Shown here one piece after another: positions 1-64,000 of a stretch of 64,000 nucleotides of DNA (position 1 is its first letter; each line of letters opens with the position of its first letter). The notes below the pieces were generated by a model, which worked only from the letters and a program-made list of their open reading frames with translations, made no database searches and had not been told where the DNA came from. Origin of the DNA: Helicostylum pulchrum (lineage: Eukaryota > Mucoromycota > Mucoromycetes > Mucorales > Mucoraceae); assembly GCA_025677825.1 (NCBI GenBank), contig JAIXMO010000033.1, forward strand, positions 248,001 to 312,000. Direction: 5' to 3'. A program made the position numbers and the translations under genes.

Positions 1-1050
1 ATGATTATCGTTTTTAAAACTTTAGTTTGTCTGTTTGGGATAGGCCAAATTGGCGTTACCGAATGAAGGCTTTAATTCTTTCTTTTCACTTTTAAAACTT
101 TTTAAGTCGGATACGTTCTTGTTATTGATGTATCTACGTATTACATATTCTCATATGAAGTTACGTAAACTATATAAAATAAAGTATCTTCGACATATAT
201 GTTCTATTTTCTATCGATTTGATAATATAATTATAAAGACTGTTTAAACTCTTTACAAGATCATGTAACTGGTTTACATAAACCAATGTCACATTATCTA
301 TAAGTAAGCTACAAGTTACAAGCCTCTATATTGCGTCTTTTTATAAGGAAAATACACGCGGTATAGATTTATCTGTAATAAATCTGTACTTGTCAAAACA
401 AAACCAACATAAAATAGTAATCAAAAGGTGTAGATATATAGCATGTATATAACACTGATAATTTATTTTTGATATTAATTTTATATTTTATAACTGTCGA
501 TATCACATTTACTTTACGTTATTTTTATTTTTCGATATTAACAGTTATTTTCGATAACTGTTGTCAATATCACAGGTACAGTGTTTTGAAAAAAAGGAAA
601 ATAAGTGGAAAGGAAAGGGACAGAGGGTAGAGTATATAGTTATTTCAGTGACTTATGTAATGATGCTGACAGCATAACTGGTGATAGAATAGGTGGGTCT
701 CGTGGAAGAGCAGCAGACTTGGAAGAAGTAAATAAAACCGTCAAAGATGATTTAAATGATGATGATTTTCAGCCTCCAATTATTACTTGAAAAAGAAAAG
801 GTATCTATTATTATAATAAACTTTCAATACGTAAAAAATTTAACGTAAAAACAAAAGTCAAAGCGAACACCCAACTGACTCAGTCTCAAGATAAGAAGTA
901 CAAGGGCAAGGGGAAGGAAAAGGCTTTATATACTGTGTGTATCCGAAACGAAGTTGGAAGCACAAACACGGGTAGCTCCTCTACAACACGCACCAGCGTT
1001 ATAACGCTTGCGGACTCCAGTGACGACTTTGATAAACCAACTGTCAAAAA
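1..1050. other. AT-rich stretch without a convincing gene
   Basis: This stretch is AT-rich and has no reading frame I can defend. A 61-codon open stretch at 605-790 (acidic C-terminal end, many Asp) and a Ser/Thr-rich frame around 890-1050 lie just upstream of the Fanzor-like remnant in the same orientation. They may be the decayed 5' part of that gene or of a companion gene. There is no start codon context or intron structure to support a current gene. Confidence 0.4.
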
Positions 1051-1054
1051 TTTT

Positions 1055-1764
1055 TATTTAGGGTAATCGAGCAAGTCCATTCTCAGCAAATTGCCTTGTA
1101 TGAATGCACGAAAATTCAAACCGCCTATCAAAACAGCGTCAAAGCGCATATTGGTACTAGATCACGTACTATGTTGAATAAACTGTTCGGAAAAGACGAA
1201 AAGTTGAACAATCTCCGCAAAAGAATGAAAGCTGAAGGGTTTACTGAAAAAGATATAAAAGAAGCTCATCATAAAGAGGTTTTTAATCCATGTACTCAAG
1301 TAAAGCTTGCCGTCGCAAGTAAAAAAATACCTCCTGCCAACATCTTGGATGAAACGTCTAGATCGCGTATAAGAAATTTTTTCTTTGCATACCCTGACAG
1401 CTAACTATAACTTTCAAAAAGATTCTATTTTTTATGATGTAAGTACCCTAATTGTGAAGACGATTTGGAAAATTTCAAAACAGTAATCAATCCTCGTCCT
1501 TATAGAAGAATTACAATGCCAACAGTGAAGTGTCATGGGCTATTGCGGTAAGAATATGACAGTAATGTAGCACTAGAACTTTAATGATAATAACAATGAC
1601 TTTTTAGTTACAAAAACCCCCAATGTCTTGTCGAGGAGTCCAGAAGAAAGCTATGGAATAGGGACCTCGTTGCAGTATTAAACTTCAGAAAGATTCTGGT
1701 CAGCTTGAGGGAGACGAGTAGACGACCCGAGATTTTTACAAGAAAGCAAACATCAAAAAAATAA
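1055..1764 (+). pseudogene. Degenerate Fanzor/TnpB-like RNA-guided nuclease remnant
   Basis: Two coding pieces remain. Piece 1 (about 1055-1404, no ATG in frame) encodes a helical segment including VHSQQIALYECTKIQTAYQN, which resembles the N-terminal helical part of Mucorales Fanzor-like proteins as I recall them. Piece 2 starts at 1438 with a zinc-ribbon half (CKYPNC) and runs to CHGLLR. It then crosses a good intron (donor GTAAGA at 1548, acceptor at 1607) into KNPQC and the motif LWNRDLVAVLNF, and stops at 1762-1764. The NRDxxAxxN motif after a split Cys pair is the TnpB/Fanzor RuvC-III signature, in which Asp is catalytic. Only 33 nt separate the pieces, in a different frame, so the central region (RuvC-I/II, normally a few hundred residues) is missing. 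The copy is therefore dead. I did not recognise flanking inverted repeats or an omega-RNA. The family call rests on motif recognition, not on a search. Confidence 0.6.
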
Positions 1765-2796
1765 CCTTTCCGCCAGAGTTATCACTCTGGCCAATTTATG
1801 CTGGTAAAGTACTAAAATACCCTATTTTATAAACCCAAAACGACAATAGTTGGTGAACTAACCGATATGTTGATTTCAGGTTAGAGACATTTTTTTTTTT
1901 ACTAGTTAACGACATTTGATTTTTCAAAACGGACGAAATTTACAGGTCACACTGTATCAGTGGCCATCCATACGCCAATTATCATGTGTGTAAGTCTGAT
2001 GAGAAACTACGCTTACATTAGCCTTTTTTTGACTGTAAGGCCTGTGGTTCATTATTCAATAAAGGATAACTATTTTTCATGCAAAAAAAAAAAAAAAAAT
2101 ACTACTCAGGCTAAGGTGTATACGCATATATACTTTTCAGTACTATTTACGTATTGTTTATTTATGCACATAATATTTACAGCACAAAGAAAACGTGTTT
2201 ATTATTTTGAAGAGCATTATTTTATAAACTTCAAAACTTTGTGATAGATTTGTAGCGGCGTAAGCTTTTCCGAGCAGTTAAAAAAAAGTAACAGTTATTT
2301 TGGGCTAACTATACGTAGGATTTAAGATTAGCGAGCAGATGAAATAAACAAGATATTTACTGCGGCTTGAATCGTAGTTTTAGTTTTAGTAAGCAGACTG
2401 GGTAAGGGGTTTTAGTACACCTGAGAAAAAAAATACACAGTTTGAATTTATAGGCTTTTTTTTTTTTTTTTTTTTTTTTTTGGAAAAACTGAAACTAACT
2501 CTTTTGCAAAACCATAGAACTAGGTTATTTTTTTTTTTTTTAAAAAAAAGACCCCCTTCTCATTACGTAACATTAAACAATATCTTGTTTTAAATATGGG
2601 ATATATACAGCTTACTTCTTTTAAAAAAGTGCAAAAGTCAAAAGAAATGAAGAAGTGGACTAAATGCCATTAGTGCCCTTTATAAAATGGAGTCACATTT
2701 TTTTTATTTATTTTTTTTCCACACAAATAAAAAAGGGCCTTATTTTTTTTTATTTCTCTATCTTTTTTAACACATTTTACAGTTTTTAATTTAAGC
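1765..2796. other. Gene-poor, homopolymer-rich interval
   Basis: This interval holds several long T or A runs (for example about 2457-2480 and 2529-2548). Nothing codes convincingly. The last 100 bp are pyrimidine-rich (T and C tracts) just upstream of the SPT5 start, consistent with a fungal promoter/5'UTR, but no specific element can be named. Confidence 0.4.
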
Positions 2797-5700
2797 ATGG
2801 CTCTCAAGAGATCAGATAAAAGAGACGCAGACAAAGAAGACAATGTCCCTCGTCATGACGAAGAAGATGAAGAGGAGGAAGAGGAAGACGACGAAGATAC
2901 TGTAAATACTCAATCAAAACTTTTTTTTTCTTTTTTTCTTTATCTATATTTATCTTTTCATTTTACATGTAGAGACCTACCAAGAGAAAGTATAATCCTT
3001 TTATTGATGAAATGGCTATTGTCGATGACGATGAAGACGACGATGATGAAGACGAAGAGTATGGTCGAGAAGGTAATACTCCCAACATACTCAATAGCAA
3101 AAAAAAAAAAAAAAAGAGACGCGATAACTTACATTTAAATATATATAGATGGATTTATTGAGGAAGAGAATGAGGAAGTCACCAGCACAAAGACCACAGC
3201 TCGTCGCCATCTTGATTTAGATCGTCGTAGAAGAGAAATGGAAGGCATGGACGATGAACAAGTCGCTGCCTTTTATGCAGAGAAATACGGTGGACGTAGT
3301 AAACCTCAAAGTTTTAAAGATACCGAGGAAGTACCTCAGCAACTATTACTTCCCAGTGTCAACGATCCTAATTTATGGATGGTCAAATGTAAACCTGGTA
3401 AAGAGAAGGATGTCATTTTCGGTTTGATGAAACGTTGCTTCGATCGTCAAGAGACTGTCAATTCCTTAGATACCTTTTCTGCTTTTGCCAGAGAGACTTT
3501 AAAGGGATACATCTATGTTGAAGCACGTCGTCAGGCTCATGTACAAGAGGCTTTAGCTAATATCCCCAACGTCTACATGTCTACCTTAATGTTGGTACCT
3601 ATCAAGGATATGGTCGATTCCATCTCTGTGCAAAAGAAGGAAGTAGAGATTCCACTTGGTGGTTGGGTACGTATTAAACGTGGTACCTATGCCGGTGATT
3701 TAGCTCAAGTCATGGAAGTCTCTGATTCCCAAGACCAAGCTCGTGTCAAGGTCGTACCTCGTTTAGATCTCGATACAGCCAACGACGAAGAACTCAACAA
3801 TGGATTAAACAAGAAACGTAAAAAGGGTGTACGCGCACCACCTAAATTATTCAACCCTGAACGATTAGCAAACCGTTCCATTTCCAGTTTACAAAAGAAG
3901 GGTCCCTATTGGGTTTACAACGGTGATCATTACCGCGACGGTTACCTTGAAAAGTACATGAAGGTCACCACTTTACAAATCGAAGAAGTTAACCCTACTT
4001 TAGATGAAATCGCTCGATTTGCTGGATCCGGTGAATTAAACGGCGAGGATGGTGAACGATCCATTGATTTAACATCGTTATCTAGTATGGCATTAAACAA
4101 CGCACAAGCACAAACCATGTTCCAAAACGGAGATGTCGTTAGTGTGATTGAAGGTGACATGATCCATAGTTGGGGTACTGTTGAAAACGTACACGATTCT
4201 TCCGTAGTTGTTTCATTAGATATGGACGGTATCAAGAAACGTGTTACATTACCCGCCAAACAATTGCGAAAGAAGTTCAAGGCAGGTGACCATGTCAAAG
4301 TCATCAACGGTCGTTTCAAGGATGAAAGTGGTATGGTTTTAAATATCGAGGATAATATCGTTACCTTGTTATCCGACGCATCTCTCAAGGAAGTGCGTGT
4401 CTTTGCAAAGGATTTACGTGAAGCTGCTGAAGTCATGTTTGGTAAAACCGTCATTGGTAATTACGAATTACACGATTTAGTTCAACTTGATTTCTATACC
4501 GTGGGTGTCATTGTTAAAGTCGATCGTGATTCCTTCAAGGTCTTGACCCAAAACGGTGAAATGCGTACTGTCGAACCTCATCAAATTACAAATAAGCGTG
4601 ACAGTAATAAGGCCGTAGCTACCGATGCCAACGGAAACAGTATCCGATCTGGTGATACCGTGCTTGAAGTTGGTGATAAGCGTAACTGTTCTGTACTCCA
4701 CCTTTACCGTAACTTGGTGTTCTTGCATTCTCGTGAACACGCTGATAATTTCGGTGTTTGGGTTACAAATACAAGATCCATCGTCAGTGCTGCTACCCGT
4801 GGACGTATCATACCTAACCCCGAAAGACAAAATCCTCAATTTGGTAATTCTCCTGCTAATGGTGGATTCGGTAGAGACAATGGTCGTGGAGGAGACAGAG
4901 GTGGTCGTGGAGGACCTCCTACACGTGGTGGATTCTACGGCAGAGGTCGTGGCGGTAGAGATAATTTAATTGCCAAGACAGTTCGTATCTCCCAAGGTCC
5001 ACACAAGGGTTATATTGGTATTGTCAAGGATGCTACAGATACTCAAGCTCGTGTTGAACTTCATACCAGTAGTAAAGTAATCAGTGTTGAAAAGAATCAT
5101 TTGATGATTTTGGATGCTCAAGGTAACTCTATTGGTCAAGCCGCACCTGATCGTTTCGATTCCCCCTCTAATAATAACGGTGGCTTTGCTAGACCTATGG
5201 CTACACCTAGTCGATATGGCGATGGTGCCATGACTCCTATGCACGGCGCTGCATCTGGTTCAAGAACCCCTGCTTGGAACTCTGGATCAAAGACACCTGC
5301 TTGGAACTCTGGAGCTAGAACACCTAACCCTTATAATGATGGTGGTCGTACACCTGCTTGGGATTCCGGATCAAAGACACCTATGTGGGGTCATGAAACA
5401 CCTGCTTGGAACAGTAGTAGCAGTAACAACAACAACAACAACAGCAGCAGTAATAATCATCATCATAGTCATCATGAAAGCAGCAGCAGCAGTAGTAGAG
5501 AAAGTCGATCCAGCCAAAGTCATCATCCTCGTTCTTCTTCATCGCAGGCACCTAAACCATCCAGCAGTTATTCTAGTAGTAGTAATCGATTCGCTGATCC
5601 CGATACCGCGCCTACACCCGGAGCATCGTGGGCAGCACCTACACCAGCGGCTAGTTATGAAGCTAGAGCACCTACTCCCGCAGTTAATTTTTCTCAAACA

Positions 5701-6279
5701 CCTTATGATGCGCCTACTCCTTACGAAGCAGCACCTACACCTGGCGCCGGACTTATTCCTCCTACACCAGCGGCCATGATGTCCGCACCTACACCCGGAA
5801 GTTATTTACCGACTACACCAGGTAACTTTATGCCTACGACACCAGCTACTGGGTTACCTCAAACACCTTTTATGCCTACTGGTGGAGACTACGGACACAT
5901 TGAGGACCAAGGAGACCAAGGAGAAGATAACTGGCCTATTGAAGAAATCGAGGTCAAGTTGAAACGAAGCCAAGGAGACGCACAACAAGGGCAAATAGGT
6001 AGAATTGTAACGGTCAACCGAAATAGTCGCAAGTGTCTTGTGGATTTAGAGGACGGTCAGCAAAATGTAGACATGTCGTTTGAGTATTTGGAACCCGTTC
6101 GACCTAGTAAAAAAGACAATGTGCGAATCATCTTGGGTGAACATCGTGGTGAGTTGGGGTCGCTTGTAGGTGTAGATAGTCACGATGGTATTGTAAGACT
6201 TCGTGGCGATGGTACTGGGTACAAGATTTTAAGTATGAGTTCAGTTGCAAAGTATGTTGGTACAGATAATGTCGATTAA
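2797..6279 (+). CDS. SPT5: Transcription elongation factor SPT5
   Basis: Exons 2797-2901, 2973-3072 and 3149-6279 join in frame to give 1111 aa, the usual size for fungal Spt5. This is the large subunit of the Spt4-Spt5 (DSIF) complex, which travels with RNA polymerase II. Order of parts: acidic N-terminus (Asp/Glu runs, residues about 15-90); NGN domain from about residue 138 ([17 protein letters not shown]); KOW domains from about 235 ([18 protein letters not shown]) through 460; a Gly/Arg-rich linker near 570; another KOW at about 580-620; a C-terminal repeat region (about 770-980); and a final KOW-like unit (about 990-1105). The repeat region contains [13 protein letters not shown] nonapeptides followed by an APTP-rich block, the kind of Thr/Pro repeats phosphorylated in Spt5 tails. 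A Ser/Asn/His low-complexity spacer encoded by AAC/AGC repeats separates the two blocks. The first ATG of exon 1 is chosen because it opens the acidic region and all splice phases agree. Confidence 0.95.
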
Positions 6280-6650
6280 AAAAAAATATATAGCGTTTTT
6301 TTTCCCCTCCCCTTTCCTTCTCTCTCTTTTTTTTTTCATATCATAAATTATACATATAAATATATACACGAGAAAAAAAATATTGCATATAATTACATCT
6401 TTATAAAATATCTCTCTTTTTTTTTTTGCTTTACGTTTTCTTGATATTTCATGCGGGTTGTTTTCTTTTTTAATTTAAAGTATTATTAAGCTCGATGTAA
6501 ACGTTCTATTTACAAAGTTCACTAAAAAAAAAAGCATAAAGCGGTATGCATTACTTTTCAGTTTCGTTTATCTACGTTCATAAAACGGGCTTATTACAAG
6601 AATTAAGCGAGTTTACCAAAGTGGGTCCAGCACTGCCAAAAAAAAAAAAG
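6280..6650. other. 3' flank of SPT5
   Basis: This is an AT-rich 3' flank with T- and A-runs and no reading frame. It leads directly into the transposon copy that begins near 6651. No recognisable transposon end is present at this side. Confidence 0.4.
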
Positions 6651-7960
6651 GCTCACTGAAATATCTGAGTTTATAAAATCGCTCACATAAGAAATCACTG
6701 CTAAAATTAGCAGTTATAATAAATATTGGTTTTTATTTTTCAAAGAAACAGGAAACGCTTTTTGGACCCAGGTTTTTTAATACAAACTAGTTGTTTTAAC
6801 TATATCTTTGATAAAAAAAATTAAAAACGTACTCTTTTGTTTTTTTTCGATTTTCATTTTTGGGGGTCAACCCCTTTTGTGTTTTTGTAGTTACTTTGTA
6901 ATTACTCTAGATCCAATTTGCCTATCTTTGCGTAAAACCCATGCTTGGTATTAAACTCGTTTAGGCTCTTCTAATATATTTTAAATCATACTTTTACTGC
7001 AAAAACTGAAAGAGTAATCGCCGTTTTAGACGTTTTCTTTTTTGGGTAAAAAAATAGGCTTTTTTAGTGTAACATCGTGTAACCATTTTCTGAGCTTCGC
7101 GATTACATAAAATATAGTTTTTGAATATCTACATTCGGTCCTATAACCAAACACGATAATGAAAAACTACATATCGAATGTTTATAAATAAAAGTGTTAT
7201 ATCTAAAACTGGGCGAGAAAACGTGCTTTAAAGAAATCGCTATTTTAATGACCGCTTAACTCAAATTTTAGCGGAAAAAAAAACGTCTAAAACAGTGATT
7301 ACTCGGTCACTATTTTTATTAAAAATATAAGTTTAAATGAATTAAATGCGCCTAAAAGAGAACTTTATTATTATTGTTTTTTTCACAAAGAAAGTCAAAT
7401 TGGATCCAGAGTAATTTTAAAATAACCACAAAAACACAAAAGGGGTTGACCCTCCAAAATGACCAAAAATGATCAAAAATGATCGACTGAAGAATAAAAT
7501 AAAAAATCGAGAAAAACGTAAAACAACAGGCAGTTTTTAGTTTTGATATTATAGACAACATCCTAAGGAGTAACTTCACTAAGTAACTTGGAAAAACGAA
7601 CAATGTCCTGATGTTTAATTATACAAAGAAATCACCGTATTTCGGTCACCGAAAAATGACCTTTTTTAGAAGTTACTTCGAAACCTTCACTTCAAAAGAC
7701 GCGTTTTTAACATGATAATAGGTGAAAAATAATTTACTATAACACTTGAAATGGTTCTTGAACTCACTCAAGTTATTGTACAAAAAAATATGCTGTGTAT
7801 CGTTTTCTGCAAGAGCTCAAACATTAGAATCATTTTAAATTTTATTAAATTTTTTATTGTGTCAAAATGTCACATAACAATGCTTTATAAAACTACTAGC
7901 TATAATATATAGGACTAAAAAGTAGCTTCTTGTTCGCTTTATTTGGTTTATACTGTATAG
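6651..7960. mobile_element. Foldback transposon, end-truncated copy 1
   Basis: This stretch aligns in direct orientation with 37,997-39,330. The match is near-identical from 6651 to about 7570 and clearly weaker after that. The core is a long imperfect inverted repeat centred near 7142. For example, GGGGGTCAACCCCTTTTGTG near 6866 pairs with CACAAAAGGGGTTGACCC near 7434, TCTAGATCCAATTTG pairs with CAAATTGGATCCAGA, and the GTTTTAGACGTTTT blocks pair on both arms. It has no transposase gene, so it is non-autonomous. The outer ends seen in the intact copy (CAGTAGCGGCTCT and its complement) are absent here, so both termini are lost. Confidence 0.8.
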
Positions 7961-8661
7961 GCTATTGCGAGTTTACTTTTAACGAAGTTCCATTAGAGCC
8001 AATACTGATTAATTCCTCATCTTGATTTTGGTTTCATTATTAGTACTATCACTTACAGATACAGCTAGTTAATCAACTTGATCAGAGAGTATACTGGTAT
8101 TAAGATCTGTTGCTCTATCATTTTTTTTCTAGGAGCGAGTAAGGTAGATTTGGTTGGTTATCATAGTTGGTCAATGGGGTAAAGTTGGTAGGTCTTTTTT
8201 GGCGCGAACCTGTGGTATTTTTATTGTACTGACAGTAGTCAAAACTCGTTTGTGTTTTATTGACAGGTTTGTTACACTCTGTGCTACGCAGTTCTGCTTC
8301 ACTTGGGATTGTGTGTTTCTAGTCTTCGTGTTGCTGTAAGAAATAAAAAAAAAGTACGAAAAAAAATAAAAGCGCGTTCGATAACAGTAAAGAAAGAAAG
8401 AAAGAAAGAAAAAAACGCGCTCAATAAAGAAAGAGAACAAAAAATAAAAAAAGGCGTAGCCCCTATTTTTTTTTAAAAAAAAAAAATGACTGTGTTTCAC
8501 AAAATCACAACTGCTTCTGCATAAAAACCGAAGGATCGTTCTGTTATAAACTTACCAAAAGACCTTTTTAAAAAGTCTCTCTGTGGTAAAATATAAAAAG
8601 ACAAAAATATTCTATTTCTCGTTTATTATTTTTTATTTTTTATCAAGAAAGGGATTTGCTT
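7961..8661. other. Intergenic interval with simple repeats
   Basis: No gene is seen. There is a short GAAA microsatellite at about 8390-8412 and several A/T runs. The interval lies downstream of GUP1, which is transcribed towards it. Confidence 0.4.
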
Positions 8662-10566
8662 TTACATTTTCCATTTAGGATCACCTCTTCTTTTTTCCGA
8701 CTCACGAATTTCAAACATGATCTGCACCGCAATAAACAAACAGACCGTCACCGTCCCCAAGAACGACAACCCATCGGCTGTTCCAAATATCTTTGTCAGC
8801 ATTTCCTTGACCCCATCCAGGCCCACTGCAAACCCAACCAAGTTCGCCACCATCATCATCAGTATATTCGCCACCGCGCCAAGCCCACACACCACGCGAT
8901 AATACCTCTTATCTCCAAACTTGCGTTCACTAAACAAACTCGACGCCACAATCTCTGGCAACAAGAACAAACAAATTAGCCACCCCCACGCCAATAACCG
9001 TAACTCAATATCATGCCACAGTGCAACAAACGTAAACACGATCCACATATTGTATGCCATGTACTGCGTGCCTCCCAACGGGATATAAATGTACCGTGTG
9101 ATCCACCGGTTAAACGTGCTGTGCCAGCTCTTCCAAAATCTCTGTGCCGAAAAGTTGTTGCTCATGCATCGGATCATGTTCTCCTCTACCCAGATACCGT
9201 CGGCTAATGACCAGAACCGGAAGAAGCGCCACGGGATAAGCAGTTTCATCCAGATAATCACAAGGTTGAAGTACCCGATCATGCTCATCTCCAGTGGCGA
9301 CGCCCCGTCCCATGCTTTGGATTTACTGATCGCCACAACGTATAAGAAGTGAAGCGTGAGTTCCATAATTAAAATCACAATCGCAAGACGAATAGCGTAA
9401 AGTACCACGTATCGTTTCGTAATGTTTTTCGAAGGGTATCTAAACTACACACACGAAAAAAAAAAAAGCTTTTGTTAGATGAAATCAAAAAAAAAAAAAA
9501 AAAATATGCCAAATTTCTTACCTGAGATATAAAGTTGTTGTATGTAATAATTGGACCGCATAATAAAAGAGGTGTGTACAAGACATACGCCAAGAAATTC
9601 AAGTACCCATAATCCTTTTCCAAATTCTTCAACGGTACCGTAATCCTTTCTTTATCCGTCAACGGCGGTGGTGTATTTTCCTCGCCATGCTCCTTCACAT
9701 TTTCCACCTGCTTCTTGCTATTACACGCCCAATAATAATCCATGTTGAACGACACAAGCCTCAGCATGGCGAAATTAAACAGCACATGCCATCTCGCCTG
9801 CACACCCTCAAACGCATCCAATGGCTCTGCCCACTCCCCAAACATATCTGCAAACCTGTACCCACTATAATTTTCATTTAGAAACAAAATTGCTAAATTA
9901 AACGACCAAGTCAGTATCGGGTTCCATTTCGTGCCTGCAGCGTACCGGCCGATAGCGTAACTGGTAGAAATAATGGCAAGGTACTTTAAACTGCTGGATC
10001 CGTGAAAGATAACAAGGACGGAGAGTGAGGTGAGGAGTGAGAATCGAATGTGCGATTGAATGAAGTGGAAGCGACGATTGGCAGCGTTTAAAAGTAGATG
10101 GAGTACAACGAGTGGTAAGATTTTGGGTATATGTTCACGGAATTGACTGTATTGAGCATCGCTGTTATCCTATAGGGTTGTGTGAGATGATGAATGCTAA
10201 ACACGCGCGTGTTACTAACTTACTACTTGACGACCAAATATCCAACCTTCTTCTAATAACTCGGCGTATTCTGGATAATTGGGGTGACTTTCTAAAACAG
10301 TTCAAACGTGTCAGTGCGAAAATAAAGAAAGATATAAATATACTTTACTTGTACTGAGTTTATAAGGTACATAAAACATATAGGGAACTACAATACAAAA
10401 GCAAACATAATAAAAGTAAAACTCTATACTTCCCAAAAGTGTGTGTTTTAGCAAGCAGACAAAATTAGTTTAGTTTTAGTATACTACCTTTTGTATGCCA
10501 ACGAGAGGGTTTTATTAATATTTTATTCTCTTTTTTCAAGGTAGTTGATGATGGTTCATCTACCAT
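8662..10566 (-). CDS. GUP1: Gup1-type MBOAT membrane acyltransferase
   Basis: Five minus-strand exons (10566-10488, 10423-10349, 10291-10227, 10169-9522, 9444-8662) join in frame to 549 aa. This is close to yeast Gup1 (about 560 aa). Gup1 is an ER multi-pass O-acyltransferase that remodels GPI anchors (family knowledge). The sequence shows the conserved Gup1 N-terminus (SRWHTKEFYFYYV), the GWIFGRQ/DNSDAQY block split by intron 3, a string of hydrophobic segments, the MBOAT motif FWKSWHSTFNRWITRYIYIP and the catalytic-His motif FVALWHDIELR near residue 430. The start ATG at 10566 is supported because exon 1 splices in phase into the conserved SRW-EFYFYY block. Exon 1 encodes a short hydrophilic Lys-rich leader. 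It could in principle be another MBOAT, but the diagnostic N-terminal blocks make Gup1 by far the best fit. Confidence 0.92.
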
Positions 10567-10983
10567 GTTGGCTTTTTTAATATAAAGAAAGAAAGAAAGA
10601 AATTAAAAAAAAAAAAAAGGCTAATTATAAATTTTGTTGTTTCCAAAAGCGGACTAAGGTACCACTTCAGAGGGGGCATTTTGTTGTCTGATCACTTTTA
10701 ATAAACGCGTTAATGGGTAATGAATACATTTTATTGTTGCCGGACGAATTACAAACAGTACACGTTATTTTTTTAATATTAAAAAAAAAAGATGTCAGTT
10801 GTGTGATAAAAATAAGTTGTCAATTAAGCAAACAACACGTTTTTATAAATAGAATGAAATTTAGGGGCTGTAAAGTGTCAAGGTTTAAAGGATTCTATTA
10901 AAAAAAAGCTTTTTTTTTATTATTCAATGTGAAAATAAAGAAATTTAATTGCTGTTGTATGTAAAAAGTGAGATATTTTTTCT

Positions 10984-12115
10984 TTAAAAGGGATGATAAT
11001 TAGGTCTATAATTTATGTTTGTTCTCATAACGGGAGCTTGCAGAGGCAATGTATAATACAAATTGGATTGTTTAACAGTAGAGAACTCTGCAACGTTTCT
11101 CATCATTTCCGCTCTTCTTCGCATATCTGTGTTACGCCCACCCATATGCCGCTTTTTGCTGCTGGTATCACGGGTCGGTGAAGGACTAGTAGTGGTAGTA
11201 GGTAAATAAACCATGGGCGATTGAGCGCGTAAATATAACTGTTGCTGGTGCATCATGGCTTGTTGGTATTGTAACTGTGTTTGATATTGCAATTGCAATT
11301 GATACTGTTGCATTCTTTGATAGTACATGGGGTCCATCATTTCCATGGTAGGTTTATTGTTGTTATTGGTATATTGTTCGTTTGTTGATTGTTCGTTTGT
11401 CATACGACGATGATGATGCGTCGGAGACATTGGTTCTTCTTCATCCGTGAGTGGATGATTAATGCTACTGGTTCTGGAAGCACTACTAATATCGTCTTGT
11501 ACTGATTCAATAGAAACTGGTCTTTGTTGTGGAGCAACTAAAAAAATGATAAAATAATTTTAGTATGTACTAAAATATCTCTCTCGACTAAGAATCATAT
11601 GATTTTTTTTTATTTTTGTTTTACCTTGAAATGGTTCGGAATCATCATTTTCATCATCGCTATCACTATCACTATCTTCTTCTTCTTCATCTTCGTCTTC
11701 TTCTTCTTCTTCTTCTTCCCCTTCAGAGTCACTTGGTAAACATGCAGGTGATGCGATTACATTTTCAGTCATGCTTCGTTTCATAGATAATTTAGACATT
11801 TTAGGTTCTAAGTTAAAAAATTAGTATATCTTATTTTCTATAGTGGCATGTAAATTTCTTACCCAAGTTTAAGTTGGAATGGCTTTTACGACGTCGGTTT
11901 TGTAATTTAGGTGGTTGTGGTTGTCTTGTACGTACATCACGACGATTCATTAATTGTTCCTTTTGTTGTAGCAGTTGCTTAATAAAAGGTTGGTTAAAGA
12001 TGATACTCTTAGACCAAGGCTCTGCATCAATTGCACCAGGCTCAGGCGTTTTAATAGCCTTAGCTAACTCCAATCGTGATAAAGCATGCTGTATTTTTAA
12101 CTGATCCTGTGACAT
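10984..12115 (-). CDS. Low-complexity protein of unknown function
   Basis: Exons 12115-11863, 11807-11625 and 11537-10984 splice in frame (GTAAG donors, TAG acceptors) to 329 aa. I do not recognise the family. The N-terminal third is charged and helical (SQDQLKIQHALSRLELAKAI at the start) with a basic end (QNRRRKSHS). The middle is a long Glu/Asp/Ser run (about residues 105-140) resembling casein-kinase-2-type acidic tracts. The C-terminal half is rich in Gln, Met and Tyr (about residues 215-270) and then in basic residues, ending in an Arg/Asn/Pro/Tyr-rich tail. No membrane segment or signal peptide is visible. The composition suggests a regulatory or nucleic-acid-associated protein, but that is inference only. 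The gene is divergent from nothing close by, and it follows GUP1 in the same orientation with a 417-bp gap. Confidence 0.75.
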
Positions 12116-12555
12116 TTGGTATTTTTAGAAAGATAAAGAGAAAAGAAAGGGTTTTGACTTTTTGGCTTCAATTTATCCCGAATGTTTCAAAAACTCCGCT
12201 TTTTTTTCTCTTCGGGACATTTGTATGTGCGACGTGAGACTTAGTTTTTTTTTGCTACAAAATGTTTGAAGCTACCACTTTGCCTTACCGCTTATATGTA
12301 TAACACACATTAAACCCGTCATATCTCTGATGCCACCCATATAACCTCTATTCTATCTCATATTTACTTGTTTTTTTAAATAAAAAAGTCCCGTTATAAG
12401 TTTAAAATATAAACAATACAACATTCTTCACAATGAAAAAAAAAATGATTGTTTACCAATATATATCATCACTATAAGGTTATTAATTTTTTATTATTAA
12501 TCAAACACAATGAAAAAAAATACTGTAAAAAAAAGCGATTTTTAAACAATAAATA
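12116..12555. other. Upstream flank of the low-complexity gene
   Basis: The flank is AT-rich with several A-runs and no reading frame that could be supported. It should contain the promoter of the minus-strand gene ending its 5' side at 12115, but no element can be named. Confidence 0.35.
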
Positions 12556-12556
12556 T

Positions 12557-13150
12557 TACCTTGGTCGATTTAACTTGCTCAATCAAGCTATTACCGTTTG
12601 TTTCTCCCAAAATGGTCTCAAAGAGTGAGTTCATTTGACCTTCTTCATTAATATATTGGTACAATCATCCAGGCTTAAAGCCAGAAGGAGGTACGTGTGT
12701 AATCAGCATATCCGACATTTAAGGTTCTTCAAAGGAATCTTTGTAAGCGCGCTTGTTCGAGATAGCCACGTCCAATTCGTAGATATTGGCATGGTTCTTT
12801 AAACCAACAGTTTCATTTGAAGTGTCTGGTTTAACAAACAAAGGAGAAAGAAACCAACACAACGTACAGTTTTTTGTTGCTGTTGTCACGTCTTTTCCAC
12901 CCTTTAAACTTTAGTAGGCAGAAGCTAAAAAAAAACAAATATGAGTGAAAGTTATTTTACATTACAAATATTGAGACAGCACTTACCCGGCCACTCTTTG
13001 GCTTTTCGAAATGCTTTTAGGCTTGATAAAAGAACTCGTCATTATCAGGTCAGAAATGACCTTTGCAGTTCTTCCCTGTAGGGGAAGACCCACCCAGAAA
13101 GACACATCTCTCAACGTCAAGGTCAGCTTTGTAAAATTAGTTAATACACT
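12557..13150 (-). pseudogene. Degenerate protein-coding remnant, family unknown
   Basis: Read on the minus strand, this gives protein-like blocks interrupted by stops: LDVERCVFLGGSSPTGKNC near 13,115-13,050, then (after an intron-like GTAAGT...AG gap) a block with LKNHANIYELDVAISNKRAY near 12,810-12,745, then MSDMLITHVPPSGFKPG, and finally GQMNSLFETILGETNG ending at a GTAATA donor-like site at 12,560. The residue composition and splice-like joints look like a once-spliced gene. Several in-frame TAA/TGA codons show it is broken. I do not recognise the family. LITHVPP resembles a metallophosphoesterase motif, but this is too little to assign. Confidence 0.45.
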
Positions 13151-14034
13151 GTAAAGGATTTAGTTTTTGGTAGCTAAATATATATACCCATATTTGACTC
13201 CTCCGTTGTTATTAAAAAAATGGACGCGTTTTTTTTTTCTTTTTTTTTGTATTATCCACAATTCTTGAATAGAGGCCTTTCCGTCATTTATTTTTGAGAA
13301 AACGCCAAATTCCATTGGGCTGACTGTTACGCCGTGATAATAATCAACACCTGTCTTTTTTTAAAGCCTCACATAGGAGCTATTTCAAGATGTCTTACAA
13401 TGAAGTTGTCTATTCTAGCCGATACGGTTCTTCTTAGAGCACTGACCAACCGTAAAGGTAAATGAAAAGCAGCTAGACTAAAAGTTATCTTTTCAGCTAA
13501 ACATTGTTCATATACCAGGAAGTATAAACCTTTAGAATATCAAGTGGCGGATTTTTTTTTTTCTGTCTTGAGGAGTACATATTTAAAAAGAAAAGTAAAG
13601 AAGAAAAAAAGGACGAAAAAAAGGGACGAAAAAAAAAGAAAGTAATGATAAAATAGGGATTCACTTTTATTTACTCATGTGATCTGTTTACTAATTATGG
13701 CGTAATTACACTACCATACTCGTATTTACATTGTACAAATGTGTACTTGCTGTCTCAACTTGATTCCTTTTTATGCAGATGAAACCAAGTTGAACGTGTG
13801 AATAACTAAATCATGCAGCGAGAATTTTATCAAGTAACAGCACAAACGCGAAATGAACTAGTATTAAGCCATAATTTTTCGACTTAACATTTTCTCGTGT
13901 GCCAAGAAATATAAAACTTCATCTATATGTTGTGTTTTATTTAAAGAGCTTATGAAAAAGCATGAATTAGTTTTAATTTATTTATAAAAAAATTAATGAT
14001 TGAATATATATATGTATGTATGTGTGGAGGAGGT
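13151..14034. other. Intergenic interval with a dispersed short repeat
   Basis: No gene is seen. About 13,755-13,835 is similar in inverted orientation to 23,800-23,870 (shared CATAAAAAGGAA and CAAGTTG blocks ending near GTACACAT), suggesting a short dispersed repeat. Several A/T homopolymers are present, and the last 60 bp before the ABC-transporter stop are AT-rich. Confidence 0.4.
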
Positions 14035-17000
14035 TTATAATACTGATAAAGATTGTTCATGGACTAATTGAGAATAGACACCATTCAACGCCAAAAGTTC
14101 CCAATGCGTACCTTGTTCAATAACAAGACCATCCTTGATAACACAAATTAAGTCCGAGTTTTGAATTGTTGAAAGGCGATGTGCGATCGTAATAGTTGTT
14201 CTTCCGCCTTCTTGGATGATATTATCTAATGCGTCTTGTACTAATCGTTCAGAGTCACTATCAAGAGCAGAAGTAGCTTCATCCAATAACAAAACTCTGG
14301 GCTTGCGAATCACTGCACGTGCAATAGCAATACGTTGTTTTTGGCCTCCAGAGAGTTGAGACCCCTTATCACCTACACGTGTATCATATCCCTTGGGAAG
14401 ACTAGTGATGAATTCATGTATATTAGACGCTTTACAAGCAGATTCGATTTCTTCTTGCGAGATTTTCATTTGATCATCAGCACCAAACAGAATATTTTCT
14501 CCAATTGTCATATCGAAAAGAACAGGTTCTTGTGCCACAACAGCCATATGACTACGAAGATTATTTAAAGAATATGATTTGACATCTTTATGATCAAGAG
14601 AGACCGTACCCTGCATAGGATCATACCAACGTTGAAGAAGACCAATAGTAGTTGATTTACCGCATCCAGAAGGTCCTACCAACGCAATTGTTTTTCCTGC
14701 CATACCTTGTAAATTAAACTCTCCTTTAAAAATTGAGATATCAGGGCGAGATGGATACGAAAATTTAATGTCTTTAAAATCGACATCACCACGAACTGTT
14801 CCTAACGCGGGCTCTAAACCTTCCAATTCAGGATCAATTTCTGTTTTTCGTTCAATGATTTGGAAAGAAGCAATGGCAGCGTATTTAGCTTTTGTAAAGG
14901 CCGAAGTAGAAGTAGAAAATACGCCAACAGATTCAGCTGTGACCATAATGACTGTCATCGAAACCAACATCTGCGTGAAATTAATTTGTCCCTTCATAAT
15001 AAGATTAACACCAGCGTAAAAAGCAACAGCACTCGTAAAGATGTTCATGGATTTACTGAGTGCAGACGCAATCGAAGAGAAGTAAGCTTTACGAAGCGCC
15101 ATTTGATGCGGACGAAGACGAGCAGAAACATACCGGTCTTCAAAATACGATTGCTTGTTTAACGATGCTACAGTTCTTGCTTCTCGAATAGCTTCACCCG
15201 CTACTTGATTGCTCTTGGCGTTAGCTTCTTGCGTGCTGTCTGTATAATTAAGTTCAATTCTGTATTCATAGGCCGTAGCCGCAATCATAAACGGAGACAT
15301 ACATAGCACAATCAAACTGAGAGCCCAACTATGTATAAACGAAATAATAAACCCCGAAATCACTGTAGCAATAAAACTCGAGATATCACCACAAACTCTT
15401 GTAATAAGATCATTCACATTTTTAGCGTCAACAGCTAATTTAGCCGTAAGTGCACCCGTATTGTTTTCTTCGCGATCAAAGAACCCGACCTCTTGTCTCA
15501 TATAAGCGTCAAACACTTGAACACGTAACCGCTGCGTGTATTTTTCACCAGTCACTTCAAAGAAAAACAATTGAGCGCCCATACTAAAGAACGAAACAAT
15601 ACCGATGATTACAAAAATAAAAGCGTATAGGTTAGTACCGCCTAATGGAGAAGGCTGAATAAACTCTGGCTCTAAAGAAAGGATACCAATAATTTTTGCA
15701 AACGTAAAAGAGTACAGTGGAAAGATACAACCGGAAACTGCAGCGCCAAGTAGCCCTCCAATAACATACTTTCGTTCTGGGTTCATACCTCGAAGTACTT
15801 TGATAATAGGTGCTCTTTGCTGATCCATTTTATGTTGAAGCTCTTGCTCTCGTCGAAGCTTTAAATCGTACGCATCAACCTCTTCTACTTTGTCTTTCTT
15901 TTCGTCCATATCGATTGCTATTTGTGCTGCGTCTTGTTCTTGTGTTGCAATCTTTTGCCGGACTTCAATTTGCTCTTGTAACAGTAGAGCTTCTGCATCA
16001 AGTGGGCCAGTATCGACGTCTTTAGATTCAACTTGATTATCTTGGGTTAATTCAATCATTTGCTTTTCTACCAAGTTATGGTAGGCGCCCTTTTGACGAA
16101 TAAGTGTTTCATGTGTACCCTGCTCTAAAATTTTACCGTGGTCAAGGACTACAATTAAATCGGATTTCATAACCGTAGATAAACGATGAGCAATAACAAT
16201 GGTCGTTCGATTGACAGAAGCTTTATCCAGTGCATTTTGAACAAGACGCTCCGATTGAGTATCTAAAGCAGATGTAGCCTTCATATGAAAAAAAAAATCT
16301 ACTTAATCATCAATGTAATTATTTTTTTTCTTCAAAAGGAAGATTTTCTATTTTACCTCGTCTAATAATAATATAGTAGGGTTTTTCAAAATAGCACGAG
16401 CAATAGCAATACGTTGCTTTTGTCCACCAGAGAGTAACCCACCTTGTTCGCCCACAATTGTATCATACCCATTTGGCAATTGAGTAATAAACGTATGACA
16501 GTTAGACTCTTTACAAGCCGCAATTACCTCTGCCTCCGTCACATCACTTTGCGACCCCATCATAACATTTTTACGAATAGTCATATTAAACAAGACCGGT
16601 TCCTGAGACACAACGCCAATTTGCTGGCGTAACCATGTAACACTTAAATCCTTGACATCATGACCATCTACTAAGACCTGTCCCGAAGTCAAATCATAAA
16701 ACCGCTGTACTAAATTAACAGTAGTAGATTTACCAGATCCAGAGTGTCCCACAAACGCGACAGTCATTCCAGGTTTGATTTCAATATTAAGTTTATCAAG
16801 GATGACAAGATCAGGACGAGTAGGATAATTAAATGTAGCGTCCTTGAACTCGATAGATCCTTGTAAAGAGTCTGGTGAAAGGCCGGTAGTATCATCGGTA
16901 TTAATAGAAGGGACTCGATCAATGACTTCAAATACTTTGAACGCAGCGCCTAAAGCGCTTGCAACTGCAGTTAACGTGGTAGAGATACGCATAATGGAAC

Positions 17001-18047
17001 TTGTACCGATCATCATCGCCATAAACACAACATATACATCACCACCTGTAGAGATTCCTTTGATGACAAGTGTAGAACCGTACCATAAAGACAGCGCAAA
17101 ACTGCTGAACATAACAAACATAAACAATGCAGATCCGACCGCAGTAGAGATACCGCGTTTCATCCCAGATCGACATGCAGCATCTGTTTTTTCTTTGTAA
17201 AGCGCAGAAAATTTCTTTTGAAGGGTGAACGAATAAACCGTGCGAACCGATTGAAACGCTTGTTCAGCAACTGTACCCGCTTCTGCGCTTAATTTCTGAG
17301 CTTCATTTGTGAACTTGGAAACGAAAAATGCCATCCCTCCAATAAAAGCACTGAGAAGAGGTACGAGGGATAAGATAATAAGTGATAAACGCCAACCTAT
17401 ATATACGTCAATAACAGTTTAATTAATCTGTGTGTCCTTTTTTTTTGTATATATATATATTGTATATTACCTTTAACAAAAGAAACGATTAAACCACCAA
17501 AAAATTGCGCAAATGAAGCAATAAGTTGACCAAACTTTTCAGAAATACCATCTTGAATGATTTGTGTATCAGCAGCTAATCGAGTATTTAACGATCCATC
17601 TTCGGCGGCATCAAACCAACCTGTATCTTGTTTCAAAACCGAATGCAAATAAAGAGAACGAATGCGACGTGTTTGTTTGGCTCCTGTGACGATCCAAAGA
17701 CAGTTAGAAACATACCCAGTAGCAAATGCTGCGACACCGATATACACCATAACATGAATAGCAGGAAGTGTAAATTCTAATAGTTGAGACGGATGATCGA
17801 GAGAACCGGTGAGATCGTTAATGAGGTCTCCAAAGATAAGAATAGAGGCAGGTAAAAGTACACCAGTCCCTGCAGAACAAATACCGGCAATAACGATCAG
17901 CAAGAGTTCTGTACGTGTTGCGAATCGAAATAATTTAGAAAATGCGATGGAAGGTGCTGGGGCCTTTTTTTCTTTAACGTCATCTTTTTTCTCTTCGTCA
18001 GTAATAGGATCCTTTTCCTTGTTGTGTTTGTTTTTTCGTTTGAACAT
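14035..18047 (-). CDS. Full-length ABCB/MDR-type ABC transporter
   Basis: Exons 18047-17471, 17396-16357 and 16278-14035 join in frame to 1286 aa, the normal length of a full P-glycoprotein/ABCB1-type exporter with TMD-NBD-TMD-NBD order. A Lys/Glu/Asp-rich cytosolic leader precedes TMD1. NBD1 (about residues 365-600) has Walker A GHSGSGKST, signature LSGGQKQR and Walker B ILLLDE, the last interrupted by intron 2 exactly before ATSALD. A charged linker of about 100 residues (many Gln, Asp, Glu) follows, then TMD2. NBD2 has Walker A GPSGCGKST (about residue 1077), LSGGQKQR and VLLLDEATSALD. Q-loop and H-loop motifs (VVSQEPVLF, VVAQEPVLF, IAHRLST twice) are intact, so both ATP sites look competent. 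Family members export hydrophobic drugs, lipids or peptides at the plasma membrane or vacuole. The substrate cannot be told from sequence. The alternative yeast Ste6-like assignment is the same superfamily. Confidence 0.94.
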
Positions 18048-19459
18048 TGAAACAAGAAATATGTAAGCAAAAAGAAAATGGCTGAATTTTTTTATTTTTT
18101 TTGAATCATTTTATATAATTTCGGATTTTTGATCTGCTGACATACTTACAAAATTACAAGTTTCTTTTAATTCCGTTGCGTACTGTGTGAGAATATTCTT
18201 TCGCAGGGCACAAAAAAAAAAGGCAATAGAAGGGGGGGATTTTTGTGACACTGGATTACAGTATGAATCATAAACTACCTGTCCACCAGTTTAATAAATT
18301 ACTTATGAGTCAAATTTTCTTTTTGACAAGGTGTTGTTGCAGATAAAACGTTTTAATTTAGATAAACCTGATATATTCGACATTTTATTTAAGCCGTTCC
18401 TTGAACGCAGCTTGTAAAAGAGCTTTCAAAAGTTGTGGTACACCCAAGTGTCTGTGCCAAGAACATACTTCACTTGGCATATAGTTCTTGATCTCGCCAC
18501 ACTTTACATTACCAATTTCTCGGTTTTTTTTTATTTAACGTATAGCCGTTAAAAAGACAGATCATCTTTTTTATTTTATTTTTCTTACGGGTTACAATTT
18601 TCATGACCATTACGTGAAGCATATAAATTGATTTGTGCAATGTATGAATGTATATTTTTGACTCAATCAATATATTCAATAGTCTATCTATACCTCGGAA
18701 AAAGAGTACTTTTAAACGTATTTTTCCGGAATCAATAACAAAAGAAAAAAAAAATGGCTTTTTATCAAGCTATTCCCGGTTTAGCTGTATTTTTGGTGTT
18801 ACGTCTCTTTTACCGTTTCACGCATGGGGGCTGACCTTGCTCCAAAGGCATTAAACAAACCCTCTATTAAATAAGTGGCGATAGTGGCGTGACATAAATC
18901 ATGAGCTGGGTACAATGTGTATGTATTCAGTGACCAAAAATACACCACCAAAAGATCCTTTGCTCGTCATATTTGATTGGCTGATCCGTAAACCTTAACA
19001 CAGAACTTTCGCTTTTACACTACATTCGCGATTATTTTAGAAAACAAGCAGAAATTAAACATGCGCAGAACTCAACATACATAAATAAAGTCAGATGTAT
19101 AGCTGCGGAAGGGAGGACTGACATTCATTTACCAAAACATATGGGTATTCGGCTTTACTGGTCTAATCTTAAAAAAAACATGTAGAAAAAAAAACAGTTT
19201 TGCTATTTTTCTTAATTAAAAAAATGTCTACATAAGCACTTCTCCTTGGTGGTTTTTACTAGTGTACTAGTCACATTCGGCAACGAGTTTCAATAAAGAA
19301 ATCTTAATGGCTACTGACGTTCTTCATCGTTACTTTTTACAAAAAGAGAGATATTTTCAACTCATATTTCTAAAAGGAGAGAGCGCCGAGAATATTCTTC
19401 TGCAGTTCTCTCCTGTGAACTTTGTGCAGGAATTATTTTTGTAGTTGATTTTGTTTGCT
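18048..19459. other. Intergenic interval upstream of the ABC transporter
   Basis: This is a long non-coding stretch. It should contain the transporter promoter next to 18,048 but has no element I can name. Short frames here have no protein-like composition. Confidence 0.35.
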
Positions 19460-19920
19460 CCTTATTCCGATCACTGTAAAAATAACCTTGTTTAGAAGTT
19501 ACTTCGAAACCTTCACTAAAAAACACGCGTTTTTAAGAGAATAATGGACAAGCAATAATTTATTATAAAACTTGAAATAGTTCTTGAACTCACCCAAGTT
19601 ATTGTACAAAAAAATATGCTGTGTATCTTTTTCTGCAAGAGCTCAAACATTAAAACTATTTTAAACTCTATTAAATTTTTTGTTGTTCTCAATTAAACTA
19701 GATAGCGCAAAGCTATGTACTAAAAAGACAAATAATTAATTACTCTGAAATATTTATTTCATAATCCTCTCTCTATCGTTTTGATTGTTATCCTTTTGTT
19801 TAAAAGAAAATTGCACAAGGCGTAAAAGTAAAAAGAACGCATAAGATATAGTGATAGCGTAGTTACAATATAAAAATATTTTATTTTATTAATGATATGA
19901 ATTCCATCAGAAGCTATATC
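19460..19920. mobile_element. Foldback transposon, right-end fragment (copy 3)
   Basis: From about 19,460 to 19,710 the sequence follows the right half of the foldback element: AGAAGTTACTTCGAAACCTT, TAGTTCTTGAACTCACCCAA and GCAAGAGCTCAAACATTAAA match 7,665-7,850 in copy 1 and 39,015-39,190 in copy 2. Patchier matches continue to about 19,915, with TTATTTCATAATCCTCTCTC versus TTTATTTTATTATCTTCTCTC near 39,455 and GAATTCCATC versus GGATTCCATCC near 39,540. The foldback core and left end are missing. Confidence 0.65.
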
Positions 19921-20440
19921 ATAAGTATATGGTGTATTATTTGCTATTGCTGTATCCGAGTAATATACCTCATCCGATATAGCTTGGTTTATGTCGTTAA
20001 TCAAAACTAAAACCTGTATGAATTGTATTTAAATGTTTCACCAACGAAAAAGTGCATAGAGTATTCAGCGCTTTCAATAAACAATATGCTTGTACTTTCG
20101 TCTATTTTGAAGTAAAATAAAATGCGCCTTGTTACTTGTATTCAACGGAAGTTTATCTAGTCTAGAATAGTGTGTCACTACTACTACTATCTAACATAAA
20201 TACGGCGCTACAACCGAGAATAATCAGTGGTGACACGACGCTCTGACAAAAAAAAAGGGGTTGGGGAGGCCACTGTACCTGATACGAACACATGATACAA
20301 CAACTCTTTTATGAATCATAAATTCTAACCCGTGCTTTGATGTTTTATGTGATTCAGCTGTAGTACTAAATAAAAAATGCTACGCTTTTTTTTTCTCTCT
20401 CGCTCGCGTAATAATAAAAAATTGGTGTTTTATTTATAAT
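19921..20440. other. Intergenic interval
   Basis: No coding sequence is seen. There is one G/A-rich run near 20,250, and AT-rich sequence follows up to the stop codon of the dynactin gene. Confidence 0.35.
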
Positions 20441-22266
20441 TTAGGAAGAAGGGGTACTCAAGGCAGTCATGCGTTGAATTAAATCAGTCATTCTATCATC
20501 AATTACCTTAATATTGTTAGTAATAGAGTCATCGTTATCTTGTAAACTCTTGTTTAACTATTTTTTAAAAAAAAAAACAAATGTGTTAGTATCTAATGTT
20601 CTACTTTGATCTACGTCCTTTTGTTTTTTGTTAGCATACCAAATCACAAGTGGTAGTCAAACTTTTTAATTCATCAGTCATTCTAGTTTGCTCTTCAGAA
20701 ATAACCTTGACAGACTGACCAAACGAAGCAGCCTCGGTATGTAATCCTTGCAACGCCTTCAAACGAGTCAGCAAAGCGGGAGTTAAGTTCAAGAGAGGAT
20801 CAACCTTTTCCAAAGTAGCAAACAATTGATTGACTTTTGTTTCAGTATCATTAGAGATACCGTCTGTATGTGTAGAATCGGCATTATTGGCGTTGGATTG
20901 ATTATTTAAAGAGTTTGAAATATTAAACCCTAAAGGATTTGTATCCTTACGACCCGTCTTTAATTCACTCAATCTATCCAAATCACTATTCAATACTTTT
21001 ACTCTTCTTGCTACCATCTCAAGTTGTCTAGGTTGAGCAAGTACAATCACTTGTTGTTCTAGTTTAGATAATGAGTTGATGAGAGAAGACGAAGCAAGAT
21101 TCGAAGGCTAATATAGAATTAAATCTTAGTGGTAGATCTATCAAGAGAAAATATATGTACACTTACAAAATCATCTAAAGCTTGTCCTGCACTAGATCCG
21201 ACAAGTTTCTCTATTTTAGCAATACGTTCATCAATATCTGATAATTTATTCTCTTTATGCATTTTGGCAGTCTCAGGGGTATAAAAAAGCTCATAAGTAA
21301 CCATCTAAACAAGTTATTTAGTGCGAGTGAGTGTGTGTGTGTTTTTTTGCATGTATTTAATATCTTTACATCGTTCTTTGTATTCTTTTCTGGTTCATCT
21401 TCAGTGGTAGTAGGAACAACAGCAGGCGAATTCTTGAAAGCTTCCAATTGCTTGATCAAAGACTTTGCTTCATCTACAGATCTACCATAGTTTGATTTCT
21501 GACTGGGTTCTTCTACATCTCCTACTTGTTGGTTCATTCTTACCAAATCCGATTGAAGATAAGCGATTTGTGAAAGGATATCCGATTGAGAGATAGTTTC
21601 CTTGGCATCAGCGGGTTCCTATGTAAAATTGTTAAGGTTACTTATATTCCCCTCCCCCCTATTGTCTTGTATGTACCTTTGCCTTTTCCATTTCATCATT
21701 GAGTTCCTGTACTTCAAACATAAGACGACGTAATTTTTGTAAAGGAGTTTCGTCAAGAGACAAGTTCTTTGGTAAAATTTCGTATTCATTGGTTTCCATG
21801 GCAGGAGGACGTCTGACAAACGTACGATACATTGCCTTCTTTCTTCTGGTGAGACGATCAGAAAAATCTACAATAAAATGGTTTTAGTTTCTCATGTGCA
21901 AGATGATATTCGCGAGGAAGCATACCAACGTCAGTAGAGTCAACAATACTGCCTTTGAATCTATGTGTAGCTTCTTTTATAGAAACACGAGACTTTACAA
22001 CTCCTTTACTGTCATCATCTTCGTCATCATCGCTAGACTGGAATACATTGAATGAGTATAAATAAAAAAAAAATTGTTTTTATGTAAGGTTCGGTACCTG
22101 GTTTTCATAAGATATTATGGGAGGACTATCGTTTGAATCAGGTGTTTCGTAAACATCTGGTTGATCATCCTATAAATGCAAATCATGAATGAGGAAAATA
22201 TCTTTTTTTGCTCTTCTTTAAAAAAAAGCTTACAATATCAGGTAATGTTGAATATTTCGAAGACAT
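20441..22266 (-). CDS. Dynactin subunit 2 (dynamitin, p50)
   Basis: Eight minus-strand exons (22266-22234, 22169-22098, 22037-21926, 21867-21677, 21618-21370, 21304-21167, 21107-20640, 20557-20441) join in frame to 459 aa. Dynamitin is a coiled-coil subunit of the dynactin shoulder, which links dynein to cargo on microtubules. Features seen: a short N-terminus with MSSKYSTLPDIDDQPDVYET, like the p50 N-terminal peptide (LPGI/DNAPDVYET in animals); an acidic stretch; then long heptad-like helices (EYEILPKNLSLDETPLQKL, SDILSQIAYLQSDLVRMNQQ, DIDERIAKIEKLVG, SSLINSLSKLEQQVIVLAQP). The C-terminus TNNIKVIDDRMTDLIQRM is also coiled-coil. Exon 1 is only 33 nt. All splice phases agree. The family match rests on the N-terminal peptide plus the ERIAKIEKLVG and LAQPRQLE blocks. 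Confidence 0.88.
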
Positions 22267-22331
22267 TATGTTTTTAATGAAAAGATAGAACAAACTTTTT
22301 TTTTTTGGGTAAAAAACGAAGTTTTTATTAA

Positions 22332-22866
22332 TTATTCACGTGATTGGTTTAGTTTGGACCGAAGTTCCTTGTTCTCTTTTTTCAAATAGTAAATCTCCCT
22401 TAAAAGAAGTAATCAGAGGATTTGTTTTTCTTACAGAAACAAAATATAATAAATACCATTTATAGTCTTTTAATTGGCTTACTTGTTCTTTTGCTTGGTT
22501 TATCAGATCCTTTTGTTTTGCTATTCTAATTTTTTGAGATTGAATTAAACGCCTTAACGCTAATAAACGAAACTGTGCATACAAAAAAAAAAAGAATTAA
22601 CTACGTATATCCAATGACTTTAAAAGTATATCTGTTACATTAAAAATGTTTGTGGTATCCTCAAAAATATTCTTTATCGGTCTCAAGAAACCAGTTGCAT
22701 CCTGAGGTACATTTCCAGATATCACTACAAATTTACACTTTTTTTTACAGATAGGGCATACTGACTCATTTGAATAACACTTTGATCTGCAAATGATATG
22801 ACCGCATTCCGTAACATAATCCTCTTCCGTCAATATATTTCCACAATAATCACATATACCTTCCAT
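22332..22866 (-). CDS. Small RING-finger/coiled-coil protein
   Basis: Exons 22866-22639, 22572-22457 and 22398-22332 give 136 aa ending in TAA. An N-terminal RING-type zinc finger is visible (CDYCGNILTEEDYVTECGHI, then CRSKC and CPICKKKC), so an E3 ubiquitin or SUMO ligase activity is likely. After a linker, the second half is a basic-to-acidic coiled coil (LIQSQKIRIAKQKDLINQ, then YYLKKENKELRSKL). RING followed by coiled coil is the layout of the Zip3/HEI10/RNF212 meiotic crossover factors, but this protein is about half their usual size and lacks a Ser-rich tail, so that identity is only a possibility. The exon 1 donor is placed at GTAACA (phase 0, 66-nt intron). The later GTAGTT site would leave an intron of about 32 nt in the wrong phase. 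It is head-to-tail with the dynactin gene, only 65 bp from its start codon. Confidence 0.7.
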
Positions 22867-22968
22867 AATATATATATATTTTTTTGGTTTTTAATTCTAA
22901 TATGGGGTTGAAAAAAAAAAAGAAAAGAAGAAATGCAAAATTTACATGAGGTAGAAATATAAAGGAAT

Positions 22969-23546
22969 CTAATTGTTGACAGAGTATTTGTAACTACAGT
23001 ATTAAAAAAAAATTATTAGCCATCGCTTATACACAATAAAAATAAATAAAAAACTTACCCGCATTTTTTACAGTTGTAAAAGACAGTTTGACCTTCATCT
23101 GCGGAACGTAATTGCATGGTATGATATTCCATTTCGTGGTGACCACAGTTGGGACATTTTTCTTTAATCTATTTGATGATATATTTAGCATATATTTTGA
23201 CGCGAGTAATTATTTTTTTTGTCTACTTACAATAGCTCTTGCTTGTTTATTTTCTTTGCTTTGTTGAACCAAATGACGCTTAGCCTTTAAAGGAGATTGG
23301 AAAGAACGTTCAGAAGAAGTAGTAACGACCTCAGTGGCTTCGACGCCTAAATATACAAGTTGCGTTTGGTATATATATTTTTTATACGTAAAAAAGTTTT
23401 TCTGCTTTACCTGCAGTTCTGAATGCGCAACTACATTGGTTACATAATAAAATATCGTCATCACCACCTGCCATATCTAAAAGGTTGCCACATTCCGGGC
23501 AAAAGGTAAGTGAACCAATGATGTTATCGGGACCTTTGGTAGACAT
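22969..23546 (-). CDS. RPA12: RNA polymerase I subunit Rpa12 (A12.2)
   Basis: Exons 23546-23411, 23346-23231, 23168-23059 and 22993-22969 join in frame to 128 aa, the normal size of this subunit. It is the TFIIS-like small subunit of Pol I, needed for RNA cleavage and termination in rRNA synthesis. The N-terminal zinc ribbon (CPECGNLLDM, CNQCSCAFRT) and C-terminal TFIIS-type ribbon (CPNCGHHEMEYHTMQLRSAD, then CKKCGYKYSVNN) are both seen. The acidic hairpin residues (RSADEGQT) that reach the polymerase active site are intact. The last exon is tiny (25 nt) and carries the end of the second ribbon; a gene caller that misses it would truncate the protein at the final zinc ligand pair. Confidence 0.94.
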
Positions 23547-24016
23547 TATTAATGTTTTTTTTTATGTAGTGTGTAAGAAAAAAAAACAAAAAAAAAGAAA
23601 ACGAAAAAAAAGGAATGTGGCTTTAAGGGAGTCTCAATTTCAATTAGGGACAGTCACGACCTGTCAAAACTGAGAGCTAGGACAAAGGTGCAAGTGTATT
23701 TGATGTTATACCAACAAGAAGATTAACGTATTTTGGAAAACTCTGGATGCACGTTGTATTTTACACGTTCAGAAAAGAAAGTGCGCAACTGATTATGCAC
23801 TCGATTAACTTTGTTTATCCACATAAAAAGGAACTTGCATGAATCAAGTTGGAACAACAGGTACACATAAAAACCAAAAGCTTTAAAGACTACATATTTA
23901 TTTTAATGATAAAGTCGAAGTTCACTCACAACAGTTCTCCGTTGCACGTTTTATACATAAAAAGATGATGATAGTACACACAAAAATATATTCAAAAATT
24001 TATTAATACATAGTAT
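23547..24016. other. Intergenic interval with short dispersed repeat
   Basis: This is non-coding. A/G-rich sequence near 23,575-23,620 precedes the RPA12 start. About 23,800-23,870 shows inverted similarity to 13,755-13,835. The stretch near 24,000 is the 3' flank of the eIF2B-epsilon gene. Confidence 0.4.
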
Positions 24017-26365
24017 TTATTCGTCGTCACTTTCTTCGTCATCCTCTTCAGACTCTTCTTCAGCTTCTTCTAACCATTCGATAAACTTGACAGCTCTTTC
24101 TCTCACCTTAACTTCACCAGGAGTAGATCTAGATAAATCAGAATGGAACCACTTTTGAATAGCTTCTTCTTCAAGCACATCAGCATTATACAGGAATTGT
24201 AAAGCGATCGAGAAAATCTTTGATAAATGATCATGTAAAGTAGAATGTCTTTGAAGGATTTGTAATACGTGTAATTGATCCTCAGAAGAATGTGTCATCT
24301 TTCCAATTAAAGGAGCCCACTTTGTTAACACAACCTTGGTACTTTGAACACAGTTGTTATTATCGATATGATCAAAGATAATGGGGATCATGACTTCTCT
24401 GATATCAGTATAAGATCCATTACTAGACATACGTAAACCAGTTACTTCTAATGCTGCTGTGTAAACTGTATGGTTTTCGCTAAGTGATCTTTCAATTGTT
24501 TGTGAAATTTCCCTTTTGAATTCGTCTGTCTTTTTAGCCATACTGGTTTCAAGTGCCCATGATCCATTAATTGATCCAATATCATCATCGTCGTCGTCTG
24601 ATTCTCCTACTTCACTTGCACTATCTGTAATATCACCATCCTTGAGTACAAGATCAGCAAAATCGTAAGCTACAGATTCATCATATTTAATTAGTACACG
24701 CACACACTTTTTTGTAATTATTCTTTTTTTTACTTTACCCAAAGATCCAAGCTTTATATTACGAACATCCATTTCATCGTCATCAGATCGAATTGTCCAG
24801 AAATAAACAGGTTCATGATCACCATGGAGCTGTTGATGACGTTCCTCTTCATCTTCTTCTTCATCACTGCTTTCAGCAAACGCATTATTCTTGGGTTGAG
24901 GGAAAAGACTCAAACGAGAGTACTTTGGAATAGTAGCATTAGGACCTACGGTAACGTTAAGCGAGATAAGAGAACCTTGCGCAACAGTTGTGTTTTCTAA
25001 AATCTCAGCATGATGTGCAATAATACTCTTTTCAATTGTACAGTTATCACCAATAGTAACATTATCCCAAAGGAAAACACCATTTAATACAACATTATCA
25101 CCAATAGTACAATTATCACCAATGATGGAGTTACCAATACGTGTGTTCTCACCAATAATAGTATTTGAACCAATCTGAACGTTTTCATCGATAATACAAG
25201 ACCTTGATAACACGACATTCATCGATTTATAGATATTACCACGGGTAAACTCATAATCGTCACCTAACTTCAAATTGGTCTCGGGGACGATAGGGAAAGC
25301 CCAACGATTCAACATATGGTTACTGATAGTACTATAAAGTTGTTCGTTTTGAACTTGTGCTACATAAGGCTCACAAACTAAATCGGTGTAAATGGTTTTA
25401 CCAAGGATATCTGAAGTCAAGATACCGTGGACAAAATCAGCACGTAATCTTTGCCAATCGAAATTCTCGGTGAAGAGTGCTGGTACTTCAACTGAACAGA
25501 TGTCAAGGTATGGGTCAACTAAATCGTTACGGAATTCAATTTGTGGCCTGTTCTCGAATATTTCAGGCGAGATTTCCATACGGTGTTTACGGGGGAGTGA
25601 AACGACGGATTCGTAATAAACACATTGGTTGGTGATAGGGTCCAATACAAATACACTGTTGGCATCCTTGGCTCTATATACGTATGTGTGTCAACTTACT
25701 ATCTCTCGCTATTATTTATTTTTTAAGAAAAAATAGGGCTTACCTGGCAGTATGTGTACGAGAAGCTTCCTTTAATACCATGGTCATGATAGAATTCTTA
25801 TCTGTCTTCTTACGAGCACGATGTTCTTCAAGTACCTTTTCCAACTTGATATTAGAAACAAGTTCACCAGAAGTTAAAATAAAGTCACTCGAGATTAATT
25901 GACGAGCGTCAAGTTCACGAATGGCATCTCCAACAGACATGCAATCAGGTGTAGGTACAATTTTAATAGAAAGTCTAGAGTTGGGTTTCATCCAGTCTGA
26001 ATTCCTAATGTTTTTTTTCTGTTTAGTTATTTTTTCATGTTTACAACAAAAAAAAAAACTTACTCAAAGTAGGTCTTGATGGTATCGATATGAGTAGTAC
26101 AGACAATTAAAACTTCAAAAATATCTACTGTAGCTAATAATTCTAAGGTGTATTCAATCAAGGGAATGTTACAAAGAGGCATAAGACACTTTGTTTTGAC
26201 GTTAGTCATTTGAAAAAAAAAGTTTTTTTTTTGCTATCTTACTCTAGGTAATTCATAAGAAATTGGAAGGAATTGATCTTGGAAAGAGTCAGTCAAGATA
26301 ACAGCTTGGAAAGGCTCTTCTCCTTCTTCATTCTCGCTGTTGGGTTTCTTTTGCTTTGGTGGCAT
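24017..26365 (-). CDS. Translation initiation factor eIF2B subunit epsilon
   Basis: Exons 26365-26243, 26188-26064, 26004-25744, 25673-24739 and 24669-24017 join in frame to 698 aa, close to yeast Gcd6 (712 aa). The epsilon subunit is the catalytic guanine-nucleotide exchange subunit for eIF2. Seen in order: nucleotidyltransferase-like domain (AVILTDSFQDQFLPIS; CLMPLCNIPLIEYTLELLA); left-handed beta-helix hexapeptide repeats (about residues 330-410: IDENVQIGSNTIIGENTRIG, GDNCTIGDNVVLNG); an acidic region; and a C-terminal W2/HEAT domain ending in a Glu/Asp tail (EEAEEESEEDDEESDDE), which contacts eIF2-beta. Intron 4 (24738-24670) is 69 nt, divisible by three and stop-free, so it can be misread as coding. 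It has a strong TACTAAT branch point and TGTAG acceptor, and removing it restores GSLAYDFADLVL. Confidence 0.93.
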
Positions 26366-28844
26366 ATTATCGCGTTATAAAGAGAAGAACAATACAGAAT
26401 GAAAAAAAAAAAAAAAAAAAAAAAGTAAGAAAAAAAGTGACTGTCTCAGCCCTATTTTTGTTGTATTTTAAGAAGTAAAAGAAGACAAGTTTTTAAGTTA
26501 GGAAAAAATTATTTATTACAAGGTTTTTAAGACAACTTGAACAAGATTCTAAAATGAGAAAGAAGCAGATCCGTAGGACAGTTGGATTACACTTCGTGTC
26601 GGTTCTCAATGCGGACGAGAGGGTACGATAATTATACATTTGGGTAAAGATAGACTTCCTCTATACTAGTCAGTACTAAGGTAAAGCGGGTTAGGCTTTT
26701 TCGTTTCCAGGGTAGTATTTTTAAAATCAGGCAATGACGCCTAGACCATGTTTTTCTCTCTAACAGCGGGAAAAGCTTTTCTCTCAATAAAACCATGTAC
26801 AAGTTCAGCCTTACGGTTGGGGGATAGAGGAGAGGGCCCAAAGAATGAAGAGCTTGAACAGATAGCGCCCGATAAAGATTTGTAGATGCCGGTAGAATAG
26901 AGTAGATAGCATCCGATAAATATTTGTAGATAACAGTAAAGTAGCAACGAGATATCAGACGTTGATACAAGTGTAAAGTAGCAGAGAGTTTACCACGGGT
27001 GACGGGAACCTTGCAATAAAACCAGACATGGAGTTGGAGCGCCAGTTATTCTTGTAGTAGCAGTCAAATAGAGAAAGTTTGAATCAGTACTTGAGAAAAA
27101 GAGCAGTTGTAATTGTAGAAGTGCTAGGAGAAACCAAGGGTACTTGTAATGAATATATACACTTATAATAATAATGTCAGTACTTACCTTTCGATAGTTT
27201 TGAAAGCGCCAACACCAGTGATTTTTTTTGTAGACAGAATACGCCCAAGGTCTTGTAGAGAAAATAAGCCAGTTATACTAGCGCATTGGAGATACCAAGT
27301 AGATTGACAGCCATGTTTCAGAGGTAAACTTACTTTATGTCTTGCTTCAGAAAGGGCACCATCATTTTGTATTTTTTTTTGAGAGAGAATAAAGAACAAA
27401 AATTACTTGAAAAATCCCCCCCCCCCTTTTATAGTCTTTGAGAAGCGAGAAAAATGTTCCCATGACGTTCTTTTGACTGCTCTGAATTACTTAATAACCA
27501 CTTGACTACTTCCGTAAATATTTATGATTTTATTGAGGTTGTCAAGTAAACAAATCTGCACAAACCCCCTCCCCCCCCCCCCAAAAAAAAAAACTAGGGA
27601 ATACTTTCGCTTGCTCTTTTTTTTTACACTTACACTAGTATTGTCTTCTTGTATCAAAATATAAATTATACTGGTGTTGTTGAGAGGTAGGCAAAAGAAT
27701 AAAAGCGAAGATATAAAGATGAAAAAAGGGAAAAGGAAAGAAAAAAAAAAAAAAAAAAACTACTAAGTTAAGCGAGGTATAATTACAAAGGAACTTATAT
27801 CGACTAAAAGCTAGTGGGGAATAAGTAATAGATTCACAAAGAATAAAATAAAATAGAGTTTATATGCCAAAGTTAATGAAGTTTCTGCAATTAATGCCAG
27901 GTCTGTTGTTCTCCAAAAGATGCAGTCAAACAAATGGACGTTGGTCCGAGAGGAATTATAAGGGGGGAATTTAGGAAACTTATTTATTACCGAAAACTTT
28001 CGTTCCTGGTGTAAATTAAAAAGAAAGAGGGTATTTATATAAAAAATCCAAGGTTTGTGTTGCCTTGAACTGGACGTAACAATATCAAACAAAATATAGA
28101 AGCACCACATACAAAACATAGTGTTGGAGGCACCACCAGCTTAACAGTATGGAGGCAACAAAAATTGTACTTCTATTTCAAAGTCCAATTTCCAAAAAAA
28201 AAAAAAAATGCAGTAAATCAGAATATTACCCTTTAAGGAGTAGTCTTACATCATATTTAGCGAAAGGTTAGTTAACATAAATAAAAAATGGGCGTTCTCA
28301 GTTTATTGTGTAAAAGTGCACAATTGGTTTTATAAATTAAGTAAAAGTTTTTGATATCATTGAGACTAAAATTAAGCGATTTTTTCGATCTTTTTGCAGA
28401 GGAGCACCCCAATGACGCTCTCATTGTTACTGACTTCGCCTCGCTTTTTTGTTTTTGTTTTTGTTTATTTTAACTAGATTTCAAGCTTTTCAATAGGTTA
28501 GTATAATACGGAAAACGATTTACCTTGTTTCAGCCTATTTGATGTATCCAAGTAATATTAGAGTCATGTACGAGTGTGATACCTGCCTTGTCAACTTACA
28601 TAAAACTATATACGGCTATATTATTATCTACATAACTTTGATCCCTCGCCACTACGTTATAACGATTGATAAATATATAAGGAACAAAGTGTGGCGTAAC
28701 AGCTAATTCAAGTCTTAAAGTGACATAATGATGAGATACGTTGCTGTGATTACTCCATAATTAGTGTGCTCGTCCATAAAAGGTTTATTTTCTTTTTCAG
28801 CTTATGTTTATATCATCAATACACTGATCAAACTGGTTTAGATT
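26366..28844. other. Gene-poor interval with simple repeats
   Basis: This interval has long A-runs (26,401-26,424; about 27,737-27,758), two C-runs (near 27,415-27,426 and 27,566-27,582), and a two-unit 44-bp tandem duplication (unit starts at 26,861 and 26,905). The short open frames on the minus strand have no family resemblance and appear random. Roughly 28,535-28,675 matches 58,050-58,195 in inverted orientation. Confidence 0.45.
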
Positions 28845-28982
28845 CGCCTCTTGGCCAACTTGCAACTTGGTTTATAGTAATAATGTAACTCGAAATTACT
28901 ATAAACGTATTTCGTTTCAAATAATTAAAAGGGAAATTCATTAATATCGAATTAAACCAAGTTGCAAGTTGGCCAAGTGGCG
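28845..28982. repeat. MITE-like element with 30-bp terminal inverted repeats
   Basis: The left arm 28,845-28,874 and right arm 28,953-28,982 are inverted complements with a single mismatch over 30 bp (CGCCTCTTGGCCAACTTGCA... versus ...GTTGGCCAAGTGGCG). The 78-bp interior has no coding potential and contains a nested hairpin (TATAGTAAT/ATTACTATA). The total is 138 bp, so it is a candidate miniature inverted-repeat element or a regulatory hairpin. I see no clear target-site duplication. Confidence 0.7.
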
Positions 28983-29179
28983 ACCACCTTTATAAAAAAA
29001 ACAATACTGTCTGATTGTGATAGAGTGCATCTACATTCAGTGATGCAGGTACCGTTACCCTTCTCTTAGTTTCCCGCAAATGAGAACTAGACTCGGATTT
29101 AACCTCGTCTATTGTCGTAAATAGTAGGCTCAGCTTTATACACATTGTGAGTAAGTATTTTTTTCAATTTTTTTTTTCT

Positions 29180-29366
29180 TCGTAAATTTGTTGAAAAACT
29201 GGACAGTACTTTGGCTGTTGGTGGAGGTAAAGTTGATATTCTTCAATCTACTGAATTAAATGTAGGATTATTGGCGAGCACAGTCGGACAAGCCCTTAGT
29301 GCCGCTAATAAGCAAATTGCTAAAAATGTGGAAATACATTTGAGGGAGAAGTTCGGTCGCTTGTAG
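29180..29366 (+). pseudogene. Orphan exon-like fragment
   Basis: An open frame from about 29,188 encodes a protein-like stretch (VEKLDSTLAVGGGKVDILQS, then TVGQALSAANKQIAKNVEIH) and stops at TAG 29,364-29,366. Composition is that of a real protein C-terminus, but I find no upstream exon with matching phase and no start codon. It is either the terminal exon of a gene whose 5' part is lost or too divergent to see, or a relic. Family not recognised. Confidence 0.35.
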
Positions 29367-29693
29367 ACCAAAACGTTGTAATATATAATAAAATCGCTTT
29401 TATGTTTAACGCGTACTACACTCTTGCAAAACAAACTTTTTTTTTTTACCCTCTTCAGCTTTATATACTTACGCCAGTCGATATACGTATATACATCTCA
29501 GAAACATCGGTACATGAATATATGTAAATAAAACATGCAAGACATGTCTTGTTACGAGTATCGATATACACATAGATTGGTTACACCAATAAACCAAGTG
29601 AAAAATACGTCATCTTGACTTGAAAGGCCGGTTCTGCTCTTTTTAAAAGCACAACAAAGGCCAAAAGTTTTTATTTCAATTTTTTTTATATTA

Positions 29694-30150
29694 ATGTCAG
29701 ACGCAACATTTGAATCGTTAGCTAACATATCTGGCCACATTGGTTCTTTTACAGCCTCTGTACAAGACGGCAAAGTAATTCAAGTAGGATACATATAACT
29801 CTTTAATTTATTTTTTAAAGAAAAAGAGCGTCATCTAATTCACTTTTTTTTTAAAAAAAAAAAAAAAGTCATCAGGAGATGAAGCCAGTACAGAAAAAGT
29901 AGCTTTAGCTGCATATCAATTGTTAAACGATGCTACTTTACTTGGAAAGTTAACACCAGAAATCCAACAAGACAAATTAAAAAGAATTACAGGTAAATCA
30001 TTACACTGCAAAAAAAAAAACGATTTGCATTAATTTGTATTTTTTTTTTGTATTTGTATAGTTACTTTTCCTTCTCAGTATCATGCGTTTACTGTATCGA
30101 ATGATACTATTTACGGAATTGAGAGAACACATAATGCGTCAAATCAATAA
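29694..30150 (+). CDS. LAMTOR4-like Ragulator subunit
   Basis: Exons 29694-29783, 29869-29992 and 30062-30150 join in frame to 100 aa. The pattern fits LAMTOR4 (about 99 aa in animals), a roadblock-like small subunit of the Ragulator/EGO-type complex on late endosome or vacuole membranes that anchors Rag GTPases for TORC1 signalling. Matching blocks are the N-terminal helix (SLANISGHIGSFTASVQDGK), the KVIQ/SSGD turn at the exon 1-2 junction (animals: LASSGDLEND), a helix, and the late strand pair (KRITVTFPSQYHAFTVSNDT; animals: KRLSVVFGEHTLLVTVSG). The second acceptor is AAAG before TCATCAGG; the alternative TCATCAG acceptor breaks the frame. Identity is by motif pattern of a small fast-evolving family. 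Confidence 0.72.
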
Positions 30151-30474
30151 AAAAAGTGGACAACATGTTTGAAATTAAACAAAAAAAGGTGGGGGCGGGT
30201 ATAGCGTTATCTGATATATCTAAAATGTCTGATAACAAAAAAAGTTCTTGAGTGATGCTTGTTTGAAAAAGAAGAGAGTATTAGCAACAAACTTTTACCT
30301 TTTTGGTTTGTGAAACGTAGAAACTTTTATGCAGCCATCTCTCTCTCAAAGAACATTGTATTTTTTTTTGAAGGCCAAAAAAAAAAAAGATACATGACGT
30401 AATGATTAATGATATTAGTATAAAAGAACCATTTTTAAACCAGGTGCTTTTTTTCTTTTTTTTTTTCTCACAAA
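30151..30474. other. Intergenic gap between the LAMTOR4-like and DHHC genes
   Basis: This AT-rich gap between two plus-strand genes ends in a T/C-rich tract with CAAA immediately before the ATG of the DHHC gene, a favourable fungal start context. No other element is seen. Confidence 0.4.
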
Positions 30475-31979
30475 ATGCCAGCCATAAAAGAATCCAGGAA
30501 CCCGTTTCGAATATTTGACCGAGATAAATCAATAACAGAGCGCTGCGGGTCCGATACGTTAATTTACTCTAAATTATGGCCCATTATTTTCTTATTCTCC
30601 TCACTGACTGATATTCCAATGAATTTACCAAAAGGAAGTAAGCCAGGGCAGCATAGAGACTGGGGCTGGTTACCTACCCTTATTGTATGTGGTATTTCTG
30701 CTTTTCTTTATTACGGTTACTTGTGCCGTATTGTTCGTAAGTCTTTGTCTTTTTGTTGTTAGCGAGTAAAGACTGACAACCATATATACAGTTGTACTAC
30801 TATGGCATTTAGATCGTCCAGCACAAGCTATTGCTTACTTGGTTCCCTTTAATATTCTTTTAATATTCTATCTTGTTTCGTACGGTAGAATTATATCAAA
30901 TACGCCGGGTCATGCCAAGGTGAGTTATAGGTATATATGATATGTGTAACATTTTAGTAAAAAATGTAATTGGTAGGATATCGAGCTTACTAAAGAAAAA
31001 GATAAACTGTATACAGTCTTAGGTGACCCAGTTTGGTGCAACATATGCTGTATTTGGAAACCAGATCGAACTCATCATTGTCGCGTGTGTGGTACATGTG
31101 TACTAAAGATGGATCAGTAAGTATTTATAAAAGTGTATAAATGTTGATCATATTTAACGTTATTTATTTTTAGTCATTGTCCATGGTAATTAATTAGAAA
31201 AAGAACCAAAAAAAAAAAAAAAAAAAGATTAATATTTCGCGTGTGTAGGGTAAATGGATGTGTGGGTGTTTCTAATCAACGTTATTACATACAGTTTTTA
31301 TTTTACACCACAGTAATGGGTATTTGGATATTTACAACAACATTAGCTGCTTTTATACAATTCAATAGTTTAGTAAGTGTATATTATGTCTAATATGTCA
31401 TTACTGCTGATCACAGATTTTTTTTTGTAAATTAGGCAACATTTGATGCCATCGCACTTTGTGTACTCATTGTGTAAGTTCTTTTTTTTTTTTTTTATCC
31501 GCACGTATACTATTTCTTTACCTAACCAGATTTTTTATATGTAGCGGAGGAATGCTCACATTTATTCTCAGTATATTTACAATGTCTCACGTTTTGCTTA
31601 TTCTGAATAACCGCACAACGCTTGAAAATAGTATTTTTCAAAAATGGGACAGAGCTAGAAAGACGGGAAAATCACAAGATAAACGTATAACAATGTTTAC
31701 TCAAACAGGTAAGAGTGTATTTGATCAAGGTAAAAAGAATAACTGGCAAGAAGTAATGGGAGTTCGAAAGTTGCAATGGTTTTGTAAGTTTCTGAATTCT
31801 ATAATTTATAAAAGAAAGGTTGTTAACTCCGAATTTTATATTGATTTCACACAGTACCATTCAGCTCAAAGCAAGTGTCGGATGGTGTTCATTTTGGATA
31901 TAATCCAGATACACTTGTAGAGTATAATAACGATAAAAGTACAAGAGTGATAGAAGAGGTTAAACCAAATGCAATATAA
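30475..31979 (+). CDS. DHHC-type protein S-palmitoyltransferase
   Basis: Eight exons (30475-30736, 30792-30919, 30977-31116, 31174-31185, 31249-31372, 31436-31473, 31545-31783, 31855-31979) join in frame to 355 aa. DHHC enzymes are multi-pass membrane proteins that attach palmitate to protein cysteines. The Cys-rich domain is seen as CNICCIWKPDRTHHCRVCGTC, then [20 protein letters not shown]. Four hydrophobic segments fit the standard 2+2 topology with the DHHC domain facing the cytosol; NPFRIFDRDKSITERCG precedes TM1. The catalytic His-Cys of DHHC is encoded by a 12-nt microexon (31174-31185). The GRIISNTPGH-type segment and C-terminal region after TM4 resemble fungal Pfa-type and human ZDHHC enzymes, but I cannot say which orthologue. 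Splice phases are consistent throughout. Confidence 0.9.
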
Positions 31980-32120
31980 ATCATCCCCCCCCCCACAAAT
32001 AAAAAGATCCATCTAATAGATTGTACATACATATTTTTCATCTGTAAATAAAAACTGACTCAAAAAATTCTCACTTCTTCTTTTTCTCTTTTTCTTTTAA
32101 AAAAATAAATAAATAATACC

Positions 32121-33453
32121 ATGTCTTCTCCAACTTCTAGTGACGACTTACCAGCTATTCCTGGTTGCGATACTATTATTGACCTTGCGTACGTTTTTTT
32201 TTTTTTTTTTTTTTTAACAAGTTGTTATACAGTTATTAAAAAAAATAGTTATTTTCCCTTATAGTGTCCTTAAAGGTGATGCCTTGGAATCCAAAGTCTT
32301 GAAATTAGTTCAAGTCCTTTTTCCCGATTGGGCAGAAGGTGTTGAAAAGATTACTATTGAACGTGTTAGTGGAGCCTTAACAAAGTAAGACCCTTTTTCT
32401 AATGTTAACCATTATCATGTCTTAATTCCCCTCTCTTTTTTTATTATTATGACAGTGCTGTATTCTTTATTAATGCTGTCAACAAGCGTCGATTATTATT
32501 AAGAGTATACGGTAATGGTGTCGAACAAATTATTGACCGAGAAAACGAGTTGGCTTGGCTTGCTCGTCTCTCCAGTTTGAATATCGGACCTAGCTTATTA
32601 GGCGTATTTGGCAACGGCCGATTTGAAGAATACTTACCTTCTACAACTTTGACACACGACGATATGTGTTCACCCGAAACCTCTCCACGCATCGCATCCA
32701 GTCTTCGTGAAATCCACGATATCATTGCTGTCTACCCATTCGACCCTACCAAAGACCACTTGGAAATCTGGACCAATATTGACAAATGGTATAAAGTAGT
32801 CATGAATCTTTTACCCAACCTGATGAACAAAAGTGAAGGATGGTCTCAAGTATTACAGGTTTATAACTTGGAAAGATTACCTTTTGAAATCGAAGAATGT
32901 AAAAACATTTTAGAAAAGATTCATTCACCTGTTGTGTTTGCTCATAACGATGTAAGTTTTACATCTTTTTTTTTTGTGTGTGTATGCGCTTTAATATACT
33001 AAGCAAAACAAGTTTTTTTTATAGACCCAATATGGTAATGTGCTTCAATTGGAAAATACAAATGAATTGGTTGTAGTTGATTTCGAGTATGCAGGTTATA
33101 ATCCTCGCGGGTATGATTTATCAAACCACTTTTGTGAGTGGGCATACGATTACCATTCTGATCAACCTGCATCGATGGATATGAAAAAGTACCCTACACA
33201 CGACGAACAAATTCGATTCTTAAAGGCATATCTCGAGACTCCTTCTAAGTTTGATAATCCTGATATCAATGATTCAGTTACTCCTGAATCTTTACAAAAG
33301 GAATCCGCCATGTGGCTGATGGCAGGTCATTTAGCTTGGGGTTTATGGGGTTTAATTCAAGCTAATCAAAGTGAAATCGATTTTGATTACTTTTTATACT
33401 CTACACAACGTTTAAATGCTTTCCGTGAAGATTTTGCAAAGTGGAGCTCATAA
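32121..33453 (+). CDS. Choline/ethanolamine kinase
   Basis: Exons 32121-32188, 32265-32384, 32456-32951 and 33025-33453 join in frame to 370 aa. These kinases phosphorylate choline or ethanolamine with ATP in the first step of the CDP-choline/CDP-ethanolamine (Kennedy) route to phospholipids, in the cytosol. Seen: an N-terminal lobe with ITIERVSGALTNAVFFI and LLRVYG, the latter matching the kinase Lys/Arg-containing strand region; Brenner's motif HND.QYGNVL, split by intron 3 right after the catalytic Asp; and the choline-kinase motif VVVDFEYAGYNPRGYDLSNH followed by FCEWAYDYH. The C-terminal region has MAGHLAWGLWGLIQANQS, as in ethanolamine kinases. Choline versus ethanolamine preference cannot be settled here. 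The gene is convergent with the helicase, 123 bp apart. Confidence 0.92.
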
Positions 33454-33576
33454 TAGTCTGTGCAAGAAGAAAAAAAATAGATATTTTCCTTAACTTAATA
33501 ATAATAAAATCGTATATTTTACAAACAGAGAAAAATAGCAGTAGCTACACTTTTATTAAAACTAAAAAAGAAACAT

Positions 33577-36500
33577 TCACATCTTTAATTTTTTTTGTCC
33601 CGGTTCGACCTTCACCTCTTCCTTCTTGACAGTTCTCTTATTTGATTCGGTCTTTACATTTTTCTTACTTGATTTATTAGGTTTCCTTTTCAAACTAGCG
33701 GCAGAAGAGAACCCACCCATACTCGTATAATCGGTGTCTGTGCCTGCAGCACCAAATCGAATATCCACATTTTTAGCCTGAGTTTTGCATTCACTTTCAT
33801 CCGGAACAGGTTTACCGAGCGTTTCCGCTAGCAACGCTCTTGTTTTCGCGTCCCATGTGATAGGTTTATCAGTACGGACCTCGGGATTCATACCCCTGAG
33901 GAAGCTCGAAACGTTTTGGAAATTTCTTTTTCCCCATACATCTCTTTGCTTGGGAGCCGTGCAATATAACATGACTTGTTCGAATAAAAAGTATCGTTAG
34001 CATATATGATAACAGTGTGTGTATTATATTTATCTTACATTTCGATCTTGTCATGGCGACATATAACAAACGACTAGAGAAATAAAAAGCGGGTGAGAAA
34101 TTGCGGGACAGAATAAAATAGTAGTTTTTTTTTACCCCTCTTCATCCATATCTTCACTTCGAGAATGAGGAATTACTCCGTCAGTGCAGGTAACAATAAA
34201 GACGCAAGGCCATTCTAAACCTATATGTAGCGTACAAATGTTAGTGGGAGTACTATAAACGTATAATTTATAATAATAATAAAAATTACCTTTAGCTGCA
34301 TGAATAGTAGCGATTGTTACTTTCTATCATTACATATTAGTAAACCATTTTTTGTTATATTTTTTATTATTATTGCTTACTCCATCTTCAGCTTCATCTA
34401 ATTCCTTTTGACTAGAACAAAGAGCACAATATTCCAAGAACTCGGCAATCGGATCAATGTTAATGTTACCAGACGCATCATCTTTCGGGTCGTCATGAAG
34501 TCCAGATTCTTTAGAATTAAAGCCCTGTTCTTCCGTCTTGAACTCTTGTTTCATATCATCACGAAGTCCGAAGCCTCCAAAGTTAAAGCCTTGATCTTCG
34601 GTCTTTATCTTTTCGAATTCTTGTTTCAAATATGGATCAGTTTTGATTCTGTAAAATAGATATGTTGTTAGCTAGCTATATAAAAAAACATACATAAAGG
34701 TAACTTACGCGGGTCCTTTTGAAGTTAGGTCTAATACTTCGGAGCCATCGTCACTGTCGTTGGTCTCAGCATCGAGAGGTTTAGCATTGACAGGTTCAGA
34801 ATCGACAGACTCAGCTTCAACGGGTTCAACTTCAATAGGCTCAACAAAGGTAGTCTCATCTTCATCGGACTTGTCATGCGACTTTTCATACTCGTGCAAT
34901 TCTACAGTGGCTTCATGTGCCTTTTTAGCGATAGATAGCAGCTCACCTAAATTCTCCCATCTGGACTCCCAATCTTGTGAAAATTTGTCTTTTAAATACT
35001 TTTCATAATCAGTCGCTCTATAGATATATGATAAGATAGTAGCAACAGGACTCTATCTTAAAAATTTAGTACACACGACAGAAAAAAAAAGAGAGACGTA
35101 TTACCTTATCTTCGATCATGGCACGGATATGCTCACAAATATTAATAAAGTCTTTCAACTTTCCAATAACAGCGGGTGTAAATGTCATGCAGGTTTTTCT
35201 TTTTGAAATTTTATCAAGTGTCTCCAACAACGTATCTTTTTCAGCTTCGTTGACGTCTAGAATTTTGTTTAATGTGACTTCCCCAATGCCTCGTTTAGGT
35301 ACGTTGATAATTCGTTTGAACGCATTAATATCTTTCGGATTAAACGCAAAGGATAAGTAGCTGGTCATATCCTTGACTTCAACACGGTTAAAGAACCTAT
35401 CACCACCAACCTATAAATAACATTAACATTTTTTTTTTTAATAATAAAAAAATTATTTTTACCATTGTAAAAGGAATTTTGTTTAAACGAAAGGTACTTT
35501 CAAATGCACGTGAGATGAAATTCATGCGCATCAACACTGCAATGTCCTTGTACTGAATCAATCCTTTAGAGTTTCTAATGGTTTTTTTTATCTCGGCGGC
35601 TACGAAGTTTGCTTCGTCCTCGCTATTTTGAGGTGTGATAACCGACATGGGTACTCCGCGAGGGTTATTGGTATATAGAGTTTTTGAAACGCGGCTCTGA
35701 TCTATATAATTAAAAAAAATTGTGTAAGAAATATGTTGTCGCTGCCGCATATATCTTCATTTACCTTGTGTGATTACATGGAGTGCAGAGTCAATTACCA
35801 TTCCTGAACTTCTATAATTTCTTTCCAGTTTCATAACAGTTGTACCTGCAAATTCTTCCGCCATCTTTCCAAAGTTCTTTGGTTCGGCACTTCGCCAACC
35901 AAAAATGGATTGATCCGGATCCCCTACGATGGTGATTGTCTTGTCATTTTTTTGGCGCATCATTAACTTAATCAAATTATACTGAACAACATTTGTATCT
36001 TGATACTGGTTTTTTTTTTTAGATAAATGTTATATTGTTATTAAAACATATTTATATAATTTACCTCATCCACCAAGATACTTCTAATATTCCATAAGAC
36101 GTCTCCTTTGTTACTTAATAAAACACATGTTTTTAAAAGAAGGTTATCGAAATCCTATAAAAAAAAATCAACTATACTCGTACCGCAAGTTCTTCCTTTT
36201 TTGTTTTGTTTTGTTTGTTCTTACCACCAAGTTCTGTCTTTTGAGCTCTTCTTCGTACGCAAGATAGATTGTAGCAATGTCCTTTCGTTTAAAATCATCG
36301 CGGTAGATCTCATAATACTCGTTAGCATTTATTCCTTCACTTTTCGCTTTACTGATCAAACCAAGAATAGCGCCTTCAAATAAATAAACGTTAATTTATT
36401 GTTGTCATTGCTAATATTTTAACTTTGCAATACCTGCTTCCATTTGTGTTCTGGTGAAATCATTAATTTTTACTTTTTTATCTTTTTGGATTTGTGCAAT

Positions 36501-36998
36501 GATCAATTTACTATATTAATACTGTCAGCAAAAAAAAAAAAATCGTACATAAAAAAAAAGAAAGAGAGGGTGGGTACTTACCAATCGTCTGGTTCACAGA
36601 TAGTAAAGTTAGGATCAAGACCAGCATAAGCAGGATGCTTATGAAGTAAACGAGAACAGATCGCGTGAAATGTACCTATAAGTAAAGCTGAGGTTCTTTT
36701 TTCGCCAATAAGTTGAACAAGACGCTTTCTCATTTCACCGGCTGCTTTCGTTGTGAAAGTTACTACAATGATTCTATGAGGCTCAATTCTTTTTTGAAGG
36801 ACCATGTGTGCGACTCTCATTGTTAAAACTAATGTCATGTCAGTACGTGTTTTTTTTTACTTGTTTTTTTATTTTGTAAAGTGTACCTCTCGTCTTTCCA
36901 GATCCGGGACCTGCAAGAATTTGTAGGGTATCGTCTTTGGATAATACGCAATCTCTTTGTGACGGATTCAAACTTTCTAGAGCTTGGTTAAAATCCAT
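33577..36998 (-). CDS. Srs2-like UvrD/PcrA-family 3'-5' DNA helicase
   Basis: About 14 minus-strand exons: 36998-36887, 36828-36582, 36510-36434, 36373-36225, 36154-36065, 36005-35765, 35701-35463, 35407-about 35105, about 35015-34709, 34648-34381, 34323-34290, 34220-34136, 34073-34039 and 33974-33577, for about 860 aa. Srs2 strips Rad51 and limits recombination in fungi (family knowledge). Motifs: QRDCVLSKDDTLQILAGPGS followed by GKTR (Walker A), VVTFTTKAAGEMRKR (Ia), LVDEYQDTN (II, split by an intron), IVGDPDQSIFGWRSA (III), LERNYRSS (IV), TIHAAKGLEWPCVF (V) and GRLLYVAMTR (VI), all intact. Between motifs IV and V lies an acidic insertion of about 190 residues with degenerate repeats and a VLDLTS segment. 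The tail is Lys/Glu-rich. The exon 8-9 joint is uncertain: either GTCTCT at 35,098 to an acceptor at 35,016, or GTAATA at 35,104 to a later AG. The rest join in phase. Confidence 0.88.
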
Positions 36999-37933
36999 TT
37001 TTTTTTTTTTTTTTGCTTTGAAAGGAAATAAAAAAAGGCGGGATTTATTACAGGTTTTAAAAAAAGAACTTAAATATATTTTTTCTACATAACAAAATCC
37101 AGTGCAAGGAAGCTTCGTATTTGACTGATATTATTACACTATGATAAACAAAGAAATAGTTAGTGAAACTTTGCTAAGAACCAAAATGTGTTATACTGAT
37201 AAGATGTTACATTACACTTGTTGTATGGTATAATTATTTACAAATGTTAAAACTAAAAAGTATATATATTTATGAATGTTACGCTTCAACATTGTTTCAC
37301 TTACAAATAAGCAAATATAACTTACCGAGGCGTAACTGTGCATTTTAGTGAAGAGAAAACGTTTACATACTCCGAGATAAAAACGGAAACGTCGCACAAC
37401 ATGTAAACAATGCAACTTCTCGAAAATCCTTCCTTAGCTTAATGTTTAGCACGGTAAGTCGAGAAGGTTGATTTGTTTACATGCAACAAGCTCTCTTCCG
37501 TTTTACTGAATTTTTTTGTTAAAACGGCTTTAATTTATTTTTCGAAATGCTTACATTGTATTGCAAGAAAGATTTTCGCTGTAGAGCAAATGGCCTTTGC
37601 TCTGTAAAAGAAAAAAAATACAATGAAACTATTTTATTTAATAAAAAAAAAAAAAGGGAGTAAACACTCGTTTTTTTTTTGAACAATGAACCTTTCCTTG
37701 GCCAATTTTATATTTTTAGCGTTGAATACTTTCAACGCACCAGCAAGTGATTCATTGTACAGTTTAATCAAGTCTTTTTTTAGGTTTCTTTGGGTGGTGA
37801 TAAAGAAAATTTGTATGAATTTTTTTGACGGGAAGGAATGATTTGGTCATTAATTGGCTTTTGAAATAAGTACATAAAGACAATAAAAAACTTTAATAAA
37901 AGATGAAAAAATAATAATAATAAAGAATTATCA
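36999..37933. other. Intergenic interval 5' of the helicase
   Basis: This is non-coding, AT-rich sequence between the helicase start and the transposon. Nothing beyond homopolymer tracts and a few short open frames of random composition is seen. Confidence 0.4.
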
Positions 37934-37935
37934 TA

Positions 37936-39601
37936 CAGTAGCGGCTCTATTTAATGGTGTCCGAAATGCAGTGAATAATTACTTCTAAAGAAAAAAGCTC
38001 ACTGAGACACCTGAGTTTAAATAATCGCTCACATAAGAAATCACTGCTGAAATTAGCAGTTATAATAAATATTAGTTTTTATTTTTTAAAGAAACAGGAA
38101 ACGCTTTTTGAACCCAGGTTTTTTAATACAAACTAGTTTTTTTAACTATATCTTTGATAAAAAAAAATTAAAAACGTAATTTTTTGTTTTTTTTCGATTT
38201 TCATTTTTGGGGGTCAACCCCTTTTGTGTTTTTGTAGTTACTTTGTAATTACTCTAGATCCAATTTGCCTATCTTTGCGTAAAAACCATGCTTGGTATTA
38301 AACTCGTTTAGACTCTTCTAATATATTTTAAATCATACTTTTACTGCAAAAACTGAAAGAGTAATCGCCGTTTTAGACGTTTTTTTTTTTGGGTAAAAAA
38401 ATAGACTTTTTTAGTGTAACATTGTGTAACCATTTTCTGAGCTTCGCGATTACATAAAATGTAGTTTTTCATTATTGTGTTTGGTTATAGGACCGAATGT
38501 AGATATTCAAAAACTATATATCGAATGTTTATAAATAAAAGTGTTATATCTAAAACTGGGCGAGAAAACGCGCTTTAAAGAAATCGCTATTTTAATGACC
38601 GCTTAACTCAAATTTTAGCGGAAAAAAAACGTCTAAAAAAGTGATTACTCGGTCACTATTTTTATTAAAAATATAAGTTTAAATGCATTAAATGCGCCTA
38701 AAAGAGAACTTTATTATTATTGTTTTTTCCACAAAGAAAGTCAAATTGAATCGGAAGTAATTTTAAAATAACCACAAAAACACGAAAGGGGTTGACCCCC
38801 AAAATGACCAAAAATGATCAAAAATGATCGACTGAAGAATAAAATAAAAAATCGAGAAAAACGTAAAACGACAGGCAGTTTTTAGTTTTGTTGTTAGAGA
38901 CAACATCCTAAGGAGTAACTTTTACTAAGTAACTTGGAAAAAAAGAATCATTTCCTGACGTTTAATTACACAATGAAAACACCTTATTTCGATTGCCGAA
39001 CAATCTTTTTTATAAGTTACTTCTAAACCTTCACTTAAAAAGACGCGTTATTAAGTTGATAATGGATGAACAACAATCTATGGTATTACTTTAAATAGTT
39101 CTTGAACTTTTCCTAGTTATTTTACAGAAAACTACGATGTGTATTGTTTTCTGCGAGAGCTCAAACATTAAAGTTATGTTAAATTCTATCAAATTTTTTA
39201 TTGATGTCAATTAAAATAGTACAAAGCTATTTATTGGAATACCACATAACAATCCATTTAAAAACTGCTAGCTATGATATATTGGACTTAAGGTAACTTT
39301 GCGTTTACTTTATTTAGCTTACACTGCATTCCTTTTCAATCTTTCATCACTTAGCAACAGTCTGTATTTAGTTACTTTTCCAAGTTAAATTTCTGCTGAT
39401 ACGCGCTCCATTCAGGCATAAATTGACCGTCTTTGTACTTTAATTTACTTTGTAAGGTTTATTTTATTATCTTCTCTCTATCAATTTGACTATTATTACT
39501 TTTAAATTATTTTATATATTTAGTAGTTTTGTGAAGTTGGATTCCATCCTTAAATCAACCGTACCCTTAAATCAGGTCACCCCCAAAAAGAGCCGCTACT
39601 G
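37936..39601. mobile_element. Intact non-autonomous foldback DNA transposon (copy 2)
   Basis: The element is 1,666 bp. It starts CAGTAGCGGCTCT at 37,936 and ends AGAGCCGCTACTG at 39,601, perfect 13-bp terminal inverted repeats. TA flanks it on both sides (37,934-35 and 39,602-03), so the ends read TACAGT...ACTGTA, as in Tc1/mariner-type elements that insert at TA. No transposase reading frame exists inside. The interior from about 37,997 to 38,930 is a long imperfect inverted repeat centred at about 38,489. The unrelated outer right part (about 38,950-39,590) is unique. It aligns with the truncated copies at 6,651-7,960 and 19,460-19,920. Superfamily assignment to Tc1/mariner is inferred from the ends and the TA duplication only. 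Confidence 0.85.
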
Positions 39602-39603
39602 TA

Positions 39604-39920
39604 TCATAAAAGGTTATTTAATTTTTTGTTTGCTTTCCTAACAGTTTTTTAGTGCAAAGGATGCTCATCAGCAGCTGTCTTATTGTATTTATGGTTGAAT
39701 TTTCCATCACTAATTTATTTCCATCCGTATACACCGTATTCATCAATATCTTTTCGTTTGTTTCTGGTTGATAGCATTGACCTGTACCTTCTTGGTACGC
39801 ATATTTCAACTTGGATAAAATATTGGAAGGGGGGTGAGGACCCTAAAAGGGAGCAAGGGACAGTAGACTTGCTTTTTGGTGCTGGCGAGTAGTATACAAT
39901 CGGATATATTCTTAGTTTGT
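39604..39920. other. Flank of the transposon
   Basis: No gene is supported. Overlapping short frames exist on both strands, but none resembles a known protein. It may be part of the same decayed gene as the next feature. Confidence 0.3.
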
Positions 39921-40475
39921 TCAAAATACTTTCTTGGTTTCGAACTTATGAGAACTAGCATTCTTAATCTCTACAGCTAAAGATTTAATTTTTCTTCTAC
40001 AGGATATTATGAATTGACAAAGAAGAAACAAAGTCGTCAAATCCTTGAGATGAACAAGGTAGAGAGATGTCGCACTGATGTAGAACAACATATAACCCAT
40101 TGCTAGCAAGAGAAATGGTAGATACAATACCGTCACATCAAGTAATCTGGAATAAATATGCACGACATGATCTAATAGTATCAGCATTAACACTATCAAC
40201 AAGATTCTCTATAATATCTTTTACCTCTCGTGTTAGTTTTTCAAAATCACGAATCGCTTTATCTTTGGATCATGTTTATTTAGCAACTTCAGCTACGACA
40301 ACGTCCATTTCTTCCCCCATTGACATCAACATCAATTTTGAATCCTCGGATATCTTTTGCATCAGGGTAAAGACCTTTCTTGCTTTCGGTTGAGTACATG
40401 GATGTATACTCGCCCATCTTTACTCTCACTAAGATGTGTCTGGATTAAAATGGAACAAAAAACAAATATGAGACA
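39920..40475 (-). pseudogene. Degenerate copy of a multicopy Mucorales hypothetical gene
   Basis: The minus strand contains, in order but in different frames, YPDAKDIRGFKIDVDV (near 40,360-40,310), KAIRDFEKLTREVKDIIENL (near 40,265-40,205), a segment ending SCRAYLFQIT, and VSTISLASNGLYVVLHQCDI (near 40,125-40,065), with stops and at least one frameshift between them. From memory, this block order (a PRGFKID-type start, a REGKD-type helix, LSTVHLA.NGLYV) belongs to a hypothetical protein repeated many times in Mucorales genomes. I cannot verify that here. No function is known to me. Confidence 0.45.
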
Positions 40476-41083
40476 TTTTTTGGGGAAGGTACCTTTATAA
40501 TAAGCGGTTTCTTTTCTTTCTTTATGTCCGTACAAAAGGATACTTCTCTTCCTAAATCAACCGCCTGGTATAGTTAAGCTAGCACAAGGCCATGAGATCC
40601 GTACACATAGAAAAAAAAACTTGATGGTGGTATATATTGTAAAGGAGGAAAAGAGGAAGAAAAGTGATTTATCTATTCCAAAAAAAAAAAAGACGGAATA
40701 AATATATCATGGACTGATAAAATGGGCGGTACTTGAAACACTTTTTTTTTTCTTTTTTTGTGTGTGGTTAAAATAGACATAAAGGCTATATGATATGGAT
40801 ATGGCGTCCAAAACAGAAGCTATTCTTTTAAAAAACCGTTTCCAAAAGAAGGAAAAAGTGACGAATCACGCTACCAAATTTAACCCAATAGGCAAGTCCG
40901 ATTGGGCCTAAATACATGAACATTGCGGTTATTTCTTTCATGCTATTTGCTACATGTCAATAAAGGTAGAGATGACGAATCCAGTTGCTAAATTTAATCT
41001 CAGAGTCACATTTAGTTAAATATATAAATACATAAATATTGTGTCTATCTCTTTCGTATTTTTCAAAAGAAATAACAATAAAA
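40476..41083. other. Upstream flank of the aldo-keto reductase
   Basis: This is non-coding. It contains two loosely similar segments (near 40,860-40,890 and 40,972-40,997, sharing GACGAAT, GC and AAATTTAA blocks). An AACAATAAAA tract precedes the ATG. No named promoter element is seen. Confidence 0.35.
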
Positions 41084-42254
41084 ATGGCCGAAACAAAAAA
41101 TCTTCCCAAGATGCAATACGTTCGCTTCGGTAATACCGGTTTACGCGTAAGTTCCTTTTTTACTGAACCCAATTTACATGTAAACTAATATATAAAATAA
41201 AGGTATCCCGCTTTTCATTAGGTTGTATGTCTTACGGTTCTTCAAAGTGGCAACCCTGGGTTAAAGACGAAGAAGAGTCTCTTTATTTAATTGGTAAGGC
41301 TTACGAAGCAGGTATCAACTTTTTTGACACTGCTGATGTTTATTCAAACGGTGAGAGCGAGCGTATTCTCGGTAAGGCTATCAAAAAGTTTAATATGCCT
41401 CGTTCTCGTATCGTTGTTGCCACCAAGGTATTTTTCGCTGTATCCGACGAGCCAGGAATAAATACTCTCGGTTTAAAACCAGTCGATCATCCTGAGCTTG
41501 AAAACGCATATGGCTTATCTCGTAAGCATATATTTGATGCTGTCGACGCTTCATTAAAGAGACTGGACGTTGATTATGTTGATTTGTATCAAATTCATCG
41601 TTTTGATCACGTAAGTTCAAGTATATTTGGAGGAAAGGGGAGATCCTTTTATTGACTTTTTTTTTGCAATAATAGAATACACCTATTGAAGAAACTATGG
41701 AAGCTTTAAATGATTTAGTTCGCTCTGGTAAGGTTAGATATATTGGTTGTTCTTCCTGTTATGCTTGGGAGTTCCAAAAGGCCAACGCTATTGCGGAAAA
41801 GAATGGTTGGGCTAAATTCTCCAGTATGCAAAACTTGTACAATTTGATTTACCGGGAAGAAGAACGCGAGATGATTCCTTACTGTGTTGATCAAGGTATT
41901 GCATCTATTCATTGGTCTCCATTAGCAAGAGGTCTCTTGACTGGTAAGAACCGTTCTACCACACGTACCGAAAGCGATCGTGCCGTCGATCTCTTTTTCG
42001 CAAAGAAGGAAAGCGCTAATAACGATTTAATTATTGATCGCGTTATCGAGATTGCAGAGAAATTGGGTCATTCACCTGCACAGATTTCTTTGGCTTGGAT
42101 GTTGTCGAAGAAGCATGTCACTTCCCCTATTGTAGGTGTAAGCAGAGAGTCTAATTTGTACGATATTATTGGTTCTCTGGATATAAAATTAAGCGAGGAG
42201 GATATCAAGTATTTAGAAGAACCTTATATTCCTCGTAATCTTATCCCTATGTAG
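41084..42254 (+). CDS. Aldo-keto reductase (AKR superfamily)
   Basis: Exons 41084-41146, 41203-41610 and 41676-42254 join in frame to 349 aa. It is an NAD(P)H-dependent oxidoreductase of the YajO/versiconal-reductase-like branch; the natural substrate cannot be told from sequence. The catalytic tetrad is present: Asp and Tyr in FFDTADVYSNGESE, Lys in VATKVFF, His in LYQIHRFDH (just before intron 2). The barrel strands are visible, as are the AKR signatures SLGCMSYGS, LDVDYVDLYQIHR and GKVRYIGCS. Cofactor-loop residues appear in WSPLARGLLTGK and SPIVGVSRESNL. The start ATG lies 21 codons before the first intron, and the N-terminus MQYVRFGNTGLRVSRFSLG is typical of the family. It is convergent with the sugar porter gene, 375 bp apart. 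Confidence 0.93.
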
Positions 42255-42629
42255 GTATCATAGTAAATAAATCCAATTTCAATTTTTATCTTTTTTCCCA
42301 AGGTATATGTCTCTGTATTTAAACTGTTAAGAGCTATTTTATTTGAAGCTCGAAGCTTATTTTACTAAATATGCTGCTAACCTATTAGTCCAAATACGAT
42401 ATAAAAGAACTAAATTGGTCCGCCTATTTATTTCAACTTTTTAAGTTTATCAATAATTCGTAATTAAAGTCAAACAAACAATATAAAAAAAATACATTTT
42501 AAAATAAAAGAAAAAAGTTTATTTTTACGTCCAGCGTTAGATAATGTTATTTATGCATGATACGTCTAACTATTTTGAGTTGTGGGGATATATAGTACAT
42601 TTCTATAAATACAGCAGGGTATTTTTTTT
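42255..42629. other. Convergent 3' interval
   Basis: This AT-rich gap between two convergent genes must hold both polyadenylation regions. AATAAA-like sequences occur (for example near 42,267), but none can be assigned with certainty. Confidence 0.35.
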
Positions 42630-44141
42630 TTAGGATTTCTCAAAGCCTCTAACGATATCTTCTAATGAACGGCCTTTTGTTTCGGGAATTTTAAAGTACG
42701 TAAAGACGAAAGCAAATGCAGCGATACTTGCAAATATGGCAAAAGAATAACCTTTGATACCATCAAAGATGATAGGGAAACATTGACCGATCAAGAAATT
42801 CATAGCCCAGTTTGTAGCAGTAGCAACTGATCCCACAGCAGAAGAAGCATATACGGGAGTAAGTTCCGATGTCATCATCCAAGGAATGGGTCCGATACCT
42901 ATGGCAAATGCTAGGACATAACCAAACACCGAAACCACTAAAAGAGCACCAATATTATAAACGTAACCTACAATCAAAAGAACAGAAAACAAACAGGCTC
43001 CAGCTTCAGCAATTAAAAGTAAAGGACGACGACCCATACGATCAATCAAGAGCAAAGAGATAATAGTAGATACAAAATTAACGACGGTAGTAACGATTGC
43101 CATGTATTTTGACATTTCGGCTGTAAAAGACATTTTGAAAATGTTGGTTGAATAATACATGACAGCATTCATACCAATCAATTGTTGAGTAACATGAAGT
43201 GTAACGACTGTAAGTGTAATACGACGAATTAAAGGATCTTGAAATATTTGAATCATATTCATAGATTCGCGTGCCTCGCTGTCTTTTGACATTACATCTT
43301 CTACCACGGAATCGGAGAAACTGTCAACTGATTTAGGTGATAATTTTTCTTGAGATAAACATTCGCCAGCTTTACCAGTGAGGGACACAGCTCTTGCTGC
43401 TGCTGTACCCAATTGTCCTTCAACCATATCATAAAATTCCTGGTCAATGTTGGCATTAGGTCGAAGACTTTGTAAAGAGATTCTAGCTTCTTCGATACGA
43501 TTAATGGAGACCAAATACCGAGGTGATTCAACGCATCCGGCCATTAAAAAAAATTGTGCCACTGCTGGAATTGCTACGATAGCATAATTGATTCTCCAGA
43601 GTGGGACTTTAGCTAATGGTAAACCTACAACAGAAGCAAGCAAGATACCAATGACAATAGCAAATTGATTCATCGTTCCCATAGTACCACGCGCCTTGAT
43701 CGTTGAGATCTCGCCGACATAAGTCGGGGTAGTAAGCGATCCGAGGCCACATGAAAGACCACATGCGATACGTCCCACAATAAACATAGCTGGAGACGTG
43801 GCACAACCAATAAGAAGTCCACCAAAGATCCAACCGACATTATTAAAGATGATGGTCTTCTTACGGCCGAACTTGGTTTGGATAAATCCACCAAAGAGAC
43901 CGCCAATTAAACCGCCGACACAGAATGAAGATACGGCAAAACCCCATAATGCATTGTTCATTGGAAGACAGTCAGGGAAAGATGGACTGGATATGTGGCC
44001 TAGACCGTTCTCACAGGCGTGTGTGATTTCACCAGGAACGTTGGCTGAACCTATGACCCACCCGTTACTGAATGAACCTAGGCAGGATACTATGACACAG
44101 TAAACCATGTACCTAGGCATGTTGAGTTGAAGTGAATCCAT
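42630..44141 (-). CDS. Sugar porter family MFS transporter
   Basis: One uninterrupted exon gives 503 aa with 12 hydrophobic segments, which is typical of glucose/hexose facilitators. It imports sugars at the plasma membrane by facilitated diffusion or proton symport. Signatures seen: GRKKTI after TM2; PESPRYL-like ESPRYLVSINRIEEARISLQ before the central loop; QQLIGMNAVMYYSTNIF at TM7; DRMGRRPLLL; GPIPWMMTSELTP at TM10; and PETKGRSLEDIVRGFE at the C-terminus. The N-terminus with NVPGEITHAC and the overall pattern look more like animal GLUTs than yeast HXTs. The central loop (about residues 250-300) is longer than in GLUTs and Ser/Glu-rich. It is unusual here in having no introns while most neighbours have several. 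Substrate not determinable. Confidence 0.92.
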   Translation of the reverse strand: MDSLQLNMPRYMVYCVIVSCLGSFSNGWVIGSANVPGEITHACENGLGHISSPSFPDCLPMNNALWGFAVSSFCVGGLIGGLFGGFIQTKFGRKKTIIFNNVGWIFGGLLIGCATSPAMFIVGRIACGLSCGLGSLTTPTYVGEISTIKARGTMGTMNQFAIVIGILLASVVGLPLAKVPLWRINYAIVAIPAVAQFFLMAGCVESPRYLVSINRIEEARISLQSLRPNANIDQEFYDMVEGQLGTAAARAVSLTGKAGECLSQEKLSPKSVDSFSDSVVEDVMSKDSEARESMNMIQIFQDPLIRRITLTVVTLHVTQQLIGMNAVMYYSTNIFKMSFTAEMSKYMAIVTTVVNFVSTIISLLLIDRMGRRPLLLIAEAGACLFSVLLIVGYVYNIGALLVVSVFGYVLAFAIGIGPIPWMMTSELTPVYASSAVGSVATATNWAMNFLIGQCFPIIFDGIKGYSFAIFASIAAFAFVFTYFKIPETKGRSLEDIVRGFEKS

Positions 44142-44984
44142 ATGTTGATTTGTATTTGAGCAAGTAAAAAAAAAGTTTTCTAAAAAAAAGATATATAGGA
44201 GAAAGAGAGAGAAGGGAAATATACACGTCTGCTATATATAGTGAGAAATTAAAAAAAAAAAATGGGTTCTTAATTCGATTTTCTGTCCGTCCAAGGAGAA
44301 AAAAAAGCGAAAAAAAAAAAGACCTATTATAGTCATATCGGATGTTTCGCAGTGTTTAAAAAAAACTTGGGAAAAAACATTAACATAGTAGACGTGTATA
44401 TTAAATCATTCCAAATGATCCTATTATATGTTAATAAAAAAATAAGGAATGGCATGAGATAAAAAACTAAGGTATCCAATTTTTTTTTTCTTTTTTGAAA
44501 ATGGCTTTATTGAAGATAATTAGCCGTGTATCAAAGAGTGATGTATCAGGGACAATCTTCATCTCTTTCGCGCACAAAAATCTCTCTGTTTTTAGTTGTG
44601 TCGGATCCAATAGGAATATTTTTTTTTTGAAAAAAAAGGACGGATTTGGTGTTTGCATATCCATTTTTATTCGTTAAGATATCTGCACACTATATAATTA
44701 GATGATGCCTTCTCTTTTTTTTACCCGTGCAGATGGTGGATGCAAGTCGCTCCGAATAAAGCGAGACAGGATTATATCATCATTTTATATACATGGAGAA
44801 AATATAACAACGATTATAACGTGGCATTATGTATACTCCTAATTATCGATTTGGATAAGCTTATTAAAAAAAACCCTACAAACCTTTAATAATTATGCAT
44901 CTTGATTTTAGTTACACACACACACACACGCACACATACAATTATAGTAATAACGGATTTATAGTAATAACGGATTTATGGCTT
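44142..44984. other. Intergenic interval with simple repeats
   Basis: Homopolymer-rich and non-coding. A CA microsatellite lies at about 44,915-44,938, and a 17-bp unit (TTATAGTAATAACGGAT) is present twice in tandem at about 44,944-44,977, just downstream of the coiled-coil gene. Confidence 0.45.
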
Positions 44985-46368
44985 TTATTGTTCCATCTTT
45001 TTTTCTAATCGATTTAAGCGTTCTTCCAAGTCAGAGAAATGATTTTTTGCGTGCTGAGTTAAGGAAGCGGTTAAAGCAGTACTTAAATTGACGTTTTGTT
45101 CGTTTAAAGAAATTTCTGGTGGTATAACCTCTGCTTCGTTTACGTATGGGATTTTATTTACAATTCCATCTGGTGCGTTCAAGAAATTTAGTACTTGAGT
45201 GTGATTTCTGCAAGAGAGAAAAAAAGAAAAAAAAAGTTAATATATGCGTTAAAAAAATAAGGGGCGGTTGGGGGGAGGAATCTGTTACTAGGTACTTTGT
45301 AATATGGTCAGCATAACCTAAATTTCCAATCAAGTGTTCTATCTTTGGTACATCCTCAACTGCTAATAATATCTTGTCTAATTCTTTCTTCATTATATCT
45401 GTTTTATATAGAATTTTGCTTTTGATTTCTTCCGAGTTAGCCTCTCTGATCTGCAATGAATTCACTTCAGATGGGTATATATTGTCTTTCTGGGATCGAT
45501 CCGCTATAACTAGTTCTATCAGATTTTTACCAAACATGTCGCGTACTGTCTCAACAACCATTGACGCGATCCTTTCTTTTTTCGACAATGGTAAGCCTAG
45601 CAACATATTTGATACTTTGTCTACTAGCGCATCATGATCGAATCCTCCAAGCTTACAATCTAAATTGTTTAAATCGCTAATATATTTTTCTTTTACAGGT
45701 TCATACTCTAGAATTGACTGTTCGTAAAATGATTGTAGTTCGGTTCGTACTCGATCTTTGCAATTTTCTATTTCCTGGATTAATTGCAGTCTGTCCGCTT
45801 TTTCAGAGTTTAGTTCAACTAATTCTTGTTTAATATGATTTACTTGTTGAAGATAAGGTTGCATATCAAATGCATTATCTACACTCATATCGTCTGGTGG
45901 TACTAGAGATTTATTTAATCTGCCTTCAATATTCGTAGCATCTACTAGTTTGCCAGTCATTTCTCTTATAATTCCATCTCGTAAATCATCAAGCCTATTC
46001 TATATATGTAAATACCATGCCCCTTTTTTTTTGGGTGACACCTTACCGTTGTCTTTTGACCTCACTAACTGAACGCATATCTTTCATAGCGTCCCCTAAA
46101 ATAATAAAAATACCGTTCATACAATGGACGTTGTGGTTGTCTAGAAATATAACTTACTTAGTCGTGTGCGTTCTTGGTCATCATATCGATTCAACTTTTT
46201 CAAGATTTGCTTTGAATCTCTGTAATGCCTGATCTTTTCTTTTTCAAGGCGAAGCGATCCAGCTATTACAATAGCCTCTTTAAACCTGTTTGTGGTTAGT
46301 AATTCAAGAAAACATATAGAGTTTGGTACTTACCGTGTAATGTAATCAGAAGAATCTTTTGAATCCAT
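44985..46368 (-). CDS. Coiled-coil protein of unknown function
   Basis: Exons 46368-46334, 46285-46158, 46095-46047, 45994-45296 and 45207-44985 join in frame to 377 aa. I do not recognise the family. The N-terminal 90 residues are charged helix (LRLEKEKIRHYRDSKQILKK, ERTRLRDAMKDMRSVSEVKR). Residues about 110-180 form a clear coiled coil (QQVNHIKQELVELNSEKADR, QLIQEIENCKDRVRTELQSF). A middle domain follows, with LSKKERIASMVVETVRDMF. The C-terminus is another heptad repeat (NHFSDLEERLNRLEKKMEQ). It has no membrane segment or signal peptide. Layout suggests a structural or scaffold subunit (kinetochore, septin/polarity or centrosome type), but this is inference without homology. Exon 3 is only 49 nt, and its downstream acceptor is the second AG of ATAGAATAG, chosen by phase. 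Confidence 0.75.
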
Positions 46369-48343
46369 ATTCGAAAGCAACCTATTTTTTTTCGTAAAAA
46401 AAAGCTTTTTTTTTTTATATGCCAAAAAAGGAGAGGCGATAGAAGCCCCGCTTACTGTTCACTCAGTTCCTGGCACGCAGCCACTAAAAAGAAACCAATA
46501 AAATCATCATCCTACTGCATACCCACTGTCCATTTCAGCTAAATAAAACTTCTGAGCATCGGTGACTACCCTTAAATAATGCAATCAATTACAATTTTTA
46601 ATCAATTATGAAACAGCAGAAATAATCTTCAATTGCGTTGAGAAGAAATCCCAACAATGACTAGGTTTTAAGCGTTACCCCTTTTTTTTAAGATGAGTCT
46701 CGTGTCACTTTACTCAACAAAGACAAAAGAAAATATTGATTCTGCTCCATATTCAATGATTATATCTTTTAATAATCCGTTCTGAAAGATGCAAGCACTG
46801 CTACAAAAAATAAATGTCATTATATTTTAAAATTGCATATTTGGTTTGAACTTTTTTCAGCACCTGCCCTTTGGCGTTATTTTTACTGCATGCTATGTGA
46901 TAAACTGAATAAGTGATTAATGTACTAACAGCACAATGCAGGAGAAAATAGTATTTATATCTGGTATGTACGATGAGAAACAGCTTGATAGTCTTTGTCG
47001 CCAATGTATAAAGATGAAGCGCTTCGATTTAAACGCACGGGCTTTTCTTTATTTGTTATCCAAACATTTCTCAGTGTTTATCATATAAGTAGGATGGTTA
47101 AAAGAGAAAGAAATCAATTGTAATTTCTAGTGTTTGATGAGGCTTTATTGTAACCAGGTTTCACCATGATTTTTTATTTATTTTTGGCTTAAGTTTTACT
47201 GGTTAATTGAACGTTCTATCCCCCAATTGCAGAACCAACACGAGCGTTTGCTAAAAAAAATCATTGTTTACACGTAAGTAGTCTTCTTTTTTTTATGAAC
47301 CAATGCATGTAACAATTGCATTATCTATTTCGTACTTGATTGCGCAACTCCGTCTGAGAAAAGCGATACAGTTTTCTTGAGGATCTTTCAATTTAATGTC
47401 TTACAAAAAAAACACATTAGTAAACTGAGTAACCCTTGGTGTGAGCAAGATACCATTATTTCTTGTTTTTCTTGTACTACAGAAGCATGATTGACTTTGA
47501 ACACTACAAACAAGTGTTTCGTTGAATGATTAAATATCACAAAGCATATAGTATTTACTTGTTTATTTTGGGTTTATTTGAGCAAGGTTACTACAAGTAA
47601 CAGTAGCACTTTTATAGAAAAGAAAGATATGGTATAGGCAAGCTTTTTTTAAAAAAATTCCCCGAATACGATCCCTCTTGTTTTCTTTAAGAAAAATGAG
47701 GGTTGAATAGAAGTGCATTCAACTAACCGCCGACCTTTTCCATCCTGAGGACGGCACATACTCAAAATATTGAGGGTAGGGCAGAATAAAAGTGCTGCCT
47801 GGTTATATACGCCATCACAGTCGCGATGGACCACATTTGAGCATTTGTAACAAGCGCTCTTATGCACGGCGGTTGCATTAAGAAGGGCAGTATCCTTTTG
47901 TACTGACATGAAAATAAAACAAAAACGATAGAAAAAAGTAGAATAATCAATATAAGATATAAGCTTTTTTAAAAGACGCTCATAAGAAAAAAACAATTCT
48001 AATGGTCACTAATGGTACGTGTTCTATACTTTTTGGCGTGTATCACATTTGTGTTTTCATTTTCATTATAAAAGGTTCGCTAAAAAGAAAGCGAGAAGTG
48101 TCATTAAAAAGTAAGCGAGAAGAAATCGCCAAAAGAAAGCGAGAAAGATAAAGAAAAGAAAATTAGGTTTTTTTTCTTTTTTTTTTTCTCCTCCTTCTGT
48201 ATTTGAGCAAGCAAATAGAAATCATGTATTCCTGTACAATCGGAACGAAAGAGTGCAATATATAAAGAAACAACTCCGTTTTGGACCTCCCTTTCCCTCT
48301 TCTTCTTTTTTTACTTTTTTATTATTATTATTATAAAAGATTT
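46369..48343. other. Long intergenic interval
   Basis: About 2 kb with no convincing gene. Short frames on the minus strand near 47,650-48,000 have random composition. Near 48,076-48,150 the motif AAAGCGAGAA recurs several times (an imperfect tandem of about 25-35 bp). T-rich tracts occur before the next gene. Confidence 0.4.
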
Positions 48344-51300
48344 ATGGAACCTACGATAGAAGAAGCACTTGTGTCAGAATGGACAACAGCAGTTGAAGCA
48401 CTTGATACAGATAGTATCCAAGAATTATTTGACATTCAACCTAGTTTATTATGGACACCATTAAAACCATTAGGTCATCTCGAAACTGATTTCGCTCACT
48501 TTATTGGACGCTTAAAAGAACACAAGATATTAGGTACCAGTATTCGACCTGTGTACGCGCTTCACCATATACTTTATGACTATGGTGTACCTGATGATGA
48601 GTGGGCACCTGAGCGTATTGAACTTGTAGACTTCGTATTAAAGGTAAAAAGAAAAAGAAAAAATTTTAAATAAAAAATAGGGCATTGTTACACTAGATGA
48701 ATAAACACTCTAGTTTAAATAGAATACAAAAGGAAATGAATTGAATACCTGTTTTTGGGGAGAGGAAGAAAATACGGTAATGCATTTAGCTTACTTTATC
48801 CAACAACCCGAGTTAATCCAACAATTAAAAGAGTATGGAGCCTTAGAAACAATCACCAACAAGTTGGATCATTTACCTACAATTCAACCCCAAGTAAAAT
48901 TATTAATTAGTAAACCAGCGCCCAAAGAACGTGTCTTGGCCACCAATAATGCGTCCGACCGATTTAAGCGATTACGTGAGTTGGCTGAATCTCCCAACTT
49001 GAACAAACCCGCTACCACCGAAAGACAAAACTCCACACGACGATACTTTCAACCTGGTCATCTTGAAGAAAGAAGACGTCGTGTTCTCAGTGAAGAAGAA
49101 CAAGCAGAACTAGATAAAAAGAATTTATTACGTCAAAAGGAAGTCGACCAACTGGCACAACGATCTGCAGTCAAGAATAATCCATTATTTATAAAATTTG
49201 AAGAGGAACGCTTATTAAAAGAACAAAAACAGGCAAAACGAACACCGTCCATTACCGCCGCTTCGGCAGTAAGAGATCGAAAGAAGTTACTGGGTGCTGC
49301 CGATCAAATTAGACGTACCTCGAGAGTGATTAATTCGCTAAAGGATAGATCATATGTTACAACTAGTGTCTTTCGACAGACGCAGGAGACTGAACCCACT
49401 GTACATCATACCGGAAATACTTTACACGTTCCTACATTAGCTCAATTAAGAGCTGGATCGCCTAATCCTAATTTGAGTCCTAGTGTTAGTCCTAGTGTCA
49501 GTCCTAGTGTCAGTCCTTATGTTAGTCCTCATACTAGTGATAACGAAGAAGAAGAAGAAGATGATGATGACGAACAAAAGAAGACACCAAAAACAATCGA
49601 GGCAATTGAAACACCAAAGAAAATTGAAGAGGTAAAAGACCAAGTCGACGTTACGCCTAAAGAAACAGATACTGTCATCAACGTGGCTGACAGATTAATA
49701 GATGATAAAAAATCGAACGAAAAAAGACCTGAAAACAGTGCTAGTAACAATGATAAACGTGGTGTGACAGACGACGAATTAGAGTCACTTTCCGTGGGAC
49801 GATTAGGGGAGCGCGAGCTAAACGACCAATCCAAAAAAACCAAGAAAGAGATTGATATTGCGCTAAATAAGGTCAAGGATATTGTTAATGTGCATGAACG
49901 TTTATTTGATGAAAATGATGTTGAAATCGTACCTGTTGGAAAAAAATTCGCTGTTTGGAAAAAGGATGAAGACAGTGGTACCAATTCAGGTGAGACAGAT
50001 ATATATTTTTTAAAATGAAAAAACCAAAAAAAAAAAAAAGCTAATATAAAAATAAAAAATTCTAGATGATTCTTCAAGCTCTGTTAAGCGAGTGCCTAAA
50101 GAAACTATATCTGAAAAACAACCTTTGGATGATGAAACAAAGGATCTTGAATTAAAGCAAAAGGAAGGTTCTCTTGAGCAAGTAAACCAAAGCCTTGTTG
50201 CTGAAAATCCAGAACCATCATCAACAACCGCAATAAAAGAGAAATCTACTGTTGAAGTTAATAATATTACCCAAAAGAGCGAAACAAGCCCTAAACAGAA
50301 ATCAGAAACTTTATCATCAACAAATAACGCCACTTCATTAGACAAACACACATCATCTGAGGAAAAGGCTAAACTGACGAAACCTTCTTCTACTGCAGCA
50401 GCCAAAGAACTACCAAAAGAATCCTTCGTTGTAAAAGGCAGAGTTCTTTTAGTAGACGAACAGGCTGCACTTAATGACCAAAATTCGTCTGTATCTGCAA
50501 AGGAAAAAACAGAATACAGCTATCAGTACAAGAATGTGGCAAAAGATGAGCCAGTGACTGTAGTTGATACCGTAACGAAAGATTATAAACCCGTGGGCGG
50601 TGATCAATTAAAAGAGACGGAAAAGACCCGAGCCGTGTCTGATAATAAAGCAGCCGTTGTTACCACACCAAAGGATTCTAGTAGTCAATTGAAAGAGACA
50701 GAAAAGAAACGTTCGTTATCTGATAATACAACAACTGCTCCTAGTATAGTATCTGCTAGTGTCTCTGCATTAAACGATCGCCAGGCAAACGATACATTGA
50801 ACAATAAATTATCAGAAAAAGAAACATCTCGTTATATCCCTAATGACACATCCATTGCATCCAAGTCAGTAACAAACGATGCAACATTTGGGAACACTTT
50901 GAAAGATACCGAAAAGCCACAATTGATCAGTACTGCTAAAGTCGCTACTTCCGGTGTAATCGGTGCTGTGGTTGTGAACGAACTTGTCTCGTCGGACGCC
51001 TACTCTTCAACAGATAGCGACTCTTCTGTAATTGTAGATACGCCTGTAGACGGTAAACCAGTTTCAGGTACTATTCAAATGCAAAGCAGCCTAGATCAAA
51101 TCAACGACATATCTCCAAAAGAAAAGAGTGAACTTGATGTCAGTTCTATGACTGATACTACCACACGTTCGATTGCATTACCTCTTGACGATAATCAACT
51201 ACAGGCCAATGATCGAAAGATATCTACGCCGTTATTTGACGACGAAATAAACGCTTCAGAGGATATACCTGGTCATGCAAACGAAGACGATGATATGGTC

Positions 51301-54271
51301 ACGTCTTCCTTTTTAGACGACCTTACGTTTGAAGACGACATTGTACCATCGATGCAAACAGACGGTGCTTCCAACCAACAACCTAAATCACTTGTAGAAA
51401 ACGGGACTTCTCCTATACCAACATTAACGAATCAAATTGAATCGAATCATGAGAAGTTAAGTCGTACAATGGTTGAACCTACTCCTCAATACGAAGGTAC
51501 GATAAAAAAAGATTAAATAAAAAAAAAAGTAAAAGAAAAACTAACATTAACTTTAGATACATCTTCAGATGATGACGATTATAATGATGCAACACATACC
51601 CAATCTATAGACAAAGGCTCTAAGAGCACAGATACACTTTACACCAATACATTTAATTCCCTTGGATTCAATCATCCTAAAGAAGAAGAAGCTAGTCGAG
51701 TACTTCACCTTGAGCTTAATACCAATAAAAGTCAAATGATGATAGAAGAAGAAAGCGATGAAGACGAAGCAACAACGCCTACTTTAGCAAACCCATACCA
51801 AAAAAAGATGGCAGAAGAAGAAAGCAGTAGTGAGGATGACGAAGATGATGAGAGTCGGCAAGAATGGCAATCTGCTTATAATGGTTTGGTAGCAGATCAG
51901 CAGCAACTTGAGTTTGAGGACGATGTCTTGCAACATCAGCAACGTAGAGAATTACGCGGTAGAGAGTCCATGTCTTCTGATTTAGACGAGACCAGTATCC
52001 TTCAAACGCTGTCTTATCAAAATGAAAGTAGGGCAAGTAAGTGGGGTAGCAAAAGGCAGAGTGGAAGTCAGCGTAATCATTGGTCTGTAGGCATACAAGA
52101 TGCAACCATGAAGCGAGAATCTATGCTGAGTAAAAGTGAAAGTATAGCTGCATCCAGTGAAGCAGGAAGTGAACAATGGTTTGATCCTGAAGAAACATGG
52201 AACGAACAAGAAGAATTGAGAAGACAATCCGTGCTAGTTAGCGGATTCCATGCCGCACAGGAAGAAGAATCGTACGATAATGACTATTATTACCGACACA
52301 GTGGATCTTCCATCAATACCAACTCAGAAACCTATTCATATAAAAACTCTAACTCCACCGAAAATACTGCATTAGATGAAGAAGATGAAGATGAAGATGA
52401 ACGTAAACAAAACGATTTATATCGACAAGAAATATTAGAGGAGGAAGATGATTACTATTCCACTAATCTCCATACCATTAATAACGCATCCAAGACACGA
52501 GGAGAAAGTAGTTATTACCATGGAGGACAAACAGACAATGAACAAGAGGAAGGAGAGATTGTTGTATTTATGGATCAATTCTCTTCGCCACCTGAACCCG
52601 TCAAGACGAGACAAATGCAATCAAATCAAGCATCTGAAGGTATTACTGCTTCATTTTATAATAACAGTAGTTCAACAGCCCATATTATTGAACAACCAAA
52701 GCCAGTTACCATCACCAACTTTTCCACATCCACTTTATCTGTAAATAACCAACGAGAAGATGATGAAATTTCATTGATCAAGGTACCCTCTCGTACCGTA
52801 GCTATTGCCGAAGCCGGTAGTAAACAAGAGTACGTTCCTCATGACCCCGATAACCCACGTGTGGAAGATATTTCGCATTATATGAATAAGCTACCTACAT
52901 TTGAAAAGGGAAATACAGATACCGCCGTACATGGTGGATCTGCATTTGATACATCCGCCGCAGATACAGTCAGTGACAATGAACCCACCGTCGTAAAACG
53001 AGTCATCTCTACCAGCCAACAAAACGGTCAACCATTAGAACAAAGTCGTGGTATTCCTAACGCTCATGAAATCAATACCGAGTTTAGTATGTTTGTAGAT
53101 AAACGAATCAGTAATGAAGATCATCCTTACAAGGTATCCATGTCTTCTATCGACGCTTCCAGGTTTGGAAAAATGTATATTGGCGTTAGTGGAGCTCATA
53201 ATATGCTGTTACCGTTACCAAAAGAAATTACATATGTAAGATGTGTCATTAGTGATGGTGAGTATGAGTACATGTCCAGGTACGAGATCCTGGGGCCCCA
53301 GATATTAATGGATTATGAGTGTATCATTGATACAAAGCCTGGTATGATCATTACTGTCTCGCTGCATGTACGACCTGATTATCATGTTAAACCAAGAACG
53401 GGTTGGAGTCGATGGTTTACGTCTATTCGAAAGCAAAAGGAACATTTATCGGGATATGTGCACCCAGAGGATGGAGCAATTGGACAGACGCGATTTGCAG
53501 TAGATCATATGGTACCTGGATGTCATAAAAAGACGTACGAAGCACACTTTGATTGTTTTAATTCGTGGTATGCTAGAACAAATCGAGAGAGAGCAAGACG
53601 TGAACAGTTTGGTGATGATGAAGATTTCTTAAAGATTGTTGGTAAATTAAATGTCGAAATGTTATATTTACCTGTATCCAATCCATCCGTGGTAAAAAAA
53701 TTAATATTGTATTTGTTTGCTACTGAAAAAATTTTATTAATTATTTATGTGTGTGTAGCCTGTACCGAGAAGTTTAAGAGAATGTGATTTAACTTTAAAG
53801 ATTCGACAATGGCATGATACTTGTTGGCAGAGTGGGTACTTATCGACAAGACGTCAAGGATTAAAGGTAAATTTATAAACTACGAAAAAAAAGGTTTTTT
53901 TTTTCTAATAAAAAAAAAAACTTTACGAATAGATCTGGGAACGACATTATTATCGATTAATTGGTAGCCAACTGATCGGATATACATCAGATGGGTTAGA
54001 TAGACAAGTATGGGATCACTATAATATGTCAGACGTGTTACAACTTAGTGCAGCAGCGGACAAAGTGATTGTGACATTATTAGAAGACGATGAAAAAGTA
54101 TTTAGTCAAGAATCAATTCATGCAGAAAACCACAAAGGATTTTTCCGACTTGCATTTCCAGATTATCACTTGGATTGTGTCAGTGATGATTTAGAAGAAA
54201 GTGAAGAATGGGTAAAGACATTGAAATCAATGATTGGGCGTGTACCTTTACGTCTCCCATTTTCAGATTAA
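48344..54271 (+). CDS. Bud4/anillin-like cytokinesis scaffold with C-terminal PH domain
   Basis: Exons 48344-48643, 48723-49989, 50066-51496, 51557-53691, 53759-53866 and 53933-54271 join in frame to 1859 aa. Bud4/Mid2/anillin proteins organise septin rings and the division site at the cell cortex. The C-terminus shows an anillin-type domain (about residues 1524-1715: FGKMYIGVSGAHNMLLPLPK, IDTKPGMIITVSLHVRPD) followed by a PH domain (about 1740-1855: WQSGYLSTRRQGLKIWERHY, then LDCVSDDLEESEEWVKTLKS). The middle is a long disordered Ser/Thr/Asp/Glu-rich region with a Ser-Pro repeat (SPSVSPSVSPSVSPYVSP near residue 350). The first 160 residues look like degenerate ankyrin repeats (VMHLAYFIQQPELIQQLKEY). 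The ATG at 48,344 is the first in frame. An N-terminal ankyrin-like part is not something I know from yeast Bud4. The fusion of all six exons rests on consistent phases and continuous orientation. Confidence 0.85.
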
Positions 54272-54297
54272 ACAATAATAAAAAAAAAGTATTTTAT

Positions 54298-55047
54298 TTA
54301 AGCACCTTTGTACTTGTACTTGGATTTTTCTAGTTCGTCTAAACCTTCTTGTACTTGATTGATCATGTAAAGAGCAGTATAAAACATACCCAACACTAAA
54401 AGAGGTACAGACCAATAAATAAATTCAATCATAGACCCTCCGTAGAGTAATGACATGCATGGTGCCATAAAGCCAGTGATGATGGATGAAAGGACAACGC
54501 CTGAGGTATATTGATCTTTTAAGCTTAAACTTTCTAATAATCCGAAAATATTCATTTTGCACTTGATTACAAGAGCAAAAATGGATGTACCGATTGATAC
54601 AATACTGGATAAAGCAGCTAATGTAGGTATTGGTAATACACTTGCAGTAGGCGTAGAGAATACTTGGGATATAGGGATAATAGGGGTATCGCTTTGGAAT
54701 AAGATATGAAAAAAGCTAACATAAAACTTGTTTAAAAAAAAGGTTTTCTTTTGCAAAGGTTATTTAAACTTACAGAGCAGAGGCAATACATCCAATAATA
54801 ATCAGTCCTCGCTATTTATAAAAAGGTAAATAACAGTAGCTTTTACTTTTTATATACAACTTACTTGGATAGTGAGATTAGCTGTGTTGTTTTGATCGCG
54901 AAGAGTTTGAAGTAGTTGTTCTTGCTCTTTAATTATATTTTAGTTTAGAAGCGTAATAAAACTTTTCTTTTCTGGTTTACCTTGTTCGTCTAAAAACTCT
55001 GCTTCATCCTCGACATTTCTGTTTTTTCTGTTATGTAAACCTTCCAT
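54298..55047 (-). CDS. Small multi-pass membrane protein of unknown function
   Basis: Exons 55047-54981, 54926-54865, 54811-54774 and 54715-54298 join in frame to 194 aa. An acidic N-terminus (RKNRNVEDEAEFLDEQ) and an amphipathic coil (EQEQLLQTLRDQNNTANL) precede four hydrophobic stretches (RGLIIIGCIASALFFHILF; LAALSSIVSIGTSIFALVI; a Gly/Met-rich pair ending SLLYGG; IYWSVPLLVLGMFYTALYMI). The end is basic (KSKYKYKGA), pointing to a cytosolic C-terminus. I do not recognise the family. Its stop is only 26 bp from the stop of the Bud4-like gene, so the two convergent 3' ends must overlap in transcript space. Exon 3 is only 38 nt. Confidence 0.72.
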
Positions 55048-55782
55048 CTTAAGTACGAATAAATAAAAGAAGATTCTGTCCCAGAGCCGAATCTTTTTAT
55101 TTATTTTTGGTTCCGAAAAAGCGTCATTTGAATAAACTATTTCTGGATGGTTTGATACATAAATGCTGTATTTAGGTAAAATAGGCTGTATTTCCTTTTC
55201 ATTATTCGATGAATGCTGGTGAATGCTGGTAAATATAAGCTGCTCTTGGAGTATTTTTTTTCTCGACAAAGCATACTAATTTTGGTCTGTACTGGTTCAT
55301 TATACGGGACTACAAGACTCGTTTTCCTTTCACTCACGTCTCTTGTAACCACATTCTTATGTTGGGCGGATCTATCTACGTAAATTATAGCACATGCTTC
55401 GATAATGATATAACTCTTTGCTGTCCAGTAACTTTTTTTTTTTTTTCGGCATCAATTATGCTGGAAGGATCATGCAGGATTTTTTATTTTTCACGTGTTT
55501 TCAGCAATTTTTTTGACTTTCTTGCGTGAACAGATTGCTGACGTGTATAAATAAATCACATGAGCAAACAAGAGCCTATTTTATCAACCTATTTATTTTA
55601 TTTTATTTTTATGCACCTATTTTCTTTATTCATTTTTATCGTGTATTCCTGTAAGTATTTTTTTATGTAAGCATCTTTTTAGAGTATATATCTTATTTTA
55701 TTTTATTATTCAGCGTTTTTTGCTTTCCTTCTTAAACCGATCGCCGTGTTTAAGAGTACTTCTTGTTGCGAGTATTCCAAAT
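55048..55782. other. Intergenic region between divergent genes
   Basis: This is a shared upstream region between the minus-strand membrane protein and the plus-strand microexon gene. It is AT-rich with a T-run at 55,433-55,446 and no coding region. It may act as a bidirectional promoter, but no motif is assigned. Confidence 0.4.
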
Positions 55783-57654
55783 ATGGTCCATCCGACTGTG
55801 ATATCGTATAGATATCGGTCTACTTCTTCTTGGTACTTTATAAAGGTATGTAAAAAATAATTCACTACACTTTTTGTTCTAGACGTGTAAATAGAACATG
55901 TATCAAGAGCTCTTCTATATTTTTTTTTAAAAAAAAAAGAACTTTACTATAACATCCTTTACAATAGGTCCTAATTTATAAGAAGAGACGAGGTTCGGCT
56001 ATTCGTCGCTCTCGTTTACGAGTTCGTCTATTCGTTGACTCTTGTCCAGGTGCACTTCGTTGTGCACGCCCTAGACCTCTCCGCTTTTCTGGATGTTCTT
56101 CTTCTTTCCGTTTCTCTTCCTCTTTGGCTGAGTACCAGAAAGCGTTCTGTTGTCCTCAGCTGCCTCTAGGTTTGCAACTAGACCCATTAAAAATATTTTC
56201 GTATTCTAAACGCGTTCATAATAGTAATGTTGTCAACAACAACGCCCCGGCTGTAAGCAACTTCAGTTGTAAAAAAGTAAAAACTACTATTACGGTAAAT
56301 TGGAATTTGTATTGCAAATAAACGTAAAGACGTATTGATTTTTATTCTGACTATAGCCTGCGAAGAGAGGTGGAGAGGAGGTATACATCTATCTATTTTC
56401 CTAATATAAATGCTAACTTCGTATTTCTTGTTCGAGCCAGATACTAGAAGGCGGGGATAAAGTAAGTAGTTTAAAAAACATTAACCATCCCTATCAAAGA
56501 GAAAAAAAACTCACTCTTATCTTAAATTCTTATAGCACCAAAAAATTTCAGATGTAAGTACATCCTTTCACAAGCATTTTATATACATACTATAATTGTG
56601 GATCTAAATATTCATAACCTTTGATTATTAACACACTTAACCACGTAGGATCCTTTTAACAATAAGGAGGTAAATGCTGATGAGGAAGACGAAGAGGAGA
56701 CTGACGACAATGAGGAGGACGAAATCGAAGATGGCGATGTACCACTGGATATAGAAAAAAATCTCATCATTAATGATATCAACATTTCTGTTAAAATTAA
56801 CGAGTGTGTTAGAGCTTCCTCACATATTGATAAACTCGAGAACCAGGAGTAAGTTATACATTGAATGTGATATATACACGCTATATATTCACACTTTTTG
56901 ATTATTATTTTGTAGTCTGCTTTGCTGCTTTATTTTGACAAGTACATATTTACTACAGGTAAATCTATACCGCGTGTATTTTCCCTATTTTACCATCATC
57001 TGATTCAACTGTCATTGAAATCTTCTCATTCATATAAGTAGACATTCTTATTCCTTTCAAATAATAAAATCTTTTGCTTTACTTTTAACAATTTTATTGG
57101 CTTATTAATATATTAGCAAATATATCAGAATGTACTGTATATTATAGTACTCATCGATATTTTCAGTTTATTAAGATACAATATAATCGATAATACGCCT
57201 GACTCTTCTTCTTATGTCAAAGATCTCTTGGGTAAAGAGTGGGAGTTGTTCTCTGCTTCTCTTGTACAGTATTATTCACTTTATAATGATGTCAGCCGTA
57301 TCAAAAATAAGGTCGATACAATCACTTTTAACTGCGTAAGTCTACAAAATATTCATACATTCATCACCCATACTTATATAACCTTTCTAGAGAACATTAA
57401 GTAGTCTGTTAGTCTCTTATAAAGAGAAAAAAGCAGCGATAAAATTACAAAGCTGTCCGGATATAAAACAAGCATTAAAAGTTATAAAAATTTTGTAAGT
57501 ATGAAGAGTTACTCACTGCATTTGCTAAAAATGTTGTCTCTGACTGACATTTTGTTATTTATACAGTACTGCGCTTAAAATACGAAATAAAAATCATGTT
57601 ACTGATAAAAGGCAAACCGAAATGGGATATATTATACTGTACTTATTTTATTAG
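55783..57654 (+). CDS. Unknown protein gene with three consecutive microexons
   Basis: The proposed exons are 55783-55845, 55968-56294, 56357-56380 (24 nt), 56441-56461 (21 nt), 56536-56553 (18 nt), 56649-56848, 57167-57335, 57391-57494 and 57567-57654. All phases agree, giving 337 aa. The N-terminal part is basic (KKRRGSAIRRSRLRVRLF). The microexons read PAKRGGEE, ILEGGDK and HQKISD. An acidic block follows (NADEEDEEETDDNEEDEIED), then a helical C-terminal region (VKDLLGKEWELFSASLVQYY; CPDIKQALKVIKIL). The 318-nt intron before exon 7 is much longer than the rest. It contains a possible extra exon (56916-56958) that would break the frame downstream if included. If the microexons are not used, exon 2 reads to a stop at 56,321 (138 aa). 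I do not recognise the family. Expression data would decide the model. Confidence 0.5.
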
Positions 57655-57717
57655 AGTGTACTAGAATAAAATAAATAAATAATGCCTACAACGTTATCAC
57701 TACTGAAACCATGTCTC

Positions 57718-57756
<39 letters not shown>

Positions 57757-59214
57757 TTATCGCTTCCCCCACTTTTTTTCTCTTCTAGAACTTACCCTTT
57801 GGTTTTTTTTTACCTTTTCTATTTTTATATATGTTTTAGCTTACCAAAAAAAACTAGTATATATATAAATCGCTTGATAAATAAATCAGTATACATCAAT
57901 AATGTGGTCTGGAAAATAATTTCTATTTTTATTATGAATCATTCTGACGGAACACTTGATAAAATAGATTTATAAGACATAAATCCATCTTAAAAGAGGA
58001 TTATGCCAATCTCAATTTTGTTTGTGTCTAGCAGATGGTTCTTTGTATGTCTCAATCGTTATAACGTAGTGGCAAGGGATCAAAGTGATATGTGGATAAT
58101 ATTATATCTATATAGTTTTATGTACGTTGATAAGCAAGTATTTCACTTTTATAAAATATGTCTTGATTATATCCCTCTAATATTAATTGAATACAACAAG
58201 ATTATTTTTGGTGATATATTTATGAGATATTATTATAAATATCTTTTTTTTTTTTTTGCTTTTTTATTCAAATCGTACCAAAAAAAATCAACCGTACACA
58301 AGATGTAATGGTATTCGATAATGAAAGTAAGTTATACACGGTGACTTTCACTGGATATAGGGTTTTTAAAAAAGGCTGTGTGTTACTAAGTACAGCGTAG
58401 TCCTTAAATTACACTAGAATTTTTTTTTGAAACTTTGACGTTATTTCTCACTGTTCAAGATAGTACTCTAAAAATTGTTACACGAGACTACTAAGGTTTG
58501 CTACGTTCTGTGAATGGTAATTAAACAAAGGGCTGTGTGAGTTTTATGTGTGGCGGCTCTCAGCATTACAGAAATCCGTTACGGGCACGGGGTGTACAAC
58601 ACTCAGCCATATACCTATCTAGACTAAACCTGTTGGTTATACTTTTAGATATGTATATATTTTTTTGCTGTATGCGTTGATTTAAACGGGACATGATTGG
58701 TTCTATCCAAGATCGTTTTAGTAATTTGTTTTGAACCTGTTTTTTATTTGTATTATTTTGCCAAGATACCTTGTTGTAATTAATAGGTGACAATAAACGG
58801 ATAATAATATTTTGACTTGAATAACATTGCAATTGCCGTTTTTGGGTTTGTTTAATCAGGTATGACGAGTTTTGTTTGAAAACCGTAATGTTTGGGGGGA
58901 ACGCCTGGACCTCTTTTCCCGGTGCTCCGTTCTTCCGAAAGAGAGAGAAAAAAAAAAGGGTTCAAAATGTCACTATTCAATCTTGTCACTACTGGGCATA
59001 AAAAAAAAGTAAATATTGTAACAGTAGACTGCAAGTTTTTTTTTTTTGACTTACTTAATACATCCTTAAAAACAACTTGCAGAAAAAAAAACTGGCTTTC
59101 AAAATATGATCGTGACCAGTTAGAAAAAAAAGAATGTTTCTATTTAAACCTTCACTTGCTTCTTTTCTTCTCTATCTCTATCTCTCTCTCTCTTTTTTTT
59201 TTTGTTTCATAATC
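57655..59214. other. Intergenic interval with repeat copy and relic frame
   Basis: Contains a run of about 32 A at 57,720-57,751. At about 58,050-58,195 there is a repeat copy matching 28,535-28,675 in inverted orientation. Minus-strand frame 58,566-58,860 encodes a basic Asn/Gln/Arg-rich stretch (for example SWIEPIMSRLNQRIQQKNIY) that could be a transposon-protein relic, but I cannot name it. A T/C-rich tract with TCTC repeats (59,171-59,193) precedes the glycosyltransferase start. Confidence 0.4.
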
Positions 59215-61360
59215 ATGAATAGACGATTTTACATACTCACACTACTATCAGCTGTCTGCTGTATATTAATATTCACTATATACCCATCGTTCAGAATATC
59301 TAGATCCGTAATTCAATCCAAAAGCAACACACCATTTTTCAATTTATTCAATAAAAAGAAAGCATTCGCTACTGTACTTTGCAATCGCAATATGGTAAAT
59401 AAATTACACATACATGCACAAGCACACACATAATTAATATTTTTTTTTCTCGTTTCAGATGGAAGCTACCATGGTATCCATCTATTCATTAAACACAGCC
59501 TTTGCATTAAAGCCTACATCAAAAACAGACATCATTGTACTACTTCCCGAATCTATTCAATTTCAACAAGAGGATATTCAGCAACTGGAAAGACTTGGCG
59601 CGCACGTTATCCGAGTAAGTAAGATAAAACAGAGATAAACAAATCTTTTTTACTTATCGTGTTACAGACAACGTTTCCTACTACAGGCTTAAAACTAAAT
59701 ACAAACACTTGCGATCATACAATGCTTAATCTTTGGGCTTTACTCGATTACCAAAAAATCGTATATTTCAGTCCCGATATTGTGTTTGAAAACGTAAAAA
59801 TATGTCATAATGTAATAATGCACAAAGCACGCAACTAAAATAAAAAAAATATTTTAGGACGTCGATCAATTCATCAATATCCCAGTAGGTTCTGCCATTA
59901 TTACTGGAAACTTTAATATCCCACTCTTTGTTTTAGAGCCCACCCCAGAAACATTTGAATTACTTGTTCATGAATACCGACGAAAACCACACACTACGAC
60001 ATTTACCGACTTGCTCGAGACTTTGATTGACTACAGATTACGTTTACCTGTACGCAAGGTTAGTTAGATTCTATTTTTAACAAAAAAAAAATTATGTAAT
60101 TCCTGAAAGTATATATTATTTTTAGAATGCCCTAGTTTTTACTGGACCCATGAAACCATGGAATTTCCATACCTATAGAGATGTTGATTGGAGCAAGTAT
60201 TACGACCCTATTTCCTTTTATAAATGGCGTACCATCAGTAATGATGTTCGACACCTGTTTAATCCTCGTATGTCGTAGATCTTTTATCTGCCTCCCAAAA
60301 AAAACTAATTCATTTTATTTTGTTTTGTTTTTAGATTCTGAATGGAAGAATGAGGCAAGACAACGTACTGTTTGTGATTCTTATCTAAGTTCAGTGGCCG
60401 ATATCCGATACTTTGCTGTCAAAGATCAATTCTCCGTCATGCTTAGCACCTATAACCCGGAACGTATTCGACACTTATCCCTGCTTATTCGACACCTGTT
60501 AAAGTCCACCAAGATCCACACTGTCTTTATAACTTGGCACAACCCCGACTTACAAGTTCCCGATACGCTCTATCTTGAAATTGAAGAAGCGGATTACCAT
60601 CGTGTCAAGGTACTAAGTCAAACTTTCGATTCTTTAAACAATCGATTTAATCCTACCGAGGAATTACAAACTGAAGCTGTTTATATCATGGACGATGATA
60701 TCTATATCGATTTAGAAGATTTAGAGTTTACTTTTTCTGTAAGTGTTTTTTGCTTTATATCTTTCTCCAAATCAATTGACACAAATATTATTAGGCTTGG
60801 CAATCACGTAAAGACAGTGTAGTAGGTCATTTTCCTCGCTCACATACGTACAACCCAGAAACACACGAAGCAACTTATCGTGTCATTGGTCAAGCACCTT
60901 ACTCTATCATCTTGACCAAAAGCATGTTTATTCGATCGGACTACTTGTTTAGCTACACCTGGTAAATATAACAGAACTACTTTCTACAACAACAGCAAAA
61001 AAGCTAACATTTCTTTCACTCGACAAAAATAGCCTTTTAGAACCAGACTTGCACGCTTCAGTGGACAGACAGTTAAACTGTGAGGATTTAGGATTTGCAA
61101 TGATGGCATCCGGTTTAAGCGGCGCAGGCCCGACGTATGTTCGTACTCAGAAAAGCATGGAAGACTTTGGTCTTAAAAAGGGTATCAGTACCAATGCAGC
61201 ACATATGCCCGCTCGGTCTCAATGCATTGCTGATTTCATTACCAAGTACTGGCATACACATGATCCACTTATTCCCTCCACTGACGCTGCGGCTCCCTTT
61301 GTTAGACCTCTAATTCGTACAGGTAGTTGGCAAAGAGTTACAAAATCCATTTTAAATTAA
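59215..61360 (+). CDS. Two-domain GT8-like / GT64 glycosyltransferase
   Basis: Exons 59215-59394, 59459-59614, 59668-59793, 59858-60058, 60126-60267, 60335-60738, 60795-60961 and 61033-61360 join in frame to 567 aa. An N-terminal signal anchor (FYILTLLSAVCCILIFTIYP) indicates a type II Golgi membrane enzyme. Residues about 50-285 follow the GT8/glycogenin pattern (AFATVLCNRN, VSIYSLNTAFALK, HTMLNLWALLDYQKIVYF, FVLEPTPETFELLVHEY), but the DxD site reads FSPDIVF, so one Asp is lost. Residues about 305-555 are GT64, the exostosin C-terminal transferase family (FSVMLSTYNPERIRHLSLLI, VYIMDDDIYI with the metal-binding DDD, VVGHFPRSH, SIILTKSMF, CEDLGFAMMASGLSG). The GT64 half looks catalytically complete. 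Target glycan is unknown; in fungi GT64 members make cell-wall or mannan side glycans, which is only suggestive. Confidence 0.88.
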
Positions 61361-61896
61361 AAAAAAAACTGCATTAATATCCCCCCCCCACAAAAGGAGG
61401 GGTCTCAATAATAAACAAAACATTTGACTTCTGATAAAGTGGCCTAGAATTGATTTTGTAATGGGTACACATTAGATAGCACTAAAATCTCTTTAGTGTC
61501 TACTTTCAATTGCTAGTCAATTGATTGTTCTTACTAACGAAAAAAAAAAGAGACCTTCTTTGTTACCGTTTCACTACATAGAACCAGTCATGACAGGAAA
61601 TTGCTTGTGATAAACGGTCATGTCGCAAACGCGCTTTTGGCGCTCTGAAATTTCTAAAAAAAAAACGTGATGACAGCACTTACCCAAAGACCACCCCTTT
61701 TTATCCTTTAGCAAAACCACTTTTTTATATAAAAAAGGGCGCGAGCACAAAAATACGTCATGTTGAAATTACGCGTAGTTTTAAAAACTTTCTTTCCGCT
61801 TCCATTACCCCCCTCCCTAGCTCACTAAAATAGAAAAACAAAAAATCTTTTTTATTTTTTCTTTTTTCTTTTTCACATATATTTTTATAATTAAAA
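61361..61896. other. Promoter-side interval of TOM70
   Basis: Non-coding between two plus-strand genes. A C-run occurs at 61,381-61,389. The last 60 bp before the ATG are T-rich with short A tracts, and AAAA directly precedes the start codon. No defined element can be named. Confidence 0.4.
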
Positions 61897-64000
61897 ATGG
61901 CACCCGCTAGTAGTAAGGTTGTTGAAGCCAATACATCCGATAAGCTTAAAAAGTTCTTTGAAGATAAAGACTGGAAGTTCTATTGTGCTGTTGCCGCTGG
62001 TTTGACCCTTGCAGGTGCAGGTGCTTATTATGCCACCAGTGGTGTCAGTAAGAAGAAGAAGAAGCCTGAGTCCAAGAAAGAACCTGGTAAATAAACCTCG
62101 CTTTTTTTTTTTCTACCGTAACGCCCTTCTAAAACTTTATGACCGTATTTTTTTTTTAGCTACTAAGAGATCTGTTGAATCTACTACCACCAAAACAGAG
62201 TCTACCCCTGCTGAAGAAACTACTACTACTACAACCACAACCACCTCCACTACTGAAACTGCTACTCCTGTGCTTGATTTCACTACTTTAACAGAAGCTG
62301 AAATTGCTGATTTAACTAATGAGGTATTTTTAAAAAAAATTTATTAGTAAAAGGGGAACTTTTTTTTTATTGATAGTCGTTATTATTAGAAACGTGCTGA
62401 AGCCGCCCAATCCCTCAAAACAAAGGGTAACGCTAAATTCAGTGCAAAGAGTTACGAAGAAGCTGCCGAATTATACACTTTAGCACTTCAATATAAGGCC
62501 GATCCTATCTTTTACTCCAACCGTGCTGCTTGTTACGCCAACTTGGGTTATAACGACCGTGTCATTGAAGATTGTAATTCGGCTCTCAAGTTAGACCCTG
62601 TTTACGTCAAGGCTTTGAACAGACGTGCTCATGCTTTGGAAAAGAAGGGTGATTTAGAGAACTCTCTTTACGGTAATAGGGTATATATTTTTTTAGAGGG
62701 GTTAGGGTAATTGATAGCGTTTTATAGATTTCACTTGTGTTTGTATTCTCGATGCTTTCAAGAATGATGCTGCTAGTAAGGCTATGGAACGTGTTTTAAA
62801 GCTTGTTTCTGAAAACAGAGCAAAGGAAATTATGAAGGTTTGTATTTTAAAAAAGTAGTGCAAAGAGAGTATCAAAAAGAAACTTATTCGTGTTTTGTGT
62901 GTGTGTATAGACAAAGAAACCTCGTTTGCCTTCTCCTACTTTCGTCAATGCTTATCTTGACTCATTCCGTCCTGGTAACGTACCCACCCAAAAAAGGAAA
63001 GCAAAAAAAAAAAAAAAGTACTAATTTAAAATATGCAGTTGTTCAAGATTTAGCTGGTATTCCTGATGAGGAAACTGGTGACGCATATTACGCCAAGGCA
63101 TACCGTTTCATTGCTGAAAAGAAGTATGAGGAAGCATTAGAAGCCTGTGAAAAGGCCGCTGAATTAGGCTGCTCTCGCGCCTACCAAGCCTACGCCATGA
63201 ATTTGATGGGTACTTTTGCTTTCTTAAAGGGAAACACAGCCGAAGCCTTAGATTATTTCAACAAGGCTATTGAAGCCGATCCCAAGTATGTTCAAAGTTA
63301 TATCAAGCGTTCTAGCATCTACATGGAAAGAGGTAATTTTTTTAATTTGTGTGTGCGTATGCATATATTAATAATTTTCTTAAGGTGATGTCGAAACAAC
63401 ATTCAAGCAATTCGAAGACGCTGTTGCAATTAACCCTAGTGACCCTGACATTTACTACCACCGCGGACAAGTCAATTACATCAGCGGAAACTACGACGCC
63501 GCCGCCAAAGATTACACCGAAAGCATCAAACTCGATGACTCGTTTGTCTACGCCCATATCCAACTCGGTGTCGTGCAATACAAGCTTGGATCCATTTCCT
63601 CTTCCATGAGCACCTTTAACAACACATTAAAGAAATTCGCCGACAGTACCGATGTGCATAACTACTATGGTGAGCTTTTGGTAGACCAACAAAAGTTACC
63701 CGAGGCCATCGATATGTTTGGAAAGGCTATGACCTTGGACCCCAAGAACCCTCTTCCTTATATCAACAAGGCAATGTTAATGTACCAAGTTTTAGGAAAC
63801 ACCGAAGAAGCTATTCAGTTATGTAAGAGCGCTTTAGAGGTAGACCCTGCGTGTGATGCCGCTGTTGCTTCGCTCGCTCAGATCTTACTTGAACAAGGTA
63901 AGCCTGAGGAGGCACTCAAGTACTATGAAATGGCTATCAACTTAGCTAGAACTGAAGCTGAACTTGAGCACGCTATTTCTTATGTTGAAGCTACAAAGAC
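61897..64000 (+). CDS. TOM70: Mitochondrial import receptor Tom70 (3'-truncated by window)
   Basis: Exons 61897-62086, 62160-62323, 62390-62672, 62728-62837, 62911-62974, 63039-63332 and 63385 onward join in frame; the gene runs off the window. Tom70 is the outer-membrane receptor for Hsp90/Hsp70-bound carrier preproteins. Seen: a short N-terminus with one membrane anchor (WKFYCAVAAGLTLAGAGAYY) followed by a Lys cluster; a Thr/Glu-rich linker with a run of Thr; the clamp TPR domain (KRAEAAQSLKTKGNAKFSAK, YEEAAELYTLALQYKADPIF, SNRAACYANLG, LKLDPVYVKALNRRAHALEK); the KPRLPSPTFVNAYLDSFRP segment typical of Tom70; and then the C-terminal TPR repeats (AYQAYAMNLMGTFAFLKGN, NPSDPDIYYHRGQVNYISGN, GTVEYKLG-like units). 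About 530 residues are within the window; family proteins are about 600. The carboxylate-clamp residues (Asn and Arg in the first TPRs) appear present. Confidence 0.93.

Follow-up and report, generated by a model that had tools for sequence, protein, structure and literature searches.

A short segment at the centre of one transposon copy reads backwards in a 64,000-nt window of Helicostylum pulchrum DNA (contig JAIXMO010000033.1, positions 248,001 to 312,000), and this raises the question of whether the segment is a working genetic switch, an artefact of assembly or the product of a mutational accident. The sequence-only reading had described a 55-bp inversion with one mismatch between two copies of the element, and alignment of the two bears this out, as positions 7,115-7,169 of copy 1 match the reverse complement of 38,462-38,516 of copy 2 with one mismatch in 55 positions, versus 22 mismatches when read directly. 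This difference rules out chance, and the flip is real in the assembled sequence. The 8-bp inverted repeats said to bound the segment, TAGTTTTT and AAAAACTA, are likewise both present. The two centres and the short repeats around them are located as follows.

7,112-7,172, unstranded: inverted loop segment of copy 1 at its maximum extent (minimum 7,114-7,170); it matches copy 2 in reverse complement with a single mismatch over 55 positions, and the flank mismatch is swapped.
7,112-7,122, forward strand: left arm of the short inverted repeat that bounds the segment, ATATAGTTTTT, complementary to the right arm at 10 of 11 positions.
7,162-7,172, forward strand: right arm of the repeat that bounds the segment, AAAAACTACAT.
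38,459-38,519, unstranded: unflipped centre of copy 2, in the orientation of 141 of the 142 scorable copies.

If copy 2 represents the ancestral state, the flip is wider than 55 bp, with a minimum of 57 bp (7,114-7,170) and a maximum of 61 bp (7,112-7,172). The copy 1 centre consists of a 39-bp loop between 11-bp arms of the repeat ATRTAGTTTTT, which are complementary at 10 of 11 positions and perfect over the inner 8 bp. At the lone mismatch of this repeat, copy 2 has G in the left arm and T in the right (ATGTAG..CTATAT), while copy 1 has A and C (ATATAG..CTACAT), a combination seen in 4 of the 125 normal copies with a 65-column centre. The swapped mismatch in copy 1 is as expected had it been turned together with the loop, in which case the flip extends past the 55 bp. 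With copy 2 taken as ancestral, both breakpoints would lie in the two outermost base pairs of the 11-bp repeat. The distance between the same flanks is 60 bp in both copies, so that there was no net change in length.

The element itself is best defined by copy 2, a complete unit of 1,666 bp that contains no open reading frame of 60 amino acids or more.

6,651-7,960, forward strand: copy 1, which lacks the terminal inverted repeat (TIR) at both ends.
37,936-39,601, forward strand: copy 2, the complete 1,666-bp element, with TIRs CAGTAGCGGCTCTATTT.. and ..AGAGCCGCTACTG, flanked by TA.
6,854-7,462, unstranded: internal imperfect palindrome of copy 1, axis at 7,158, with arms of 84 nt (87% complementary) and 86 nt (77% complementary).
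38,205-38,804, unstranded: internal imperfect palindrome of copy 2; z = -9.35 when folded as single-stranded DNA.

Both TIRs were found by pattern in 23 of 70 long loci; these 23 copies range in length from 1,179 to 2,422 bp, and 19 of them have TA on both sides, where the TA may equally be a target duplication or part of the TIR sequence. In L002, L007 and L019 the flanks match at both ends over more than TA (TATCATA, TACTA and TACTA, respectively), and some copies may thus have a target duplication of more than 2 bp. The copies L006, L008, L029 and L030 and the sites C5:10,850 and C114:308,037 all stop matching copy 1 at query position ~1,208-1,215 of 1,310, hinting at either a common breakpoint or a subfamily whose 3' end differs. 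In foldback transposons such as Tetris and Galileo, long inverted arms form the ends of the element. The earlier description of a foldback transposon is inexact: long inverted arms exist here too, but these arms are internal (38,205-38,804 in copy 2) and short TIRs form the ends at 37,936 and 39,601, so that the term does not apply in its strict sense. The element is instead a non-coding transposon with TIRs, TA flanks and a palindrome in its interior. We take it to resemble nonautonomous elements of the Tc1/mariner type, with which it has in common the TA at its ends, a TIR beginning with CAGT and the non-coding nature of copy 2, whereas the long internal palindrome sets it apart. Searches for transposase domains gave 159 matches to DDE_3, none of those listed lying, on inspection by eye, between facing exact TIR sites less than ~9 kb apart among the 100 of 142 TIR sites covered, and one match to DDE_1, and neither tied a transposase to the TIRs of the element. 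A candidate autonomous partner, L147, was set aside; the 5.4-kb stretch between its facing TIRs holds a single stop-to-stop frame of at least 90 amino acids (108 amino acids).

Copies were sought over the 32.2-Mb genome from which the window derives. This gave 429 first-look candidates, of which 40 were scored, and 146 non-overlapping loci were ultimately compared, drawn from the best matches and from two short-pattern searches (the first 100 of 219 sites and the first 100 of 148 sites). Reversed-pattern controls gave 64 and 0 sites, respectively, indicating that part of the 219 sites are background. Scoring each centre against both orientations yielded 140 normal loci, one flipped locus and five unscored loci, one of which (L081) proved normal on a second look, while the remaining four (L068, L082, L087 and L106) have different sequence after the left flank, where the centre belongs. 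In L068 (G000:C1, ~367.7 kb) and L082 (G000:C81, ~337.6 kb) the left flank leads into the same distal sequence at the same point and the palindrome centre is missing, which looks like a common internal deletion. Counting the two orientations over the genomic copies, the check that had been proposed, thus gave 141 normal centres among 142 that could be scored, with copy 1 of the window as the sole flipped copy. The idea that the centre is structurally active and varies in orientation between copies is not supported by this count. The inverted state is the derived one, given that 141 of 142 copies are normal and that copy 2, the closest copy to copy 1 over their common tract (see below), is among them.

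Junction patterns gave a consistent picture. The normal left junction was found at 172 sites genome-wide with up to 3 mismatches (reversed-pattern control, 0), as against the 142 centres scored for orientation. The flipped left junction was found at 127 sites with up to 3 mismatches, as expected also for normal copies because their right junction resembles the pattern on the other strand; among the 100 matches listed, only copy 1 was free of mismatches. Four of the matches listed had one mismatch, three inside copies scored as normal (C35:165,024 in L075, C114:367,287 in L056 and C114:389,525 in L057) and the fourth, C116:91,751, outside the scored copies. For the flipped right junction, copy 1 matched with 2 mismatches and the other 56 sites with 3. 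A scan for local inversions over 23,279 windows in 69 copies returned seven hits, all at the copy 1 centre, and no further local inversion elsewhere in these copies.

The two copies were said to be almost identical around their centre. This is true within a tract of ~920 bp and fails beyond it, as copies 1 and 2 are ~97% identical from about 6,677 to 7,597 and ~79% identical outside, a separate estimate for the right part being ~81%.

6,677-7,597, forward strand: conversion-like tract common to copy 2, from a substitution change-point fit.

Counting substitutions only, the fit placed the start of the tract at 6,677 (support 6,665-6,688) and its end at 7,597 (support 7,545-7,601), with differences at 28 of 857 sites within the tract, 8 of 37 to its left and 76 of 360 to its right. 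The gain from a single change point was 40.9, versus a maximum of 11.6 over 5,000 permutations of the sites. When gaps were included, copies 1 and 2 ranked 12th of 435 pairs, and all 11 pairs above them contain L020 or L029, which carry large alignment gaps at their ends; the substitutions-only fit was therefore used to define the tract. The support for the tract midpoint, 7,111-7,142, reaches the centre of the flip at 7,142.

Turned back to the normal orientation, the copy 1 loop has in common with copy 2 a C that occurs in none of the 124 other aligned normal centres, as well as a T found in 8 of 125 normal centres, and at the one position that differs the copy 1 loop has the majority base (118 of 125 normal centres) and copy 2 the rarer one. 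As the flipped loop carries the C of the copy 2 type, it is part of the 6,677-7,597 tract. The flanks of copy 1 match the remaining long loci in no more than short stretches of 20-43 bp, and for the right parts the best match of copy 1 is L006 (87%) and that of copy 2 L028 (about 90%). These matches, together with the absence of TIRs from copy 1 and its fragmentary flanks, suggest that copy 2 was the donor of the tract and copy 1 its probable recipient.

We also considered how the flip relates to the palindrome. The long arms of copy 1 pair 6,854-6,937 with 7,379-7,462 and 6,956-7,041 with 7,275-7,360, and their axis at 7,158 does not coincide with the flip centre at 7,142, contrary to the initial placement of the segment exactly on the axis. 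While the whole palindrome of copy 2 folds much more strongly than its shuffles, the local 106-nt centre folded no better than shuffled sequences (z between -0.77 and 0.30; z = -1.23 for 69-nt versions), and the outer palindrome may be what brings the short arms into contact. Most copies have poorer short arms, and in only 25 of the 126 centres aligned do 10 or 11 of 11 positions pair. Both palindrome arms (6862-6874 and 7442-7453) contain a G/C-rich mini-hairpin motif (GGGG..TCAA or TTGA..CCC), although the element is A/T-rich elsewhere. A structured RNA or tRNA was also entertained for this region and discarded, as a search of the window against Rfam gave no match at gathering score and a tRNA search gave none.

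Sequence exchange between the arms was assessed by setting each left arm against the right arm of the same copy and against those of other copies, leaving out 4 of the 70 long loci as incomplete. Over the 66 copies, own-arm identity was 0.7708 versus 0.7698 between copies (p = 0.25), and family-wide homogenisation of the arms was not detected. One copy stands out. In L044 (G000:C89:27,100-30,500), 187 bp of arms are 95.7% complementary, versus a mean of 77% in the 66 copies, with an excess in arm identity of 0.147 where the next highest is 0.049. Of 19 positions that are unpaired in the majority sequence, 18 are paired in L044, through changes in the right arm only (11), the left arm only (3) or both (4). 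L044 is thus a case of arm homogenisation, mostly though not solely from left to right, and the one clear case among 66 copies.

Copy 1 is alone among the scored copies in having its hairpin loop inverted in place, and we consider a polymerase template switch the probable cause. A polymerase copying copy 1 would have jumped to the opposite strand inside one arm of the 11-bp inverted repeat, read through the 39-bp loop in reverse and returned to its first strand inside the other arm, possibly while a break at the copy 1 palindrome was being repaired from copy 2, which lies 31 kb away. The flip is then most likely an isolated accident of copying or repair, of a kind already known, and not a working genetic switch. 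In favour of template switching, the arms directly flank the inverted segment, its length is unchanged, and arm homogenisation is seen in the same hairpin family; loop inversion in copy 1 and homogenisation in L044 are the two published products of template switching, which is why this route is favoured. These same features agree with the sequence-only proposal of a hairpin or between-arm event. Against it stand the loop of 39 bp, longer than in reported cases, the poor short arms of most copies, the lack of family-wide homogenisation and a local centre that shows no folding advantage over shuffles. We infer template switching as the route, with copy 2 as the donor and the repair of copy 1 from it as a possible setting.

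Comparable events have been described. In Saccharomyces cerevisiae, template switching between inverted repeats is reported to give both arm homogenisation and spacer inversion (Abraham & Hazkani-Covo 2021; PMC8604942), with inversions on arms of 10-16 bp, only where arms exceed 9 bp, and with spacers of 2-5 bp. The copy 1 flip resembles these in the spacer turned in place, in arms of ~10-11 bp and in its companion product, here in L044. It differs in its 39-bp loop, the 2-5 bp in yeast being a reported range and not a defining requirement, and in its setting of arms matching at 10 of 11 positions, a 600-bp imperfect transposon palindrome and a conversion-like tract. In RNA genes, inversions of hairpin loops have been ascribed to template switch mutations, with complete inversions read as a sign of interstrand switching (PMC8794818); there, too, the entire loop is inverted and the stem retained, but these are RNA genes with shorter loops, typically of 4 nt and in some cases of 7-8 nt, and not a transposon. 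Hairpin-bounded small inversions in Laureae plastomes (PMC6824564) likewise involve a loop between short inverted arms in two orientations, although both orientations occur across species, versus one of 142 copies here, and the loops span 4-24 bp. Hairpins are not the sole route to microinversion, as avian microinversions of 5-38 bp showed no association with stem-loops in hotspot loci (PMC3123225). Among the open-access titles listed in a literature search, none concerned loop inversion in a foldback element or MITE.

Of the other explanations, an error of assembly or polishing, in which software inverted the consensus at one hairpin and the locus is really normal, fares best and is still unlikely. 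A single affected copy among 142 and the difficulty of sequencing hairpins would fit such an error. However, the flipped loop is not simply copy 2 reversed, as it has the majority base (118 of 125) where copy 2 has the rarer one; it lies inside a tract that shows substitutions of the ordinary sort (28 of 857 sites), and assembly gave a single orientation for the remaining 141 hairpins scored. Somewhat less probable still is that an extruded hairpin or cruciform was cut through both strands at its base and the small piece ligated back the other way round: the breakpoints at the edge of the 11-bp repeat and the strong folding of the whole palindrome are in keeping with this, but no base was gained or lost between the flanks (60 bp in both copies), and the arm homogenisation in L044 requires copying, although that was a separate event in a separate copy. 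A switch flipped by a site-specific recombinase, with variable orientation, is highly improbable even though the boundary repeats are inverted and the segment turned as a unit, because 141 of 142 scorable copies have one orientation, copy 2 encodes no frame of at least 60 amino acids and the short arms are not kept exact (10 or 11 of 11 complementary in 25 of 126 aligned centres).

High-identity tracts within otherwise diverged elements are frequent among nearby copies. Only 16 of the 2,346 pairs formed by 69 copies are closer than 50 kb, but such pairs made up 6 of 17, 4 of 6 and 3 of 3 of those whose best 300-bp window lay more than 3, 4 and 5 SD above expectation, respectively (Fisher p = 2e-8 at 4 SD, where pairs with a common copy are not independent). 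In 10 of the 16 close pairs the best 300-bp window was at least 96% identical, and in 4 of those 10 another window fell below 80%. This enrichment points to local ectopic gene conversion, and local transposition could contribute to the similarity of nearby copies. In the pair L049/L050, one 300-bp window is 100% identical and another 76%. L004 and L005 (G000:C124, ~94.3 and 89.3 kb), ~5 kb apart and in opposite orientation, show no differences over 1,066 informative sites, which suggests recent conversion or an inverted duplication. A permutation test of common tracts with 400 shuffles was set aside as not discriminating, as it was passed by all 60 listed pairs, many with diverged or truncated copies (L046, L066); we relied on the best-window enrichment and the change-point fit for this reason. 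A preference of tracts for the palindrome centre was also considered and set aside: several close-pair tracts cover the centre and the L003/L009 tract does not, and the tracts are long relative to the element, so that overlap with the centre is no evidence of preference. Identity across copies is higher near the centre, which could reflect constraint or conversion. A tentative extension, which we regard as possible but doubtful, is that the palindrome is a break hotspot, that a break begun at the hairpin of copy 1 was mended with copy 2 as template, and that this repair also reversed the loop and left a conversion tract with the flip at its centre.

Taken together, this palindromic element, dispersed through the genome in well over 100 copies, amounts to a natural assay of hairpin-mediated mutation, with rough counts of one loop inversion in 142 scorable copies and one clear arm homogenisation in 66. 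Copy 1 suggests that a loop as long as 39 bp can be inverted by template switching. If the reading of the palindrome as a break hotspot were general, this transposon family would record palindrome-triggered repair between neighbouring copies genome-wide.
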